Under the pieces are notes generated by a model that saw only the letters and a program-made list of their open reading frames with translations, did not search any database and had not been told where the DNA came from. A stretch of DNA of 64,000 bases from Streptococcus parasuis (GTDB lineage Bacteria > Bacillota > Bacilli > Lactobacillales > Streptococcaceae): positions 1,488,001 through 1,552,000 of the forward strand of contig NZ_AP024276.1 of the NCBI RefSeq assembly GCF_021654455.1, in the 5' to 3' direction. Each line of letters begins with the position of its first letter. The first letter of the stretch is position 1. Positions 1 to 64,000 of this stretch are shown here, piece after piece. The translations under genes were made by a program, and so were the position numbers.

Positions 1-1936
1 CTACAAAGAGACCGAACTTGACCACGCTAGACACGACACCATCAAACTCTTGCCCGACAAATTCTTGCATGAATTCTGCCTTCTTCATAGCTTCGACTTC
101 CCGCTCTGCCTCAATGGCACGGCGTTCTAAACTGGACGAAGACTTGGCAAGCTCAGGAATGACCTGCTCAAAATGCTCTGCTTTTTCCGCAGGATTGTGA
201 CCATATTCCCGCACCATACGGTGAACCAGCAAGTCAGGATAGCGGCGGATAGGACTGGTGAAGTGGGTGTAAAACTCCGCACCCAGTCCGTAATGGCCGT
301 GGTTGTGCTCTGAGTAACGCGCCTGCTGCATGGAACGTAGCAACATCATGTTGAGGACATCCGCATAGGGTTCATCCTTGACCCGCTCCATGAGATCCTG
401 AAGGGCAGCCTGGCTGATAGAGCTGACCGTACCGTAAACCATCAGACCGAAGCTGGTCGCATAGTCGATGAACTTCTGCAACTTGTCTGACTTAGGCTCC
501 TCGTGGATCCGATAAATAAAAGGCAGGTCAAGCTTGGCAAAATGCTCGGCAACGCACTCGTTGGCTGCTAACATGAAGGACTCAATCATCCGCTCAGCAA
601 TACCCCGCTGACGCAATTGGATATCGACTGGCAGACCATCTTTGTTGACGATGATTTTGGCTTCAGCTGTATCAAAGTTGAGAGCCCCACGCTTGTAGCG
701 CATAGCTTCCAGCGTCTCATGGAGTTTGACCATGAGCTCTACACTTGGCACGATCGCCTTGTATGTAGCCAGCTTTTCCTGATTGCCCGCAATCATGTCA
801 TTGACATCGGAATAGGTCATGCGGAAGGTCGTTTTGATGACCGTCTGACCAATCCAGTGCTTGACCACCTTGCCCTTACGGTCAATTTCCATAATAGCCG
901 ACTGGGTCAGGCGATCCACATTTGGATTAAGGGAACAAATGCCATTTGACAAACGTTCTGGCAGCATTGGCACCACACGGTCGGTCACATAGACAGAAGT
1001 CCCACGCTTGATGGCCTCTTGATCCAAGGCTGAGCCTTCCGTCACATAGTAGCTGACATCAGCAATATGGACACCCAGCTCCAGATTGCCGTTCTTGAGT
1101 TGCTTGATATGGACCGCATCGTCCAAGTCTTTGGCATCCGCACCATCGATAGTGAAGATGATTTCATCTCGCAGATCCAAGCGGCCTTCAAAGTCCTTCT
1201 CAGATGGACTTTCTGGTACTCGATTGGCCTCTGCCAAGACTTCATCCGGAAACTCCGACACGATGTCCATGGATTCCAAAACTTCCAAGACATCAATCCC
1301 CACATCGTCCTTGTGGCCCACCACGTCCCGAATGGTCGCAACAAAGTGGTCCCGTTTCTTGTTTGGATAGGCTTCAATGTCAACTTTGAGAATTTCCGTT
1401 CCGGTCAATACCAAAGGTGACTTCTTGATGTAGATTTTCTGAGCGATTTTCTGATTTTTTGACTTGATGTAGCCTGCATATTCTGGCTTATCTTCGTCAA
1501 AAACAATCAAGCCCACCGCAGTTTTCAGGCTATGTTCTAAAATATCAATGACTTCCGCTTCTGCGGCAGTTCCCTTGAGACGATCTGCAACCTTTTTAAT
1601 TGCAATCTCAACTCTGTCACCCTCGATAGCAAAGTTAACATCGTCACGACTGACAAAGAGATCATCTTCCTCCTCATCAATGGTCACAAATCCAAAGCCT
1701 GACTTGTGGGCACGGAAAATGCCCTGCAAGGTTACTCTATTTCTAGTAACCTTGGGCGCTGGAAGAGCAATTCTTCCATCTTGGTCGAAAACCAGTTTCC
1801 GCTGTCCTTCCATGCTAGAAACCAGCTTGACCAAATCGGTAAAGCTTTTAGCAGAACCTGCCCCAAACTGATCTGCTAATTGGTCCATGGTCACAGGACC
1901 AACTTCTTTAATATAGTTTATTATTTCGTTTTTCAT
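1..1936 (-). CDS. rnr: Ribonuclease R (5' part; 3' end outside window)
   Basis: Processive 3'-5' exoribonuclease of the RNase II/RNB family, which degrades structured RNA and acts in tmRNA-linked decay. About 645 codons are present from the ATG at 1936 (MKNEIINYIKEVGPVTMDQL). A winged-helix N-terminus, cold-shock domains and the RNB catalytic domain can be read, including the aspartate-rich HIADVSYYV segment and the conserved FTSPIRRYPDL motif. The reading frame is open to the window edge, where a segment reading EFDGVVSSVVKFGLF marks the beginning of the S1 domain; the rest of S1 lies outside. It sits just downstream of secG, as in the pneumococcal secG-rnr-smpB order. Confidence 0.95.
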   Translation of the reverse strand, partial: MKNEIINYIKEVGPVTMDQLADQFGAGSAKSFTDLVKLVSSMEGQRKLVFDQDGRIALPAPKVTRNRVTLQGIFRAHKSGFGFVTIDEEEDDLFVSRDDVNFAIEGDRVEIAIKKVADRLKGTAAEAEVIDILEHSLKTAVGLIVFDEDKPEYAGYIKSKNQKIAQKIYIKKSPLVLTGTEILKVDIEAYPNKKRDHFVATIRDVVGHKDDVGIDVLEVLESMDIVSEFPDEVLAEANRVPESPSEKDFEGRLDLRDEIIFTIDGADAKDLDDAVHIKQLKNGNLELGVHIADVSYYVTEGSALDQEAIKRGTSVYVTDRVVPMLPERLSNGICSLNPNVDRLTQSAIMEIDRKGKVVKHWIGQTVIKTTFRMTYSDVNDMIAGNQEKLATYKAIVPSVELMVKLHETLEAMRYKRGALNFDTAEAKIIVNKDGLPVDIQLRQRGIAERMIESFMLAANECVAEHFAKLDLPFIYRIHEEPKSDKLQKFIDYATSFGLMVYGTVSSISQAALQDLMERVKDEPYADVLNMMLLRSMQQARYSEHNHGHYGLGAEFYTHFTSPIRRYPDLLVHRMVREYGHNPAEKAEHFEQVIPELAKSSSSLERRAIEAEREVEAMKKAEFMQEFVGQEFDGVVSSVVKFGLFV

Positions 1937-1985
1937 TTTACCTTTACTAAAAAAATAGACCAAGAACAAGTCCCAGTCTGTCTAT

Positions 1986-2219
1986 CTACTTACTAGAAAT
2001 GATTACTAGCGCGACAGCATCTAACAACCACAAAAAGATTAGGAAGGCTGTAATACGCTGCATAACGGCTTCAAAACCACGCGCTTTTGTACGCTCAAAG
2101 AGGGCTCCGCTTGAAGCATCAAAAACGTTACTTGATTGGTTTTTTGCTGGTTGGATAAAAATCACGGCTATAAGAATAACAGATAAAATCAACAGAATGG
2201 TTAATAATGCTTGATACAT
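1986..2219 (-). CDS. secG: Preprotein translocase subunit SecG
   Basis: Small integral membrane subunit of the SecYEG channel. It is 77 aa starting MYQALLTILLILSVILIAVIF, with two transmembrane segments separated by a polar loop (PAKNQSSNVFDASSGALFERTK region) that is typical of Gram-positive SecG. An upstream in-frame ATG would add 20 residues, but the ATG at 2219 follows a purine-rich AGAAAGAGAAAA stretch and gives the usual family length, so I chose it. It lies between rpmG and rnr in the same direction, the normal streptococcal order. Confidence 0.93.
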   Translation of the reverse strand: MYQALLTILLILSVILIAVIFIQPAKNQSSNVFDASSGALFERTKARGFEAVMQRITAFLIFLWLLDAVALVIISSK

Positions 2220-2265
2220 ATTTTTTTCTCTTTCTACAATAACTCCATTCATTATAGCATAAAAT

Positions 2266-2415
2266 TTATTTGGTTTCAAGATGGAGTGTAACTTTTCTCT
2301 CTTTTGGGCAGTATTTTAGGACCTCAATCTTATCAGGATGGGTCTTGGCATTTTTACTTGTCAGATAGTTTTTACTACCACACTCTGAACATTGTAAATT
2401 GATTTTAACTCTCAC
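2266..2415 (-). CDS. rpmG: 50S ribosomal protein L33
   Basis: A 49-residue protein, [18 protein letters not shown] at its N-terminus and [16 protein letters not shown] at its C-terminus. The two cysteine pairs (CSEC and one Cys of KYC) mark the Zn-ribbon-like L33 type. The start codon is GTG and overlaps the TAG stop of pmrA by one base (TAGTG), so translation is probably coupled to the upstream gene. Streptococci usually carry more than one rpmG paralogue; this is the one found between pmrA and secG. What is seen: frame, length and motifs. Paralogue identity is inferred from context. Confidence 0.9.
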
Positions 2416-3620
2416 TAAATATCCCTTACTTTCAAGTAATTTCTAAAATTGGTTAAGGACCAGATTAGATTAAAGAGGACCAGTCCACTCGATAGGTAAA
2501 ACACCCAATCATAGCCCATATGGACAGCAACTGCTGAACCCATCATCGGGCCAACTACAGTTCCCAAATTATTAAAGAGCTGATTATAAGAAAATATTCT
2601 TGAAATCCCTTCTTTCGGCGTCAACTTGGTCAGTAATGAATTGACAGAAGGCAAGAGCGCCCCTGTCCCAAATCCATAGAGAAAACGAAGCAATCCTAAT
2701 TGAAAAGGATTTTGCGCAAACACAAAGAAGACGTTTATCAATAAACTATAGGTCAAGGCCATTAACAAGAGACGATGATTGCCTATACGATCCCCCAACT
2801 TTCCTAGATAACCAGAAGTCACCAAGGACGCCATCCCTGGCAAAGAAATGATAAAACCAGCAACAAAGAGTAAGTTCTCCTTTTGCCCCAAATGTCGTAC
2901 ATAGAGGGTCAGTATTGGCACAACAGCTTGAGCTGCAGCAATGATAATCATGGAGGTTACAAAAAGCCCAACCAACATTTGACGATCTTTTACCTGAGCA
3001 AACACTTCCTTAACTGGAAGCGCCTCACTCTTCTTGATAGGAACAAAATCTTCACGGATGTAGAACACAGTCAGCAACACCACTATAGCGTAAAGAAGCC
3101 CAACCAACAAGAATACAGTATGGACACCGAACATTTCGGCTAAAACACCACCCAGTGTCGGCCCAATCAAGTTTCCTGCCACAGCCCCAGTTGACAAGGT
3201 ACCTAGAGCATAACCTGTTTTATCTTTCGGAACTTGGCTAGCAATCAGAGCCGTTGCATTGGGAATATACCCAGTGAAAACACCATTTAAAACACGCAAA
3301 ACGATTAGCCAGAAAACATTCGGAACAAAAGCCATCCCACCCATGGTAAAGATCATAGCAAAAGCCGCCCGAACCATCATAGGTTTGCGCCCATAGCGGT
3401 CAGCCAAACTCCCCCAAATCGGTGCCATCAAGGCCGCTGCTAGAGCATTCGTTGACACAGCAAGTCCCGCATAATATTCCACCAAACCAGGCCCTACACC
3501 CAATTCTTCCACGAACACTGATATAAACGGCATGACCAAGGTAAAACTCGTTCCCGTCAAGAAATTCCCCAACCACGCCACCTTCAAATTCTGTTTCCAA
3601 TAACTACTACTGTCGTCCAT
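2415..3620 (-). CDS. pmrA: MFS multidrug efflux transporter, PmrA type
   Basis: A 401-aa major facilitator protein with about twelve hydrophobic segments. It shows the MFS motif A region after TM2 ([16 protein letters not shown]) and the related second-half motif ([15 protein letters not shown]). In pneumococcus the gene in this position, pmrA, is a proton-driven efflux pump linked to fluoroquinolone and dye export; the same gene order here (mutM-coaE-pmrA-rpmG-secG-rnr) supports orthology. The start overlaps the end of coaE by 14 bp and its stop overlaps the GTG of rpmG, so the set reads as an operon. Substrate range is inferred from the family only. Confidence 0.88.
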
Positions 3621-4209
3621 TCTTCAAATCCTCCAAAAGTAGTGCGACCCTTGCAAACGTCTCCTCGACCGCACCACTATTATCAATCAATACCTGAGCC
3701 TTCGCTCGTTTTTCTTCTAAAGAAAGCTGCGCATTCAGTCGATTTTCAGCATCTTGAACAGAAAAACCATTGCGCTTGATTAGCCGTTCCAACTGCTGCG
3801 CCTTATCGACATAAACAAGCCAGACTTCATCCACTTCCCCGCTATAATCCGCCTCGTACAGCAAAGGGATATCCATGAAAACCACTGGCTCGGTCTGCTT
3901 GAGCGCATCCCTTCTAGCCAGTAATTCCTCCCTGATAATCTGGTCCTGCAAAAGCGACAAATGTGCTCTTAGTCCAGCATTCTCAAAAACTGCTTGACCT
4001 AATTTTTTCCGATCCAAATCCCCTTCTGCCGTTAGAATTGCATTACCAAACTCTGCGACAAGAACCTGATAGAGTTTACCACCCTTTGCTTGCAATTCAT
4101 GAACCACTTGATCCGCATCAATGACCGGATAGCCCTGTCGGCGTAGGAAATCCGTTACAGTTGATTTTCCCGACGCAATTCCACCTGTTAATCCAATTAC
4201 CTTAGTCAT
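3607..4209 (-). CDS. coaE: Dephospho-CoA kinase
   Basis: Catalyses the last step of coenzyme A synthesis, ATP-dependent phosphorylation of dephospho-CoA. It is a 200-aa cytosolic P-loop kinase with Walker [10 protein letters not shown] at residues 9-17, the DADQVVHEL substrate-binding segment around residue 31, and the DIPLLYE motif typical of CoaE. Length matches the family. It overlaps the 3' end of mutM by 8 bp and the 5' end of pmrA by 14 bp, indicating co-transcription. Confidence 0.96.
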
Positions 4210-5029
4210 TGTTCACCTGACACTTGGGACAAAAATGTGTCCCACGACCGCCTAACTGGATTTTCACAATCTCTGTCTGGCAGCGAGGACAAGCCTGTCC
4301 TGACTTTCCATAAACTTGTAAATATTCTTGCATGGTTCCATCCATCCCCAAGGCATTCTTGTATGTCCGAATCGTAGAGCCACCTTTTTCAATCCCTAAT
4401 TGCAACACTGCGATTACAGCTTGACGCAGGTCTTCTGCCTGTTTCACCGTAAGTCGACAACTAGCTTGAGCTGGATGAATCTTAGCTCTAAACAAAACCT
4501 CGTCTACATAGATATTGCCCAAACCAGCCACTAAAGACTGATCCAAGAGATGGGCTTTAATAGATTTTTTGGAACGTGCCAGTTTGGTCTTGAATACCTT
4601 CAAGTCAAAATCTTCCTCTGTCGGTTCAGGACCAAGATTTCGATTGAGAAAATAGGCCTCAACATCCGCTTTCCCAAGCAATTCCATGGTCCCAAACTTA
4701 CGAACATCTTGATAAACCAGCGTCGACCCATCTGAAAATGTAAAAAAGGCATGAAAATGCTTATTTTTCGGAACATTTTCTGAAAAATAGTTGTATTTCC
4801 CTTCCATACGCAAGTGAGAAATCAACACAAAATCCGTCAGATAGATCAACAGATACTTGCCACGACGATCCATATGCTGGATTTCTTGACCAATCAAATC
4901 CTGACAGAATACGTCAACACCAGTCTTAACCATCGGAGCATAGGTCACCTCCACCTTGGTGATGACCTTCCCCTTAACCAACCGATTCAAACCACGACGA
5001 ACCGTCTCCACCTCAGGCAATTCGGGCAT
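4202..5029 (-). CDS. mutM: Formamidopyrimidine-DNA glycosylase
   Basis: Base-excision repair enzyme that removes 8-oxoguanine and formamidopyrimidines and has AP-lyase activity. It is 275 aa. The N-terminus [14 protein letters not shown] carries the catalytic Pro2 and Glu3, the core has a conserved GLGNIYVDE helix segment, and the C-terminus has a four-cysteine zinc finger (CPRC...CPKC). The start is fixed by the obligatory MPELPE. Oddly, no Shine-Dalgarno sequence precedes it: the 12 bases upstream read TTAGTATCTTAG and directly abut a palindromic element (5041-5160), so the native leader seems to have been replaced. Confidence 0.96.
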
Positions 5030-5040
5030 ACTAAGATACT

Positions 5041-5160
5041 AAGCCGTTAAGCGACTCAAAGAAAAATAGAAACCTGACCGACGGTGCTTCGGCACCTAGG
5101 TCACGGTTGTCTTTTTTCAAAGAGTCGTAGGCGGGTTCAATTACAACACCTAATCGGCTT
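5041..5160. repeat. 120-bp palindromic, MITE-like intergenic element
   Basis: The ends form an imperfect inverted repeat (AAGCCGTTAA at 5041-5050 against TAATCGGCTT at 5151-5160). Inside is a second inverted pair, CGACTC at 5052-5057 and GAGTCG at 5122-5127. At the centre is a hairpin with nested arms AACC-TGACC-GAC-GGTGC, loop TTCG, GCACC-TA-GGTCA-C-GGTT (5081-5108). No coding capacity is visible. I see no clear target duplication. The structure suggests a short interspersed element able to fold as RNA; mobility is inferred. Confidence 0.55.
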
Positions 5161-5179
5161 TCCTTTCTAAATTAAGATA

Positions 5180-5222
5180 AAAAATAAAATTCCTAGGAAT
5201 AATTATTTTTCGTCTAGGAATA
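5180..5222 (-). terminator. Intrinsic terminator after the ATPase/nuclease-like module
   Basis: Read on the minus strand, an 8-bp stem ATTCCTAG/CTAGGAAT with a 17-nt loop is followed by TTTATTTTTTATC. It lies about 30 bp past the stop of the small partner gene. Confidence 0.6.
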
Positions 5223-5252
5223 TATTTTTTTGTTAAAATGTGAACTCACAAT

Positions 5253-5765
5253 CTATTTTACAAAATTATTAAGATTGGAATCAAATTGTTTTCCAGAGCA
5301 ATATTCGATTCCACCATCATAGAGTCTACTTATTACTAGATTTTGTTTCAGGCGATTTATCATATTTCTAGCTCTTACCGTATTATTCTGTACGCTATTT
5401 CCAGTAACTAAAATAAAACGTCTCTTAGATGAAATATCATCGAATGTCTCCAAATTTTTCCAATAACAATAAACTAACAATGATTCCAATGCCTTGCGTC
5501 TTATATTTTGAAATTCAATCGCCCCAGCCTTGAATTCAATGAAATTTAGATATTCACAAGTTGATATTATAGAATCGTCAATCAGAGCATCTGCAGTCGA
5601 ATGCATATCTCCGGTTAAAAAATTCAAACCAGAATTATTTTTGGCATTTTCTTGCGAAAAATCGTCTAAACTATAAGCTACTTGATTACTATTTACACAC
5701 CATCTACATGGTAAGTGACCATTATGATCAACGGAAAGATTATGTAAAGTATCAATGTTCACCAC
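5253..5765 (-). CDS. Small nuclease-like partner of an AAA ATPase (unknown)
   Basis: A 170-aa protein I cannot assign to a named family. Visible features are a CRWC pair at residues 20-23 preceded by several histidines (H8, H14, H17), and the stretch ALIDDSII...NFIEFKAG with Asp63/Asp64 and Glu77-x-Lys79. The latter resembles the D...ExK core of PD-(D/E)XK nucleases, followed by a hydrophobic strand RRFILVTGN. It starts with tandem GTG codons (5765 and 5762), overlaps the ATPase gene by 14 bp and is served by an AAGGAG site inside that gene, so the two are translationally coupled. A nuclease effector is an inference; a zinc-binding accessory protein is an alternative. Confidence 0.6.
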   Translation of the reverse strand: MVNIDTLHNLSVDHNGHLPCRWCVNSNQVAYSLDDFSQENAKNNSGLNFLTGDMHSTADALIDDSIISTCEYLNFIEFKAGAIEFQNIRRKALESLLVYCYWKNLETFDDISSKRRFILVTGNSVQNNTVRARNMINRLKQNLVISRLYDGGIEYCSGKQFDSNLNNFVK

Positions 5766-7119
5766 ATCTCTCCTTCTTTTCTAGAATATTTCTCGCGACT
5801 TCATCTAAAATGTCCAGCGAACCGTTTAATTGGTCATATGCTGGTTGCAAATTTTGAGTGACATTTTCAAGAGATTGAGTCTCTGAGTTTATGAGATAGA
5901 AACGAATAAACTTCTCAGTTTCATGTAATTCGCTATACAGTTTAATCCCCTCAATAAAGTTAGAACTATGTGAATTAATCAGAAATTGAATGCCTAGAAG
6001 CTTGTTAAGCTTAACTATTAGCTCAGATAATTTAACCTGCCAAACAGGATGAAGATTTGTCTCTGGTTCATCAATAATTATGAACAAATCTGGAGTCATT
6101 GCATAATTTTGAAGTATCAATTGTAATGCGCCAAATATTTTGACACCAGTTGCAGTATTTTTTATGCTAAATCTATCATTATTCTTATTGAAATAGATTT
6201 CTCTTGCATCCTTTTCAACACTACCACCAATAATTGTACTTATTTCTTCCAGGACAACTTTCTGAATATCTAAATCTTTTCTTAATGGATTCAAATCTTC
6301 ATTCAGAGCAATTAAAGATTTAAATACTTCATCTGATTTCTTTCTAATATTGGTTGATCGTCGCATAAAAAAGGGGGAAGAAGCAAACGGATAGTCTTCC
6401 AAGTTTACAAATGAATCCAAATATAAAACTTTTGAGTATTCATTTAGATTATTTTGAAACTCCAAAGTATCAATAACATCATTTGAAAAATCTGTTTGTA
6501 CAATACTTCGATGGTTTTCTGATTTAGAATCAATCAATTGTACCCTAGCCATATCTCGAGAATCATGTGAAACCAAATCACCATCAAAATATGATTTAAT
6601 TTTCGATTTCAATACTAAATTAAATTTTTCAATATCTGAATAAGAAAAATAATTAATTATATTGTCAAAAATTTTTATTATGTTGTCATTTTCATCTTCA
6701 ACTATTTCATTATAAATATCTTTGAATACTTGGAATTCTTTTTCAATTCCATCATCATTTCTATAATATTTATATAGTGAAATATTAAAATCTAAACTAT
6801 CCGTTTCGTCGTCAAATTCAACTTCTAAAAAAGTATTTTCATCAGATAAATTACCAAGTTTAAGGAAAAGATCCTTCATCTCATTTTTTGACAAAGTTCT
6901 GTTTAGCCATATAAACAACTGTCGTACATCATCCCTAATTGAATCACTTCTAAAGCTAGTATATTCTTCAGAAAAATTTGCAATAGTTTCTAAAAACATA
7001 TATAGCGTTTTTGAAATTGTACTTTTTCCAGAATCATTTGGAGCCGCTACTATAGTTATGCCGTCTAAATCAATTTCTGCATTTTTTATTAAGCCAATTT
7101 TTTTAAATATCGCTCTCAT
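5752..7119 (-). CDS. AAA/ABC-type ATPase, OLD/SMC-like (putative defence ATPase)
   Basis: A 455-aa protein of the AAA_15/AAA_21 group. The N-terminus MRAIFKKIGLIKNAEIDLDG is the beta-strand lead-in of this family. The P-loop at residues 26-33 reads APNDSGKS, with alanine in place of the usual first glycine. A signature-like NTATGVK lies near residue 320, Walker B IIIDEPETNLH near 347-357 and a NSHSSNF switch histidine near 384. The middle is acidic and helical. No membrane segment is seen. Base composition is much more AT-rich than in era or mutM, which points to acquisition. Paired with a small nuclease-like gene it resembles Septu/PARIS-type ATPase-effector layouts, but I cannot match it to either. 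Confidence 0.75.
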   Translation of the reverse strand: MRAIFKKIGLIKNAEIDLDGITIVAAPNDSGKSTISKTLYMFLETIANFSEEYTSFRSDSIRDDVRQLFIWLNRTLSKNEMKDLFLKLGNLSDENTFLEVEFDDETDSLDFNISLYKYYRNDDGIEKEFQVFKDIYNEIVEDENDNIIKIFDNIINYFSYSDIEKFNLVLKSKIKSYFDGDLVSHDSRDMARVQLIDSKSENHRSIVQTDFSNDVIDTLEFQNNLNEYSKVLYLDSFVNLEDYPFASSPFFMRRSTNIRKKSDEVFKSLIALNEDLNPLRKDLDIQKVVLEEISTIIGGSVEKDAREIYFNKNNDRFSIKNTATGVKIFGALQLILQNYAMTPDLFIIIDEPETNLHPVWQVKLSELIVKLNKLLGIQFLINSHSSNFIEGIKLYSELHETEKFIRFYLINSETQSLENVTQNLQPAYDQLNGSLDILDEVARNILEKKERCGEH

Positions 7120-7213
7120 TTTTCATCTTTCTATATTAAATTCAACAAATAGTTTAATATTCTTATATTGTTAATTAATTTTTTTGCTATTCTATAATAA
7201 TTCAAGCATAAAT

Positions 7214-8113
7214 TCAATACTCTTTCTCATTATACCCAAAGTCCGCGAGGTCGAGTTTTTTGTCTCGCCAATTTTTCTTGACTTTAACCCAAGTTTCGAG
7301 GAAGACTTTGTCACCAAGCATCAATTCAATGTCGCGACGGGCCATGGAGCCAATTTTCTTGAGCATAGCTCCTTGCTTGCCGATGATGATTCCTTTTTGG
7401 CTATCACGCTCTACCATGATCGTCGCGCGGATGTGGACCTTATCGGTAAATTCATCACGTTTCATGGACTCAATGACAACGGCAACTGAGTGCGGAATTT
7501 CCTCACGAGTCAGATGTAAGACCTTCTCACGAATCATCTCAGACACCAAAAAACGTTCGGGATGGTCAGTGATTTGGTCCGCAGGGAAATATTGGAATCC
7601 TTCATCCAGATTTTCCTTAAGAATTTCCATAAGTCGGTTGACATTATTACCCTGAGTTGCCGAAATTGGTACAATTTCTTCGAAGTCCATTTGATGGCGG
7701 AAATCGTCAATCTGCTCTAATAGTTGATCTGGATGAACTTTGTCAATCTTATTAACCACTAAGATTACTGGAACATTTGCCTGTTTCAGCCGTTCCATTA
7801 TCATATCATCACCCTTGCCACGCTTTTCATCCGCGGGTACCATAAACAGAACTGTATCCACCTCTCGAAGAGTGCTATAGGCTGATTCCACCATAAAATC
7901 ACCCAGGGCTGTCTTTGGTTTATGAATACCTGGTGTGTCAATAAAAACAATTTGTTCTTCATCCGTGGTATAAATCCCCATAATCTTATTACGGGTGGTT
8001 TGAGCCTTGTCGCTCATGATGGCAATTTTTTGCCCCATTACATAGTTGAGGAAAGTGGATTTTCCTACATTTGGACGACCTAAAATCGCCACAAATCCTG
8101 ACTTAAATGTCAT
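7214..8113 (-). CDS. era: GTPase Era
   Basis: Essential GTPase that binds 16S rRNA near the anti-Shine-Dalgarno region during 30S maturation. It is 299 aa from the ATG at 8113, preceded by GAAGGAG. A longer in-frame reading to 8161 exists, but the family start is [21 protein letters not shown]1 GRPNVGKST is at residues 12-20, G3 is DTPGIH, G4 is NKID, and a C-terminal KH domain contains the loop [15 protein letters not shown]. It follows dgkA by 16 bp. In other streptococci mutM follows era directly; here the ATPase module intervenes. Confidence 0.97.
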
Positions 8114-8129
8114 GAATTCTCCTTCATTC

Positions 8130-8531
8130 TTAAAATATAAAATTCCAAATTTTAGGCACAAAAATAATGAGCCCTGTTAGTAATGCAAATCCTGATACAA
8201 ATAAGACTGCCCCTGCCGCCATATCTTTTGAATTTTTGGCCAGCATGGAAAAATGATAATCAGAAGCTAAGTCCACCACATTTTCAATGGCAGAATTAAC
8301 AATCTCAAATGCGATAACTAAGCTGATACTCAACAAAAGAAATAGCCACTCTGTCACCGATACTTGGAAAACCAAGCCTGCCAAAATGACTAATATAGCC
8401 GATACAGCATGCTTACGCATATTGCGCTCTTCTTTAAAAGCGGTTATGAGTCCTGATACAGCAAAATCCAGACTCGACATCAATTCTCGGTTTTTCCACC
8501 GATTTTTTGAATTATTCTCGTGTAAGTCCAT
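8130..8531 (-). CDS. dgkA: Diacylglycerol/undecaprenol kinase
   Basis: Small membrane kinase of the Gram-positive DgkA type, which phosphorylates undecaprenol to recycle the lipid carrier of cell-wall synthesis. It is 133 aa with three hydrophobic segments and the family signature [13 protein letters not shown], in which the glutamates coordinate metal and catalysis, followed by [12 protein letters not shown]. The start overlaps the end of ybeY by 20 bp; the ybeY-dgkA-era order is standard for streptococci. Confidence 0.93.
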
Positions 8532-9009
8532 AAGCAGTTAAAATTTCTTCTTGTAAACCAAACATCTCAGCTTCTTCTTCTGGCGTATAATGATCGTAAC
8601 CATTGATGTGTAAGAAACCATGTACGGCTAAAAATCCCATTTCACGCTCAAAGCTATGTCCATAATCCTCAGCCTGTTCACGCGCCTTATCAATTGAAAT
8701 ATATAATTCACCAATATAGGCATCAAAATCTTCCATCATTTCAGCCAATTCAGGATTATCCACCAAATCTTCTTCATCAAAGACAATTTCTGATTCGGGT
8801 TTGTACTCTAAACTAACCACATCTGTGGGGCGATCAATGCCTCGATATTCCAAATTTACTTCATGCACACGAGCATTATCTACAAATGTCACAGCCATTT
8901 CTTTATTTTGTTTACCGATTTTTTCAGCTGCAAATTGGAGCAATTCTGTGATTTGTTCTTGCATTTTTACAGGAACTTTTCCTGTTTCGTCTACCATTTC
9001 AATATACAT
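8512..9009 (-). CDS. ybeY: Endoribonuclease YbeY (rRNA maturation)
   Basis: Zinc-dependent endoribonuclease involved in 16S rRNA 3'-end maturation and ribosome quality control. It is 165 aa with the diagnostic H-x3-H-x5-H motif seen as [11 protein letters not shown] near residue 130 and the conserved DxVSLEY-type strand (TDVVSLEY). It is the first gene of the ybeY-dgkA-era set. Its promoter is probably the TGGTATAAT extended -10 on the minus strand at 9037-9045. Confidence 0.95.
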
Positions 9010-9035
9010 CTTATTACATTCCTTCTATACAAGTC

Positions 9036-9080
9036 CATTATACCACAAAAGGGAAGAAAGCGGATTTTTATGGTATAATG
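9036..9080. promoter_or_regulatory. Divergent extended -10 promoters for ybeY and rpiR-type gene
   Basis: CATTATACCA at 9036-9045 and TGGTATAATG at 9071-9080 form a perfect 10-bp inverted repeat. Each arm reads TGGTATAAT outward: one towards ybeY, one towards the regulator. No good -35 boxes are visible, which fits extended -10 promoters. The symmetry may also matter for regulation. Confidence 0.6.
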
Positions 9081-9113
9081 ATTACAAACCATCGTACTAA
9101 AGGGTAAGTCACT

Positions 9114-9923
9114 ATGATAGCAACAGGAAAAAATATCATTGCCATTATTGAATCCAATATGGACGAAATGACTGAGTTGGAACAAGAAATTGCCCGCTAT
9201 TTCACGCAATTGGATCCTGTTGATGCAGATTTAACATTGGAGTTCACTACAGCCACTCTTCACGTTTCACCATCTGCACTCACACGATTCGCTAAAAAAT
9301 GCGGTTTCTCAGGTTATAGAGAATTTGTTTTCACCTATCAAAAAGATCACCAGCATTTGTTAAAACATTTCGACCATATTCAGCGTAGCCTAACTAAAAA
9401 AGTGTTGATTGATTATGATCAAATATTGGCAGCTACCAATAACCTAGTGGATGAAGAAAAGCTAGAAGAAATTGCAACATTAATTGACAACAGCAAGCGC
9501 GTCTACTTCTATGGAATCGGTAGTTCAGGTTTAGTTGCAATGGAAATCAAATCACGCTTTATGAGACTTGGAGTGGTATGTGATGCGATTACGGATAAAA
9601 ATAATTTAATCTGGACAACCACTATTCTTGATTCTTCTTGTTTGGTCATTGGTTTATCATTATCTGGCCAAACAGAGGAGGTTATGGAACATTTGGATTT
9701 GGCAGCTCAAAAAGGAGCCGCTACCGCTCTTCTCACAACTAAAACATTTTCAACCACTCAGACCCATAAAATTATCCCGGTCGCTTCCGTACGGAATTTA
9801 AATTATGGCAATCGGATTTCACCTCAAATACCACTACTCATCATGCTGGATATTATCTACGCCTACTTCCAAGCCATTGACCGAGAAAAGAAAGAAACGA
9901 TTTTTAAACAAACAATCATATAA
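9114..9923 (+). CDS. MurR/RpiR family transcriptional regulator (candidate sialic acid regulator)
   Basis: A 269-aa regulator with an N-terminal RpiR helix-turn-helix (residues about 1-78, including HVSPSALTRFAKKCGFSGYREF) and a C-terminal SIS sugar-phosphate-binding domain (about 105-240, including YFYGIGSSGLVAMEI and SLSGQTEEVM). SIS domains of this family sense phosphorylated amino sugars. It converges on the sialic acid operon, and NanR-type regulators of Firmicutes belong to this family, so regulation of that operon is a reasonable inference. A palindrome upstream of nanE (18159-18174) is a candidate operator. Confidence 0.85.
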   Translation: MIATGKNIIAIIESNMDEMTELEQEIARYFTQLDPVDADLTLEFTTATLHVSPSALTRFAKKCGFSGYREFVFTYQKDHQHLLKHFDHIQRSLTKKVLIDYDQILAATNNLVDEEKLEEIATLIDNSKRVYFYGIGSSGLVAMEIKSRFMRLGVVCDAITDKNNLIWTTTILDSSCLVIGLSLSGQTEEVMEHLDLAAQKGAATALLTTKTFSTTQTHKIIPVASVRNLNYGNRISPQIPLLIMLDIIYAYFQAIDREKKETIFKQTII

Positions 9924-9958
9924 AAAATGAACAGTTCCATTTGGCTGTTCATTTTTTG
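9922..9958. terminator. Bidirectional terminator between rpiR-type gene and nan operon
   Basis: A 13-bp perfect stem, AAAAAATGAACAG (9922-9934) against CTGTTCATTTTTT (9945-9957), with A and T runs at both ends, able to work for both converging transcripts. Confidence 0.85.
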
Positions 9959-10067
9959 TATAGAGTCGAATGAATTAGTATTCACTAAAGGAACTGAGGT
10001 GCTAGCAATACTAGTGTAAGCCAAGCCGAAAACATCGATGTATCAAAGTTCATTCAACTGATTTTAC

Positions 10068-11030
10068 TTACGAAAAGTTTGTACCCAGAAGGTAATCGAA
10101 TACATAATCATTTACTTGAACATTGAGTGCATCATGACCATAATCCGGTAAAATTCTCATTTCCTTTGTCGTCTCAAGACGATTGAAAATAGCAAATTGA
10201 GTAGATGGAGGACAGACTGCATCTTCTAAACCAGTGACCATCGCAACTGGACACTGAATCCGGTGGGCTAGGTTTTTGACGTCTATATAATCTAGGACTG
10301 ATAAAATCTTAGCCTCGGTTCGATGAAATGGGTCGGAATATTTAAAATAACGAAAGAGTTCATCATAGGCCTCACTATTGTTGCCCAATTCTAAAACACG
10401 CTTAAAATCTGATAAAAATGGATAGACTGCCACTGTCTTAGATAGGGTTGGATATAAAGCCGCTGCCACCAAAGCCAGTGCTCCACCTTGAGAAGCACCA
10501 TAACTCATTAGCCGTGTCTCATCCACAAAATCAAAGCGAGCCACAAGTTGAATCATTTGGTACACATCTAGGTACACATCCTTGTAGAAAAGATGTTTTG
10601 GTCCCTGCAACATACCACGGATTACTTGTCCTTTGACTGTTAGCCCTTCAAATTGCCCCAAGTCCTGAGAACGACCTGCTTGCCCTCGGACATCCATCGC
10701 CACTACTCCGAGACCTCCAGCAGTAAATTTCAATAATTCTGTCCAGTCTGGACCTTGACCCTGGTAGCCATGGAAATAAAACAAAATAGGGAGGGGTCTA
10801 GGCTCTTTCGGAAACAGACATTTTGCAAAGATTGTTGATCCGTTGGTTCCTGTAAACCATAATTCCGAACAATTCATACCAGCTAGACCAACTGGCTTTT
10901 CAATCAATTGATAATCTGGTAGATCAGGCAAAGAGTTTAGTTGCTCTTGCCAAAAACTGTCAAAATCAGCTGGTACTTCGTGACGCCCCCTGTATGCTTG
11001 CATCGTCTCCAAGGTCATTGTTTCAATCAT
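10068..11030 (-). CDS. Acetyl esterase, CE7/AXE1 (cephalosporin-C deacetylase) family
   Basis: A 320-aa alpha/beta hydrolase without signal peptide. The nucleophile elbow is GASQGG, and the likely Asp and His of the triad lie in TGLEDAVCPP and DYGHDAL. CE7 enzymes remove acetyl groups from small esters and sugars. As the last gene of the sialic acid operon it may deacetylate O-acetylated sialic acid or amino sugars after uptake; that role is inferred, although a similar AXE1 gene accompanies pneumococcal sialic acid genes. A good GAAGGGGG site precedes the ATG at 11030, which overlaps the kinase gene by 8 bp. Confidence 0.85.
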   Translation of the reverse strand: MIETMTLETMQAYRGRHEVPADFDSFWQEQLNSLPDLPDYQLIEKPVGLAGMNCSELWFTGTNGSTIFAKCLFPKEPRPLPILFYFHGYQGQGPDWTELLKFTAGGLGVVAMDVRGQAGRSQDLGQFEGLTVKGQVIRGMLQGPKHLFYKDVYLDVYQMIQLVARFDFVDETRLMSYGASQGGALALVAAALYPTLSKTVAVYPFLSDFKRVLELGNNSEAYDELFRYFKYSDPFHRTEAKILSVLDYIDVKNLAHRIQCPVAMVTGLEDAVCPPSTQFAIFNRLETTKEMRILPDYGHDALNVQVNDYVFDYLLGTNFS

Positions 11031-11931
11031 GGTTGCCCCCTTCTTTCAATCCTTGTTTTTGGGCAAAATGATAGAAAGCTCCCAACATTCCAGCTGCATT
11101 TTCATGCTCAGCGAATGCAATACGTGTTTTTTCCATCAAACTTGGTAAGAGATGGCGTCGAAGTGCTTCATTCAAAATGGGTTCCAAATACCCTTTTTGA
11201 GCCATGATACCTCCACCTAATATGACGACCTCAGGATTGACAACATAGGTTATGGTTGCAATTCCCTTACCCAAATAATCAACTAATTGATGAATGGCTG
11301 CCTGACACTTGGTATTTCCTGTCTTTGCTTCTTCAAAAATCCGATAACCATCCCATTCAGAACTGTCATCTCCATGTAGTTCGGCAACATGTTTTATCAA
11401 GGCTGTGGTAGAGGCAATATCTTGAAAAGCCCCTTCAGCTAATGGCAAATAACCGACTTCGCAGGCTGCATTGCTAGAACCATGGTAGATTTGTTTATCA
11501 ATTAAAAGACATCCTCCAATACCTGTTCCAATCGTCAAACAGAGACTAATCTGACTATCTTTACCAGCTCCCGAGATCCCTTCTGCCAGACCCGCACAAT
11601 TCACATCATTCTCTATTTCACATGGTATCCCAAAATCTGCCTCGATTTCTTTTTTAAACTGGGTACCTGCATAGTTTGGAATCTGTGGTCCCGAATAGAA
11701 AATTTCACCCTTGTCAGGATCGACCATCCCAGCCGAAGAAATGGCAACTCCTTCTAAAGGAACATTTTTTTGGTAGGCTTTCACCAAATCTTTCACAGTC
11801 TGTAAAATATGTGGACCACCTAAATAGGCATGACTATCGATTTTATGCTGTTCAACAATAACGCCATCTTGATTGATGAGACCATACTTGATTTGAGTCC
11901 CTCCAATATCTATCGCCAAATAAAATGTCAT
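11023..11931 (-). CDS. nanK: ROK family kinase, probable N-acetylmannosamine kinase
   Basis: A 302-aa sugar kinase of the ROK family. The ATP-phosphate motif is AIDIGGTQIKYGL at residues 6-18 and the sugar-binding/catalytic region is IENDVNCAGLAE, with the Asp acting as base. The usual ROK zinc motif CxCGxxGCxE is missing; the segment reads HGSSNAACEVGYLP instead. Placed between nanA and the esterase with nanE in the same operon, it most likely phosphorylates ManNAc to ManNAc-6-P. The symbol rests on context. Confidence 0.85.
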   Translation of the reverse strand: MTFYLAIDIGGTQIKYGLINQDGVIVEQHKIDSHAYLGGPHILQTVKDLVKAYQKNVPLEGVAISSAGMVDPDKGEIFYSGPQIPNYAGTQFKKEIEADFGIPCEIENDVNCAGLAEGISGAGKDSQISLCLTIGTGIGGCLLIDKQIYHGSSNAACEVGYLPLAEGAFQDIASTTALIKHVAELHGDDSSEWDGYRIFEEAKTGNTKCQAAIHQLVDYLGKGIATITYVVNPEVVILGGGIMAQKGYLEPILNEALRRHLLPSLMEKTRIAFAEHENAAGMLGAFYHFAQKQGLKEGGNHD

Positions 11932-11943
11932 ATAGGACCTCCA

Positions 11944-12861
11944 TTATAGGAACTCTTCCTTGGTCTGTCTAATTAGTGCTGCAGCATCCTTTGCGATATC
12001 TTTGTCTTCTTCCGTCAATGCAGATAAAGGTGCACGAACAGAACCGATATTCAGATTTTCGTTGATCCTAAGCACCTCCTTAATGACCGCATACATGTGC
12101 CCATGTCCAGAAACTAATTTCCCAATGATGATATTAATCCGTGCTTGTAAGGCCCGCGCCTTGTCAAAGTCATTTTGCGCAATGAATTCATTCAAGGCTA
12201 AGAATAATTCTGGCATAGCACCATAAGTACCACCGATACCTCCACCAGCACCCATCATTCGGCCACCAAGAAATTGTTCATCTGGACCATTAAAAACAAT
12301 ATAGTCTGGACCAGCAATACTGATAAAGGTATCAATATCTTGTACAGGCATTGATGAATTTTTCACCCCTATCACGCGAGGGTTCTTTAACATTTCCTTA
12401 TAGAGACTAGGTGTCAATGTCACTCCAGCCAATTGCGGAATATTATAAATCATGAAATCCGTCTGTGGTGCAGCCTCACTGATGCCATTCCAATAATCAG
12501 CAATACTATATTCAGGAAGTCGGAAATAAATCGGTGGAATCGCCGCAATGGCATCAACTCCCCATTCTTCAGAGTGGCGAGCTAATTCCTGGCTGTCTTT
12601 CAGATTATTACATGCAACGTGGTTGATAATGGTCAGTTTTCCTTTAGCCTCCGACATGACTGCCTCGAGAATCTGTTTCCGATCCGCCACACTCTGATAA
12701 ATACATTCCCCAGATGAACCATTTACATAAAGCCCCTTCACCCCTTTGTCTATAAAGTAACGAGTCAAGGCCTTTACACGGTCAGAATCAATTTCACCAT
12801 CCTCACCATAACAGGCATAAAAGGCAGGGATTATCCCCTTATATTTTTCTAAATTACGCAT
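11944..12861 (-). CDS. nanA: N-acetylneuraminate lyase
   Basis: Splits N-acetylneuraminate into ManNAc and pyruvate. It is a 305-aa TIM barrel of the DapA/NAL family with the pyruvate-binding GSSGE motif near residue 50, the catalytic tyrosine in FMIYNIPQLAG and the Schiff-base lysine in RVIGVKNSS. The GIGGTYGAMPE segment is also typical of the family. It sits 12 bp upstream of the kinase gene. Substrate is supported by the whole operon rather than by this sequence alone. Confidence 0.93.
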   Translation of the reverse strand: MRNLEKYKGIIPAFYACYGEDGEIDSDRVKALTRYFIDKGVKGLYVNGSSGECIYQSVADRKQILEAVMSEAKGKLTIINHVACNNLKDSQELARHSEEWGVDAIAAIPPIYFRLPEYSIADYWNGISEAAPQTDFMIYNIPQLAGVTLTPSLYKEMLKNPRVIGVKNSSMPVQDIDTFISIAGPDYIVFNGPDEQFLGGRMMGAGGGIGGTYGAMPELFLALNEFIAQNDFDKARALQARINIIIGKLVSGHGHMYAVIKEVLRINENLNIGSVRAPLSALTEEDKDIAKDAAALIRQTKEEFL

Positions 12862-12964
12862 ATCTTTCCTTTCTTTTCATTGAAACCATCCTTCATTGAT
12901 CCTGTTGGTTTGAGCTAGACTATCAAACTCAATCATCTAAATATGAGTTTCAACAAATTTTCAA

Positions 12965-13591
12965 TTAGTATTTACATTTTAAGATGAATACATATGCCAA
13001 GGTTGCAAAACCAAAGACCACAAAAACTGTCACGGTTAATAAAAAACTCAAGGCATTGATAAACAGAACAAAGGCAACACTAAGCACCAATACTAAGATA
13101 AATAATGTCAAATAAATGTTCTTACTGGCAAGCAAAATAGATATTTTGACAAGATCTGCAAATGACCAAATTTGTCCACTAGCCAAGTAATAGACATAGG
13201 GAAAAATCATCTGGCTGAATAAAAGAATCGCAAAGCAAACTACTCGCAAAAGCTGAATAGGGAAACTAGCTACACCAGAAGTTATCCATAAATCAACGAT
13301 ACAAGTTCCCACTATCAATCCCTCTATTAAGCCTAGCTTAAGTCCAACTGTCCAGTACCGTTTGACCATTCCAAAATAGGTTGACAGAACTGGTATTTTC
13401 CCATATTTTTGAAGCTCCATTAAGCTCGCATTCAAGGCTAAGCGAGCCATTCCAATCGTTACCAACGGTAGACAAGTCACCACAAAACAAATGTTCAATA
13501 GGAAAATAGTAAAACACTTTTCTACTATCAACCAAAAAGGATGATGGACATCAAAAATGGATTGTAAGAATTGACTACTGTTTTTTCTCAT
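12965..13591 (-). CDS. DUF624 (YesL-like) membrane protein
   Basis: A 208-aa protein with about five to six hydrophobic helices and the start MRKNSSQFLQSIFDVHHPFW. YesL/DUF624 proteins are found beside carbohydrate ABC transporters and their function is unknown. I chose the ATG at 13591 because AGGAGG lies seven bases upstream; a longer frame to 13621 lacks support. In this operon it accompanies the sialic acid importer, so an accessory role in uptake is plausible but unproven. Confidence 0.8.
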   Translation of the reverse strand: MRKNSSQFLQSIFDVHHPFWLIVEKCFTIFLLNICFVVTCLPLVTIGMARLALNASLMELQKYGKIPVLSTYFGMVKRYWTVGLKLGLIEGLIVGTCIVDLWITSGVASFPIQLLRVVCFAILLFSQMIFPYVYYLASGQIWSFADLVKISILLASKNIYLTLFILVLVLSVAFVLFINALSFLLTVTVFVVFGFATLAYVFILKCKY

Positions 13592-13605
13592 GGAATGACC
13601 TCCTC

Positions 13606-14058
13606 TCAGTCCTCTATCCATATCTTATAAACACATTTTCTAACCTGGCGCCCTAATCCAGACACTTGATTTGGTAAATGGGCTTCTCCAGGAAAGAAGA
13701 ATGCAAAAAATCGGTTATTAATGACTAAGTCTAATTGCTTTGATGCAGCCAGGAAACCAATGTCGGACGTGATAGAAAATGGTTCTAATTCAGCATTTGT
13801 ATCATAAGCGTAGGAAATGACTTCCTCTCCCGACACAAGAAAATGCAAATCTGCATATCGGCGATGGTATTCAAAGCGGTTAACTGGTTCTACCAGTTCA
13901 TTCTCTTGAACCATATAGAAGACGCGGTCTCCATCCACCTGGTAGCCACCAATATCTTGATGCAAGTAATCAGCAGACTGAATACTTGCAATTGCCTTGT
14001 CAAAATAAGGATCCAACCCCTTATAATGACCAATATTCTCAATTAAATCGTAAATCAT
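13606..14058 (-). CDS. YhcH/YjgK/YiaL (NanQ-like) family protein
   Basis: A 150-aa cupin-like protein of the family formerly called beta-galactosidase subunit beta/EbgC. In E. coli the member NanQ (YhcH) helps sialic acid catabolism, probably as an anomerase. Family landmarks are GGYQVDGDRVFYMVQ and the FEYHRRYADLHFLVSGEE segment with metal-binding His/Glu residues, and AFFFPGEAHLPN near the C-terminus. It lies between permease and DUF624 genes in the sialic acid operon, which supports the same job here. Confidence 0.88.
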   Translation of the reverse strand: MIYDLIENIGHYKGLDPYFDKAIASIQSADYLHQDIGGYQVDGDRVFYMVQENELVEPVNRFEYHRRYADLHFLVSGEEVISYAYDTNAELEPFSITSDIGFLAASKQLDLVINNRFFAFFFPGEAHLPNQVSGLGRQVRKCVYKIWIED

Positions 14059-14104
14059 GATTGCCTCATAAACAATAGTGTATACTGCCGTCTCACACGC
14101 TCTT

Positions 14105-14935
14105 TTATCCCTTGACAGCTCCCATCGTAATCCCTTGTGTGAATGATTTTTGGAAGACTAAGAAGACGGTTACAATTGGTACCGCAGCAAGGGCAGCGCC
14201 AGCCATAATCAAGCCATAGTTGGTTGCCATTTCAGCCTGCATGGTTGCAACACCTAATGAAATGGTTAAATTCTGCCGTGAAGTTAACATCACTAATTGC
14301 ATGAAGTAGTCATTCCAAGAATTGATAAAGGTAAAGATGGCAAGTGCTGCAAAACCGGGTTTTACGATTGGAAAAGCAACGTTCCAAAAAGTAGAAATTT
14401 CACCGCAACCATCAATTTTTGCTGATTCCAAAAGTTCTGTTGGGATATTCTCTGAAAATTGCTTCATGAGGAAAACACCAAACGGCCAGCCAACAAGTGG
14501 TAAAATAACAGCCGCTAAGGTGTCATGGATTCCCATAAAATTGACAATCCGTACCAATGGTACGAGGACAACTTGTTTTGGCAAAGCCATCGCAGCGATA
14601 AATATGGAAAAGAGAATCTTTTGTCCATAGAACCGCTTCTTCGCCAACACGTAGCCCGCTAAAGACGATGTCAAGCAGACCAAAATCATAGTTGTCAACG
14701 AGATGAATACAGAGTTCCACAGCCATTGCAAGGCTGGGTTTTGGACGGTCAACTTGGTGAAATTATCCAAGGTTGGATTAGTCGGCCACCACTGAGGTGG
14801 AATCACGATGGTATCTGGTTGAGATTTGAAGGCACCTGTCATTATCCAATAAAATGGAAAGATAAAGAGAATGGTCAAAAGCAACAAAATAACGGAAGTA
14901 AAAATTGAAAATGGTGTAATCGAGTTCTTTTTCAT
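14105..14935 (-). CDS. Sugar ABC transporter permease (sialic acid importer, SatC-like)
   Basis: A 276-aa CUT1-type inner-membrane permease with six predicted helices and the EAA loop ESAKIDGCGEISTFWNVAFP, which contacts the ATPase. It partners the 298-aa permease encoded 13 bp upstream and the lipoprotein before that, as in pneumococcal SatABC. No dedicated ATPase gene is present in the operon, so a shared MsmK-type ATPase elsewhere is expected, as known for this class. Confidence 0.9.
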   Translation of the reverse strand: MKKNSITPFSIFTSVILLLLTILFIFPFYWIMTGAFKSQPDTIVIPPQWWPTNPTLDNFTKLTVQNPALQWLWNSVFISLTTMILVCLTSSLAGYVLAKKRFYGQKILFSIFIAAMALPKQVVLVPLVRIVNFMGIHDTLAAVILPLVGWPFGVFLMKQFSENIPTELLESAKIDGCGEISTFWNVAFPIVKPGFAALAIFTFINSWNDYFMQLVMLTSRQNLTISLGVATMQAEMATNYGLIMAGAALAAVPIVTVFLVFQKSFTQGITMGAVKG

Positions 14936-14948
14936 CCCAGTCTCCTTT

Positions 14949-15845
14949 CTAATATTCTACGTCATTGCCAAAGATTTTAAATTGTGCAAATGAAATAATG
15001 GCGATTAAGACTGCCAAGAAGACACCCATTGTATTGGCATATCCGTATTCAGACAACTTAAATGCTTTTTCATATAAATAATACATGAGTGTTGATGTGG
15101 AATAGTTTGGTCCTCCAGATGTTAACAGTTGAATCAAAGCGAAACATTGGAAGGAATTGATTGTTGTAATAACTGCAATATAAAGTGTTGTCGGTAAAAG
15201 ACTTGGCCACTTAATATTCCAAAAGACCTGATGCTCTGTTGCACCATCTACACGGGCTGCCTCAACTAAAGAATTATCAATATTTCCCAATGCTGCAATA
15301 TAAAGGATTATCGGTTGCCCAACCGATGTTGTTAGCAAAATAACAATAATAGCTAACAAAGCCCACTGTTTATCTCCAAGCCAAGAGATGTTTTGTTCAA
15401 TAACACCACCTGACTTCAAAACAAAGTTAAGAATCCCTGAAAGGGGGTCATAAATCCATTTCCATACAACTGTCACAGCCACCGAACCAGTTACAACTGG
15501 TAGAAAGAACACTGCACGATAAAACGAACGAGCAATCACATTTTTTTCATATGTCTGCGAAGCTACAAACAGTGAAAAGAAAATAACTACTGGAACGGAC
15601 CCAATGACAATAATCAACGTATTAATCAATGATTTGACAAAAATTGGGTCATTGAACATACGTACATAGTTGTCCAAACCAATAAATGTAAAATCAGTCA
15701 TGGTGTAGTTAAAAAAACTAGTTACAAAGCCCATGACCATTGGAGCTAGGACAAACACAGTAAAGAAGATTAGTACAGGAGCCAAGAAGGCATAGGACAC
15801 TATGGTCTCCCTCATTCTTATTTTATTGATTTGCACCTCGAACAC
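14949..15845 (-). CDS. Sugar ABC transporter permease (sialic acid importer, SatB-like)
   Basis: A 298-aa CUT1 permease of the UgpA/MalF type with six helices and the EAA motif VEAARVDGATEHQVFWNIKWP. It forms the pair with the downstream permease. A stem-loop (15904-15946) separates it from the upstream binding-protein gene, which probably lowers its expression relative to the lipoprotein. The ligand is inferred from the nan genes. Confidence 0.9.
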   Translation of the reverse strand: MFEVQINKIRMRETIVSYAFLAPVLIFFTVFVLAPMVMGFVTSFFNYTMTDFTFIGLDNYVRMFNDPIFVKSLINTLIIVIGSVPVVIFFSLFVASQTYEKNVIARSFYRAVFFLPVVTGSVAVTVVWKWIYDPLSGILNFVLKSGGVIEQNISWLGDKQWALLAIIVILLTTSVGQPIILYIAALGNIDNSLVEAARVDGATEHQVFWNIKWPSLLPTTLYIAVITTINSFQCFALIQLLTSGGPNYSTSTLMYYLYEKAFKLSEYGYANTMGVFLAVLIAIISFAQFKIFGNDVEY

Positions 15846-15903
15846 CTCAATTTCTAATAGGATATAGGTGAAACTAGCTGACTAACTCACCTGTAAGATA
15901 AAA

Positions 15904-15946
15904 TGCTCCTTCTCTACATCATAAAATTGAACTTTGAAAAGGAGCA
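15904..15946 (-). promoter_or_regulatory. Intra-operon stem-loop after the binding-protein gene
   Basis: TGCTCCTT (15904-15911) pairs with AAGGAGCA (15939-15946). On the minus strand the hairpin is followed by TTTTAT, a weak terminator or mRNA-stabilising structure between the lipoprotein and permease genes. Confidence 0.55.
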
Positions 15947-15957
15947 CAGTTGTTATA

Positions 15958-17274
15958 TTATTTGATTGTTGCGTTAGCTTTTTCAGTAAAGTCTTTCAAT
16001 GCTGTTGTTGCATCGGTTTCACCATTCGACACTGATTGAAGCATTGGGAACCATAGAGTTCTCATTTCAGCAAAGCCATCAATTGTATTGTAGTATGGAG
16101 AATAGTATTCAGTCCATTTACTAATCATAGCCATGCGCTCATCACTGTACAATTCACCAAATGAGGTACGAACTGGGAAGGCACCTGTACGAACTACGTT
16201 TTTAGGACCCCATTCTGCATCATCAGCGATAAATTGAATAAATTTCTTAGCAGCCGCTACTCGAGCTTCATCACCATTATTAAATACTGCAAAACCATTG
16301 ACAAGGTATTCAAGATCTGCTTTTCCATCTTCAGAAGGGAATGGCACTTCTAACACTTCTACTTTTGAAGCTTCTAACAATTGTTGTTGGATACCATTTT
16401 GAGATGGTGCCCAAAGAATAGTGTATGATGTTTGCCCATTTGCAAAGTTTTGAATATCATCACCACCAGCATATTGTGAACCATTCATCATGTAGCCATC
16501 TTTGATCCAACCTGCAACTTTATCTAGAGCCTTAATCATTTGTTCAGAATCAGTTGTGTATTTGGTCACAGCTTCATCTGTAATACTACCACTGTATAAG
16601 TTTGCAAGGAAGGCACGGGTACCTTGGTCGCCACCTTGTCCATTTGAGAAAAGAGAGCCTGGGTTGTAGCCCTTATCTTTCAGAGCCTTGATTACTTTTT
16701 CAAAATCATCTGTAGTCCAACCATCTTTTACAAGCTCAAGTACACCTGCATCTTCAAGCATTGCTTTGTTTAATGCCATATAGAACGGTGCAGAACTGAT
16801 GGGATACATATAAGCAGTATCTCCTGCCTTAGATGCTTGAATAATATTATCATTATTGACATCTTTAACATATTCGTCGGTGAAGAGATCGTTCAAATCT
16901 GCAAGTTTACCATTTTTTCCATAGGTAATGATCCTACCAGGAGCATCAAAAAGCACATCTGGAGCTGTACCAGCTTCAATAGCTGTTGTAATTTTTTCAG
17001 GTCCTGAAGTAAAATCGATGGTTTCCAATTTTACAGTAATGTCTGGGTTTGCTTCTTGGAAAGCATCTATGATTTTCTGTTCATATGTCCCCACACCATC
17101 ATCAGTATTTTCCTGTGTAAATACTGGGAAGGCCCACCAAGTAATCTCTGTTTTTCCAGCAGTATCACCAGATTCCGATGAACTAGCTGTCGATTCACTT
17201 GAACTTGAACCACAAGCTGCAAGTGATAGAACTGCAGCACCTGCCAACAATGAATGGATGATTTTTTTCATCAT
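15958..17274 (-). CDS. satA: Extracellular solute-binding lipoprotein (sialic acid importer, SatA-like)
   Basis: A 438-aa SBP_bac_1 family protein. The signal peptide [21 protein letters not shown] ends in lipobox LAAC, so the mature lipoprotein would be anchored at Cys21, followed by a serine-rich linker. The body carries the aromatic-rich binding-protein fold expected for CUT1 sugars. Two adjacent ATG codons open the frame; I kept the first. Together with two permeases and nanE/nanA it is the ligand receptor of a sialic acid importer. Ligand specificity is inferred from context. Confidence 0.9.
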
Positions 17275-17326
17275 TCTTCTCCTTTATTATTATTTTTCCC
17301 CTCAGGGAGCATTTGATAACCGTTGA

Positions 17327-18028
17327 TTACTTCCGCAAAACGTTAATAAATCGTTCTGCAATTTCTTTTGGACGTGTAATGGCACCCCCTACAACAATAC
17401 CAGCAACACCTAAATCGTGTATTTGTTTTACTTCATGTGGATAGTGGATTTTTCCTTCTGCAATCACGTCCATACCTGCTTGACAAAGCTGATCTACCAA
17501 CTCAATGTCAGGGCCATCATCCTGTCTACTGTATGAAGTATAACCAGATAAGGTTGTTCCCACGAAATCAATCCCAGCTTGATAAGCAACAAGACCTTCT
17601 TCAAACGTTGAAATATCAGCCATGAATAATTGGTTGGGATACTTTTCTTTGATTTGATGAATGAATTCTTCAATCGTCAGTCCATCAAAGCGTTCTCTCT
17701 TGGTACAATCGAGAGCGATGACCTCGATATCAAGAGCTGCCAACTCGTCTACTTCTCGCATTGTAGCAGTGATAAATGGCTCTTGTGGAGGATAATCTCG
17801 CTTGATAATTCCGATAATTGGTAAAGTTGTTACCTCTTTTATTTCTTTGATATCTCGAACGCTATTGGCCCGAATACCTACAGCTCCAGCCTCCTGGGCT
17901 GCTTTAACCAACAGAGGCATCACACCGCCTTCCTCCGTATATAGAGGTTCCCCTGGTAGGGCTTGGCAAGAGACAATAATTCCATCTTTTATCTGCTCTT
18001 TTAATTCTTCCTTGCTGATGCTAGCCAT
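17327..18028 (-). CDS. nanE: N-acetylmannosamine-6-phosphate 2-epimerase
   Basis: Converts ManNAc-6-P to GlcNAc-6-P, linking sialic acid breakdown to amino-sugar metabolism. It is a 233-aa TIM barrel with family landmarks [28 protein letters not shown] and the C-terminal phosphate-binding [12 protein letters not shown]. It is the first gene of the operon, 96 bp from the mapped promoter motifs, and precedes the binding-protein gene by 52 bp. Confidence 0.95.
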
Positions 18029-18056
18029 TATGTCACTCCTTTCTGTTCCGGATCCG

Positions 18057-18104
18057 AGATAGCGCTTACATGATTTATTATATAATATTATATTTAATTT
18101 TCAA
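18057..18104 (-). promoter_or_regulatory. nan operon promoter with overlapping cre site
   Basis: On the minus strand: -35 TTGAAA (18099-18104), 16-nt spacer, -10 TATAAT (18077-18082). TGTAAGCGCTATCT at 18057-18070 matches the CcpA consensus TGWAANCGNTWNCA at 13 of 14 positions and would cover the start point, giving glucose repression. The match is seen; repression is inferred. Confidence 0.75.
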
Positions 18105-18158
18105 TATCCTTCATTCACTTAGAATCTAATTTCAATTTTTGTCAAAATGGACAAGTTC

Positions 18159-18174
18159 CTGAAAGTAGTTTCAG
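18159..18174. promoter_or_regulatory. Candidate operator upstream of nan promoter
   Basis: Perfect inverted repeat CTGAAA-GTAG-TTTCAG, about 55 bp upstream of the -35 box. TGAAA/TTTCA half-sites are of the kind bound by RpiR-family regulators. Binding by the neighbouring RpiR protein is a guess. Confidence 0.4.
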
Positions 18175-18216
18175 ACAGGTCTTTTTTCAGATGCTGGAGG
18201 TTTTTCAAATTTGGCA

Positions 18217-18243
18217 AATAAAAAAACCAGCTTTTACTGGTTT
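18217..18243 (-). terminator. Terminator of the HAD/GntR transcript
   Basis: AAACCAG/CTGGTTT stem (18224-18230 and 18237-18243) followed on the minus strand by a T-run; it overlaps the stop codon of the HAD gene. Confidence 0.75.
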
Positions 18244-18938
18244 AACAATTGTTTAATCGTGGGTACAAGTTCTTCCCATTCGGAGATTATGAAATCTGCT
18301 GAAACAGAGCTGGATGGAAGTGGGCGTTTGCGATGATTGAACCAAATTGCCTTCCAGTTCGCAGCTTTTGCGCCCACCACATCATTTTCAAACGAATCTC
18401 CTAGGTAATACACATCTTCTACTGACATTCCCAACCGCTCTTCCATCAAGTGAAAAATAGCGGGGTTGGGTTTGGTTATCCCGATTTGTCCAGAAATAAG
18501 AATGTTTTCCGGTTCAAACCAATCAAATAGGCCCAGCGTACGAATTTTTCTTAACTGATGCCTATAGGGGCCATTTGTAATGATGCCCATTGTAATTCCA
18601 TGTTCTTTACACCATGAAAATATTTCTGGAAAAATCGGACTGAGTTCCAATTGTCCTTGAAAATAATCATAATCAATCTGAATGGTCAAAGCCAGCGCAT
18701 CAGACACCTGATAACCATTGTCCGCCAAGGCTTGTTTCATCCGGTAAATATGGCTATCCTGCAAACTCATTTTACCAGTTGCAGTAGCCTCAAAAACCTC
18801 ATCCGCCCGCTTGCGAAAATCCAGATAAAGCTGGTCCAATCGGTCAGCTGGCACGGACAAATGACGCTCCAAGGCCCGCTGAAAGGGCTGAATTTGATCA
18901 TATAGAGTATCGTCTAGGTCAAAAATTAAGGCTTTCAT
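18234..18938 (-). CDS. HAD superfamily hydrolase (subfamily IA)
   Basis: Predicted phosphatase of about 234 aa. Motif I is DLDDTLYD (nucleophile and acid/base Asp), motif II ITNGP, motif III lysine KPNPAIF and motif IV YLGDSFENDVVGAKAA; the cap is helical, as in YjjG-type nucleotidases. I prefer the ATG at 18938 (MKALIFDLDD), which has AGGTG nine bases upstream; a GTG at 18950 would add four residues and lacks a good ribosome site. It follows the GntR-type gene closely and shares its terminator. The natural substrate cannot be read from sequence. Confidence 0.85.
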   Translation of the reverse strand: MKALIFDLDDTLYDQIQPFQRALERHLSVPADRLDQLYLDFRKRADEVFEATATGKMSLQDSHIYRMKQALADNGYQVSDALALTIQIDYDYFQGQLELSPIFPEIFSWCKEHGITMGIITNGPYRHQLRKIRTLGLFDWFEPENILISGQIGITKPNPAIFHLMEERLGMSVEDVYYLGDSFENDVVGAKAANWKAIWFNHRKRPLPSSSVSADFIISEWEELVPTIKQLLNQ

Positions 18939-18953
18939 CCGCTGCTTCACCTG

Positions 18954-19601
18954 TTATTGTTCAGGATTTTCTGGATGCAAGTCAAATAAATTCTTCATCC
19001 GGGTGTAACTCTCTTCCTCACCGACAAAGTAGACTAAATCATCCTTTTCAAGCGTCTGATAAGGACTAGGGGAAATTAACAATTCATCGTTACGTTCAAT
19101 ACCAACAACGACTGCACCAGTGTGATGCCAAACTCGGATTTCAGTCAATTGTTTCCCAAACAAATCAGAATCCGAGGTCAACTTTAAACCGTAAGGTTCC
19201 AAAGGATACTTTTTCTGCACCCGCTTGGTCTGGTCCAAATAAACAGACACCATTCCCCGCAATTCTTTCAACATGAGCTCCTGCTGGTCCATCTTTTCCA
19301 GAATGCGATCCTTTTGTGACACCAAGGAACTGGTCATTTCGAAATTATCCAAGAAATCATGAGCCTTTTCTTTAGACAGGACAATGGCACCGCTCCCATG
19401 TTTAACCGACACAATGTGCAAATCCGCCAAGATATTCAAGGCTTTTCGAGTCGTTTCAGGCGAAACACCAAACATACTAGCTAAGGTTGAACGAGACTTA
19501 ATCCGCTCTCCAACCTTGTACTCTCCACTGACAATCCGCTGGGCGACACCCACTGCAATTTGCTGATATTTTGATGCTTTTACCATCTTACGATTTGGCA
19601 T
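18954..19601 (-). CDS. GntR-type regulator with C-terminal TrkA_C (RCK_C) domain
   Basis: A 215-aa fusion: GntR winged helix at residues about 8-78 (KVGERIKSRSTLASMFGVSPETTRKAL), a helical linker, and a TrkA_C ligand-binding domain at about 125-205 (GKQLTEIRVWHHTGAVVVGI). TrkA_C modules often bind nucleotides such as cyclic dinucleotides, so this may sense a second messenger; the ligand is unknown here. The ATG at 19601 follows AGGAG with 8-base spacing; the longer GTG start at 19619 would bury that site. A 16-bp palindrome (19635-19650) just upstream is a possible autoregulatory site. Confidence 0.85.
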   Translation of the reverse strand: MPNRKMVKASKYQQIAVGVAQRIVSGEYKVGERIKSRSTLASMFGVSPETTRKALNILADLHIVSVKHGSGAIVLSKEKAHDFLDNFEMTSSLVSQKDRILEKMDQQELMLKELRGMVSVYLDQTKRVQKKYPLEPYGLKLTSDSDLFGKQLTEIRVWHHTGAVVVGIERNDELLISPSPYQTLEKDDLVYFVGEEESYTRMKNLFDLHPENPEQ

Positions 19602-19630
19602 TTTTTGTTCTCCTTTCACAAACTGAAAAG

Positions 19631-19675
19631 GAGCGAGATGATATCATCTCACTGAAATGATTATCTCACTCCTAT
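19631..19675 (-). promoter_or_regulatory. Palindrome and hairpin upstream of GntR gene
   Basis: GAGATGATATCATCTC (19635-19650) is a perfect 16-bp palindrome. It is embedded in a longer hairpin, GGAGTGAGAT...ATCTCGCTCC on the minus strand, followed by TTTT. It could be the terminator of the Gls24 cluster, the operator of the GntR-type protein, or both. Confidence 0.5.
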
Positions 19676-19742
19676 CGACTAGCTGGATAACACATCTTTT
19701 ACCTAGCTAGTTGTCTCTTATCGCACCAAACTGCGAACGTGA

Positions 19743-20234
19743 TTATTGGACACGTGATGATTCAAGTTTGTCTTTTACCAAATCTGTTTGAGTGGTGACG
19801 AAATCACCAGCTTTACTAGCTTGATTACCTATCACCTCACCTGTAGCTTGAGTAGCACTAGCTACACGATCTTGTAAGGTCACAGATTCTGCCTCAAACT
19901 CTTCACGTGTCTTTATATCCACGACTTCAACATTGACTTCAACCACTTCTAAGTGGGTCATTTTCTTCACTTCTGCACCGATAACAGACCTCATTGTTTC
20001 GACGATTTCAGGAATATCTTTTCCATATTCTACCACAATTTTCAAATCCGTTGCAACTTGTTTGCTACCAACTTCGACATTAATGCCATCTCGAACATCT
20101 GAACTGTTGATCAACTTATTTTTAAAATCTGTGAAAAATCCACCGCTAACAGCCAAGAGTCCAGGTACATCTTGCAAAGTGTGACCAATCATCTTTTCAA
20201 TCACTTGATCCGCATACGTCACTGTTCCCTTCAT
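19743..20234 (-). CDS. Asp23/Gls24 family envelope stress protein (copy 2)
   Basis: A 163-aa cytosolic protein with the Asp23 (DUF322) core at residues about 3-108, including SKQVATDLKIVVEYGKDIP and the MTHLEVVEVNVEVVDIKT segment, then a low-complexity tail. Asp23 is tethered to the membrane by AmaP and relieves envelope stress. It is closely related to the Gls24 gene at 20523-21026. The shorter N-terminus begins at MKGTVTYADQVIEKM. Lies last in the cluster, before the GntR-type gene. Confidence 0.9.
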   Translation of the reverse strand: MKGTVTYADQVIEKMIGHTLQDVPGLLAVSGGFFTDFKNKLINSSDVRDGINVEVGSKQVATDLKIVVEYGKDIPEIVETMRSVIGAEVKKMTHLEVVEVNVEVVDIKTREEFEAESVTLQDRVASATQATGEVIGNQASKAGDFVTTQTDLVKDKLESSRVQ

Positions 20235-20302
20235 TTCAGTTGCCTGTGTTTCTATTTGTTTGTGTCATATTTTTTTACTCTACTTTTTTGTCTATTTTAT
20301 CC

Positions 20303-20500
20303 TTATTTTGGATTGTTGATACCGTTCAAGGCACCTTTAACAGCGTCTTTTGCATCTGCTAAAATGGATTCTGCTTTACCTTTTAATTCTTCAACCTTAC
20401 CTTCGGTTTCCAATTCTTTATCACCAGTCACTTTACCAGTCACTTTTTTTGCAGTACCAACCAATTCATCTTTTTTTGCATCAAATTTTTCTTCAGACAT
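20303..20500 (-). CDS. CsbD family stress protein
   Basis: A 65-aa highly charged protein of the CsbD (sigma-B-type general stress) family: [20 protein letters not shown], with the repeated GKVTGD and KGKAESI helices that define it. Function is not known. It has a strong CAAAGGAGGAAAAATG start and lies between the two Gls24-family genes, so it is probably expressed with the envelope stress cluster. Confidence 0.9.
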
Positions 20501-20522
20501 TCATTTTTCCTCCTTTGTCTAC

Positions 20523-21026
20523 TTAAATAACACGTGGCTCATTTCTACTTGCAAGATTCTCTACACCTTTTGAAGCTTTGTCAACTTGAGCTGATGTAAA
20601 TCCTGCTGCGGAACTGGCTGCATCAGCAACCTTATCTTGTAAACTGACTGATTCAGCTTCATATTGCTCACGAGTTTTGATATCAACAACTTCTACATTC
20701 ACTTCAACAACTTCCAAGTCTGTCATTGCTTTTACTTCAGACTCAATAATGGCTTTCATTTCCTTATAAATCGTTGGTAAATGTTTTTTATACTCAGCAA
20801 TAATAGCTAGGTCAACCGCAACCTGCTTTTTCCCAACTTCAACATGTACACCTGTTGTTGGCTCGTCGCTATTGACTATTTTATCTTTCAGGTTTGCAAA
20901 GAACCCACCACTAACTGCTAGCAAGCCATCAACTGACTCTAAAGCAAGCCCAATCATTTTCTCAATGACCTTATCAGAATAAGTCAATTCTCCTCTAATT
21001 CCCGAAAATTCTTTCATTTCTGTCAT
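20523..21026 (-). CDS. Asp23/Gls24 family envelope stress protein (copy 1)
   Basis: A 167-aa protein with the full Asp23 domain (residues about 10-118; KKQVAVDLAIIAEYKKHLP and MTDLEVVEVNVEVVDIKT). It shares most of the domain with the copy at 19743-20234, including the tail start TREQYEAESVSLQDKVA, so the pair arose by duplication. GGAGG lies seven bases before the ATG. It follows the DUF2273 and AmaP genes, the usual asp23 order in Firmicutes. Confidence 0.92.
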   Translation of the reverse strand: MTEMKEFSGIRGELTYSDKVIEKMIGLALESVDGLLAVSGGFFANLKDKIVNSDEPTTGVHVEVGKKQVAVDLAIIAEYKKHLPTIYKEMKAIIESEVKAMTDLEVVEVNVEVVDIKTREQYEAESVSLQDKVADAASSAAGFTSAQVDKASKGVENLASRNEPRVI

Positions 21027-21047
21027 TTATATCCTCCAATGCCATGA

Positions 21048-21233
21048 TTACTTCCTTATCAGGTATTCAACAATTCCTGCTTTTTGAACAAAATATCCTA
21101 TAAAAGCTCCCAAACCAACCAATACAAGTACGAGCAAAGTTTTGAAGAAACCAAGTGTTAGAAATAAGATGGCCAAAAGTAATCCTGTACCTGCTCCAAT
21201 GATTGGATACATCCATTGATTATCTTCTTTCAT
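21048..21233 (-). CDS. DUF2273 small membrane protein of the Asp23 cluster
   Basis: A 61-aa protein with two transmembrane helices (about residues 9-29 and 31-50), typical of the DUF2273 protein found between amaP and asp23. Function unknown, presumed part of the envelope stress complex. I start at the ATG at 21233 (MKEDNQWMYP), since GAGGTG just upstream acts as ribosome site; the GTG two codons earlier would be within it. Confidence 0.8.
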   Translation of the reverse strand: MKEDNQWMYPIIGAGTGLLLAILFLTLGFFKTLLVLVLVGLGAFIGYFVQKAGIVEYLIRK

Positions 21234-21241
21234 AGGCACCT

Positions 21242-21817
21242 CTATTCTACTCTTGAAACTAGTCTCTGACTTGAATCTACAATTTCCTTCGCAATCACTG
21301 TAAATTGTAGTGGACGGGGTAGACCAAAAAATGCTTCCAATCCTTCACGAATTTCCTGTTCCAAGTTAGATAATTGTTGCGGTGCTGCTGCCCGAGAATT
21401 CAAACAGCCTGTAACTTTCACCTTTAATTGTTTCCCATAAATCGAAGTCTTAACAACAGGTTCTGTCATCACACCTTGGGCGTCAACTACTGATCTAACA
21501 AAGCCTTCTAAGGCCGTTTTTCTCAATAATAGTTTTCCGCTCCCATCCTCATATAAATTGATTTTTGAATAACGACTTGGCCACAATAAAACGATCAAAC
21601 TAAATGTTATCAAAATAAGAATAAATACAATCGAACCCCAGAAGAGAAATTGTGAGACTACCTGATTTGTTTGCGTATGGAGATGCCATTGAGGTAAAGC
21701 TCGCTCGACCTCCATTGGCATAGTGATAACCTCTGAATAGCGAATGGCTATCAATCCGAGCAGGACAATCAGAGGCAAAGTCACCAGTCCATAAGTCCAT
21801 TTTAATCCTTTATTCAT
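21242..21817 (-). CDS. amaP: Alkaline shock response membrane anchor AmaP
   Basis: A 191-aa protein with two N-terminal transmembrane segments (residues about 7-28 and 55-78) and a cytoplasmic Asp23-like domain (residues about 85-185, with VKVTGCLNSRAAAPQQLS). In Staphylococcus AmaP anchors Asp23 to the membrane. It lies directly upstream of the DUF2273 gene, eight bases apart, and downstream of two GlsB-type genes. Confidence 0.88.
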   Translation of the reverse strand: MNKGLKWTYGLVTLPLIVLLGLIAIRYSEVITMPMEVERALPQWHLHTQTNQVVSQFLFWGSIVFILILITFSLIVLLWPSRYSKINLYEDGSGKLLLRKTALEGFVRSVVDAQGVMTEPVVKTSIYGKQLKVKVTGCLNSRAAAPQQLSNLEQEIREGLEAFFGLPRPLQFTVIAKEIVDSSQRLVSRVE

Positions 21818-21836
21818 AGGTTGCTCTCTTCATAGC

Positions 21837-22082
21837 TTATGCTTTACGACCAAGGAAGAAAGATACGACTGCTACTACGATTACCGCACCTAGAATCGAT
21901 GGGAAGAGTGCCATTCCTGCAAATGATGGACCCCATGATCCAAAAATTGCTTGACCAATGGATGAACCAACCAGTCCTGCTATAATATTGGCAATCCAAC
22001 CCATTGAACCACCTCTATTGGTGATTGCCCCTGCAATTGCACCAATGACTCCACCTACGATAAGTGTCCAAATCAATCCCAT
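21837..22082 (-). CDS. GlsB/YeaQ/YmgE family small membrane protein (copy 2)
   Basis: An 81-aa glycine-rich membrane protein (transglycosylase-associated family), MGLIWTLIVGGVIGAIAGAI at the start, with three hydrophobic helices and the family's GWIANIIAGLVGSSIGQ segment. GlsB accompanies Gls24 in enterococci and responds to bile and envelope stress. It differs from the adjacent copy at 22131-22376 by a single residue (Ile for Val in IANI(I/V)AG), so the duplication is recent or kept uniform by conversion. Confidence 0.9.
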   Translation of the reverse strand: MGLIWTLIVGGVIGAIAGAITNRGGSMGWIANIIAGLVGSSIGQAIFGSWGPSFAGMALFPSILGAVIVVAVVSFFLGRKA

Positions 22083-22130
22083 AATGTATACCTCTTTCTT
22101 ATTTTTCCAATATTAGCTTCTTTCTAATCC

Positions 22131-22376
22131 CTATGCCTTACGACCAAGGAAGAAAGATACAACTGCTACTACGATAACCGCACCTAAAATCGATGGGAAG
22201 AGTGCCATTCCTGCAAAAGATGGTCCCCATGATCCAAAAATTGCTTGACCAATGGATGAACCAACCAGTCCTGCTACAATATTGGCAATCCAACCCATTG
22301 AACCACCTCTATTGGTGATTGCTCCTGCAATTGCACCAATGACTCCACCTACGATAAGTGTCCAAATCAATCCCAT
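22131..22376 (-). CDS. GlsB/YeaQ/YmgE family small membrane protein (copy 1)
   Basis: First gene of the stress cluster, 81 aa, nearly identical to the copy downstream. The ATG at 22376 follows AAAGGAG; an in-frame extension to 22442 would run into the untranslated leader and is not needed. It lies about 70 bp from the predicted promoter at 22447-22475. Confidence 0.9.
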   Translation of the reverse strand: MGLIWTLIVGGVIGAIAGAITNRGGSMGWIANIVAGLVGSSIGQAIFGSWGPSFAGMALFPSILGAVIVVAVVSFFLGRKA

Positions 22377-22446
22377 AATGTATTCTCCTTTAATTAAAAA
22401 TAGTAGAAAAACCAATTTATCACTTCTAAGAGTAACCAACACTTGT

Positions 22447-22475
22447 TTTATAGTTCAAGTAGCTTTATAATTCAA
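22447..22475 (-). promoter_or_regulatory. Promoter of the Gls24/GlsB cluster
   Basis: On the minus strand -35 TTGAAT (22470-22475), 17-nt spacer, -10 TATAAA (22447-22452). No cre or other operator was recognised. Confidence 0.6.
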
Positions 22476-22749
22476 AGTGACAACTTTTGTTTAACTTTAT
22501 GTTGTTAGTTTATCATTTAAGTTGGAACTATGCAAGTTTTCTGCCTACTATTTTAATATTTTTTTACAAAAACAGTATAAAACCCTTGTTTTAAAAGCCT
22601 TTTTCCATATAATTTTTTTCATTAAGCAATGTAATTTTATCGGATTGTCTAATAATTCAAATCATAATATTGATAAAAAATTATTAAACCATTTATCATT
22701 CCAATCTGTTTTTCATTTTAGGTTGTCACTTTTATAAAAAAATGATTCA
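22476..22749. other. AT-rich gene-free spacer
   Basis: About 270 bp between the Gls24 cluster promoter and the ABC exporter terminator. A 71-codon plus-strand frame here (22522-22737) has no ribosome site or family features. I see no RNA gene or further repeat. Confidence 0.5.
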
Positions 22750-22781
22750 AAAAAAATCCAGTTGTTCCGAACTGGATTTCA
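22750..22781 (-). terminator. Terminator downstream of the ABC exporter genes
   Basis: 10-bp perfect stem AAATCCAGTT/AACTGGATTT (22754-22763, 22770-22779) followed on the minus strand by a run of T. It lies about 140 bp beyond the last ABC gene. Confidence 0.75.
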
Positions 22782-22919
22782 TAATGTAGACACACTTTGA
22801 TATTTCGAGTTGTATGACAATTCTTTCATAGTTGAATGAATAAACATATTTGGGTTACCGATAAGAATCTAAATGTCCCCCTCGACTGGTTGTCTTTGCC
22901 AACTAAAGATTTTTAGTCC

Positions 22920-24659
22920 TTACACCCTTGCTTGAATCTCATGCATTTGAGCATAGGTACCACCAAACGCAATCAAATCTTCGTGTTTGCCATGCTCAAT
23001 GATTCGACCTTGATCCAAGACAAGGATTTGATCTGCATTTTGAATGGTAGAGAGTCGGTGCGCAATGATAAAGGTTGTTCGGCCTTCTTTCACCACTTCC
23101 ATGGCATGTTGGATAATTTCTTCTGTCTCCGTATCAATATGAGAAGTTGCTTCATCTAATATCAGAATTTTAGGATCAGAGTAGAGTGTCCGAGCAAAGG
23201 CAATCAGCTGGCGCTCTCCACTTGAAAAGGCCGCTCCCTTCTCAACTACAGGTTCATCAATCCCTTTCTCTAAACGAGATAGCATCGGCCCTGCTCCAAC
23301 TTTTTCCAAGGCTTGCAAAATTCGTTTTTTGTCTGCTGTTTCCTCATTCATGGAAACATTACTTGCAATGGTTCCTGTAAAGAGATAGGGATCTTGTAAA
23401 ACAATCCCCATGTGACTACGCAGGCTTTCACGAGAATAGTCACGAATATTTTTTCCATCAATCAATACGCGACCCGCCTGTGGATCATAGAAACGATAGA
23501 GGAGGTTCATAATCGATGACTTTCCAGAACCCGTATGTCCCACCAAAGCAACTGTTTCACCTTTTTCAGCCCGAATGGAAATATCTCTCAAAACTGGTTT
23601 ATTTTCTTCATAACTAAAATTCACATTTTCAAACACGACTTGACCTTGATCTACTTCCAAATCATGCTCGCTATCAGGTTCCGCCTCTTCTTCTAAAAGA
23701 GCCATTAAACGCTTACCAGTTTCAAAAGAACGAAGCATATTTGGAAATTGCTGAACCAAGGCACCTAATGCGATGAAGACGCCCTCAATATAGTTTACAT
23801 AAACAAAGAGTCTCCCGGCTGTAACTCCAGGATGGCCCTTGAGAAATTGATAACCAACTACTGTCAAAATCCCTGTAATCACTAAATTTTGTAAGAAGCC
23901 ACTCAAATTCCAAGTTGCAAGAGACTGAGCCCATATCATCTTGTTGTCTGCACGACGCATCTTGTCAGCAGTCGCTTCAAACTCTTGCATACTTCTTTCT
24001 TCTTGTCCAAAGAGTTGAATCAAACTAGCACCGTTCATGGTTTCATTTACCTGAGTATTCACATCACTCCTGGCATCATAGAAGTCCTTCATGGGCTTGT
24101 CAGTCATTTTTTTATAAGCAAATTGAATCCCAATATATAGAGGAATCAGCAGCAACATCAGCCAGCCCAAACTACGATTCATGTAGAAAAGAACAGCATA
24201 TGTAAATACCAGTCGAACGATATTGTTAAAGGCATAAACTAAGGTACCATAAAATTGAGTTCGCAGTGTCTCAGTATCATTGACAATTCTAGTTGCAATC
24301 TTCCCTGCTGGTTTATCATCAAAATATGAAATAGGCAACCGCTGCATCACATCATAGGCTTGATTTCTCAGATTCTCTGCAATCCGATTGGCACAATGCA
24401 TGAGCAAGCGCATGGACAGGTAAAAACCAATGGCTCCTAGGACTGTCATCCCCATATATTGAGCTGACTGAGTCAAAAAAACAGTTTCATTAAATGGAAA
24501 ACCCTTGCTCAAATCTGTAATCGGCCCATCGATAGCCTGCTGAATCAACAGAGGAGCCAATCGAACCAGGGTTGAAGCTAGTAAATAGAAAGCTACTGCT
24601 ACAATAAATAGCCATTTGACGCGTTTGATTTGTTTTAATAAAAATCCTAAAATAGTCAT
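22920..24659 (-). CDS. Heterodimeric ABC multidrug exporter, subunit with canonical Walker B
   Basis: A 579-aa half-transporter: six transmembrane helices (about residues 15-310) fused to an ATPase domain. Walker A is GHTGSGKS and Walker B ILILDEATSHID has the catalytic Glu, but the signature reads FSSGERQ instead of LSGGQ. Paired with the upstream gene, whose Walker B ends in Asp, it forms one consensus and one degenerate ATP site, the hallmark of heterodimeric exporters such as LmrCD, BmrCD and PatAB. The genes overlap by one base (TAATG). Drug export is inferred from the family; a leader attenuator supports induction by ribosome-targeting compounds. Confidence 0.88.
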   Translation of the reverse strand: MTILGFLLKQIKRVKWLFIVAVAFYLLASTLVRLAPLLIQQAIDGPITDLSKGFPFNETVFLTQSAQYMGMTVLGAIGFYLSMRLLMHCANRIAENLRNQAYDVMQRLPISYFDDKPAGKIATRIVNDTETLRTQFYGTLVYAFNNIVRLVFTYAVLFYMNRSLGWLMLLLIPLYIGIQFAYKKMTDKPMKDFYDARSDVNTQVNETMNGASLIQLFGQEERSMQEFEATADKMRRADNKMIWAQSLATWNLSGFLQNLVITGILTVVGYQFLKGHPGVTAGRLFVYVNYIEGVFIALGALVQQFPNMLRSFETGKRLMALLEEEAEPDSEHDLEVDQGQVVFENVNFSYEENKPVLRDISIRAEKGETVALVGHTGSGKSSIMNLLYRFYDPQAGRVLIDGKNIRDYSRESLRSHMGIVLQDPYLFTGTIASNVSMNEETADKKRILQALEKVGAGPMLSRLEKGIDEPVVEKGAAFSSGERQLIAFARTLYSDPKILILDEATSHIDTETEEIIQHAMEVVKEGRTTFIIAHRLSTIQNADQILVLDQGRIIEHGKHEDLIAFGGTYAQMHEIQARV

Positions 24660-26386
24660 TACTCTCCTCCTTCCTGGCTTTGTTGTCGCTGGTATTGTTC
24701 ATAATACCAACCTTTTTGGGCAAGCAAATCAGCGGGACGCCCTTCTTCAACGATACGGCCCTCATCCAGAACCAACACCCAATCAGCATGGTTGACAGCA
24801 GATAGACGATGGGTCACGATGACATTAGTTTTGCCTGCACGTTCTTTTTGAATATTTTGGATAATCTGGCGTTCTGTCCGAGCATCCACTGCCGACAAAG
24901 AATCATCTAGGATTAGCAAATCTGGTTTCCGTAAGAATGCACGCGCAATAGAAATCCGTTGCTTTTGACCACCCGAAATAGATACCCCACGCTCACCTAT
25001 CATGGTGTTTAGACCATCACTCATCCGTTTTAAATCTTGATCAAATGCAGCCGTAACAATGGCTTGTTCAATCTCTTCAGAACTACTATCTACTTTGCCG
25101 AGCGCAATATTTTCTCCGACTGATTTAGAAAAGAGAATGTGTTCTTGCGGGACATAACCAATTTTTTCTTCAAGGCTAGCACGTTTATAGTCCAATACTG
25201 TTTGATCATTAATGGTGAAATCACCCTGACCAACAGGATATTGACGCAGGAATTGGCGGACTAAGGTCGTCTTTCCAGAACCTGTTTTTCCGACGATTCC
25301 AACGGTCTGTCCAGCTAGTAGGGTCCAATTAATGTCCTGAAGGCTGGCTCTTTCCGACTGTGGATATTGGAAGCTGTAATCCTTGAAAGCAATACTCGCC
25401 AGCTCTCCTATTTCCTTAGACCCATCCACCTCCAAATCATCACCTGTCTCTATTAGCTCTTGCAATTTTTCGAAAGACGTCTTGCCAGTTTGATAAACAA
25501 GGATAAAATCTGCCAGTGTCCAGAAGGGCTCTAAGAGCGAACTGACATAGAGTTGCAGTGCAATGACTTGTCCGAGTGTTAATTGACCTGTCTTCACGGC
25601 CTGTGCTCCCATTACAAGTACTAGAATCGTAGATAAACCTAAACAGACAGTCGCTAGAGGATTATATAAAGATTGAAGTGAGGTGATACGATCACCACCT
25701 TGTGCTAATTGTTTGGTGCGTGCTTGGAATTGAGCTTTTTGAGTCGCTTTCTTACTATAAGCCCTCGTCACTCGAATCCCTTCAATGACTTCCAAAACTT
25801 CATTATTGAGTTGAGCTACAGCGTCCCTATTCGCGTCAATCGCCTTATCTTGTTTTCTTCCGATAAAAAATATACAAAGCGTCATGAACAGCATCGGAAG
25901 CAAAGCAACCGTAGAAATCTTCCAGTCAATGAAGAACATGGTTGGAATGATAAAAGCTAGCATGCCACCTGCATAGACGACAATCATGAGACCGTAACCG
26001 ACCATCTCCATCAAGCCATCCACATCCGTTGAAAAACGGGTCATTACATCTCCTGAGCGAAATTTCTCATAGAATGGTGTTCGCATAGTGACCAACTTTT
26101 TGAATGCCCGTTGTTGCATATCAAACTTGAAGTTAACGGAAGCCTGAAATAGTTTAAGGTGCCAAATAAATGCCATAGCATAGTTCAGCAAGGTCACGAG
26201 CAACAAGAGCGTCATATCCTGAACTAAAATTGCTTGCGTTAATTCATTTTTGGTCAGTATATCAACCATCCGTTGAATCATTTGCGTCGGTACCAAAAGC
26301 GTGGCATCATAAATAATCAAGGTCACGGCAACCAATAAATAGAGCCACTTATGACGCTTGATATAATCAAAAATTAATCGAAACAT
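24659..26386 (-). CDS. Heterodimeric ABC multidrug exporter, subunit with degenerate Walker B
   Basis: A 575-aa half-transporter starting MFRLIFDYIKRHKWLYLLVA, with six helices and an ATPase domain. Walker A is GKTGSGKTT and the signature ISGGQKQR is canonical, but Walker B reads LLILDDSLSAVD, with Asp in place of the catalytic Glu. It is translated first, with AAAGGAG ahead of the ATG. Its roughly 350-nt leader contains two short open frames and a terminator. Related S. suis (SatAB) and pneumococcal (PatAB) pumps export fluoroquinolones; whether this is that pair I cannot say. Confidence 0.88.
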   Translation of the reverse strand: MFRLIFDYIKRHKWLYLLVAVTLIIYDATLLVPTQMIQRMVDILTKNELTQAILVQDMTLLLLVTLLNYAMAFIWHLKLFQASVNFKFDMQQRAFKKLVTMRTPFYEKFRSGDVMTRFSTDVDGLMEMVGYGLMIVVYAGGMLAFIIPTMFFIDWKISTVALLPMLFMTLCIFFIGRKQDKAIDANRDAVAQLNNEVLEVIEGIRVTRAYSKKATQKAQFQARTKQLAQGGDRITSLQSLYNPLATVCLGLSTILVLVMGAQAVKTGQLTLGQVIALQLYVSSLLEPFWTLADFILVYQTGKTSFEKLQELIETGDDLEVDGSKEIGELASIAFKDYSFQYPQSERASLQDINWTLLAGQTVGIVGKTGSGKTTLVRQFLRQYPVGQGDFTINDQTVLDYKRASLEEKIGYVPQEHILFSKSVGENIALGKVDSSSEEIEQAIVTAAFDQDLKRMSDGLNTMIGERGVSISGGQKQRISIARAFLRKPDLLILDDSLSAVDARTERQIIQNIQKERAGKTNVIVTHRLSAVNHADWVLVLDEGRIVEEGRPADLLAQKGWYYEQYQRQQSQEGGE

Positions 26387-26461
26387 ATATCTCCTTTACA
26401 AATCTCCAGCCTGTCATTTGTCACCACATCAAGGGATGGTAAACGAACAGACTTCACCTTT

Positions 26462-26491
26462 CTAAGCGCACAAAAAAGCCCAGGGAAGCAT
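26462..26491 (-). CDS. Second leader peptide (9 aa) within the attenuator hairpin
   Basis: ATG at 26491, peptide MLPWAFLCA, stop TAG at 26462-26464. A strong AGGAGGAG lies four bases upstream. The reading frame covers the 3' half of the terminator hairpin, so ribosomes on it would affect folding. Too short for homology support; called from the ribosome site and its position. Confidence 0.5.
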   Translation of the reverse strand: MLPWAFLCA

Positions 26492-26509
26492 TTTACTCCT
26501 CCTAGGCTT
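26472..26509 (-). terminator. Leader terminator (attenuator) of the ABC exporter operon
   Basis: Minus-strand stem AGCCTAGG...CCTGGGCT followed by TTTTTT, ending 86 bp before the first exporter gene and downstream of the promoter. A terminator inside a 5' leader indicates regulated read-through. Confidence 0.75.
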
Positions 26510-26631
26510 GCTTTAGTCCACAAAAATAGACCCGTTGTTTTTCAAAAATCACTCAATAAGTCCATAAACCTATCTAGCTGAACCACCGTTCAACCTCTAC
26601 TCTTCATTGAGACCACACTCATGAATGATTT

Positions 26632-26706
26632 CTAAAATCTGTTTTCCCGCTTAGAAAGGAGTATATGATAAAAAATAGCTTGTTTGACGACAAGGTTCTT
26701 GTTCAT
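26632..26706 (-). CDS. First leader peptide (24 aa) of the ABC exporter operon
   Basis: ATG at 26706 preceded at 8 bases by AAGGAG (26715-26720), shortly after the promoter. The peptide begins MNKNLVVKQ and ends SKRENRF. Codons 15-18 contain TACTCCTTTC, an exact 10-base complement of the ribosome-binding region GAAAGGAGTA, so its own translation start can be sequestered. Layout resembles the BmrB leader ahead of bmrCD in Bacillus subtilis, in which ribosome stalling lets transcription continue. Function is inferred. Confidence 0.6.
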   Translation of the reverse strand: MNKNLVVKQAIFYHILLSKRENRF

Positions 26707-26737
26707 TTGTTTTACTCCTTTCAGCTTTCTATCCACT

Positions 26738-26765
26738 ATTTTAACACAATAAACATATATGTCAA
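26738..26765 (-). promoter_or_regulatory. Promoter of the ABC exporter operon
   Basis: -35 TTGACA (26760-26765, perfect consensus), 16-nt spacer, -10 TAAAAT (26738-26743) on the minus strand. ACATATATGT overlaps the -35 box as a 10-bp palindrome. Confidence 0.75.
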
Positions 26766-26822
26766 GGGATTTTGTGATAAAATATACCCTATTTATCCCC
26801 TATTTAAAAAAATTGCTTTTAG

Positions 26823-27050
26823 AAAATTGTTGGGCAAAATGTCCATATACACTCATTAAGACATACTTATGCTTCATACTTGATTACCAAAGGTGTTGAG
26901 TTGATTTCCATTTCCCAGTTGTTAGGGTATGAGAATTTAAACATCACACTCAAAGTCTACGCTCACCAACTTGAATCATTAAAAGAGAAGAGTAATGAAA
27001 AAATCAAAAAGATATTTGAAAAATTTGGGGCAGATTTGGGGCAGACATAA
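26823..27050 (+). pseudogene. Tyrosine recombinase (integrase) C-terminal remnant
   Basis: An open frame without start codon that reads ...HSLRHTYASYLITKGV...LLGYEN...TLKVYAHQLESL, ending GADLGQT before TAA at 27048-27050. This is the C-terminal catalytic part of a phage/ICE-type tyrosine integrase: Arg-x-x-His pair (RHT) and the tyrosine nucleophile in VYAH. Everything upstream of about 76 codons is missing. It ends directly at the terminator palindrome that IS1182 duplicated and, without the insertion sequence, would lie about 40 bp from the tRNA-Thr 3' end. Confidence 0.8.
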
Positions 27051-27078
27051 CAAAAACCCTTGTGTTTCAAGGGTTTTT
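27051..27078 (+). repeat. Left copy of 28-bp direct repeat (terminator palindrome) flanking IS1182
   Basis: A hairpin AAAAACCCTTG/CAAGGGTTTTT follows the integrase relic stop codon. The identical 28 bases recur at 28629-28656 on the other side of the insertion sequence. Confidence 0.85.
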
Positions 27079-28628
27079 CAGAATGAAGACAAAGTCGTTA
27101 GAATTATATTTCTAACGGCTTTTTCATATGTAAAGTAGTATAATAGAGATAGGAATACTAGCTAATAAGCAGAGGGAGAATCGCTATGTTACACAAAGAA
27201 AATCCAGACTACAATCGCGGTCAATTTGGTTTCTACAGTTTAGATGACCTTGTTCCTCAAGATCATCTCCTTCGTCAAATAGAGGAAGCTATTGACTTCT
27301 CCTTTATCTATGACTTAGTCGCAGATAGCTATAGCGATGATACAGGGCGTCCTAGTCTTGACCCTATTCTGCTCATTAAAATTCCAATCCTTCAATGCCT
27401 CTTCGGTATTCGCTCCATGCGTCAAACCATTAAGGAAATTGAAGTCAACACTGCCTATCGTTGGTTTCTTGGTCTTCGACTGGATGATAAGGTGCCTCAT
27501 TTCACTACCTACGGAAAGAATTATGTCCGTCGTTTCCAAGATAGACAGGTCATTGAAGGCATTTTCACCCATATCTTAGGTCTCTGTGTCAATGCAGGAT
27601 TCATAGATCCGACAGAAATTTTCATTGACGGTACCCATATCAAAGCTGCGGCGAATAATCGCAAATTCATCAATCGTGAAGTTGAAAAGCAAGCCAAGTT
27701 TATGAGTGAGCAGTTAGAGATTGAAATCAATAGAGATAGAGAAAAGCATGCAAAAAAGCCGCTAGGGCCCGCAAAAGAGGAGGGGCCCGTCGCTAAGAAA
27801 ATTTCTACAACCGACCCAGAAAGTGGTTGGTTTCATAAAGGGGACCATAAGGAAGTATTTGCCTACACAGCTCAGGTGGCTTGTGACAAGTATGGTTGGG
27901 CTCTGGCTTATAGCGTTGAGGCTGGCAATGTCCATGACAGTCAGGCCTTTCCTGCACTCTTCGCCAAGCTCCAGCCCTTTCAACCTAGCTTTCTCATTGC
28001 CGATTCTGGCTATAAGACCCCTAGTATCGCTCACTTCCTTCTGGAACAAGAGATTACTCCTGTTTTTCCTTACACTCGTCCGAAAGGGAAGAAGGGAAAA
28101 CTGCGCTCGAAGGATTTTGTTTACGATGAATACTATGACTGTTATATCTGTCCTGAGAATCAAGTCTTAACCTATCGCACTACAATCAGGGAAGGTTATC
28201 GGGAATATAAGAGTGATCCAGCTATCTGTGCTAGTTGTCCACTTCTATCAATTTGTACAGAAAGCAAGAACAAGCAGAAAGTGGTAACTCGACACATTTG
28301 GAAAGAGGCTTTAGAAACCTGTGAAGAGATTCGGCACAGGAAAGGTATGAAGGAGCTCTACCAGAAGCGCAAAGAAACCATTGAACGCCTCTTTGGGACA
28401 GCCAAAGAGTACCACAATCTTCGTTATACAAGAGAGAAAGGCAAGTCCAAAATGGAAGATAAGGTTGGACTGACTTTGGCGTGTTTAAATCTCAAGAAAT
28501 TGGTAAAAATGAGGGCAGGGAAGCCTTTTTATATTGTACAAATAGTCACGATTCTGGCAAAAAGACTGACTATCAGACCAATAAACAGAAAAAGACAAAC
28601 ATCAGTCGAGATGTTTGTCTTCATTCTG
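27079..28628 (+). mobile_element. IS1182-family insertion sequence, 1550 bp
   Basis: Ends are perfect 15-bp inverted repeats, CAGAATGAAGACAAA and TTTGTCTTCATTCTG. It is flanked by an identical 28-bp sequence that is itself a terminator palindrome, consistent with target duplication on insertion into a hairpin. Near the left end is an internal hairpin (27093-27125) that would block read-through into the transposase. The boundary may shift by three bases because CAG is shared by element and flank. Confidence 0.85.
27093..27125 (+). terminator. Terminator at IS1182 left end
   Basis: AGTCGTTAGAA/TTCTAACGGCT stem followed by TTTT, inside the element and upstream of the transposase; shields the transposase from outside transcription. 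Confidence 0.6.
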
Positions 28629-28730
28629 CAAAAACCCTTGTGTTTCAAGGGTTTTTCAGGTTATTTTATGCTAGTTGCCGGGATTGAACCGGCGACCTCA
28701 TCCTTACCATGGATGCGCTCTACCGACTGA
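27186..28730 (+). CDS. IS1182-family transposase (frame runs out of the element)
   Basis: A 514-aa DDE transposase with a preceding GAGGGAG site. N-terminal DUF772-like domain (about residues 18-95), DDE residues in IFIDGTHIKAAANN, LIADSGYKT and KETIERLFGTAKEYHNLRYTR, and a cysteine-rich insert (CPENQ...CASCPLLSIC). The element has no stop codon in this frame: it crosses the right inverted repeat and the 28-bp repeat and ends antisense to tRNA-Thr. The last 35 or so residues (from PLCFKG on) are thus not transposase sequence. Active-site residues are intact, so it may still be functional. Confidence 0.85.
   Translation: MLHKENPDYNRGQFGFYSLDDLVPQDHLLRQIEEAIDFSFIYDLVADSYSDDTGRPSLDPILLIKIPILQCLFGIRSMRQTIKEIEVNTAYRWFLGLRLDDKVPHFTTYGKNYVRRFQDRQVIEGIFTHILGLCVNAGFIDPTEIFIDGTHIKAAANNRKFINREVEKQAKFMSEQLEIEINRDREKHAKKPLGPAKEEGPVAKKISTTDPESGWFHKGDHKEVFAYTAQVACDKYGWALAYSVEAGNVHDSQAFPALFAKLQPFQPSFLIADSGYKTPSIAHFLLEQEITPVFPYTRPKGKKGKLRSKDFVYDEYYDCYICPENQVLTYRTTIREGYREYKSDPAICASCPLLSICTESKNKQKVVTRHIWKEALETCEEIRHRKGMKELYQKRKETIERLFGTAKEYHNLRYTREKGKSKMEDKVGLTLACLNLKKLVKMRAGKPFYIVQIVTILAKRLTIRPINRKRQTSVEMFVFILQKPLCFKGFSGYFMLVAGIEPATSSLPWMRSTD
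28629..28656 (+). repeat. Right copy of 28-bp direct repeat flanking IS1182
   Basis: Identical to 27051-27078. It also forms a terminator hairpin, here lying 12 bp beyond the tRNA-Thr 3' end, and would serve that gene on the minus strand. Confidence 0.85.
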
Positions 28731-28741
28731 GCTAAACCAGC
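28669..28741 (-). tRNA. tRNA-Thr (anticodon GGT)
   Basis: A 73-nt cloverleaf without encoded CCA. Acceptor arms GCTGGTT/AACTAGC with one G-U pair and discriminator A, D arm GCTC/GAGC, anticodon arm CATCC-ATGGTAA-GGATG, T arm GCCGG-TTCAATC-CCGGC. The central GGT reads ACC threonine codons. The 3' end faces the insertion sequence and integrase relic, the usual orientation of an attachment site in a tRNA gene. Confidence 0.95.
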
Positions 28742-28879
28742 GTACTTGATTAGTATATCATACCTCCAAAAAATGTCAATGGATTTTTATAAAAATAATT
28801 AAGAACTAACTTCTCAAAATAAGCCCGTGAACAAAATATTTTCAAGTATCATTAAAACTAACATATATCTAAAAATTAT

Positions 28880-28908
28880 CTGACATTTTTAAGTATTTGT
28901 GTTATACT
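28880..28908 (+). promoter_or_regulatory. feo operon promoter
   Basis: -35 CTGACA (28880-28885), 17-nt spacer, -10 TATACT (28903-28908), about 30 bp before the feoA start. The AT-rich flank could hold a metalloregulator site, but I see no clear one. Confidence 0.6.
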
Positions 28909-28937
28909 ATTGTTATAAAAATCACAAAGGATGCTTA

Positions 28938-29399
28938 ATGAACATGCAAACACTGCAAATTGGACAAATTTATCTTGTAAAGGACATTCAATTACAAGAA
29001 GATGTTCGCAAACATTTGAACCATCTTGGGTTAAAGATAGGACAAGAAATTCGAATCATTTCAAAAACAAAGGACAATGCAATCATCCTGGTCAAAGCCA
29101 GTCGTTTAGCCTTGGATCAATCTGTTCTCAATAGCTTGGTTTTAGAAGAAAAATCAGAACAAGAGCAATCCTTGGCCCTATCAGATCTTCCAATTGGTAG
29201 CAGTGCTAAAGTTATTGAAATCTGTGCGACAGGCGCCCTACGCCGTCGCCTCATGGATATGGGTATAACGAAACATACACAACTTCTTCTAAAAAATGTT
29301 GCTCCATTAGGCGACCCATTAGAAATAACACTTCGTGGCTACCAATTAACTCTCCGGAAATCGGAAGCACAAATGATTCTCGTTCAAGTTGAAAGCTAG
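28938..29399 (+). CDS. feoA: Ferrous iron transport protein A, two FeoA domains
   Basis: A 153-aa cytosolic SH3-like protein with two FeoA domains in tandem: residues about 4-75 (LQIGQIYLVKDI...) and 82-152 (LPIGSSAKVIEICATGALRRRLMDMGI...). Most FeoA proteins have one domain of about 75 residues; the double form is common in streptococci. The ATG at 28938 follows AAAGGA; an earlier ATG at 28899 overlaps the promoter and was rejected. It supports FeoB and lies 8 bp upstream of it. Confidence 0.93.
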   Translation: MNMQTLQIGQIYLVKDIQLQEDVRKHLNHLGLKIGQEIRIISKTKDNAIILVKASRLALDQSVLNSLVLEEKSEQEQSLALSDLPIGSSAKVIEICATGALRRRLMDMGITKHTQLLLKNVAPLGDPLEITLRGYQLTLRKSEAQMILVQVES

Positions 29400-29407
29400 G
29401 TGAATAC

Positions 29408-31558
29408 ATGAATAAACAGATAGCCTTAGTGGGTAATCCAAACAGTGGAAAGACCACCCTTTTCAACCTCCTGACAGGAACCAACCAACGAGTTGGAAAT
29501 TGGCCAGGAGTAACGGTTGAAAGAAAATCAGGAAACATAAAAAAACGATCACACTTGGATCTGCAAGATCTTCCCGGAATTTATTCCCTCTCACCCTACA
29601 CTTCCGAAGAGATGGTTGCTAGAGACTACCTCCTAACTGCTCAACCAGCAGCCATTTTAAATGTTGTAGATGCAACGAATCTGGAACGGAATCTATATCT
29701 AACTCTCCAATTACTCGAGATGGGGATCCCAACCGTTATTGCACTGAATATGACCGATACTTTGAAACAACAGGGACGGAGTATTAAAGTAGATCAGTTA
29801 TCTCACCAGCTAGGTTGCCCCATTCAATCAATTAGTGCATTAAAAAAGATGGGTATCCCTCAACTGCTCAGCGAAGTTGAAAGAACGAGCACCCAATCTA
29901 GCACACCTTATTTTCCGCAATATGAGAAACAATTTGAGGCAGCTATCGCTCAAGTGATTGAATTGTTACCTCAAACAATCCCTACTACACAACAACGCTT
30001 TTATGCTATCAAGGCTTTAGAACAAGATTCAGACATTTTACATCAACTCAATTTCGGAGAAACTGAAAAAGCAGATTTATCTGAAATTATCATGATTTTG
30101 GAGAAAATCTATTCGGATGATATCGAAGCCATAATTGTCAACCAGCGATACCAATTCATTGAAACCATTTCGAGCTCCGTCCAAGAAGAAATTAGAAACG
30201 GCCTTAATATTTCTGATAAAGTGGACCAAATTGTAACCAACCGCTTTCTCGCACTTCCTATTTTTGCACTCGTTATGTGGCTAACCTACTTTCTTGCTAT
30301 CCAAACCGTAGGAACTATTGGGACTGACTGGGTCAACGATGTATTGTTTGGCCAATTTGTTCCAGATATTATTCAAAATCTTCTTGATACCTTTGAAATT
30401 GCTGGCTGGTTACAATCTTTAGTACTTGATGGAATTGTAGCTGGTTGTGGGGCTATACTCGGCTTTGTGCCACAGATTTTTGTACTCTTCTTCTGTCTAG
30501 GAATCTTAGAAGATATTGGATACATGAGTCGCATTGCCTTTGTCATGGACCGAATTTTTAGACGTTTTGGCCTATCAGGTAAATCCTTTATCCCGATGCT
30601 GATTGCTACAGGATGTGGTGTTCCTGGAGTAATGGCTAGTCGGACAATTGAGAATGAACAAGATAGAAAAATCACTATTATGACAGCTACTTTTATGCCT
30701 TGTTCAGCCAAACTTCCGATTATTTCACTCGTTGCAGGTGCTTTTTTCCCTGGCAACCCTTGGATTGCACCCAGCGCATATTTCATCGGTATGGGAGCCA
30801 TTATTCTTTCTGGTTTGGCATTGAAAAAAACAAAGCAACTCGGTGGCTTGGCGAGTCCATTTATCATGGAATTGCCCTCCTACCATCTTCCGCAAATTCA
30901 AACTGTTCTTCGTTATTCTTCCGATAAGGCAATAAGCTTTATCAAACGTGCGGGAACCATTATCTTCGTAACCAATATCATCATTTGGTTTGCTAGTTCA
31001 TACAGCTGGGCTTTGGCACCAGTCGAGACAAATCAAAGTATCCTGGCTTCAATCGGCCATGGTTTTGCCTTTTTCTTCCAACCACTTGGTTTTGGGAACT
31101 GGAAAGCTACAATCGCAGCGATTACTGGCCTCCTAGCTAAAGAGACAGTCATTGCTAGTTTTGGTATTCTCTACAAACTGGGAGAAACTTCCGAGAGCAG
31201 TCGTGAATTGTGGACATTGCTCCAGCAAGATTATTCCGCTTTATCCGCCTACTCATTTCTCATTTTTAACTTGCTCTGTGCACCATGCTTTGCTGCTATT
31301 GGAGCCATACACCGTGAGATGGGAAATGCAAAATGGACCTGGATTGCTGTAGGTTTCCAAACAGGACTAGCCTATGCTGTCAGCCTCATCATTTATCAAT
31401 TAGGAGCTGTTTTTCTCTACCATCATCAACCAACTATTTGGACCGGTATTGCACTGATTTTACTATCTGCAATGGTGTATAGTATCGTTCGAAAACCTGC
31501 TTCCGCCTTACCTATCGTCACTCTAAAAAACCTTCAAAAGGAGCAAATGAATGGCTAA
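29408..31558 (+). CDS. feoB: Ferrous iron transporter FeoB
   Basis: A 716-aa polytopic membrane protein. The N-terminal G domain has G1 GNPNSGKTT at residues 9-17, switch region NWPGVTVE, G3 DLPGIYSL and G4 NMTD. The membrane part contains the two Gate repeats, including the conserved IATGCGVPGVMASRT and FMPCSAKLPIISLV cysteines. It imports Fe2+ with FeoA and a small Cys-rich protein encoded immediately downstream with an 8-bp overlap. Confidence 0.97.
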   Translation: MNKQIALVGNPNSGKTTLFNLLTGTNQRVGNWPGVTVERKSGNIKKRSHLDLQDLPGIYSLSPYTSEEMVARDYLLTAQPAAILNVVDATNLERNLYLTLQLLEMGIPTVIALNMTDTLKQQGRSIKVDQLSHQLGCPIQSISALKKMGIPQLLSEVERTSTQSSTPYFPQYEKQFEAAIAQVIELLPQTIPTTQQRFYAIKALEQDSDILHQLNFGETEKADLSEIIMILEKIYSDDIEAIIVNQRYQFIETISSSVQEEIRNGLNISDKVDQIVTNRFLALPIFALVMWLTYFLAIQTVGTIGTDWVNDVLFGQFVPDIIQNLLDTFEIAGWLQSLVLDGIVAGCGAILGFVPQIFVLFFCLGILEDIGYMSRIAFVMDRIFRRFGLSGKSFIPMLIATGCGVPGVMASRTIENEQDRKITIMTATFMPCSAKLPIISLVAGAFFPGNPWIAPSAYFIGMGAIILSGLALKKTKQLGGLASPFIMELPSYHLPQIQTVLRYSSDKAISFIKRAGTIIFVTNIIIWFASSYSWALAPVETNQSILASIGHGFAFFFQPLGFGNWKATIAAITGLLAKETVIASFGILYKLGETSESSRELWTLLQQDYSALSAYSFLIFNLLCAPCFAAIGAIHREMGNAKWTWIAVGFQTGLAYAVSLIIYQLGAVFLYHHQPTIWTGIALILLSAMVYSIVRKPASALPIVTLKNLQKEQMNG

Positions 31559-31712
31559 CTTCATCCTGATATCACTCATTGTTGTATTGTTCATCCTAGC
31601 TATCCGTAGCTTGGTCAAAAGTAAAGGTGCCTGCAATGATTGTTCTTGTGACTGTGCTATCAAACAAGAAATTTCTCATCAACATGATCCACAACATTCT
31701 AAAATCTCATAA
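31551..31712 (+). CDS. FeoB-associated Cys-rich membrane protein
   Basis: A 53-aa protein: one N-terminal transmembrane helix (residues 3-20), then KGACNDCSCDC with four cysteines and a His-rich tail. It overlaps the feoB stop by 8 bp and has AAAAGGAG upstream. Such proteins replace FeoC in many Firmicutes and may carry iron or sense redox state at FeoB; the exact role is not established. Confidence 0.85.
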   Translation: MANFILISLIVVLFILAIRSLVKSKGACNDCSCDCAIKQEISHQHDPQHSKIS

Positions 31713-31755
31713 GCTTTACCTTTAAAAAAATTTCCATTTTTAACTGTCAGACAGA

Positions 31756-31799
31756 TAAAAACTGCCTTATTTTCTTTATGTGAAATAGGCAGTTTTTTA
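31756..31799. terminator. Bidirectional terminator after feo operon
   Basis: AAAACTGCC-T-TATTTT paired with GAAATA-GGCAGTTTT, A and T runs on both sides; ends feo transcripts and the phoH/GNAT transcript from the other side. Confidence 0.8.
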
Positions 31800-32306
31800 T
31801 TAGTATTCATCTAAAGCATATTCTGCTAAGACGATTGTTTTTCCAGCCAACTCTTTGACCTCACCAGTTGGACAAAATCCAACTTTGGACCAAAAATGAC
31901 TGGCCTGAGGATTGCTTTCTACATAACCTAGACGCACCTTTTTGAAGTGAGTTGCTAACCGAGGCAGGAGCTCCGCTATGACCTTTGAGCCAAGACCCTG
32001 ACCAGCCAACCTTGAATCCACCATAAAAAGTCCGATATAGGCAAGCTCTGCAGTCGGATAACCGTCTATTAGGTCCAGCACAGCAAGGAGCTGGTCCTTA
32101 TCCCAAAATCCTAGAAAATATTTATCTGATAACTCCTTACCTGGCGGACACTCAACAAGGTCATTTGCTAAACTTTCCATACTAGGTAAAGGTGGAAAAT
32201 GCTCAAAATAGAGGGTCTTGGCCTGGTAGAGTGCCAAGACCTACTCCAAGTCGGCGTCTGCTAACTTTCGTACTTGATAATGATTTGAAAATTGACTAAT
32301 CTTCAT
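31800..32306 (-). pseudogene. GNAT acetyltransferase broken by an in-frame amber codon
   Basis: From the ATG at 32306 (MKISQFSNHYQVRKLADADLE) the frame meets TAG at 32241-32243 and then continues without shift as VLALYQAKTLYFEHF... to the proper C-terminus, 168 codons in all. The acetyl-CoA loop is intact in VDSRLAGQGLGSKVIAELL. A single CAG-to-TAG change at codon 22 would explain it. The ATG overlaps the phoH stop by 11 bp, as expected for an operon gene. Restart at TTG (32237) would give a 145-aa protein missing the first GNAT strand. Sequencing error cannot be excluded. Confidence 0.75.
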
Positions 32307-33318
32307 CCTCTTCGCTCCGACTAGGCTCCCCAATCGTTTCAAAACTTGCTCGACTAGCAGCTGCCCGAGCCTCCTCTTCATAGGCATTGATAATCTGGGC
32401 AACAACTGGATGGCGAACCACATCCTTGGCTGAAAAATGTACGAAATCAATCTGCGGAATTTTGCTCAGTTTCTCTGTCGCATCAATTAAACCTGACTTA
32501 ACCTTGCGTGGCAGGTCAATCTGACTAATATCCCCATTGACAATCATCTTGGAATTAAAGCCCAGACGGGTCAGGAACATCTTCATCTGCATAATGGTCG
32601 TATTTTGCGCCTCATCCAAGATGACAAAGGCATCTTCCAAGGTCCGCCCCCGCATATAGGCCAACGGTGCAATCTCGATGATTTCCCGCTCCATTAGGCG
32701 CGTGGTCTGCTCCTTGCCCAAAATCTGGTAGAGGGCATCATAGACAGGACGCAAATAGGGGTCTACTTTTTCTTTTAAGTCCCCTGGCAAAAAGCCTAAA
32801 CTTTCGCCTGCTTCTACCGCAGGACGTGTCAGAACAATCCGCTTGACCTGTCCCCGCTTGAGGGCTGTTACAGCTAGAGTAACCGCCAAGAAGGTCTTAC
32901 CTGTACCAGCAGGACCGATTCCAAACACGATGTCATGACGCTTTACGCTGTCCACGTAGAGTTTTTGTCCAAGGGTCTTCACGCGAATGGGTTTTCCGTA
33001 GTTGTCCTTGATAATCTCTTCTTCATAGAGGGCAACGAATTTCTCAATCTCATCATTTTTTGCCATGGAAATAGCTGTGACCACATCTGGCGTATTGATA
33101 ACCAAACCACGACTCACCAAGACAAGGAGAGACTGGATAACAAGACGCGCCTGTTCTACATGTTCTTCCTGTCCAATCACCTGCACTTTTTCCGTACGGG
33201 CATGAATAACCACACCTAGTTCCTGTTCCATCAATCTCAGATGGCGTTCATTCGAACCAAATAGGCTAAACGAATCATCTGGATGCTTGAGTTGAATATC
33301 AATTGAATGTTCTAGCAA
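32296..33318 (-). CDS. phoH: PhoH-family ATPase
   Basis: A 340-aa cytoplasmic P-loop ATPase: N-terminal KH-like region (about 1-100), Walker A GPAGTGKT at residues 135-142, conserved LTRPAVEAGESLGFLPGDL, Walker B FVILDEAQN. It is of the YbeZ type, linked to RNA metabolism and usually to ybeY. The start is TTG at 33318, preceded by AAGGAG seven bases away; no ATG fits the conserved N-terminus. In this chromosome it is separated from ybeY. Confidence 0.92.
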   Translation of the reverse strand: MLEHSIDIQLKHPDDSFSLFGSNERHLRLMEQELGVVIHARTEKVQVIGQEEHVEQARLVIQSLLVLVSRGLVINTPDVVTAISMAKNDEIEKFVALYEEEIIKDNYGKPIRVKTLGQKLYVDSVKRHDIVFGIGPAGTGKTFLAVTLAVTALKRGQVKRIVLTRPAVEAGESLGFLPGDLKEKVDPYLRPVYDALYQILGKEQTTRLMEREIIEIAPLAYMRGRTLEDAFVILDEAQNTTIMQMKMFLTRLGFNSKMIVNGDISQIDLPRKVKSGLIDATEKLSKIPQIDFVHFSAKDVVRHPVVAQIINAYEEEARAAASRASFETIGEPSRSEEDED

Positions 33319-33355
33319 GAGTTGCTCCTTTTCCTGTGCTTTTCTCTATTATAAC

Positions 33356-33382
33356 AAAAATAGCCCAAACAGGGCTATTTTG
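33356..33382 (-). terminator. Terminator downstream of yozE
   Basis: AAAATAGCCC/GGGCTATTTT stem with TTTTTG on the minus strand, between yozE and phoH. Confidence 0.75.
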
Positions 33383-33396
33383 TACTATTTTATCCA

Positions 33397-33612
33397 TCAA
33401 TGTCCCAAATAATCTTCCCAAATCGCATCAAAATCAGACATGGAAAAGGCAAAACTGGCCGATTCCTCCAAAAAACGACTGACTTCATCGAAATTATCTG
33501 ATTGCTTAGGAAAATCAGATTCATCAAAGGCATAATCTGCCAAGATAGCTACTGGTTCATTACTTTTCGGGTTGCGCTGGGTCATCAACCAAGAATAAAA
33601 ACTTCTTCTCAC
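33397..33612 (-). CDS. YozE family protein
   Basis: A 71-aa acidic protein matching the YozE_SAM_like family, with typical [10 protein letters not shown] start and the [10 protein letters not shown]-terminus. Structures of the family show a SAM-like helical fold; function is unknown. It follows the DUF1801 gene with five bases between them. Confidence 0.85.
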
Positions 33613-33617
33613 TACAT

Positions 33618-34073
33618 CTACTTTCTATGATTTTTTTCGTAGAGCTCTATATAGCGCTCCATAGACATCTTACTAACTAATTCCCCTATCAATTCATAAG
33701 GAATATTCTTGGGATTTTTCATACGAACACAGGACTTGCCCATATCCAGTTTGGTAGGCACCTGTGCTTGATAAGCAGCAACGAACCAATCATTCAATTC
33801 TTGGTCCATATAGATTCCCATGTGGTAGAGGGCGATGTGTGCCTTTTGTGATGCCAAGGCAAGGAAAGGCAGGGGCTCTCCTGGTGTGCAATGATAACCA
33901 TCAGGGTAGGCAGTAAGCGGCACATAATAGTTAATCATACCTCCCAAGATGCCTACTTCAAAACCAGCTGGTAACTGTTCCACAATCACTTGATGGAGCC
34001 GTTCAACCGCTTCCTTCCGATTCTCAGGCAAGGCAGCCATATATTCTTCAATCGTTTCCACTTCAATCAGCAT
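33618..34073 (-). CDS. DUF1801 family protein
   Basis: A 151-aa YdhG-like protein: helical N-terminus ([20 protein letters not shown]), then [10 protein letters not shown] and [17 protein letters not shown], the hallmark region, and a basic [20 protein letters not shown] end. Members include Fra, a frataxin-like iron chaperone in Bacillus, but this job cannot be assumed here. It lies nine bases after the ketopantoate reductase-like gene. Confidence 0.85.
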
Positions 34074-34082
34074 GACTTTCTC

Positions 34083-35003
34083 CTATCTCAACCCCAGCAT
34101 ACTTTCCTTGGCGTGAACCATGTCTGTTATCATCTGACAGTATGGCGTAGTGATGCCTGCTCGCTTGCCTTTGAATACAACTGCTCCATTCAGATAATCA
34201 ATTTCTGTCTTTCGACCATGTTGGACCAAATCCTGATGCATAGATGGATAGTGATTAGAAGCCTTCTTCGAAGCATCAATAACATATTTCCAAATAGCTT
34301 CTTCGTCAATTCCATCTGCCTCAGATTTAGCAACAGCTATAAATTCTTTGAAAATCCCCTGTACTAGATTCAGTCCAGCCTCCGTACCAAATAATTCACC
34401 AATTGTACAGTCTAAAATGGTACAAGTTGGATTCATCACACCATTGACACAGGCTTTCTGCCAAATAGCACTGACAACATGATTGTCATAGGTCACATTT
34501 AGCCCAGCTTCATTCAGCATTTCAATAATATCCGCAACTGATTGCTCATCACCAAGAATATGCTGAACAGACATAGAACCCGGACCTTCTAAGTGTGCAT
34601 GTCCAGGACCCTTTAGACCCGCCAACCACATGGTCACCCCAACCATGATACTTTCATCTGGCACGTACCGACGCATGGTCGTCGCATGCCCCAAACCATT
34701 CAAGAGACTCAAAACCTTGGTAGTTGGACCGATAATCGGCTTAATATCCCGCAACATCTTTGGCAACTGATCAGCCTTTGTCAATAGAATGATAAAATCT
34801 GCTTCTCTCGTTGCTTCGGTCGGTTTCATGATAGGTAAGTGTACAGTTTCCTCTACATCTCCAGTCACTTTCAAGCCGTTTTCTCGAATCGCTTCGATAT
34901 GCTCTTCCCAATTATCCAACAAAATCACTTCATGTTTTGTCTTAGACAATTGATAACCAAAACGACACCCCATTGCCCCACTACCAGCAATATAAACTAG
35001 CAT
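34083..35003 (-). CDS. Ketopantoate reductase family (ApbA/PanE)
   Basis: A 306-aa NADPH-dependent oxidoreductase. The Rossmann motif is IAGSGAMGCRFGYQL at residues 5-19, the middle carries the ALLTKADQLP-like loop (ILLTKADQLPKML), and the C-terminal helical domain has the catalytic lysine region IWQKACVNGVMNPTC and a YPSMHQDLVQHGRKTEIDYL segment conserved in PanE. Reduces ketopantoate to pantoate if orthologous; 2-hydroxyacid dehydrogenases of the same family are an alternative. Confidence 0.85.
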   Translation of the reverse strand: MLVYIAGSGAMGCRFGYQLSKTKHEVILLDNWEEHIEAIRENGLKVTGDVEETVHLPIMKPTEATREADFIILLTKADQLPKMLRDIKPIIGPTTKVLSLLNGLGHATTMRRYVPDESIMVGVTMWLAGLKGPGHAHLEGPGSMSVQHILGDEQSVADIIEMLNEAGLNVTYDNHVVSAIWQKACVNGVMNPTCTILDCTIGELFGTEAGLNLVQGIFKEFIAVAKSEADGIDEEAIWKYVIDASKKASNHYPSMHQDLVQHGRKTEIDYLNGAVVFKGKRAGITTPYCQMITDMVHAKESMLGLR

Positions 35004-35012
35004 AGACGCCCC

Positions 35013-35867
35013 CTACACCAACTCTGTTCCCAAAGAATCCTGTTTAATTTTTCCAGCCTTCATCAGACCTCCAAGAGCTTTTTTGAATTGCCCTTTGGAA
35101 ATACCAAAGGTGGCCTTGATGTCTTCCGGAGCAGACTTATCGTTCAAGGTCATGAAGCCTCCATTGCTTTCCAGATAAGTCAATATCATCTGGGCATCAT
35201 TTTCCAGCATCTCAAATGAACGTGGCTTGAGAGACAGGTTCAAGGTTCGATCAACTGCACGGTAGCCGATGACACGAGCCTCCAAAACCTGACCCAGACG
35301 TGGTTCCGCAAATCGTTCACTTGGGTGGATAAAACCAAGCATGTTGTTGTCTGGCAAATAAACAAAAGTACCATTCATTTTCAAACGGTAGACAATCGCT
35401 CGCAGAGTTTGGTTTTGCATATTGTCATAAGCAGGTCCAGCCATTTTCTGAAAATCTTCCTGAAAAGCTGGTAAAGCCCAAATGCGGTCCTTCTTATCGA
35501 CGTCTAATTTAACGTACAACTGATCCCCTTTTTTCGGCCAGAGTTCCTTGATTTCAGGCAAAATGTCTAAGGAAACAACCACTTGCTTGTCTGGCAGACC
35601 TGTATCCACAAAGACACCCAAATCCTTACGTACCTCTGTGACAGTTCCCCAACCAAAGCTGGTACGAGTCGCCCCAACATCCTTTGTTGTCAAACGGAGT
35701 TTTTGTTTCATATCGGTATAGGCAAATCCCTTAAGAGATTGACCTAGACTATGTTCTCCTTCATCCTTAGAAAGAGCAAAGGTTCTACCCTCTTTTTGGA
35801 CAAAGTAAAACTGATCGTTTTCGTCAGTCACTAAACCAACGATATACTGTGCTAATAAATCATTCAT
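35013..35867 (-). CDS. cvfB: CvfB family S1 RNA-binding protein
   Basis: A 284-aa protein with three S1-like domains and a C-terminal winged helix (about residues 220-283, ATFGISKGQFKKALGGLMKAG). Landmarks GWGTVTEVRKDLGVFVDTGLPDK and GFIHPSERFAEPRLGQ fit CvfB of Staphylococcus, which affects virulence-factor expression. Single-gene unit between the frr terminator and the reductase gene. Confidence 0.9.
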   Translation of the reverse strand: MNDLLAQYIVGLVTDENDQFYFVQKEGRTFALSKDEGEHSLGQSLKGFAYTDMKQKLRLTTKDVGATRTSFGWGTVTEVRKDLGVFVDTGLPDKQVVVSLDILPEIKELWPKKGDQLYVKLDVDKKDRIWALPAFQEDFQKMAGPAYDNMQNQTLRAIVYRLKMNGTFVYLPDNNMLGFIHPSERFAEPRLGQVLEARVIGYRAVDRTLNLSLKPRSFEMLENDAQMILTYLESNGGFMTLNDKSAPEDIKATFGISKGQFKKALGGLMKAGKIKQDSLGTELV

Positions 35868-35886
35868 GATTTTCTTCTTTCTGATT

Positions 35887-35914
35887 AAAAAAGGGGGAGT
35901 CTGTCTAACTCCCC
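35887..35914 (-). terminator. Terminator of pyrH-frr
   Basis: GGGGAGT/ACTCCCC stem followed on the minus strand by CTTTTTT. A second stem ATCACTGG/CCAGTGAT (35938-35965) lies between it and frr. Confidence 0.85.
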
Positions 35915-35996
35915 TCCATTAGATTTCTTATTGATACATCACTGGAAGTTAGACAGCCCAGTGATAATCTGTTTTTGAAGCCTAAAAACGTGTCGA

Positions 35997-36554
35997 TTAA
36001 ACTTCCAACAATTCTTTTTCTTTGTCGGCAGTCATTTTATCAATTGTTTTGATAGCATCATCTGTTACTTTTTGAATATCTTTTTCAAGTGACTTCAATT
36101 CGTCTTCAGTGATTTCTTTTGCTTTTTCAGCTTTTTTAGCATCATCCATAGCATCACGACGGATATTGCGGATAGCAACTTTAGAGTTCTCACCCACTTT
36201 TTTCACATCCTTCGCTAAATTCTTACGAGTTTCCTCAGTAAGGGCAGGAATAACCAAACGGATAACAGTACCGTCAGACTGTGGTGTCAAACCAAGGTCA
36301 GATGCGTTCAAAGCACGCTCAATATCTTTTAATATTGACTTGTCGAATGGTGTAATCAATAGAACACGCGCTTCTGGCACTGTAATACCAGCCAACTGGT
36401 TCAATGGTGTTGGAGAACCGTAGTACTCAACTGAAATACGGTCCAACAAGCTAGCATTTGCACGACCAGCACGAATGTGGCTAAATTCACGCGCCAAACT
36501 CTGATGAGATTGGTTCATGCGCTCTTGCGCTTTAGCAATAATTTCTTTAGACAT
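35997..36554 (-). CDS. frr: Ribosome recycling factor
   Basis: A 185-aa L-shaped, tRNA-mimicking protein that splits post-termination ribosomes with EF-G. Conserved sequences [32 protein letters not shown] and [13 protein letters not shown] are present, with the usual length. Encoded 63 bp downstream of pyrH, the standard bacterial pairing. Confidence 0.97.
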
Positions 36555-36617
36555 AAAACTTCCTTCTTTTTTTATTTTCCTATTGAATAGATGAAAGTTG
36601 AACTCAATTTCAATCTA

Positions 36618-37349
36618 TTATTTTTCTGCAGTATAATTTGAAACAGTTGTCCCAATCGGTTCACCAAAGACAACGCGCTTGATGTTCCCTGGTTCATTCA
36701 TATTAAAGACAACCAAATCAATGTCATTGTCCATTGAAAGTGTTGAAGCAGTCGCATCCATAATTTTAAGACCACGACTAATCACTTCACGGTGGGTTAA
36801 TTCATTAAATTTAACAGCATTGGCATCTTTCTTCGGATCAGCGTTATACACACCATCCACACCATTTTTAGCCATCAAAATTGCATCTGCTTCAATTTCA
36901 GCAGCTCGAAGGGCAGCTGTTGTATCGGTTGAGAAGTATGGAGAACCAATACCTGCACCAAAGATAACAATACGACCTTTTTCCAAATGACGGAGCGCAC
37001 GACCACGAATATACGGCTCAGCAACCGACTGCATGGCAATGGCGGTTTGTACACGTGTATCTACACCAAGTTGTTTAAGGGAATCCGCCATTACAAGGGC
37101 GTTCATAACAGTTCCAAGCATTCCAGTATAGTCAGCCTGAACTCGATCCATGCCCGCCTCAGCAGCAGGTTCTCCACGCCATAAGTTACCGCCACCAATT
37201 ACAAGGGCAATTTGAATACCTGATTCTGCAACTTCCTGGATTTCCTTTGCCATTTCTTGAACAGTTTTCAAGTCAATGCCGACACCACGTTCCCCGGCCA
37301 AGGCCTCTCCAGACAGTTTTATTAGAATGCGTTCGTATTTAGGTTTCAT
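36618..37349 (-). CDS. pyrH: UMP kinase
   Basis: A 243-aa hexameric UMP kinase of the amino-acid kinase fold, making UDP. Start motif [14 protein letters not shown], glycine loop [10 protein letters not shown], and [15 protein letters not shown] near the acceptor site. Regulated allosterically in other bacteria by GTP and UTP. First gene of the pyrH-frr unit. Confidence 0.97.
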
Positions 37350-37419
37350 TCTCTTACTCCTCTTTTTTATCCCTACTATTCTACCATAAATTCAATTTTT
37401 TTAATACTGAAATCTCCAA

Positions 37420-37450
37420 GAAAAAAGAAAATCCATCATGAATTTTCTTT
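37420..37450 (-). terminator. Terminator of the flippase gene
   Basis: AAAGAAAAT/ATTTTCTTT stem with TTTTCTT tail on the minus strand, about 90 bp past the flippase stop. Confidence 0.65.
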
Positions 37451-37538
37451 CCTTTTATTACGTACTAGCCTATCTTTACTGTAAACTATCAGAATCAATG
37501 ATTCCGCAATACCAGCCAGATTAACCCTCTCGAAGACC

Positions 37539-39179
37539 CTATCCCAGCCGTAACTTTCTACGTAAAGATTGTGCTCTACCACCGATTAGGCGGTCTAACT
37601 GACGCGTCTTTAATGTCAATAGACCGAAAACAATAATACCAGCACCACCAGCAATCACTAGATGGATAAAGCTAGAAACATATCCATTTGCTGGAAGAAC
37701 GATATCTAGAAGGAACTCGATAACCCAGACAACCAAGCCCATCACCGCGGAAATCCAACTAATTGTCACAATATCCTTCACTACTATTTGTTCATCAATA
37801 TCTAGTATCTTATCAATTCGTTTATAAAAGAGATACAGCATAATGCCTAAACCAAAAATTGTTGAAATAAAGCTGCCATAAACTTTGAAAAGATACATCA
37901 TTGGTACTTGTAAAACAATTTTCACAAGCATACCAATCAAGAAATAATAAATTCCATGTCTGTTTTCAAAGATTGATTGAATAACAACGCTAATGACTGA
38001 ATACATGCCCAAAGGAAGAATCATAAAAAGATTCCAAATAAACAAGGTAATCGCAATGTCCTCCGACGGGCCATAGAAAACAGAATATAGAGGACGAGCC
38101 AGCAACACAGTTCCCACAATAGCTGGAATTGTAAAAATGAAAAGAAGTTGTAAATTATCAGCTACTAGATGCGAAGCGGCTTTCAAATCCTTTTGAACAA
38201 ATTTTTCAGTTATCAAAGGAATGGCCACGCTTCCTAAACTCTGGGAAATACCAATAATCATCATAGTAATTTTGTTCGGATTTGCGGCCAAATATGAATA
38301 CAGTTCCAATAATTCTGAATTGGAATAGGTTGTAATCCGCTCCATCACATTAATAAAGGTAACCTGATCAATAAATTGCAACAATTGAATGGTTAAACCT
38401 AAAATAATAATCGGAATAGCATCCTTTACAGTTTCTCTGATTAACTGACCAGTATGGATAGATATTTTCTGCTTTTTCGCATGAATCAATCTTCCTAAGT
38501 AACCTTGTTTCCATAAAGCATAGACTAATATTGCAACACTGGCAATCATACCAACAAAGGCAGCAAAAGTAGATTGGACAACCGCATCAAGGTAATTCCC
38601 ATTACCTAGTTTCATGATAATAAAGGTCGCTGCTAAAATCCAAATAACACGGACCAACTGTTCTGCGAGCTGACTAATCGCATAGGGCTTCATATCATGA
38701 CGACCTTGGAAAAAACCACGAAGAATGCTCATAGCCGGGAAAATAAATAAGGGCGGTACGAGACTATACATGACCGGAATCAATTTTTCCCTTGAGCCAG
38801 ATGCTTCTGCTAACCACGGTGAGCTGATATACATGATCCCAGCAAATACCGCTCCAAAGATCAGCATAATTTTGAAGAACTCTCTTACCAGATAGAGAGA
38901 AACATCTTCCTTACCAAGAACATTATATTTTGCAACTTGCTTAGCAATCGCTACAGGTAAACCTACTGTTGAAATCAATAAAAAATTTGCATAAATTTGA
39001 TAGCCCATACTAAAAAGAGCATTCGCTTCTGCTCGGTATTCTCCTAGCCAAATATACCAAGGGATTACATAAGCTACCCCCAGTAAACGACTTAGAATAT
39101 TACCTGCAGTCAACCAAGCTAATCCTTTAGCCATTGTAGCCTGTTCTTTTGACTGCTGTATTTCAACTTTTTCAGACAT
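37539..39179 (-). CDS. MOP-superfamily flippase, YtgP/MurJ-like
   Basis: A 546-aa membrane protein with about fourteen helices, MVF/polysaccharide-synthase type. Conserved features include KGLAWLTAGNILSRLLGVAYVIPW near the N-terminus and RGFFQGRHDMKPYAISQLAEQ, characteristic of the streptococcal YtgP branch, some members of which can act as lipid II flippases. I prefer ATG at 39179 (MSEKVEIQ) to the one six codons earlier; neither has a strong ribosome site. Capsule or teichoic acid export is the alternative, but no such genes are nearby. Confidence 0.8.
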   Translation of the reverse strand: MSEKVEIQQSKEQATMAKGLAWLTAGNILSRLLGVAYVIPWYIWLGEYRAEANALFSMGYQIYANFLLISTVGLPVAIAKQVAKYNVLGKEDVSLYLVREFFKIMLIFGAVFAGIMYISSPWLAEASGSREKLIPVMYSLVPPLFIFPAMSILRGFFQGRHDMKPYAISQLAEQLVRVIWILAATFIIMKLGNGNYLDAVVQSTFAAFVGMIASVAILVYALWKQGYLGRLIHAKKQKISIHTGQLIRETVKDAIPIIILGLTIQLLQFIDQVTFINVMERITTYSNSELLELYSYLAANPNKITMMIIGISQSLGSVAIPLITEKFVQKDLKAASHLVADNLQLLFIFTIPAIVGTVLLARPLYSVFYGPSEDIAITLFIWNLFMILPLGMYSVISVVIQSIFENRHGIYYFLIGMLVKIVLQVPMMYLFKVYGSFISTIFGLGIMLYLFYKRIDKILDIDEQIVVKDIVTISWISAVMGLVVWVIEFLLDIVLPANGYVSSFIHLVIAGGAGIIVFGLLTLKTRQLDRLIGGRAQSLRRKLRLG

Positions 39180-39306
39180 ATTCACTAATCTTTCCATATA
39201 AGTATCAATTTTATTCCCTCAAAAATCCACATTAGCCACTGCTTTTCTTTAAAATTCAAGAGAGTCTAACCCTTTCATTATAAACTTTTATGATACCAAA
39301 GTAAAA

Positions 39307-39336
39307 GAAAAACCCACCCAATGGGTGAGTGGTTTA
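39307..39336 (-). terminator. Terminator of yghU
   Basis: ACTCACCC/GGGTGGGT stem followed by TTTTTC on the minus strand; it overlaps the yghU stop codon. Confidence 0.65.
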
Positions 39337-40122
39337 ATGATCAATGGACTGATACTGCACTGTCAACCCTCGTTGTACAGCTGGACGCTGAGCTATTTTC
39401 TCTACCCAGGTCTTTAGATGCTTGTAAGAATCAACATCTAAAAATTCTGCTGAACCTGGATATAGTTCTCCTTGCACCAAGCGACCATACCAAGACCAAA
39501 TAGCGATATCAGCAATTGTATAAGTGTTACCTGCTACATATTCTCTAGTCGCTAATAACTGATTCAAGAGATCCAGCTGACGCTTAGTTTCCATTGTATA
39601 GCGATTAATCGGGTATTCTTGCGCTGTCGGAGCGTAATGGAAGAAATGTCCAAATCCTCCACCAACAAATGGAGCTGCGCCAGTTTGCCAGAAGAGCCAG
39701 TTAAGAACTTCAGTCCGTTCAGCCCATTCTTTCGGTAAGAGAACATCAAATTTTTCTGCTAAATAGAGAAGAATATTTGCTGATTCAAAGACGCGAACGG
39801 GTTCTTTTTCAGAATAATCTACCATGGCTGGAATTTTGGAATTGGGGTTGATAGCAACAAAATCGGAGCCGAATTGGTCTCCTTGACCGATATTGATGAG
39901 AAAGAGATCATAATCAGCTTCCGAAATACCTAACTCTTTCAACTCCTCCAACATAATAGCAACCTTAATGCCATTCGGCGTCCCCAATGAATAGACTTGG
40001 AAAGACTTCTCTTCCTTCGGTAGATCCTGCTCAAAGCGACTGCCTGCTGTTGGACGATTGCCAGATTGGTTGTCGTTTTCATCTTCCCACTTCCATACGA
40101 GTGGTTTTGTATATTCTGTCAT
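39334..40122 (-). CDS. yghU: Glutathione-dependent disulfide-bond oxidoreductase, YghU-like
   Basis: A 262-aa glutathione S-transferase-fold protein with the YghU-specific N-terminal extension (PTAGSRFEQDLPKEEKSFQVYSLGTPNG) before the thioredoxin-like domain (about 45-130), where NPNSKIPAMVD and the FESANILLYLAEKF glutathione site are seen, and an alpha-helical C-terminal domain (TREYVAGNTYTIADIAIWSW). In E. coli YghU reduces disulfides with two bound glutathiones. Probably protects against oxidative stress. Confidence 0.9.
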   Translation of the reverse strand: MTEYTKPLVWKWEDENDNQSGNRPTAGSRFEQDLPKEEKSFQVYSLGTPNGIKVAIMLEELKELGISEADYDLFLINIGQGDQFGSDFVAINPNSKIPAMVDYSEKEPVRVFESANILLYLAEKFDVLLPKEWAERTEVLNWLFWQTGAAPFVGGGFGHFFHYAPTAQEYPINRYTMETKRQLDLLNQLLATREYVAGNTYTIADIAIWSWYGRLVQGELYPGSAEFLDVDSYKHLKTWVEKIAQRPAVQRGLTVQYQSIDH

Positions 40123-40130
40123 GTTTTCTC

Positions 40131-40421
40131 CTATTCTATCTTACCTGGAATAATGCTTGCATAACGATAGTGATTTTGAAGTTCTTGAAGATAGCGGGCT
40201 AACTGAACCAATTCCTTGGGTGCTCGACAAGTCAGAGCTGTTAGCTCTGCATTGATAAAGCGACTTAAGTATCCAGCCAGTATATAGAGATTTTCCTCCT
40301 TGTCCAACTGACCTGCCACCTCCAACATTTTTTCACGCAGGGCTTCTGAAAATGCTTCCTGCGAAAGGTTGTAGGCCGCAGAAAGGTGGTCATAAAACTC
40401 ATCTTTTTCCGCTATTTTCAT
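40131..40421 (-). CDS. Hypothetical helical protein
   Basis: A 96-aa protein, mostly helical by composition (MKIAEKDEFYDHLSAAYNLS at the N-terminus), no membrane segment, no recognisable motif. A GGAGT site precedes the ATG at 40421, and yghU follows 8 bp later, so it is probably a real co-transcribed gene. I do not recognise a family. Confidence 0.65.
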   Translation of the reverse strand: MKIAEKDEFYDHLSAAYNLSQEAFSEALREKMLEVAGQLDKEENLYILAGYLSRFINAELTALTCRAPKELVQLARYLQELQNHYRYASIIPGKIE

Positions 40422-40491
40422 TGGATGACTCCTTTATGTAAATTGAGTATAGTATAAATCGAAATCAAGTGCTTGTCAAGAAAATCTCAAG

Positions 40492-40520
40492 AAAAAAAGA
40501 TTGCCCTAAGACAATCTTCT
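40492..40520 (-). terminator. Terminator of rplK-rplA
   Basis: AAGATTG/CAATCTT stem followed by TTTTTTTC on the minus strand, just past the rplA stop. Confidence 0.85.
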
Positions 40521-40526
40521 TATTGA

Positions 40527-41216
40527 TTAAAGTGAGTTAGGATCAACTTTGATACCAACACCTTGTGTTGTTGTAATTGATACTGAAGTCATGTAAGTAC
40601 CTTTAGCTGTAGCTGGTTTAGCTTTAGCCATTACATCGTGGAAAGCTTTGAAGTTTTCAACGAGTTTGTCAGCGTCAAATGATACTTTACCGATAAGAGC
40701 TTGTACGATACCTGCCTTGTCAGCACGGTAAGTGATTTTACCACCTTTAGACTCTTCAACTGCTTTAGCAACATCCATTGTTACTGTACCAGTTTTAGGG
40801 TTTGGCATCAAGTTACGTGGACCAAGTACGCGACCAAGACGTCCAACAACAGCCATCATATCTGGAGTTGCGATAACAACGTCGAAGTCCAACCAACCAC
40901 CGTTGATTTTAGCAACGAGGTCATCTTCACCAACAAAGTCTGCACCAGCAGCTTTTGCTTCTTCTGCTTTTGCACCACGTGCGAAAACAAGAACACGTGA
41001 AGTTTTACCAGTACCATTTGGCAATACCATTGCACCACGGATTTGTTGATCAGCTTTACGAACGTCGATGTTCAAGTTGTAAGCAACCTCAACAGACGCA
41101 TCAAATTTAGCGAAGTTAGTTTCTTTTGCAAGAGCAACAGCTTCTTCTACGCTGTACAATTTTGTGCTGTCGATTTTCTCAAGAGCAGCACGCAAGTTTT
41201 TGCTTTTTTTAGCCAT
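40527..41216 (-). CDS. rplA: 50S ribosomal protein L1
   Basis: A 229-aa L1 protein of the ribosomal stalk, also a known translational repressor of its own operon. Conserved [34 protein letters not shown] and C-terminal [15 protein letters not shown] are present. Follows rplK by 40 bp. Confidence 0.98.
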
Positions 41217-41256
41217 ATTATATGTCTCCTTGTAATCAGATAAACTTGGGTGCTAC

Positions 41257-41682
41257 TTAGTCAGTAACAGTGAATCCCATAGAACGAGCAGTACCTTCGA
41301 TCATACGCATTGCAGCTTCTACAGATGCAGCGTTCAAGTCAGGCATTTTAGTTTCAGCAATTTCTTGTACTTGTGCACGAGTAACTGTTGCAACTTTAGT
41401 TTTGTTTGGTGTACCTGAACCTTTTTCAACACCTGCAGCTTTTTTCAAAAGAACAGCAGCTGGTGGTGTTTTAGTGATGAAAGTGAATGATTTATCTTCA
41501 TACACAGAGATAACAACTGGGATGATCATACCAGCTTGGTCAGCTGTACGAGCGTTGAACTCTTTAGTGAATCCCATGATATTGATACCTGCTTGACCAA
41601 GTGCTGGTCCGACTGGTGGAGCTGGAGTAGCTTTACCTGCAGGAATTTGAAGTTTTACGAGTTTTTCGACTTTTTTAGCCAT
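41257..41682 (-). CDS. rplK: 50S ribosomal protein L11
   Basis: A 141-aa L11 protein of the GTPase-associated centre. Conserved [33 protein letters not shown] and C-terminal [16 protein letters not shown] lies 10 bases upstream of the ATG at 41682. Target site of thiopeptide antibiotics with 23S rRNA. Confidence 0.98.
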
Positions 41683-41765
41683 GATATAAAATCCTCCTAT
41701 TGTGGTTTTGGCGGTAATTACAGATTTTTACCTCCCACAAATATGTGTTTTACACATACCTTTTC

Positions 41766-41793
41766 ATTATACACGATTTTCAAAGAAATGCAA
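41766..41793 (-). promoter_or_regulatory. rplK-rplA promoter
   Basis: -35 TTGCAT (41788-41793), 16-nt spacer, -10 TATAAT (41766-41771) with an upstream TG on the minus strand. The roughly 80-nt leader includes an ATGTGT/ACACAT hairpin. Confidence 0.7.
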
Positions 41794-41836
41794 GCTTTAG
41801 GTTTACTTTTGTTCACATTTTTTATAGAATAGACTT

Positions 41837-42205
41837 ATGTTTGAATCAATGATTTTTTTAAAGATTGCGGCAATATTATTTCTATTTCTGACTTTGGCAC
41901 TTTCCATTATAGTTGTCAATTTTTTTAAATTGCAAAAAAGAGGATGGAATTTTGCGGATATTGCCTTTCCATTATTTGCCTTTGAGTTTTATCTTATTTC
42001 TGACAAGGCTTACTATAGTAGCTTAATACCTTATCTGACCTTCTCACTGTCAGTACTTGCCATCGGTCTTTGTCTCTTCTTCTTGCTTCAAAAAAGACAG
42101 TTTAACTACAAACGATTTTTCAAAGTATTTTGGAGAGCTGGCTTTATCTTGACATTCCTGATGTATTTGGCCTTGGTGATTGCTGTCTTAACTTTAAAAA
42201 ACTAA
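41837..42205 (+). CDS. DUF3397 family membrane protein
   Basis: A 122-aa protein with four predicted transmembrane helices (about 7-28, 45-62, 65-83, 98-118). DUF3397 proteins occur next to rplK in streptococci and have no known function. Its start is only about 70 bp from the divergent rplK promoter region. Confidence 0.8.
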   Translation: MFESMIFLKIAAILFLFLTLALSIIVVNFFKLQKRGWNFADIAFPLFAFEFYLISDKAYYSSLIPYLTFSLSVLAIGLCLFFLLQKRQFNYKRFFKVFWRAGFILTFLMYLALVIAVLTLKN

Positions 42206-42224
42206 GTTCGAAACCTATCACATG

Positions 42225-42254
42225 CAAAAAAACCTGAAATTTTCAGGTTTTTTT
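42225..42254 (+). terminator. Terminator after the DUF3397 gene
   Basis: AAAACCTGAAA/TTTTCAGGTTTT hairpin with TTTTTTT; symmetric enough to have served oppF on the other strand before the ISL3 element inserted. Confidence 0.85.
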
Positions 42255-42268
42255 ATTTTATTTCTTAT

Positions 42269-43684
42269 GGCTCTATAATTTCTGTAGTGGGTAAAACCAC
42301 CGTGGAGATTATGGAGCCTTTTTGAGTATAGAAAAAAAGTCCCATATGACCTATAATGAAAAGTGCTCAAACTATCATTTTAGAAAGACTCATATGGAAC
42401 AACTAAATCTTATCACAAATTTTCTCAGAATTAAAGACAAAAATATCACTATCACTGATGAATATGATATGGGAACTCACTTAGAACTCCACGGTTACTT
42501 GGATTACATGGCTCCTAAATGCCCAAAATGCAAGGGACAAATGGCTAAGTACGACTACCAGAAAGCATCAAAAATTCCCTACCTAGAAACCGCTGGTTAT
42601 CCACTCCTTATCCGCCTTAAAAAGCGTCGTTTCAAGTGTAAAGAATGTGGGAAAATGGCGGTCGCTGAAACTCCTCTTGTTAAGAAAAACCATCAAATAT
42701 CTGTCGCTGTTAACCAGAAAATTGCCCAATTACTCATCGAAAATCAAGCAATGACACATATCGCACACAGGCTAGCTATCTCAACATCATCAGTTATGAG
42801 AAAGCTCAATGAGTTCAAGTTTGAAACGGATTGGAATACCCTACCTGAGGTGATGAGTTGGGACGAGTATGCCTTCAAGAAGGGGAAAATGAGCTTCATC
42901 GCTCAAGATTTCAACTCCCTAAATGTCATCGCCATTCTCGACGGAAGAACTCAAGCAACCATCCGAAACCACTTTCTACGCTATCCTAGAAAGGTTAGAA
43001 ATCAGGTCAAAGTGATTACCATGGATATGTTTAGTCCCTATTATCAACTTGCTAAACAGCTTTTTCCGAATGCAAAAATCGTACTAGACCGCTTTCATAT
43101 TGTTCAACACCTTAGCCGGGCTATGAACCGTGTCCGTATTCAAATTATGAATCAATTCGACAGAACATCGCAGGAATACCGAGTCTTGAAACGCTACTGG
43201 AAATTGATACAACAAGATAGCCGTAAACTCAGCGATAAACGATTTTATCGCCCTATGTTTCGAATGCATTTGACTAACAAGGAAATCCTAGAAAAACTCC
43301 TGTCTTTCTCCAAGGAACTACGACAGCACTATGAACTCTATCAATTGCTCTTATTCCATTTCCAAGAGAAGAACTCAGACCATTTCTTTGACCTCATCGA
43401 ACAGGAAGTAGCCACTGTTAATCTTATTTTTCAGACGGTATTTAAGACATTTCTAAAGGATAAAGACAAGGTTTTAAACGCCATGGAATTGCCTTATTCC
43501 AACGCCAAACTGGAAGCTACCAATAATCTCATCAAAGTCATTAAAAGAAATGCCTTTGGTTTCAGGAACTTTGAAAATTTTAAAAAACGGATTTTGATTG
43601 CTTTGAACATAAAGAAAGAGAGAACGAAGTTCGTCCTCTCTAGGTGTTAGCTTTTCATCTACCCACTACAGTTGACAAAGAGCC
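42269..43684 (+). mobile_element. ISL3-family insertion sequence, 1416 bp
   Basis: Imperfect terminal inverted repeats of about 25 bp: left GGCTCTATAATTTCTGTAGT continues GGGTA, right (reverse complement) GGCTCTTTGTCAACTGTAGT continues GGGTA. Flanked by an exact 8-bp direct repeat TTTCTTAT (42261-42268 and 43685-43692), the usual ISL3 duplication. It resembles IS1167-type elements of streptococci. Confidence 0.95.
42394..43650 (+). CDS. ISL3-family transposase
   Basis: A 418-aa DDE transposase: N-terminal zinc-finger pairs (CPKC and CKEC around residues 39-90), helix-turn-helix (HIAHRLAISTSSVMRKL), then catalytic residues in MSWDEYAFKKG, VITMDMFSPYY/IVLDRFHIVQHL and the Glu of SNAKLEATNNLIK. 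The ATG at 42394 (MEQLNLITNF) gives the usual ISL3 length; a frame to 42322 adds 24 residues without support. The frame is complete, so the element may be active. Confidence 0.93.
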   Translation: MEQLNLITNFLRIKDKNITITDEYDMGTHLELHGYLDYMAPKCPKCKGQMAKYDYQKASKIPYLETAGYPLLIRLKKRRFKCKECGKMAVAETPLVKKNHQISVAVNQKIAQLLIENQAMTHIAHRLAISTSSVMRKLNEFKFETDWNTLPEVMSWDEYAFKKGKMSFIAQDFNSLNVIAILDGRTQATIRNHFLRYPRKVRNQVKVITMDMFSPYYQLAKQLFPNAKIVLDRFHIVQHLSRAMNRVRIQIMNQFDRTSQEYRVLKRYWKLIQQDSRKLSDKRFYRPMFRMHLTNKEILEKLLSFSKELRQHYELYQLLLFHFQEKNSDHFFDLIEQEVATVNLIFQTVFKTFLKDKDKVLNAMELPYSNAKLEATNNLIKVIKRNAFGFRNFENFKKRILIALNIKKERTKFVLSRC

Positions 43685-43688
43685 TTTC

Positions 43689-44624
43689 TTATTTGTTTCG
43701 TTCAGCGCGGTATGCCGCAGCCTCTTCTTCTGTAGCCAATACAAAGTGACCAGGCGTAATCTCATGCATCTGACGTTCTTGACCATCTAATTCAGCACTT
43801 GGATCGTATTCCACATGGATACGATTTTTTTCAAATTCTGGATCCGGTTCAGGGATAGCAGAAAGCAAACTCTTCGTGTAGGGATGAATTGGGTCATTGT
43901 AAACAGCATCCGACGTTCCAATTTCCAACATTTTACCCCAGTGCATAACACCAATACGGTCAGAGATGTACTTAACCATTGATAAATCGTGTGCAACAAA
44001 AAGATAGGTTAGACCTTGTTCTCTCTGCAATTTTTGCATCAAATTAACAACTTGTGCTTGGATGGATACATCTAAGGCTGAGATTGGTTCGTCAGCAATA
44101 ATGAATTTTGGACGAACTGCTAAGGCACGAGCAATACCAATCCGTTGTCGTTGTCCACCTGAAAACTCATGCGGATAACGCGTTAAATGATCCTTATTTA
44201 AACCGACTAAATCCAATAAATGTTGAACACGCTCATCCCGTTCTTCTTTTGAAGAAGTCAAGCCGTGAATATCCAAACCTTCTGCAACGATATCTCTGAT
44301 TTTCATACGACCATTCAAACTAGCTTGAGGATCTTGGAAAATCATTTGTGCATCTTTTCGAAATTCTTTCAAATCTTTTCCAGAAAGCTTTGAAATAGAC
44401 TGGCCATCAAAGAGAATATCACCAGCATTATAGTCATACAACTTTAAAATTGTACGGCCAACCGTTGTCTTCCCTGACCCAGATTCACCAACGAGACCAA
44501 AGACCTCTCCTTCATAAATGTCAAAGGAAACATTGTCAATGGCTTTAACTTCGTTTTTCTTACCTGCATTAAAAGTCAATGAAACATTTTTTAGTTCAAC
44601 GAGTTTTTTTCTATTTTCGCTCAT
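43689..44624 (-). CDS. oppF: Oligopeptide ABC transporter ATP-binding protein OppF
   Basis: A 311-aa ATPase. Walker A GESGSGKT near residue 45, signature FSGGQRQRIGIARAL, Walker B FIIADEPISALD, and the C-terminal oligopeptide-transporter domain (TKSLLSAIPEPDP). Overlaps oppD by 4 bp (ATGA). Its TAA stop lies within the 8-bp target repeat of the ISL3 element, so the coding sequence survived the insertion but lost its native downstream sequence. Confidence 0.95.
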   Translation of the reverse strand: MSENRKKLVELKNVSLTFNAGKKNEVKAIDNVSFDIYEGEVFGLVGESGSGKTTVGRTILKLYDYNAGDILFDGQSISKLSGKDLKEFRKDAQMIFQDPQASLNGRMKIRDIVAEGLDIHGLTSSKEERDERVQHLLDLVGLNKDHLTRYPHEFSGGQRQRIGIARALAVRPKFIIADEPISALDVSIQAQVVNLMQKLQREQGLTYLFVAHDLSMVKYISDRIGVMHWGKMLEIGTSDAVYNDPIHPYTKSLLSAIPEPDPEFEKNRIHVEYDPSAELDGQERQMHEITPGHFVLATEEEAAAYRAERNK

Positions 44625-45664
44625 TGTTTCTCCTTCTTACTATTCCATTTTTCCCAACGTTTCAAGATTGCTAACGGTGGGGTAATTTCAGGAGCTCGCT
44701 CATCTAACAACCATGTTGCTGCATAATGGCTATCTGAAATTTGGAACATTGGCGGTTGCTCTTCAAAATCAATATCGAGAGCATATGCATTTCTGGCTGC
44801 AAAAGCATCTCCAACAGGAGGGTTCAACAAATCTGGCGGAGTTCCAGGAATGGATTCCAAACTTCCAGAAGTAGTCTCTGTTGTCGGCATAGAGTTTAAT
44901 AACCCCCATGTGTAAGGATGTTGCGGATTATAAAATACTTCCTCAACCGTTCCAACTTCCACAATCTTCCCTGCGTACATAACAGCCACACGGTCCGCCA
45001 TACCAGCTACCACACCCAAATCATGGGTAATAAAGATAATAGAAGACTGTGTTTGAGACTGAATTTCTTTCATCAAATTCAAAATTTGCGCTTGAATCGT
45101 CACGTCTAAGGCAGTTGTTGGTTCATCTGCAATTAGAATTTCTGGATTCGCTGCAAGTGCAATCGCGATGACTGCACGTTGACGCATCCCACCTGACCAT
45201 TGATGTGGATAATCTTTAATGTGCTCTTCAGCATTTGGAATACCAACCTTTTTCATGAGTTCCAAGGCACGTTTCAAGGCCTCTGATTTGGATACCTTTT
45301 CATGTAAAATGATTGGCTCAGCAATTTGCATACCGATTGTCATTGTTGGATCCAAACTTGTCATTGGATCTTGGAAAATCATGGCAATTTCATTTCCACG
45401 AACTTTTACCCACTCACTCTCTGACAACTCGCTCAAGTCTTTATCTTTAAAATGAATCTTACCTGACAAATGTGCATTTTTTGCATTTAAGCCCATTAGC
45501 GTACGTGTTGTTACTGATTTACCTGAACCTGACTCTCCAACAATAGCCAGAGTTTCACCCTTGTTCAATGTAAAATTCACATCACGAATGGCCTGAACTT
45601 CACCGGCATAGGTATGAAAGGTAACATTTAAGTTTTCAACCTGTAAAATCGTTTCTTTATTCAT
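44621..45664 (-). CDS. oppD: Oligopeptide ABC transporter ATP-binding protein OppD
   Basis: A 347-aa ATPase with Walker A GESGSGKSV, signature WSGGMRQRAVIAIAL, Walker B ILIADEPTTALD and the OPP C-terminal region (HPYTWGLLNSMPT). I start at the ATG at 45664 (MNKETILQ), with GGAGG six bases upstream; an ATG four codons earlier would sit on that site. Energises peptide uptake with OppF. Confidence 0.95.
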   Translation of the reverse strand: MNKETILQVENLNVTFHTYAGEVQAIRDVNFTLNKGETLAIVGESGSGKSVTTRTLMGLNAKNAHLSGKIHFKDKDLSELSESEWVKVRGNEIAMIFQDPMTSLDPTMTIGMQIAEPIILHEKVSKSEALKRALELMKKVGIPNAEEHIKDYPHQWSGGMRQRAVIAIALAANPEILIADEPTTALDVTIQAQILNLMKEIQSQTQSSIIFITHDLGVVAGMADRVAVMYAGKIVEVGTVEEVFYNPQHPYTWGLLNSMPTTETTSGSLESIPGTPPDLLNPPVGDAFAARNAYALDIDFEEQPPMFQISDSHYAATWLLDERAPEITPPLAILKRWEKWNSKKEKQ

Positions 45665-45678
45665 CACAGCCTCCATTC

Positions 45679-46710
45679 CTAGTCTGCACTTGATTTCGGA
45701 TCAAAAGCATCACGTAAGCCATCACCTAACAAAATAAAGGCAAGCGAAATCAATACTAATGCTGCTGCAGGAATCATTACTTGATATGGATAATATTGTA
45801 AGTTTTCTTGAGCGTCTGTAATCAACGAGCCAAGAGATGCTGTAGGTGGTTTTACACCGAGGTTGATGGCTGACAATACAGACTCATACATGATTGCACT
45901 AGGGACAGTCATCATAATTTGGACAATAATAATACCTGAAATATTTGGCAAAACATGTTTAAAAGCAATTTTCAGGTTGCTCTCACCTAACGCACGAGAG
46001 GCAAGTACAAAGTCACGCTCCTTGTAGGATAGGGTTAGGTTCCGAACCTGACGAGCCATCGAGGTCCATCCAACAATTGCGATTGAAATAATAATAGAAG
46101 TCACACCATTTCCTAAGAGCAAACCAAGCATGGTTACAATAACCAAGTTCGGAATGGAAGAGATAACTTCGATCACCCGTTGCATAACCGTGTCCACTTT
46201 TCCACCAGAGAAACCTGAAATCAGACCATAGGTCACACCAATAACCAAGTCAATCAAAGTAGCAACAACTGCAATTAAAAGGGAGATACGAATACCTACA
46301 GTCACTCGTTTGGCGATGCTACGTCCAAGGTTGTCCGTACCTAAAACAAACTTAACCCCTTCAGGAACACTCTGATCTGCATAGGCATCATTTGCTTCAG
46401 TATTTCCTGAATAAACAATTGATCCATTCCAGAATGGTAAGTTATCACTAATTTTTGGTGGCAAGTTTCGATATGTAGAGACTTCTTCACTATTAAAACT
46501 ATTGGCAGAATTTGTAGAAACCACAAAAGTTGAACCAATTGCAAATACTAGCAAAAATCCAATAAACCATAATGAAATAACTGCTAATTTATTTTGCTTT
46601 AATCGTCGCCAAGCATCTTGCATAAACGACAAGGCTGGCTTTTCAATTTTTTCCTGGGAGTCTGAGCTACCCGCACCAACCAAAGTAAATGTTTTTCTTT
46701 GTTCTGTCAT
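45679..46710 (-). CDS. oppC: Oligopeptide ABC transporter permease OppC
   Basis: A 343-aa permease: cytoplasmic N-terminus, TM1 at about 38-58, a long extracellular loop, then five helices with the DppBC-type motif ASRALGESNLKIAFKHVLPN. AAGGAG precedes the ATG. It pairs with OppB. Confidence 0.95.
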   Translation of the reverse strand: MTEQRKTFTLVGAGSSDSQEKIEKPALSFMQDAWRRLKQNKLAVISLWFIGFLLVFAIGSTFVVSTNSANSFNSEEVSTYRNLPPKISDNLPFWNGSIVYSGNTEANDAYADQSVPEGVKFVLGTDNLGRSIAKRVTVGIRISLLIAVVATLIDLVIGVTYGLISGFSGGKVDTVMQRVIEVISSIPNLVIVTMLGLLLGNGVTSIIISIAIVGWTSMARQVRNLTLSYKERDFVLASRALGESNLKIAFKHVLPNISGIIIVQIMMTVPSAIMYESVLSAINLGVKPPTASLGSLITDAQENLQYYPYQVMIPAAALVLISLAFILLGDGLRDAFDPKSSAD

Positions 46711-46720
46711 TATTCACTCC

Positions 46721-47635
46721 TTATCCCAGTCTGACACGTGGATCCACAATGCTAATGATAATGTCCGTAATCAAAATAGCAACCATGAGCATCATTGCAT
46801 AGACAATTGTAGTCCCCATAATCACTGGATAGTCTTTTGTAGGAATTGACGTTACAAACTGTTGACCTATCCCTGGAATGGAAAAAATCTGTTCAATCAA
46901 AGCTGAACCCGTCAAAATATTAGCCGCCATTGGTCCAACCAAGGTCAGAACAGGAATCATTGAATTACGGTAAGCGTGATGATTGGTTACTTGACGATTT
47001 GTCATACCCTTTGCACGCGCCAACTGAATATAGTCAGTGTTCAAGGTTTCAATCATTTCACTTCTGAAGAAACGTGTAACCTGTGCAAAGACTGGGATTG
47101 CAAGGGCGAAAGTTGGCAAGATAGTTTGTTCAAAAGTCCCCCATCCTGAAAGAGGTAATAACGCCCATTTGAAACCTAGATAGTCCAACAAAAGTAGACC
47201 AATAATAAATGCTGGAACTGAAATCCCTAAAGTTGATAAAATACTCAAAACACCATCAATTTTATTGTTTTTATTTCTAGCTGAGACAGCACCAACAATG
47301 AGACCGCCACTAATTCCGACAATCAGGGCTTGAATTCCAAGATGAACTGACACACCGAGACGTTGTACAATTAATTTAGTCACAGATTGGTTAATGGACT
47401 GATAGCTTGTCCCAAAATCACCATGTAAGATATCAGTTATATATTTTAAATACTGTTGCCACAATGGTTTATCCAAACCATATTGTTTATTCATCATGGC
47501 AATCATTTCATCCGTTAATTTCGGACTATTATATGGTGTTCCGGGCATAATTTGCATTAAAAAGAAGGACAGAGTAATAACTACCCACAACGTCGCCACC
47601 AGAATGGCGATCCTTTTCAATAAATATTTAGTCAT
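46721..47635 (-). CDS. oppB: Oligopeptide ABC transporter permease OppB
   Basis: A 304-aa six-helix permease with the EAA-like motif LARAKGMTNRQVTNHHAYRN and the conserved GSALIEQIFSIPGIGQ. The ATG at 47635 (MTKYLLKRI) has TGAGGA upstream; an earlier frame to 47674 is not supported. Confidence 0.95.
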   Translation of the reverse strand: MTKYLLKRIAILVATLWVVITLSFFLMQIMPGTPYNSPKLTDEMIAMMNKQYGLDKPLWQQYLKYITDILHGDFGTSYQSINQSVTKLIVQRLGVSVHLGIQALIVGISGGLIVGAVSARNKNNKIDGVLSILSTLGISVPAFIIGLLLLDYLGFKWALLPLSGWGTFEQTILPTFALAIPVFAQVTRFFRSEMIETLNTDYIQLARAKGMTNRQVTNHHAYRNSMIPVLTLVGPMAANILTGSALIEQIFSIPGIGQQFVTSIPTKDYPVIMGTTIVYAMMLMVAILITDIIISIVDPRVRLG

Positions 47636-47698
47636 ATTATTCCTCAAATCAAAAGCAAGAATTGGCATATCCAATCCTTGCGCGTATTAATTCAATAA

Positions 47699-49345
47699 CT
47701 ACTCTTCTATGTAAGCGTAGGTAAAGTCTTCTTGAAGACCTGTTGAGTTACGAACAAATCCTTTAATAGATGGATTTTGAAGAGCTGCTTGGCTACGGAA
47801 GTATAGTGGGTTGTAGTAAGCATTGTCAAACAAAACTTTCTCTGCTGCTTTATAGTCAGCCGCTGCTGCATCAACATCAAGAGCATCTACTGTCAAAGCT
47901 TTATTATAGGCAGCGTCATACTCAGCGCTTGAGAATTTACCATAGTTGTAAGCAGAATCAGATGTCATCAAACCATAGAATGTAGATCCTTCTGGATAGT
48001 CACCACCCCAAAGAACAAGAGCAACTTCGAAGTTTTGGTTCTTAGTATCTTCCAAACGTTGTTTAAAGGTTACAAATTTTTCTTCGACTGTCAATCCAGG
48101 AAGAGCTTTCTCCCACGTTTCTTTCAAGTAATCAACTGCTGCTTTAGCTGCTGGACGATCAGCATCCGCAGTAATGGTTAACGTTACTTCAGAAAGTCCA
48201 GCTTCTGCCAAACCTTCTTTGAATAGCTTAGCTGCTTCAGTTTCGTCATAAGTATAACCAGGTGCAATAAATTCAGCCAAGTCTGTGCCATCCGACAAAG
48301 CAGCCAAACCTGTTGGCGCAAAACCTGTTGCTGCTACTGAACCTGTATTAATAGCTGCTTCAACAACACCTTCACGATTTGTAGCCAAATTCAGTGCTTG
48401 ACGAATTTTTGTATTGCTCAAAGCTGGAACTGAACCAGTTTGGTTGTATACCATGTAAGCTGTAGTTGCTTCTTTAACTGGTACCACATCTTCGTTGTTT
48501 TTATTTGCGTTATAGATAGCTGATGTATCAGAAATTAACGCATAATCTAACTCACCTTGTTTGTACATTTGAACTGCTGTATCTGGTTTCTTAACAGTTT
48601 GGAAATTAACTGTTTCAATCTTTACATTTTCAGCATTCCAATAATTTTCATTCTTAACAAGTTTATATGTTCCACTTGTACCATTCCAATCTTCAACAGT
48701 AAATGGACCAGAGTAGATTTGGTTATCTGATGAAGTACCGTAGTCATCACCTACTTTTTCAACAAAGGCTTTACTTTGTGGAACAAAGTTAGAGAATGAT
48801 AAGAGACTCTTGAATTGAGGTGACGGAGTTGCTAAAGTAAAGATAACTTTATTACCCTCTGCTTTTACACCCAATTCCGTTACAGGTTTTTCACCTGCAA
48901 TAACAGCTTCACCATTTAAGATACCTGATTCAGCAACTAGGTAAGCATATTCTGATGCTGTCGCTGGATCAGCAATACGTTGCCAAGAGTAAACAAAATC
49001 TTCAGCAGTCAAATCGCTTCCGTCTGACCATTTTAAACCGTCACGAAGTGTAGCTGTATAAGTTAACCCGTCTTCTGAAATTTCCAACTTCTCAGCTAAA
49101 TCTTCGTTCAATTCGCCGTTTTCACCGGCACGTAATAAGTTACTTCCAGAGTTACCAATTGCAGTGGCTGAATAGCGGTCGGTATTTTTTGAAATGTCGA
49201 GCGTAATGATCTCAGTTGGTGTATACCAATTAATAGTAGTAGTGTCTGCTGATGAAGATTTTGAACCTCCATTACCGCAGGCAGCTAGGACAGAAAGTGT
49301 AGCTACAGCTAAACCTGCTGTAGCGAGTTTTTTCCATTTATTCAT
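47699..49345 (-). CDS. oppA: Oligopeptide-binding lipoprotein OppA
   Basis: A 548-aa SBP_bac_5 protein. Signal peptide MNKWKKLATAGLAVATLSVL ends in lipobox LAAC, lipidated Cys23. Family motifs include DLAEKLEISEDGLTYTATLR and LKWSDGSDLTAEDFVYSWQR. Binds extracellular peptides, feeding amino acids and peptide pheromones (Rgg or ComR ligands in streptococci) to the Opp channel. First gene of oppABCDF with its own promoter. Confidence 0.96.
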   Translation of the reverse strand: MNKWKKLATAGLAVATLSVLAACGNGGSKSSSADTTTINWYTPTEIITLDISKNTDRYSATAIGNSGSNLLRAGENGELNEDLAEKLEISEDGLTYTATLRDGLKWSDGSDLTAEDFVYSWQRIADPATASEYAYLVAESGILNGEAVIAGEKPVTELGVKAEGNKVIFTLATPSPQFKSLLSFSNFVPQSKAFVEKVGDDYGTSSDNQIYSGPFTVEDWNGTSGTYKLVKNENYWNAENVKIETVNFQTVKKPDTAVQMYKQGELDYALISDTSAIYNANKNNEDVVPVKEATTAYMVYNQTGSVPALSNTKIRQALNLATNREGVVEAAINTGSVAATGFAPTGLAALSDGTDLAEFIAPGYTYDETEAAKLFKEGLAEAGLSEVTLTITADADRPAAKAAVDYLKETWEKALPGLTVEEKFVTFKQRLEDTKNQNFEVALVLWGGDYPEGSTFYGLMTSDSAYNYGKFSSAEYDAAYNKALTVDALDVDAAAADYKAAEKVLFDNAYYNPLYFRSQAALQNPSIKGFVRNSTGLQEDFTYAYIEE

Positions 49346-49400
49346 AAGAAAATCTCCCTGATTTATGAACTTTTTATCAACTTTTTAAGTTATGCTTAAG

Positions 49401-49429
49401 ATTATATACTAATCTTTATTCACTAGCAA
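49401..49429 (-). promoter_or_regulatory. opp operon promoter
   Basis: -35 TTGCTA (49424-49429), 17-nt spacer, -10 TATAAT (49401-49406), about 55 bp upstream of oppA. The remaining intergenic DNA up to 49680 is very AT-rich with no other feature I can name. Confidence 0.7.
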
Positions 49430-49680
49430 GTGTTTTTGATAAAATTTTCTGACTTTTCTTTCAGTTTTTAATATACGTAATATATATTAGTATCTATTGC
49501 GACATACTTATTTTTTATACTAATCGCGAATTATGTTTTCGTAAACACTTGACAACATTCGTTTTTACCCTTATTTTTCAAAAGTCTAATCTGTGAAATT
49601 ATACAGTAAATGACATGCTTTGTATCCTTTACACATAATGTTAGTTTTTGTTACATTGAAGCATAAAATTATTTGATAAA

Positions 49681-49716
49681 AAAAAAGTAATTAGCTGTTT
49701 ACTAACTACTTTTATT
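49681..49716 (-). terminator. Terminator after ftsK-VOC unit
   Basis: AAAAGTAGTTAG/CTAATTACTTTT imperfect stem followed by a T-run on the minus strand. Confidence 0.7.
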
Positions 49717-49775
49717 CCAATCAATGGTTCAAATTTTATTAGAGTTTGCTCAAATTCCTTCAAGTAATGACGAAA

Positions 49776-50162
49776 TTATTCATGGATTTCTAATGGAAGA
49801 CCATCTGGATCAAAGAAAAATGCCATCTTTTTTCCGTCAAAATCATCCCACCGTACGCTTTCATGCCGAATCCCAAGCATATCAAACTCGCTTAAACACT
49901 CTTCTACATTCTCAACCTTAAATGCTAGATGACGGAGTCCAGTATGCTCTGGATTTGGCATAGCAGGTCGCTTTGGGGCATCTGGTTTAATGAAAATTTC
50001 CAAAACCAGATTACTTTTTCTTACATTAAAAAGAATATCCTTTTTTTCTGGACGGATATGCTCATCAAGTTGTTCAAACCCTAACTTTTCGACATAAAAT
50101 TCCCTTGTATTTTCATAATTGCTACCAATGATAGCAATATGATGTACAGTATCAAGTTTCAT
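49776..50162 (-). CDS. VOC family (glyoxalase-like) protein
   Basis: A 128-aa metalloenzyme-fold protein with two beta-alpha-beta-beta-beta modules. HHIAIIGSNYENTREFYVEKLGF begins module 1 and GLRHLAFKVENVEECL module 2; the C-terminal FFFDPDGLPLEIHE supplies the last metal ligand. Similar to GloA2-type proteins; substrate unknown. Its ATG overlaps the ftsK stop (TAATG). Confidence 0.88.
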   Translation of the reverse strand: MKLDTVHHIAIIGSNYENTREFYVEKLGFEQLDEHIRPEKKDILFNVRKSNLVLEIFIKPDAPKRPAMPNPEHTGLRHLAFKVENVEECLSEFDMLGIRHESVRWDDFDGKKMAFFFDPDGLPLEIHE

Positions 50163-52537
50163 TATTGCGTTTCTAACACCTTTCTTGGTTTTGTGCCTTC
50201 TGCAGGGCCGATGACACCTGCAGCCTCTAATTCTTCCATTAGTCGTGTTGCTCGGTTAAATCCGACAGATAAGCGACGTTGAATCATCGATGCACTGGCT
50301 TTTTGTGTCTCAATCACTAAAGCACGTGCCTCATTAAAGAGAGGATCCCCTTCGTTTGTTCCTCCATTTCCTCCGAAATCAGAATCACCATCAGACACTT
50401 CCCCAGGATCAAAGGTATCATCATATTCTGCGTCAGCCTGCTCTTTTACAAATTGAACAATACGTTCTACATCATCGTCTGAAATAAAGGAACCTTGTAA
50501 ACGCATTGGCGCAGATTCTCCAATCGGGTGAAACAGCATGTCCCCCCGTCCAAGCAGTTTTTCTGCTCCATTCTCACCCAAAATAGTCCGCGAATCCGTG
50601 CCTGATGCCACAGCAAAAGCGACACGGGACGGTACATTGGCCTTGATAAGACCAGAAATAACATCCACTGATGGCCTTTGAGTTGCAAGTATCATATGAA
50701 TCCCAGCCGCGCGCGCCTTTTGTCCAAGTCGAATAATAGCATCTTCGACTTCTTTACTAGCTACCATCATCAAGTCAGCAAGTTCATCCACAATGACAAC
50801 AATGAGTGGTAATGGGATTTGTTTTTCAATCGAGCGGCTATTGAATTCTTCCACTTTGGCATTATAACCTTCTAAATTTCTAACCCCCACTTGACTGAAC
50901 AGCTCATACCGTTTTTCCATCTCGTCAACGACTTTTTGAAGGGCACGCGCTGCTTTTCGTGGATTGGTTACAACAGGAATTAATAAGTGAGGAATATCAT
51001 TATAAACGGATAGTTCCACCATTTTGGGGTCAATCATCATGAACTTCACTTGATCTGGGCTTGCTTTCATCAAAATTGAAGAAATAATCCCATTGACAGC
51101 CACTGATTTCCCTGAACCAGTCGAACCAGCCACCAATAAATGAGGCATCCGTGTCAAGTCAAACGAGCGAACCGTTCCATTGACAGCTTTGCCAAGTGGA
51201 ATTTCCAACAATTTAGCCGGGTCCGTCTTGGATTGTTCCCATAACTCTCGAAAAGGCACCATTGCTACTTCTGTGTTCGGCACCTCAATACCAACGAGTG
51301 ATTTTCCTGGAATAGGGGCTTCAATTCGTACATCTTTGGCTGCTAAGGCCAGTGCTAAATCATCTGCCAAATTTGAAATACGATTGACGCGAACCCCAAC
51401 TGCTGGTTTTAGCTCATACCGAGTCACTGATGGCCCAATTTCTGCTCGTTCAACTACTACTTTGATACCAAAACTTGCAAAGGTGTCTTCTAACACTTTT
51501 ATATTCTGACGAACGATTCGCTTCTCATTGGTTTGTCCTTTTACTTTTATAGGGGCAAATAAATCAATGGTTGGCAATTTGTAAGCCAATCGTTGCTTGG
51601 GTTTAAAATCTATTTGAATGTCAGTATCTTCAACTTCTTCGTCTGCGAGTTCCTGCTGGGCCTCCATAACTGGAAGATCATCTTGTGCAAGCATGACTGG
51701 AAACTCATCTTCGGGTTCCAAATGATCGTATTCAGAAAAAATTGGTACTTGAACGGGTTCTTCTATCTCTTTTTCCTCTATGATTTCCCCTGTTTCAAGA
51801 TCAATTTTTCGTTGAGGAGAGGTGCTTTCATCGGTAACCTCAACTTCATTTTCAATTCGGAGGCGCTCCTCCTCAAGACGAGCTAATTCTTGCTGGCGTT
51901 TTTCTTCTCGTTCAACCCGCTTCTGTGCACGAAGCTCTGCTCTTTTTTCTTGTCTTTCAGAAAGTCTATCTCTGAAAACTGCCATTCCATCCGCCACATC
52001 GTATACAGACCATGGGCTCATAAAGAAAATCCCAAAGGCTATAAATAAGAAGCCGATGAAAAAGGTGCCTACATTTGAAAACAGGAATGACACTGGCAAA
52101 TAGAGTAGATTTCCAACTAAACCTCCTCCAAAGAACTCTGACACTTTGAATGAGGATAAATCTCGAAGAGCCAACTTGAGTGTCTGATGAAATAAATCAT
52201 TTCCCTTAAAATTCCAGTCAAAATAGGCATGAAATTCAAGCAAGAGTCCTGCAACGATTAGCCAAAAACCGGAAATAGTTCCTTCACGATTCCGAATTTG
52301 ATTTGGAAACAAGAAATAAACAAATGCACCCACAATCAAAAGGTAGGCCAAACTACCAAAAAGCAATCGGAAAATGTTGTAACTGGTTACCCCAAACACT
52401 CCCAATCGACTTGCTGTAAATGCTAAAAAAAGGAGACCGATGATGCGTAAAACCATCTTTTTAACACGCTCTTGTTGAGCCAGTTCCGCCTTTGTCGGCC
52501 GTCTTGTCGCCTTTCCTTTCTTACCTGTCTTTCTCAT
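50162..52537 (-). CDS. ftsK: DNA translocase FtsK/SpoIIIE
   Basis: A 791-aa septal DNA pump that clears chromosome termini at division. Four N-terminal transmembrane helices (about 28-185), a charged linker of about 130 residues rich in Arg and Glu, the RecA-like motor (Walker [14 protein letters not shown] near 460; Walker [13 protein letters not shown]), and the gamma domain at the C-terminus ([25 protein letters not shown]) that recognises KOPS/SRS sequences. Shorter than E. coli FtsK because of the short linker, as usual for streptococci. Confidence 0.96.
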
Positions 52538-52598
52538 ATATACCTCAACTTTCTCAATCTCTTTATTTTATCATAATTGAGAAGAATTTTCACATCAG

Positions 52599-52620
52599 AA
52601 AAAGCCCTGCCACGCAGGAC
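52599..52620 (-). terminator. Terminator of the sus operon
   Basis: GTCCTGC-GTG-GCAGGGC stem with a TTTTT tail on the minus strand, about 40 bp after the GH32 stop. Confidence 0.75.
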
Positions 52621-52657
52621 CTTCCTTGGAGTGAAAAATAATTTAGGGGGAACGAAT

Positions 52658-54016
52658 TTATAAAGTATTTAAACTTCTATTACCTTCTACATAGAAAGTT
52701 GATGTCAACGTTTCTTGACCGTTATTGACAAAGATTTCCAAACAGTTGGTGTCAACCAAAACCAATAAGTCCGTTGCTTGAACCGCCACAGCTCGGCGAA
52801 CGGTTGACCATTCCTCTTCACCAGCTTGCTGGATCTTGAGAGAGCTGCGATCTATATAGACTTCCTGCTTGGCTGAATCATAACCAAATTGAAGATAATC
52901 TTGGTCATTTCCAAGTTTCAAGTCCAACCTGTCATCCAGTTTGAGGGAGAATTTGCTTGGTCCTTGAATAACTTGACCAATTTCAATTTCGGCAAAGCTA
53001 TTCAAGATACTTGCTGGCAAGACCTGTTGGAGTCCATTCTCACCATGCTTGAGTAGACGAGGCAGGGTCATTTGTCCATACCATTTATGACCAAGGTCAT
53101 TGGGTACAAGCGGACGTCCCCAAGTGTGCATCCAAGCTATCATGACACGCTCTCCTTCTGGACCTTGGGTTGTTTGAGCCGCATAGAAATCATGACCATG
53201 GTCAATTTCTTTGAAGGAATCTGCCACAAAGACTTTCTTGTCCCAGTCCACATGACCTGTCACAAAGATATTGGAATTGATATTGACAAAGTCGTTGTCT
53301 TCTTTTTGATACCGCATCGGCGAAACAATCAGGTACTCCTGACCATCTACTTCAAAGTAATCCGGACATTCCCAAACGTGACCTTGGTGGGCTTCCCCTT
53401 TTAAGAAGATAGACTCAAATTGCCAGTCCAGCAAATCGTCAGATCCTAGTAGGACAATACAGCCGCCCCCGTCTTTGTGCTTAGTTGCCACAACAGAATA
53501 GTAGCGACCATCTTTCTCGAAAATCTTTGGATCACGGAAGTCATTGGCGATGACTTCTTCCGGTAGAAATTCCTCCGTCGCAACAGGGTTCTGTGCGATT
53601 TTTTCAAAATGTATACCATCTGTCGAATAGGCCATGTTCTGCACCTGTCTGACAGAGCCATCTTCATTGACGATGTTGCCTGTATACATGAGCCATAGGG
53701 TATCATCTTTAACAATAGCTGAGCCCGAGAAACAGCCATCCTTATCGTAGTCCTTATCTGGGGCGAGGGCAACTGGAAGATGTTCCCAGTTGACCAAGTC
53801 CTTACTTTTGGCATGACCCCAATGCATTGGCCCCCAGACACTTTCATAGGGATTGAATTGATAAAAGAGGTGGTATTCTCCTTTGAAATAGACAAACCCA
53901 TTCGGGTCATTGATCCAGCCAATTTCTGGAACAAAATGACGCTCTGGTATAAAAGTCGTATCAACGGTTACTTTTTCTGCTTGAATGTATGCATTGGCTT
54001 TTTCAACTGTTTTCAC
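52658..54016 (-). CDS. susH: GH32 beta-fructosidase (SusH-like sucrose-6-phosphate hydrolase family)
   Basis: A 452-aa cytoplasmic glycoside hydrolase family 32 enzyme. Nucleophile in WINDPNGFVY, RDP triad in NDFRDPKIF, acid/base Glu in VWECPDYFEV. The N-terminal five-bladed propeller is followed by a beta-sandwich. No signal peptide. As last gene of a regulator-permease-permease-binding protein operon it hydrolyses fructooligosaccharides after uptake, as shown for pneumococcal SusH; ScrB-type sucrose-6-phosphate activity is less likely because no sucrose PTS is nearby. Confidence 0.88.
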   Translation of the reverse strand: MKTVEKANAYIQAEKVTVDTTFIPERHFVPEIGWINDPNGFVYFKGEYHLFYQFNPYESVWGPMHWGHAKSKDLVNWEHLPVALAPDKDYDKDGCFSGSAIVKDDTLWLMYTGNIVNEDGSVRQVQNMAYSTDGIHFEKIAQNPVATEEFLPEEVIANDFRDPKIFEKDGRYYSVVATKHKDGGGCIVLLGSDDLLDWQFESIFLKGEAHQGHVWECPDYFEVDGQEYLIVSPMRYQKEDNDFVNINSNIFVTGHVDWDKKVFVADSFKEIDHGHDFYAAQTTQGPEGERVMIAWMHTWGRPLVPNDLGHKWYGQMTLPRLLKHGENGLQQVLPASILNSFAEIEIGQVIQGPSKFSLKLDDRLDLKLGNDQDYLQFGYDSAKQEVYIDRSSLKIQQAGEEEWSTVRRAVAVQATDLLVLVDTNCLEIFVNNGQETLTSTFYVEGNRSLNTL

Positions 54017-54034
54017 AGGTAGCCTCCTTTTTGA

Positions 54035-55645
54035 TTACTGATTTTCTTTGTATTGATCGTAGTATTTTTGTTTGATAGCTAACCAGTCAGACAGACCGTA
54101 GCTTTCCAATTCTTTCAAATAGCCATCCCATTCTTCTTCGACACCGCCGTTCACAATCCATTCTGCACGTTTGCGGTAGATGAAGTCGTTCATATCTGCT
54201 TCAACCTGGGCAATCTTGTCCAAATCCTCTTGTTCCATGAAGACACGTGGGTAGATTTCATCATTTGTTACATAGTCCATATAAGTAGCGTGCATCAAGT
54301 CCAAACGCCATTTGGCATCATCTGGCATGGTGGTTACTGTTCCATAGTATTCATCAAGAATTGCCAAAGGTCCACCCACTTCTGTCTTCTGACGTAATTC
54401 GCCTGGTGCAGTACCGTCCAATGGCAAGTGTTTCAAGCTCTTAGTTGCTTCATCAAACTCAAAGATGTTTTGTTGGCTTTCATCTCCGTATGTACCCCAG
54501 TTGTTTTGAACAGATTGGAGTGGAGCGTATTGGGCATCAATCCATTTGGCTGTTAACTCCAAGTTTTTATTTGCTGATGTAATGACCATGCGATCACGCT
54601 GGAAACCCATACCGTTTGTACGGGTGATGTGTTTGGTTCCGTCAGGACCTGCCAAGACTGGTAAGATATCATAGGTATCATTCATACCAGTCACGTTTGC
54701 TTTATCCCAAGTAAAGTAAACACCGTAAAGATTTTCACTTCCTTTAGAAATATAGGTATTCCAATCTTGTTCGAACGCCTCAGGATCAAGAAGACCTTTT
54801 TCTTGAAGGGTACGTATAAATTGAACACCCTCCTTATAATCTTCATTATCTGCAGTGAAGTCAACTGTTCCATCATTGTTGACAACCAAATGGTCATCAT
54901 TATCCCCAACACCAAAGGCACCGAACAAAATTTTGAAATCCTCGTTACCGCCACCATTGATAAAGGACATTGGAATTTCGTCAGCTTGGCCATTACCATT
55001 TGGGTCTTGTGTTTTAAAGGCTTCAAGAACCTTAATCAAGTCATCAGTAGTTTTTGGCATTTCAAGACCAAGTTTGTCCAACCACTCTTTGTTAATCCAA
55101 GCAATGTCGCTAACAGTGTGGATTGATTCCTTACCTTCACCCAACTCTTCAATCCATGGGAATGAGTAGATATGGCCATCAGGAGCCGTAATCATAGAAC
55201 GGTATTCTGGATTTTCATCAAGAATTTTCTTCAGGTTTGGCATATGCTCATCAATCAAGTCTTCGACTGGTACAATGACCCCTTGCTTCGCCCAGTTCAT
55301 CAATTCTACATCAGAAGCACCGTCGTTATGAATGGCATCTGGTAAATCACCTGAAGCAATGTCCAAGTTCCGTTTTTCACCAAAATCTGACGGATAATTT
55401 GTCCAGTCAATATGCACACCTGTTTCCTCTTCTAAGCGCTTGAAAATTAATTTTTCATTTGGATCTGCTGGAGCTAAAGGCGAACTAGCAGTCATAAACT
55501 TAAGTGTGACTGATTTTTCCAACGGAAACTGAACATCTTTTAACTCATAATCCGGGCTAGAAGCCGAATTTTTTGAACCACAAGCAGCTAAAAGAACTGT
55601 ACTTGCAAGAAGCGTAACAACTGTTTTTCCAAATTTGTGTTTCAT
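54035..55645 (-). CDS. susX: Solute-binding lipoprotein, SusX-like (fructooligosaccharide)
   Basis: A 536-aa lipoprotein of the large LplA/AlgQ2-like type. Signal peptide MKHKFGKTVVTLLASTVLLA ends in lipobox LAAC. An EF-hand-like calcium loop DPNGNGQADE lies in the middle, as in alginate- and fructan-binding members. The ATG at 55645 has AGGAGG nine bases upstream; a TTG three codons earlier is too close to it. Captures short fructans, by analogy with pneumococcal SusX. Confidence 0.9.
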   Translation of the reverse strand: MKHKFGKTVVTLLASTVLLAACGSKNSASSPDYELKDVQFPLEKSVTLKFMTASSPLAPADPNEKLIFKRLEEETGVHIDWTNYPSDFGEKRNLDIASGDLPDAIHNDGASDVELMNWAKQGVIVPVEDLIDEHMPNLKKILDENPEYRSMITAPDGHIYSFPWIEELGEGKESIHTVSDIAWINKEWLDKLGLEMPKTTDDLIKVLEAFKTQDPNGNGQADEIPMSFINGGGNEDFKILFGAFGVGDNDDHLVVNNDGTVDFTADNEDYKEGVQFIRTLQEKGLLDPEAFEQDWNTYISKGSENLYGVYFTWDKANVTGMNDTYDILPVLAGPDGTKHITRTNGMGFQRDRMVITSANKNLELTAKWIDAQYAPLQSVQNNWGTYGDESQQNIFEFDEATKSLKHLPLDGTAPGELRQKTEVGGPLAILDEYYGTVTTMPDDAKWRLDLMHATYMDYVTNDEIYPRVFMEQEDLDKIAQVEADMNDFIYRKRAEWIVNGGVEEEWDGYLKELESYGLSDWLAIKQKYYDQYKENQ

Positions 55646-55687
55646 CAGAAACAACCTCCTATTATATTACTATTTTACTGGATAAGA

Positions 55688-56575
55688 TTAACCTTTTAAT
55701 GAACCAGCCATAATACCCTTATCAAAGTATTTTTGGAAGAATGGATACATGACAATCAACGGTAGACTTGAGATAATAATTGTTGCATACTTGATCATTT
55801 CAGCAATTCGCTTCATTTCATTCATGGCAGCCTGTGCCCCAATCATATCCTTCGCAGGTTCGCTTTGGATAAGAATTTTTCGAAGAACAAGTTGAAGTGG
55901 TTCTAAATTAGGATCTTTTATATAGATCATTGCATCAAAGTATGAATTCCACTGCCCAACAAAAGCATATAGGAATAACACAAACATAATTGGTTTTGCA
56001 AGAGGCAACATAATTTTTAAGAAAATTTGAAATTCGTTAGCACCATCCATAACTGCTGCTTCAACCAACTCATCTGGCAAGCCTTGGAAATAAGTTCGCG
56101 CTAAGATGATATTCCACACATTGACTGCACCAGGGATGATAATAGCCCAAACAGTATTTAGCATCCCTAAATCTTTAACTAGGAGATATGTAGGAACCAA
56201 GCCTCCGCCGAAGAACATTGTAAAGACAAGGAAGGTATTGATCCATTTTTTTCCAACCAAATCTTTTTTTGACAAGGGATAGGCAGTCATAACTGAAATG
56301 GCTACTGTGATAAAGGCGAAGGAAAATGAGTAGAATAATGAATTCAGAAACCCTCGTACTATTGATTTATCCGAGAAAACCCTCTGATAACCTTCAACTG
56401 TCCAATCCTTGGGATCAAAGCTGATGCCTTTACTGATTAAGGCTTGCGGATCCATAAAGGATGCAACAAGGATATAGACCATTGGAACAACTGTTATTAA
56501 AACAAGAAATCCTAATAATATTTTATTGACAACGAGCATTCGCTTGTCAAATTTTGTATACATTTGCGAATTCAT
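55688..56575 (-). CDS. susT2: Carbohydrate ABC transporter permease, SusT2-like (LplC type)
   Basis: A 295-aa permease with six helices and the EAA loop VEAAVMDGANEFQIFLKIMLPL; C-terminus PFFQKYFDKGIMAGSLKG, typical of LplC/CarB-type proteins. Pairs with the LplB-type permease 9 bp upstream. No ATPase is encoded in the operon; the shared MsmK-type ATPase is expected. Confidence 0.9.
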   Translation of the reverse strand: MNSQMYTKFDKRMLVVNKILLGFLVLITVVPMVYILVASFMDPQALISKGISFDPKDWTVEGYQRVFSDKSIVRGFLNSLFYSFSFAFITVAISVMTAYPLSKKDLVGKKWINTFLVFTMFFGGGLVPTYLLVKDLGMLNTVWAIIIPGAVNVWNIILARTYFQGLPDELVEAAVMDGANEFQIFLKIMLPLAKPIMFVLFLYAFVGQWNSYFDAMIYIKDPNLEPLQLVLRKILIQSEPAKDMIGAQAAMNEMKRIAEMIKYATIIISSLPLIVMYPFFQKYFDKGIMAGSLKG

Positions 56576-56584
56576 ATGAACCTC

Positions 56585-57505
56585 CTATAAACCTTGTCCA
56601 TCGTTAATGCGTTGGACAAATTTATTCACTGCAATGAGCAAGATGATATTAATCAATGCATTGAACAAACCAACGGCCGTTGAGTATGAGTAATCACCTG
56701 ATACCAAACCTATTTTATAAACATAAGTGGAAATAATCTCCGAACTTGTCAAGTTCAATGAAGTTTGCATCAAGAAGGCTTTTTCATACCCGACATTCAT
56801 AATTCCACCAGCCGCTAAAATAAATTGGATCACCATAACCGGTTTGAGTGCTGGCAAGTCAATATGCCAGATCCGCTGAAGGATATTTGCCCCATCCAAT
56901 TTTGCTGCTTCAATTAATGCTGGATCAACATTTACTAAGGTGGCCGTGTAAAGAGTTGATGCCCAACCCATTCCTTGCCAGATACCACTTAAGATATACA
57001 GAGGTCTGAAAAAGTCTGGATCTGTTAAGAAATTGGCCTCAATTCCAAAAATTCTAAGAATGGAATTGACTGGGCCTCCTACTGAGAAGAAGAGGAAAAT
57101 CATACCGACAATAACAACGACCGAGATAAAGTTTGGGGCATAAAGCACCAATTGAATCCGTTTTTTTGCTTTATCACTCAAGAGCTGATTGAGCATGATT
57201 GCTAATATAATTGGCGGAAGAAATCCTAATAGAAGGCCATAGACACTCAATTTTAAAGTGTTGGCAAGTAGATTGCCGAAGTTTGGAGAAGAGAGAAACT
57301 TCGTAAACTCTTCAAATCCAATCCACTCACTTCCGAGTACTCCTCGTAGTGGATTGTAATCCTTGAAAGCAATCAGAACACCATACATCGGAATATACCG
57401 AAAAACGAATGTCAAGATTAATCCAGGGAGCAACATGAGCAATAAAATCTTCTGTTGCTTTATTCTTTCCCAAATTGTCACTTGCTGAAGTTTAGATGTT
57501 TTCAT
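56585..57505 (-). CDS. susT1: Carbohydrate ABC transporter permease, SusT1-like (LplB type)
   Basis: A 306-aa LplB-family permease: conserved FRYIPMYGVLIAFKDYNP near residue 36 and EAA loop IEAAKLDGANILQRIWHIDLP. First structural gene of the operon; two copies of the operator TGAAACGTTTCA lie upstream, one of them adjoining the ribosome-binding site. Confidence 0.9.
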   Translation of the reverse strand: MKTSKLQQVTIWERIKQQKILLLMLLPGLILTFVFRYIPMYGVLIAFKDYNPLRGVLGSEWIGFEEFTKFLSSPNFGNLLANTLKLSVYGLLLGFLPPIILAIMLNQLLSDKAKKRIQLVLYAPNFISVVVIVGMIFLFFSVGGPVNSILRIFGIEANFLTDPDFFRPLYILSGIWQGMGWASTLYTATLVNVDPALIEAAKLDGANILQRIWHIDLPALKPVMVIQFILAAGGIMNVGYEKAFLMQTSLNLTSSEIISTYVYKIGLVSGDYSYSTAVGLFNALINIILLIAVNKFVQRINDGQGL

Positions 57506-57514
57506 ATGAACTCC

Positions 57515-57532
57515 TTTTGAAACGTTTCAAAA
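57515..57532. promoter_or_regulatory. LacI-type operator 1 (at susT1 ribosome site)
   Basis: 18-bp perfect palindrome TTTTGAAACGTTTCAAAA. It overlaps the AAAGGAG region ahead of susT1, so a bound repressor would act as a roadblock. Confidence 0.8.
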
Positions 57533-57546
57533 TATTTTGTTTTAGA

Positions 57547-57568
57547 AAGAGGAAAAGTTATTCCTCTT
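57547..57568 (-). promoter_or_regulatory. Stem-loop in the susR-susT1 gap
   Basis: Perfect 8-bp stem AAGAGGAA/TTCCTCTT with a 6-nt loop and no T-run; between the two operators. Possibly a processing or attenuation structure. Confidence 0.4.
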
Positions 57569-57578
57569 CTATTATTTT

Positions 57579-57590
57579 TGAAACGTTTCA
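57579..57590. promoter_or_regulatory. LacI-type operator 2
   Basis: Perfect 12-bp palindrome TGAAACGTTTCA, 62 bp upstream (centre to centre about 61) of operator 1. Not a cre: the spacing between half-sites differs. Confidence 0.8.
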
Positions 57591-57614
57591 TTTTTTATTT
57601 AAAAATAAAATCAA

Positions 57615-58655
57615 CTAACTTGATGATTTTATTTTATCATTGTAACCGTTTTCTGTCAACTGCTTTTTGAAATTTTTTGTAGTTTTTCCTTCAATATAGG
57701 AAATTGGTAGGGTTATTTGAAGTGGCCGCTCTTTCTTATCAATGATATCTAAGAGACACGCTACCGCTTCCTTGGCCATCTCACCAATTGGTTGGCGAAT
57801 AGTTGATAAATACTGCGAACGTTCTTCTGCTTGTAGAATGCCATCGTAACCAACTATTTGCACATCTTCTGGTACACGTTTGCCAATTTTTTCTAAGATT
57901 TCAATAGTATCCAGAGCTGCAAAATCATTTATCGTAAAGATGGCATCAATTTGTGGATGCTTGCGTAGAAATACTTCAACTTGCTCTAAAAAATCATCGT
58001 ATGGCTCCTCTAAATCAAGAACCTCACATGGGAAACCAGCCTCTATTATTGTTTTTTCAAAGTAAAGTCGACGTTTCTTAGTCTCATTAATTGTTTTATT
58101 ATGGCCACCAATGAAACCAAAATGTGTACCACCCTTTGAAATTAGTACCTGAGCAGCAAGTTCAGCCCCCTTTCTGTTGTCTGAACTAACACAGGCAATC
58201 GCTTTGTCTTCATAAGTTCGATCGATACTGACAAATGGAATATTAGACGATAGATAATTTTCAATAGGACTGTAAGTAATGGCAATTATTCCATCAACCT
58301 TATTTTGCTGAAGCATGGTGATGCAATCTAGTTCTCTTTTTGGACCAGAAATATTACAGAGCAACAATTTATATCCCTTTTTACTTAGTTCCACTTCAAT
58401 GTGGTATGCAAATTCTCCAAAAAACGGGTGCCATACCGTTGGAATAATTAAAGCAATTGTCTCTGTTTTATTTTTCTTCATACCACGAGCATAGACATCT
58501 GGTATGTAGCCCAATTCATCAATCGCTTGGTGAACTTTTTGCAATGTAATTTCCTTGATTCCTTGCTCTTGGTTGATTACACGAGACACTGTTCCAACAC
58601 TGACTCCTGCTAATTTGGCAACATCTTTCATGGTAATCGATTTAGTTGGTTCCAT
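57615..58655 (-). CDS. susR: LacI family regulator, SusR-like
   Basis: A 346-aa repressor: LacI helix-turn-helix at residues about 8-55 (MKDVAKLAGVSVGTVSRVIN), hinge, and a periplasmic-binding-protein-like sensor with GFIGGHNKTINETKKRR and IFTINDFAALDTIEILE. AAGGA lies upstream of the ATG. Three identical operators flank the gene and the susT1 start, indicating control of the operon and of itself. The inducer is presumably a fructan or derivative. Confidence 0.92.
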   Translation of the reverse strand: MEPTKSITMKDVAKLAGVSVGTVSRVINQEQGIKEITLQKVHQAIDELGYIPDVYARGMKKNKTETIALIIPTVWHPFFGEFAYHIEVELSKKGYKLLLCNISGPKRELDCITMLQQNKVDGIIAITYSPIENYLSSNIPFVSIDRTYEDKAIACVSSDNRKGAELAAQVLISKGGTHFGFIGGHNKTINETKKRRLYFEKTIIEAGFPCEVLDLEEPYDDFLEQVEVFLRKHPQIDAIFTINDFAALDTIEILEKIGKRVPEDVQIVGYDGILQAEERSQYLSTIRQPIGEMAKEAVACLLDIIDKKERPLQITLPISYIEGKTTKNFKKQLTENGYNDKIKSSS

Positions 58656-58682
58656 GGCTCGTCCTTCCTAGTTACAAAAAAA

Positions 58683-58694
58683 TGAAACGTTTCA
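58683..58694. promoter_or_regulatory. LacI-type operator 3 (upstream of susR)
   Basis: Perfect TGAAACGTTTCA, 28 bp before the susR start codon; same 12-mer as operators 1 and 2, indicating autoregulation. Confidence 0.8.
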
Positions 58695-58738
58695 ATGTTT
58701 ATAACAGAATACCACTGTTAGCGTTTTCTGTCAAGAAG

Positions 58739-58762
58739 AAAAAAGGACCAGCCTTGCTGATC
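58739..58762 (-). terminator. Terminator of the SAP-motif gene
   Basis: GATCAGC-AAG-GCTGGTC stem followed by CTTTTTT on the minus strand; it overlaps the stop codon region. Confidence 0.8.
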
Positions 58763-59300
58763 ACATTTTCTTCTTCGGGTGTTTGTCTATTACTTCAGGG
58801 TGATTGTCTAGGGCTGCCTTTCCCTTTTCCGTCAAGGCGTAGCCGCGAACTGAAAAATACGGTGCCAATTTTTCTTCAGTCAAATACTCCTTAAGAGCTG
58901 CATCAAGGTCAGCAGCTTTTAATTTGGATAATCCTGTAACTCCTTCTGCTTTCAGAATACTTTTCTTTGCAGTTGAAGTGATATGATCCAACGAGTCAAA
59001 AGCCGTCTCGACATATGCAAATCCATTTTCAATCAATTGGTTCATATGTTCTGGACCATTGATACCATAGATATACTCAAAATACTTTGAATAAGGGGTC
59101 GTTGTTTCAAACGTTCCAAAGTTGATGCGCCATAATAAAATGATATCCCCTGGTAACAGACCTTCTTCTAGACGAACCATATTACGCTTTGGCACCGGTT
59201 TAGCTTCTAATAGCCAGGTCGCAAGATCACGTTCTGGGGAAATATAGGGTTTGACCTCATGGTCTTTATACATTTCTGCGATGCGTTGTTCAACAGACAT
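58761..59300 (-). CDS. Uncharacterised protein with SAP-like motif
   Basis: A 179-aa soluble protein. Around residues 115-145 the sequence TGLSKLKAADLDAALKEYL resembles a SAP motif, a short helix-extended-helix that often binds nucleic acids, and the C-terminus reads YALTEKGKAALDNHPEVID, similar to winged-helix endings. No other domain recognised. Monocistronic, with its own terminator. Real gene by composition; function unknown. Confidence 0.75.
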   Translation of the reverse strand: MSVEQRIAEMYKDHEVKPYISPERDLATWLLEAKPVPKRNMVRLEEGLLPGDIILLWRINFGTFETTTPYSKYFEYIYGINGPEHMNQLIENGFAYVETAFDSLDHITSTAKKSILKAEGVTGLSKLKAADLDAALKEYLTEEKLAPYFSVRGYALTEKGKAALDNHPEVIDKHPKKKM

Positions 59301-59345
59301 AATTACCTCACATTATTATCTCTAAATAGTAAACTATTCCACAGG

Positions 59346-59368
59346 AAAAACCTAGATTGGTGACTAGG
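59346..59368 (-). terminator. Terminator of the DUF2500 gene
   Basis: CCTAG/CTAGG stem with TTTTT tail on the minus strand, overlapping the stop codon. Confidence 0.55.
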
Positions 59369-59720
59369 ATTTGCGTTCAAAAGAGAGCATGCGAGTTCCT
59401 TGAAAGGTCAATGTTCCTTTATCTCCTTCCGTTAACAATCCGTATTCATGATCCTTGACGCGAAACTCCCTTCTTTGTCCATTCCATTCAAATGTCAGAT
59501 AATAATTGGTCCGGGCTGTTTCATTTCCAAAGACATCGGTTCGCTTTGTGACCAGGAAGGCTTGACAAGTCTCAATTGGTGATTGGTTATTACGATGCCA
59601 CTCCATAAAATTTCGAAGGATTTGAAAACATATTAGCCCAATTATGAAAATAAAAACGAAATAAAAAAGAGCCATTTCCCACATAATTCCTCCATGTGGA
59701 CCAAATAAATTTCCAAACAT
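59364..59720 (-). CDS. DUF2500 family membrane-anchored protein
   Basis: A 118-aa protein with one N-terminal transmembrane helix (about residues 14-36) and a small beta-rich domain (TNYYLTFEWNGQRREFRV...GLLTEGDKGTLTFQGTRMLSF), as in DUF2500. Function unknown. The ATG at 59720 follows AGGAGG. Divergent from the cyclophilin lipoprotein gene. Confidence 0.8.
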   Translation of the reverse strand: MFGNLFGPHGGIMWEMALFYFVFIFIIGLICFQILRNFMEWHRNNQSPIETCQAFLVTKRTDVFGNETARTNYYLTFEWNGQRREFRVKDHEYGLLTEGDKGTLTFQGTRMLSFERKS

Positions 59721-59803
59721 ATGGTAACCTCCTGTTGCATTTATAACAATAGTATATCATATTTAGTTCATTTAGAAACGATTGATTTCATCTAGGAGAA
59801 AAA

Positions 59804-59832
59804 TTGAAAAAATTAGAAAAACATGGTAGAAT
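59804..59832 (+). promoter_or_regulatory. Promoter of the cyclophilin lipoprotein gene
   Basis: -35 TTGAAA (59804-59809), 17-nt spacer, -10 TAGAAT (59827-59832) with upstream TGG. Confidence 0.6.
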
Positions 59833-59867
59833 GTGCATAATTTATAAGAACCAGAAAGGTATTTTCT

Positions 59868-60668
59868 ATGAAGAAAACAATACTGTTTTTACTGACTTCC
59901 AGTTTATTTCTAACTGCCTGCGGAAATAGCTCATCAACTTCAGATTCCTCTAGCTCCACAAGTTCAACATCTGAAGCATCTACAACTACGGATACGACAG
60001 CATCAGGTCAATATGCAAAGGATTTGGCTTATGCGATCAACAATCCTTCAGCTACTTTTCCACAATTGTCAACTGATATAGCTGAAAATGAGGCTGCCGT
60101 TAAAATCAAGACAACTGAAGGGGATATTACTATCAAACTCTTCCCTGAGCAAGCACCTTTGACCGTTGAAAATTTCTTAACCCATGCAAAGGAAGGATAC
60201 TACGACGGTACAATCTTCCATCGTGTCATTAAAGACTTTATGATTCAAGGCGGAGATCCACTTGGAAATGGTACTGGTGGTGAATCTATCTGGGCAGGAA
60301 AAGATACGACCATCGATGCTGGAAATGGTTTCAAAGATGAGTTTTCAGCCTTCCTTTACAATATTCGTGGCTCGCTTTCAATGGCCAATGCTGGTACCGG
60401 TACGAATGGTAGCCAATTCTTTATCAACCAAAATACCACAGACATGTCAAGCCAACTTTCTAGTTCAAGCTATCCTGGTAAGATTATTGAAGCCTATAAA
60501 AACGGCGGAAATCCAAACTTAGATGGCAAACATACTGTATTTGGTCAAGTGATTGATGGAATGGATGTCGTCGACAAGATTGCTTCTGTTGAGACGGATG
60601 ACAATGATAAACCAAAAACAGATGTAAAGATTGAGTCAATTGAGATCATTAAAGACTACACTAACTAG
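59868..60668 (+). CDS. Cyclophilin-type peptidyl-prolyl isomerase lipoprotein
   Basis: A 266-aa surface lipoprotein. Signal peptide [18 protein letters not shown] with lipobox LTAC (Cys18), a Ser/Thr-rich linker to about residue 48, then a cyclophilin domain (about 75-262): [15 protein letters not shown] with the catalytic Arg, [19 protein letters not shown], and [17 protein letters not shown]. Same architecture as pneumococcal SlrA, which folds surface proteins and helps colonisation. Function inferred from that homologue. Confidence 0.93.
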
Positions 60669-60678
60669 TCAGACCAAT

Positions 60679-60720
60679 AAAAAATGAAAACTTGAGAATT
60701 TCCTCAAGTTTTCATTTTTT
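60679..60720. terminator. Bidirectional terminator between ppiase and ECF gene
   Basis: 18-bp stem AAAAAATGAAAACTTGAG/CTCAAGTTTTCATTTTTT, poly-A and poly-T at either side. Confidence 0.9.
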
Positions 60721-60721
60721 A

Positions 60722-61267
60722 TTACGATTGCTTTCCTTGTTTTCCATTATATAGACCCTTGAATACTTGATAGAGGATTGGTACAGCAATGATGGTCGTA
60801 ATTGCAGTGCCATAGGTTCCTAAGATTCTACCCAAAGCTGCGAGGAAGGAAGCTGAGAAGGTTAACCCCCCGACAAAACTTCCCGTTAATGTATACTTCA
60901 ATAGGTTCAAGATAATTTTTGTAATTGCCGCAACAATTCCAACCAAAATAATATTGGTTAAGCGATCATTTTCCTTGAGGAATTTCTCGTAAAACAAATG
61001 CAAAATGAAGCAGACAATGAGCGATTCTAAAATGGTAATCCAAGCGACTGAAGCATAACCAGATAGTAAATCAAAGATGCCTAGACCAAGTGACGCCGCC
61101 ACAGCTCCTTTTTTGGCTCCAAATAGTAGAACACCCACAACCACTAGAGCATTGCCTAGATGGACAAATTGACTTCCGAAAGGAATGCGAATAAAGAAGA
61201 CAACCACACAAATAAGGGCTGCAAATAAACTAACTTCGGTTAATTGACGTAATTGATTCTGTTTCAT
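60722..61267 (-). CDS. ECF transporter S component, probable vitamin B6 uptake
   Basis: A 181-aa protein with six hydrophobic helices of the ECF S-component fold (LTEVSLFAALICVVVFFIRI at the start; PFGSQFVHLGNALVVVGVLLFG loop). It overlaps the upstream pyridoxal kinase-like gene by 4 bp, which points to a pyridoxine/pyridoxal ligand, as for PdxU2 of streptococci. The shared energising module (EcfA, EcfA', EcfT) must be elsewhere. Confidence 0.85.
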   Translation of the reverse strand: MKQNQLRQLTEVSLFAALICVVVFFIRIPFGSQFVHLGNALVVVGVLLFGAKKGAVAASLGLGIFDLLSGYASVAWITILESLIVCFILHLFYEKFLKENDRLTNIILVGIVAAITKIILNLLKYTLTGSFVGGLTFSASFLAALGRILGTYGTAITTIIAVPILYQVFKGLYNGKQGKQS

Positions 61268-62109
61268 AATTTCTCCTTTACTGTTTGAAATGCCTGTTGT
61301 AATTCTGCTAAAAATGGTTCAAAATAAATCCCTAACTTTAGGTCTCGATTCAAAGAAAGGGTTTGTCTTAAGCTCTTGTCAATAAATTCTAATGCAAGAG
61401 GGATAGCTTGATGAAGATTGATTTGTTCAATGGTTGCTACTGCTAACAAGGTAGATAGAATGTCACCTGTTCCAAAGAAATTTGCTGGATATTTTTTAGA
61501 CATATAGGTAGTTATTTCCCCAGTTTCCTGCTGAAAATAGGCTACACCTATTTGGCTATCATCAAAGGAAATTCCTGTCAGTACAATATCTGCAGACACC
61601 TGCTCTGCCAAAGATTTTACTAAATCCTCAATATCATGAATATCGTAGGAATCTCCCAAATAGTTTCTCCCAGTTAATAGAGAAGCTTCTGTTATATTCG
61701 GAAGAATGAGCTTGGCCGACTGAGTCAATTCTTTCATGGCCTCTACATAGGATGATGTAAAACCTGTATACAGTCTTCCACTGTCACCCATAATCGGATC
61801 TACAATCAATGGTGTCTCTGTTTGCTTGGCGTACATTGCCAATTGTCTAAGTTGCTGGGGACTTCTACAATAACCTGACAGAATTCCCGCTACTTTTACA
61901 TCCAATTTCTTCCACTGTCTAAAATAGGCTCGATTCAAGTCAGTCATATCTTCAATGACAACATCTGGGAAACCACCTGTGTGTGAGGATAAAAGAACTG
62001 TAGGTAAAAGCATTGTTTCTACCTGACAAGCAGCCGCAATTGGAATACTAGTTGCTAGTGCAACCTTACCAACACCAGGTAAGTCGTTCGCAAGCAATAA
62101 TCGCTGCAT
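61264..62109 (-). CDS. pdxK: Pyridoxal/pyridoxamine kinase-like protein
   Basis: A 281-aa ribokinase-fold kinase of the PdxK/PdxY/ThiD group. LLANDLPGVGKVALATSIPI at the N-terminus, VDPIMGDSGRLYTGF substrate/metal region and the C-terminal FFGTGDILSTLLA anion-hole motif with the catalytic Asp. Would phosphorylate imported B6 vitamers. AGGAGG lies upstream of the ATG. HMP-P kinase activity is an alternative. Confidence 0.87.
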   Translation of the reverse strand: MQRLLLANDLPGVGKVALATSIPIAAACQVETMLLPTVLLSSHTGGFPDVVIEDMTDLNRAYFRQWKKLDVKVAGILSGYCRSPQQLRQLAMYAKQTETPLIVDPIMGDSGRLYTGFTSSYVEAMKELTQSAKLILPNITEASLLTGRNYLGDSYDIHDIEDLVKSLAEQVSADIVLTGISFDDSQIGVAYFQQETGEITTYMSKKYPANFFGTGDILSTLLAVATIEQINLHQAIPLALEFIDKSLRQTLSLNRDLKLGIYFEPFLAELQQAFQTVKEKL

Positions 62110-62144
62110 GATAACTACCTCCTAAATTATTTTTCATAAACAAA

Positions 62145-62173
62145 ATTGTAAAGGATTATCATACATTTTTCAA
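62145..62173 (-). promoter_or_regulatory. Promoter of pdxK-ECF pair
   Basis: -35 TTGAAA (62168-62173), 17-nt spacer, -10 TACAAT (62145-62150) on the minus strand. Confidence 0.6.
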
Positions 62174-62245
62174 TCTTACATATCCATAACTGTATGGGGA
62201 CAGATAGCTGAAACCTTGCAACACCAGTCTCAAATTATTACATAA

Positions 62246-62274
62246 GAAAAACAGCAACAACTCTTTGCTACTGT
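62246..62274 (-). terminator. Terminator after mtnN
   Basis: ACAGTAGCAA/TTGTTGCTGT stem with two wobble pairs, tail TTTTTC on the minus strand. Confidence 0.7.
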
Positions 62275-62307
62275 CGTCCTTTTCAATGTATTGTTGTCAA
62301 AATCTGC

Positions 62308-62997
62308 TTAATATTTCTCCAGAAAGGCAATCAAAATCTGGGCAGAACGTTCTCCTGCTTGAATGATAAATTCATCAAAGGTGATATTGGCATCTCCCTG
62401 AGCTGTATCACTCATGGCACGGATAACCAAGAATGGCTTGCCTGTATTGACAGCTGCTTGAGCAATAGCTGCTCCCTCCATCTCTACGGCAAGGACTTCT
62501 GGGAAATGAGTTTTGATCGTAGCGATTCTCTCCTGACCTGCGATAAAACTGTCACCTGTCACAATCAGACCCACGTGGCTAATCATTTCCTGCTCTGCTA
62601 AAACGGTTCTGAGCTGTTCTAACAAGGCTTGGTCGGCTGGATAATACAATTCCTGCCCTGCCATTTGCCCGTAAGCATATCCAAAAGCTGTCACATCCAC
62701 ATCGTGGTATGCCAATTGATTTGCTACAACCACATCACCGATGGCAATACCGTCAGCAACAGCACCAGCTGAGCCTGTATTAACAATGACATCAACTGCA
62801 AAATGGTCTGCCAAAATCGCTACAGACATAGCTGACATGACTTTTCCAATCCCTGATTGAACGAGTACTACATCATGCTGACCTATTCGTCCCTGATAGT
62901 AAGTTCGACCCAAGACATTGGTTTCTGCTTTATCTTGTAGATGCTCAACTAAAATCTTTAGTTCTTGAGGCATGGCTGCGATAATTCCAAATTTCAT
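62308..62997 (-). CDS. mtnN: 5'-methylthioadenosine/S-adenosylhomocysteine nucleosidase
   Basis: A 229-aa nucleosidase (Pfs) that clears MTA and SAH and supplies S-ribosylhomocysteine for LuxS. MKFGIIAAMPQELKILVEHL at the start, GSAGAVADGIAIGDVV phosphate-like loop, VAVEMEGAAIAQ substrate Glu and the catalytic Asp in IRAMSDTAQGDA. The ATG at 62997 has AGGAG five bases upstream; a frame to 63057 adds an unsupported extension. Confidence 0.96.
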   Translation of the reverse strand: MKFGIIAAMPQELKILVEHLQDKAETNVLGRTYYQGRIGQHDVVLVQSGIGKVMSAMSVAILADHFAVDVIVNTGSAGAVADGIAIGDVVVANQLAYHDVDVTAFGYAYGQMAGQELYYPADQALLEQLRTVLAEQEMISHVGLIVTGDSFIAGQERIATIKTHFPEVLAVEMEGAAIAQAAVNTGKPFLVIRAMSDTAQGDANITFDEFIIQAGERSAQILIAFLEKY

Positions 62998-63005
62998 CTC
63001 TTCTC

Positions 63006-63326
63006 CTAAATAAATAATACTGCAATGATAAAGATAATCAGCAAGATGATGACCCACAAGAGGATTTTATTCACTTTACTACGGAATTCTTCTCTCTTGA
63101 TGGTTTCAATACGACGACTTTTTACCACACTGGGTTTGACTGGAATTCGGATGGTTTGGCCTTCCTCATACCCTTGATACTCTTCTTCTAGATAAGGCTC
63201 AAATACATTGTCATCCATCGAAACATCTTGATTTGGACTATAATGTCCAAATTGATTTGATTGACCTGAATACTGATTCTTTTTCACTTTCTCTAAAATA
63301 TCATCCGTTAACAAGGGCTTCCTCAT
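63006..63326 (-). CDS. Hypothetical tail-anchored membrane protein
   Basis: A 106-aa protein: acidic, low-complexity N-terminus (about 1-60), a basic stretch (KSRRIETIKREEFRSKVNK) and one C-terminal transmembrane helix (about 86-105). A gene like this sits between the Nudix gene and pfs in pneumococcus as well. Function unknown. Confidence 0.8.
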   Translation of the reverse strand: MRKPLLTDDILEKVKKNQYSGQSNQFGHYSPNQDVSMDDNVFEPYLEEEYQGYEEGQTIRIPVKPSVVKSRRIETIKREEFRSKVNKILLWVIILLIIFIIAVLFI

Positions 63327-63334
63327 GCCTTAAC

Positions 63335-63880
63335 CTACTTTCTCATGAGTTGTAAATATTGCACAGCCATAATCGTCTTAGCATCACAAATCTCGCCTGC
63401 TGCAATCAGTTTCATTGCTTCTTCCAAAGTCACTTCAGAAAGTTCAATAACCTCGTCCTCATCCATTGGACGTGGATTTTCAACTTTGACCAGATGGTCA
63501 GCTAAATACAGACGAATTCGCTCATTACAAAAACCGATGGCTGAATAGAAATCTGCTAGCAATGTCAGTTTGTCACTGGTATAACCTGTCTCTTCTTCTA
63601 ATTCTCGCAAGGCAGCATCTTCTAGCGTATCTTCTTCTCCTAATTCCAACTTTCCTGCCGGAATCTCATAAATGGCGCGTTCAATCGCTTTCCGATACTG
63701 TTTGACCAAAATCATTTTACCTTCTGGGGTAACGGCTAAAACGCAAACTGCTCCCTTGTGGAAAATGAGTTCACGCTTACCAGTTCCACCATTTGGCAAG
63801 GCAACATCATCTACTACTACATCAAAAATGTGTCCTTTAAAAATTTCTGTCCGCTCAATGGTTTTTTCTTCAAAATTCAT
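63335..63880 (-). CDS. Nudix hydrolase, ADP-ribose pyrophosphatase type
   Basis: A 181-aa cytosolic hydrolase. The Nudix box GKLELGEEDTLEDAALRELE continues EETG (near residues 73-97) and the upstream strand LVKQYRKAIERAIYEIPAG is typical of ADP-ribose pyrophosphatases (YqkG/NudF). Encoded between glmU and the membrane protein, 8 bp after the glmU stop. Confidence 0.92.
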   Translation of the reverse strand: MNFEEKTIERTEIFKGHIFDVVVDDVALPNGGTGKRELIFHKGAVCVLAVTPEGKMILVKQYRKAIERAIYEIPAGKLELGEEDTLEDAALRELEEETGYTSDKLTLLADFYSAIGFCNERIRLYLADHLVKVENPRPMDEDEVIELSEVTLEEAMKLIAAGEICDAKTIMAVQYLQLMRK

Positions 63881-63888
63881 ACGATTAC

Positions 63889-64000
<112 letters not shown>

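What the first reader, a model, noticed from the sequence alone, without database searches (positions are those of the whole stretch)
26462..26765. Double leader-peptide attenuator ahead of a heterodimeric ABC drug exporter
A consensus promoter (TTGACA-16-TAAAAT) drives a roughly 350-nt leader. It holds a 24-codon frame with AAGGAG at ideal spacing, a 10-base segment within that frame exactly complementary to its own ribosome site, a second 9-codon frame (MLPWAFLCA) with AGGAGGAG, and an intrinsic terminator that overlaps the second frame. This is what is expected for ribosome-mediated transcription attenuation, known for bmrB-bmrCD of Bacillus subtilis. Two nested leaders acting on one terminator would be a less common design. 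The order of elements is seen; the mechanism is inferred.
Basis: partly seen in the sequence, partly recalled or inferred. Interest (0 to 1): 0.8.

Follow-up and report, generated by a model that had tools for sequence, protein, structure and literature searches.

The report
Ribosome-sensing switch before tetracycline-type exporter
A short RNA leader in front of a bacterial drug-export pump appears to sense a ribosome stuck at the start of a tiny reading frame and then let the pump genes be transcribed; the same layout, with very different sequences, sits before related pumps in about a hundred streptococcal genomes.

Summary
On the minus strand, promoter, SD, 24-codon ORF1, a 10-nt stretch in ORF1 complementary to its own SD, intrinsic terminator and ABC exporter pair lie as described. 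The SD/ORF/anti-SD order recurs in 98 of 100 Streptococcus orthologue loci fetched (finder control 16 of 500 shuffles) and, by script or eye, in 7 of 10 loci outside the genus, with 69 peptides among 100 rows. The terminator's 5' side usually carries a near-copy of the SD. This gives a trp-like switch: SD:anti-SD (off), anti-SD:SD-mimic (antiterminator), terminator. Folding predicts the antiterminator when a ribosome sits on the start codon in 77 of 78 loci, and anti-SDs fit their own terminators better than swapped ones. ORF2 (MLPWAFLCA) is in 8 of 100 loci and starts too close to the U-run to act on it, so the 'double leader' is not supported. The pump groups with TrexAB/TetAB(46), so tetracyclines are the likeliest inducers (inferred). 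No expression data were available. Verdict: a new, widespread variant of ribosome-mediated transcription attenuation, absent from Rfam.

The parts
26738..26765 (-). sigma-70-type promoter TTGACA-16-TAAAAT with TG before the -10
   Evidence: promoter-like sites of >=10/12 in 77 of 100 leaders against 4 of 100 shuffled, TG before the -10 in 89 of 100
26713..26722 (-). region 1: Shine-Dalgarno of ORF1, GAAAGGAGTA
26632..26706 (-). ORF1, 24-codon leader MNKNLVVKQAIFYHILLSKRENRF plus stop
   Evidence: pN/pS 0.37 outside the anti-SD over 132 related pairs
26654..26663 (-). region 2: anti-SD TACTCCTTTC inside ORF1
26515..26532 (-). small hairpin GGTCTATTTTTGTGGACT between ORF1 and terminator, conserved in the S. 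suis-type alignment
   Evidence: 24 of 25 sequences keep the outer G-C and T-A pairs
26494..26502 (-). region 3: SD-mimic GGAGGAGTA in the terminator 5' arm and loop, complementary to region 2
26472..26509 (-). intrinsic terminator (3:4), stem AAGCCTAGG/CCTGGGCTT and T6
26462..26491 (-). ORF2 MLPWAFLCA overlapping the terminator; judged incidental
   Evidence: this peptide or its one-residue variant in 8 of 100 loci
24659..26386 (-). ABC exporter half-transporter A (575 aa), TrexA/TetA(46)/BmrC-like
22920..24659 (-). ABC exporter half-transporter B (579 aa), TetB(46)-like

Best explanation
A ribosome-mediated transcription attenuator in which the leader ORF's own Shine-Dalgarno is switch segment 1. 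With no ribosome, SD pairs with the anti-SD inside ORF1 (1:2) and the terminator (3:4) forms: off. With normal translation, ribosomes run over the anti-SD to a stop codon a few codons beyond it, so 2:3 is hindered and termination follows: off. When a drug holds the ribosome at or near the start codon, the SD is covered and the anti-SD is free; it pairs with the SD-mimic in the terminator's 5' side (2:3), the terminator is pre-empted and the exporter is transcribed: on. Because the peptides differ almost freely between clades, the sensor should report slow initiation or early elongation in general, not arrest by one drug-specific peptide; tetracyclines, the substrates of the related pump TrexAB, are the likeliest inducers. 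Shown by sequence: parts, conservation, pairing potential, coding constraint. Inferred: transcription start, termination, switching and inducer.
For: 98 of 100 fetched Streptococcus orthologue loci have SD, ATG ORF and anti-SD in order (for two of the 98, G014 and G279, the leader lies displaced or on another contig). The same finder, at its threshold of 6 pairs, succeeds on 100 of 100 rows and on 16 of 500 dinucleotide shuffles. 69 distinct peptides among 100 rows. The anti-SD is in one reading frame in 94 of 100 rows although its distance from the ATG takes seven values there, and in other frames in 6 rows, where the complement is kept; CTCC lies 24 or 27 nt before the end of the stop codon in 73 of 100 rows. 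The pair next to GGAG is A-T or T-A: 49 of 79 Watson-Crick against a shuffled mean of 31.6, maximum 46 of 500. Own 2:3 duplex -10.73 kcal/mol against -9.53 (sd 0.19, best of 1000 permutations -10.08) for swapped partners, 66 distinct pairs. In the window, start-codon occupancy moves 2:3 from 1.8 to 9.6 expected pairs before the terminator's 3' arm is made. 77 of 78 loci reach >=4 pairs when start-masked, 31 when naked, 19 with the stop codon masked; mean 9.6 against 5.6 with shuffled arms, higher in 78 of 78. ORF1 pN/pS 0.37. Strict motif in 111 of 284 genus genomes, 4 hits of the reversed-pattern control. TrexAB's published upstream primer end matches L162, which has the leader.
Against: No transcription, translation or induction data were available. 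Once the terminator is complete, equilibrium folding prefers 3:4 in every state in the window, so antitermination must be kinetic; kinetics were not modelled. In the mitis-type group (25 of 100 rows, peptides with LLQSQLSS) 1:2 is only six pairs, and 2:3 is predicted even naked and with the stop codon masked, so their off state is not explained. The 2:3 signal is moderate: other loci's arms pair better than the own arm in 32% of cases on average, mean z against shuffled arms is -1.33, and 6 of 66 are no better than the shuffle mean. In the S. suis-type alignment only the six core 2:3 pairs are broadly kept. Outer 1:2 positions mostly show no excess pairing. L118 reaches only 3.8 pairs. My terminator finder found none in L175, where I read one by eye. 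Two of 100 fetched loci lack a clear leader (G140, G021). Relatedness of sequences inflates all covariation counts.
Confidence: 0.78

Rival explanations
1. Drug-specific stalling peptide (ErmC-leader kind): the nascent peptide and a given drug arrest the ribosome at a defined codon, and that arrest frees the antiterminator.
For: ORF1 is under coding constraint within clades, pN/pS 0.37; most leaders start MN and many end with LLS plus a few residues.
Against: 69 distinct peptides among 100 rows with freely varying middles; LLS is explained by the anti-SD nucleotides CTC CTT TCT, and the complement is kept where it sits in another frame (6 of 100 rows).
Confidence: 0.12
2. Leader-peptide-independent attenuator, as proposed for S. 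pneumoniae patAB: a terminator whose strength sets expression, with ORF1 incidental.
For: patAB has a terminator-based attenuator shown with GFP reporters (passages); a terminator is found in 78 of 79 distinct loci here.
Against: Conserved ATG, SD, reading frame and stop position, and the synonymous-substitution bias of ORF1.
Confidence: 0.06
3. Double-leader design of the first reader: ORF1 and ORF2 both act on the one terminator.
For: ORF2 has AGGAGGAG and an ATG at workable spacing in the window; seven close relatives have the frame too.
Against: MLPWAFL[C/R]A in 8 of 100 loci only; 11 others have unrelated ATG frames there and 81 have none by this test; its ATG ends 12 nt before the T-run and lies within the terminator hairpin.
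Confidence: 0.03
4. The terminated ~260-nt transcript is mainly a trans-acting small RNA, and read-through is constitutive.
For: A strong terminator would release a discrete RNA.
Against: The element stays in front of the exporter in 98 of 100 loci (two of them displaced) while its middle ~100 nt is absent in several S. suis-type lineages, which fits cis action.
Confidence: 0.03

Closest known systems
bmrB leader of bmrCD, Bacillus subtilis (PMC4191407, passages read)
   Same: Leader ORF whose translation is needed for drug-induced read-through; terminator, antiterminator and anti-antiterminator; target is an ABC exporter pair. BmrC/YheI is the best sequence match of pump A among solved structures.
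   Different: bmrB is a 53-residue frame holding the terminator itself, and 'Shine-Dalgarno' does not occur in that paper's text. 35 of 40 BmrC-like upstreams from the class sample (39 outside the order, 1 inside) gave no self-complementary leader of 8 nt or more by my scan. bmrB's own sequence was not compared.
vmlR leader, B. subtilis (PMC9226507, passages read)
   Same: Anti-antiterminator / antiterminator / terminator logic; initiation of a tiny ORF is essential.
   Different: The tripeptide ORF's SD is described as single-stranded before SL-1, not as a pairing arm; target is an ABC-F protein, not an exporter.
patAB attenuator, S. pneumoniae (PMC4319486, passages read)
   Same: Streptococcal ABC exporter pair behind a terminator-based attenuator.
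   Different: No leader ORF is described in the passages read; the upstream sequence printed there does not resemble this leader by eye. The pumps themselves were not compared here.
TrexAB, S. dysgalactiae (PMC12256430, abstract, passages and Discussion read); TetAB(46)
   Same: Same pump family; the locus L162, whose sequence before the pump ATG matches the published trexAB primer, carries this leader.
   Different: 'Leader', 'promoter' and 'terminator' do not occur in that paper's main text. The window's subunits score 848 and 781 bits on NCBIfam's Tet(46) models, below the 1250 cut-off.
trp-type attenuators (recalled)
   Same: Three overlapping hairpins with ribosome position as the signal.
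   Different: No run of amino-acid control codons seen; segment 1 is the leader's SD and segment 3 imitates it.

Membership tests
Ribosome-mediated transcription attenuation | Short ORF with ribosome-binding site before an intrinsic terminator upstream of the regulated gene | tested here: met
Ribosome-mediated transcription attenuation | Mutually exclusive antiterminator and terminator whose choice depends on ribosome position | tested here: inconclusive
   Predicted before the terminator's 3' arm is made; equilibrium folding of the complete leader prefers the terminator in every state
Ribosome-mediated transcription attenuation | Leader ORF is translated | tested here: inconclusive
   Indirect: frame conservation and pN/pS 0.37; no ribosome profiling
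Ribosome-mediated transcription attenuation | Drug-induced read-through | not testable with these tools
   Needs RNA data
bmrB-type leader | Terminator lies inside the leader ORF | tested here: not met
   ORF1 ends 122 nt before the terminator; bmrB holds it within the frame
Rfam families (release 15) | Match at gathering score | tested here: not met
   No match in the leader; best sub-threshold E-value 2.2
TetAB(46) | NCBIfam curated cut-off of 1250 bits for both subunits | tested here: not met
   848.1 and 780.7 bits, the best-scoring family for each
Two-subunit ABC exporters of the TrexAB/TetAB(46)/BmrCD group | Two adjacent half-transporters, each ABC_membrane plus ABC_tran | tested here: met
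Tetracycline exporter | Confers tetracycline resistance | not testable with these tools
   Shown for TrexAB; the G070 orthologue identified as TrexA by the primer match is 60% identical to the window's protein; inferred here

The most novel reading that the evidence does not exclude
A widespread, peptide-independent class of 'SD-mimic' attenuators: the leader ORF's own Shine-Dalgarno and a near-copy inside the terminator compete for one anti-SD in the ORF, so the RNA reads whether a ribosome is parked on the start region. It guards TrexAB/TetAB(46)-type exporters across Streptococcus and other Lactobacillales and may recur in other Bacilli (f17 loci L292 and L295 with 10- and 12-nt SD:anti-SD).
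Probability: 0.55. Interest if true: 0.68.

Novelty: new variant of a known kind. Interest (0 to 1): 0.58.

Why it matters
It gives a concrete, testable account of how an intrinsic tetracycline-exporter family could be switched on by the drugs it removes, without any regulator protein. The tetracycline MICs of trexAB-positive isolates straddle the clinical breakpoint (PMC12256430, Discussion read); if this leader makes expression inducible, that could contribute to variable readings (inference). The SD-mimic logic is simple enough to search for in other genomes and is not in Rfam.

Tried and rejected
Rfam at gathering and permissive thresholds: nothing in the leader. Class-wide looser pattern search: 257 of 398 genomes match and the listed hits look mostly like starts of ordinary genes, so I drew nothing from it. 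The order-wide strict pattern (54 of 395 genomes) mixes true leaders with chance hits; I used only loci whose neighbour was checked. Of the 30 loci cut (L179-L208), 23 hold the pump gene near the motif and 7 do not (L181, L182, L190, L191, L195, L197, L206). BmrC-like genes across the class: 5 of 40 upstreams gave an 8-nt or longer self-complementary leader ORF against 0 of 200 shuffles; only L292 and L295 look convincing to me. My first element finder asked for 7 nt and missed 6-nt pairings, and my second picked a wrong frame in L175; one search replaced both.

Rows dropped before the counts: L177 (no leader seen), L178 (doubtful candidate at -644) and nine loci outside the genus (L053-L056, L062-L065, L069). 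Of the ten loci outside the genus put through, five gave a leader by script (L051, L054, L055, L062, L065), two more by eye (L053, L056), and three gave none (L063, L064, L069). L057-L061, L066-L068 and L070-L078 were not examined. Orthologue matches not fetched: G006 (starts at a contig end), G232 and G015 (partial); G166 was seen as L052. One distinct locus (L175) dropped out because my finder saw no terminator there.

Literature searches behind the statement that I found no description of this leader; papers were read as passages, with one outline and one Discussion section. Supplements were not available: the S. agalactiae RNA-seq paper PMC4448216 counts 11 attenuating leaders outside Rfam, and this one could be among those I could not see.

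Full report
What is there. On the minus strand of the window a promoter (TTGACA-16-TAAAAT, TG before the -10) starts a leader of about 345 nt before an ABC exporter pair (575 and 579 aa). The leader holds ORF1 (26706-26632), its SD GAAAGGAGTA (26722-26713), a perfect 10-nt complement of that SD inside ORF1 (26663-26654), and an intrinsic terminator (26509-26472, -19.7 kcal/mol). A 10-nt complement arose in 48 of 20,000 dinucleotide shuffles of ORF1. The window lies in a 2.2-Mb single-contig genome; the pump's closest relatives in the named collection are Streptococcus suis records.

The pump. NCBIfam's best models are Tet(46) subunits A and B (848 and 781 bits, below the 1250-bit cut-off). The best solved structure by sequence is BmrC/YheI (437 bits). 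Both halves have ABC_membrane and ABC_tran domains. The A protein has an orthologue (E <= 1e-150) in 104 of 284 genomes of the genus. TrexAB of S. dysgalactiae is 55 and 59% identical to TetAB(46), has homologues at 60-75% in species that include S. suis, and its removal lowered tetracycline MIC 16- to 32-fold and tigecycline MIC 4-fold (PMC12256430, abstract and passages). Its published upstream primer ends exactly as locus L162 (genome G070) does before the pump ATG, and L162 carries the leader MNNSTKRMNFLENTLLSSRKS.

Conservation. I fetched 850 bp (386 or 800 bp for two) around the start of 100 of the 104 orthologues. 98 of those 100 carry the element; L177 lacks it and L178 is doubtful. 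With L051 (Aerococcaceae) and L052 (S. ovuberis) this makes the 100 rows, with 69 distinct peptides. The same finder succeeds on 16 of 500 shuffled upstreams at its threshold of 6 pairs, and on 8 of 500 at 8 pairs against 74 of 100 real ones. The cores GGAG and CTCC are nearly invariant, while peptides differ almost freely. In 94 rows CTCC is in the same reading frame although its distance from the ATG takes seven values (36 to 51 nt, and 81); in 6 rows it is in another frame and still complementary. CTCC lies 24 or 27 nt before the end of the stop codon in 73 of 100 rows. Promoter-like sites of at least 10/12 are found in 77 of 100 leaders against 4 of 100 shuffled ones, and TG precedes the -10 in 89. 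The strict motif is in 111 of 284 genus genomes, with 4 hits of the reversed-pattern control; of 30 loci cut from those hits, 23 hold the pump gene near the motif.

Beyond the genus, seven of ten loci show SD, short ORF with anti-SD and a terminator, with unrelated peptides: L051, L054, L055, L062, L065 by script, L053 and L056 by eye; L063, L064 and L069 do not. L065 has AAAGGGG facing CCCTTTC, a compensated core. Three more (L210, L211, L215; pump A only 39-40% identical) were found by the motif itself, so they show reach and not frequency.

Pairing evidence. Among 79 distinct SD+ORF sequences the pair next to GGAG is Watson-Crick in 49 (30 A-T, 19 T-A) against 31.6 by shuffling (maximum 46 of 500); one outer position also exceeds shuffles (22 against 10.5) and the others do not. 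In the S. suis-type alignment (25 distinct sequences) the terminator stem changes sequence while mostly keeping pairs. The third element is the key addition: the terminator's 5' arm or loop usually carries GGAG, AGGAAGGA or TAGAAAGGA, an imitation of the SD. Over 66 distinct pairs the anti-SD pairs with its own terminator arm at -10.73 kcal/mol, against -8.06 for dinucleotide-shuffled arms (better than the shuffle mean in 60 of 66) and -9.53 (sd 0.19; best of 1000 permutations -10.08) for arms of other loci; only 20 of 1905 other windows of the same ORFs pair as well. The effect is moderate: for an average locus 32% of foreign arms pair better than its own, and relatedness inflates such counts, so I treat them as support, not proof.

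Switching. In the window, before the terminator's 3' arm exists, naked RNA forms 1:2 (8.1 expected pairs), a ribosome on the start codon gives 2:3 (9.6), and a ribosome on the stop codon lets 1:2 re-form and gives no 2:3. With the P site on codons 1-3 2:3 forms fully, on codons 4-5 partly, on codon 11 weakly (3.1), on codons 14-21 not at all. Over 78 distinct loci 2:3 reaches at least 4 pairs in 77 with the start masked, 31 naked and 19 with the stop masked; with the start masked the mean is 9.6 against 5.6 for shuffled arms, higher in 78 of 78. Against this: with the terminator complete, equilibrium folding prefers it in every state, so the antiterminator must win in time; and in the 25 mitis-type rows (peptides with LLQSQLSS) 1:2 is only six pairs and 2:3 is predicted without any ribosome and at the stop codon, which leaves their off state unexplained.

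Translation of ORF1. Outside the anti-SD, 132 related pairs (not independent) give pN/pS 0.37, and third codon positions differ twice as often as the others. The peptide's freedom between clades argues for a sensor of slow initiation or early elongation in general and against a drug-specific arrest peptide.

ORF2. MLPWAFL[C/R]A is in 8 of 100 rows, all close S. suis-type relatives; 11 further rows have unrelated ATG frames at that place and 81 have none. Its ATG ends 12 nt before the T-run, so RNA polymerase, which covers roughly the last 14 nt of RNA (recalled), reaches the decision before a ribosome can bind. The double-leader idea is therefore not supported.

Known systems. bmrB, vmlR and patAB are the nearest described attenuators; premature terminators before ABC genes were surveyed in PMC2965389, including a lactobacillar multidrug exporter (passages). 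None of the passages read describes the leader's own SD as a switch arm with a mimic in the terminator. My ten full-text searches found no account of this leader; papers outside the open library and all supplements were out of reach, and PMC4448216 counts 11 attenuating leaders outside Rfam in S. agalactiae that I could not list. I rate it a new variant of a known kind.

Noticed in passing
L264, L266, L269, L270, L277 (upstream of BmrC-like genes outside Lactobacillales): Another recurrent small ORF of roughly 20 codons ending near KESLE-G-stop (or a close variant) sits directly before the pump gene (read by eye).
   Followed up: no
L292 and L295: Two genomes of one family outside the order show SD:anti-SD complements of 10 and 12 nt in leader ORFs of BmrC-like pumps, in a different sequence context.
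   Followed up: partly
window 26832-27050 (+) and 27186-28730 (+): C-terminal remnant of a tyrosine integrase (PF00589, E 2.8e-9) and a DDE transposase gene lie between the leader and a tRNA (28669-28741); in relatives such as L042 a tRNA-like 3' end stands close before the leader.
   Followed up: partly
L037 2279-2432: A repeat-like insert of about 150 bp with inverted ends sits between terminator and pump gene in close relatives.
   Followed up: no
G014 (L003, L087): The leader is present but the pump gene starts about 670 bp after the matched leader block, which points to an insertion between them.
   Followed up: no
L181, L182, L191, L206, L229-L232: A different recurring stretch that fits the strict motif (AAAGGAG...GGCTCCTTTC) in mitis-type genomes, with no pump gene in the 3-kb locus.
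   Followed up: no
window 42269-42379 (-): Streptococcus small RNA Srn266 (RF02822, 117.9 bits).
   Followed up: no
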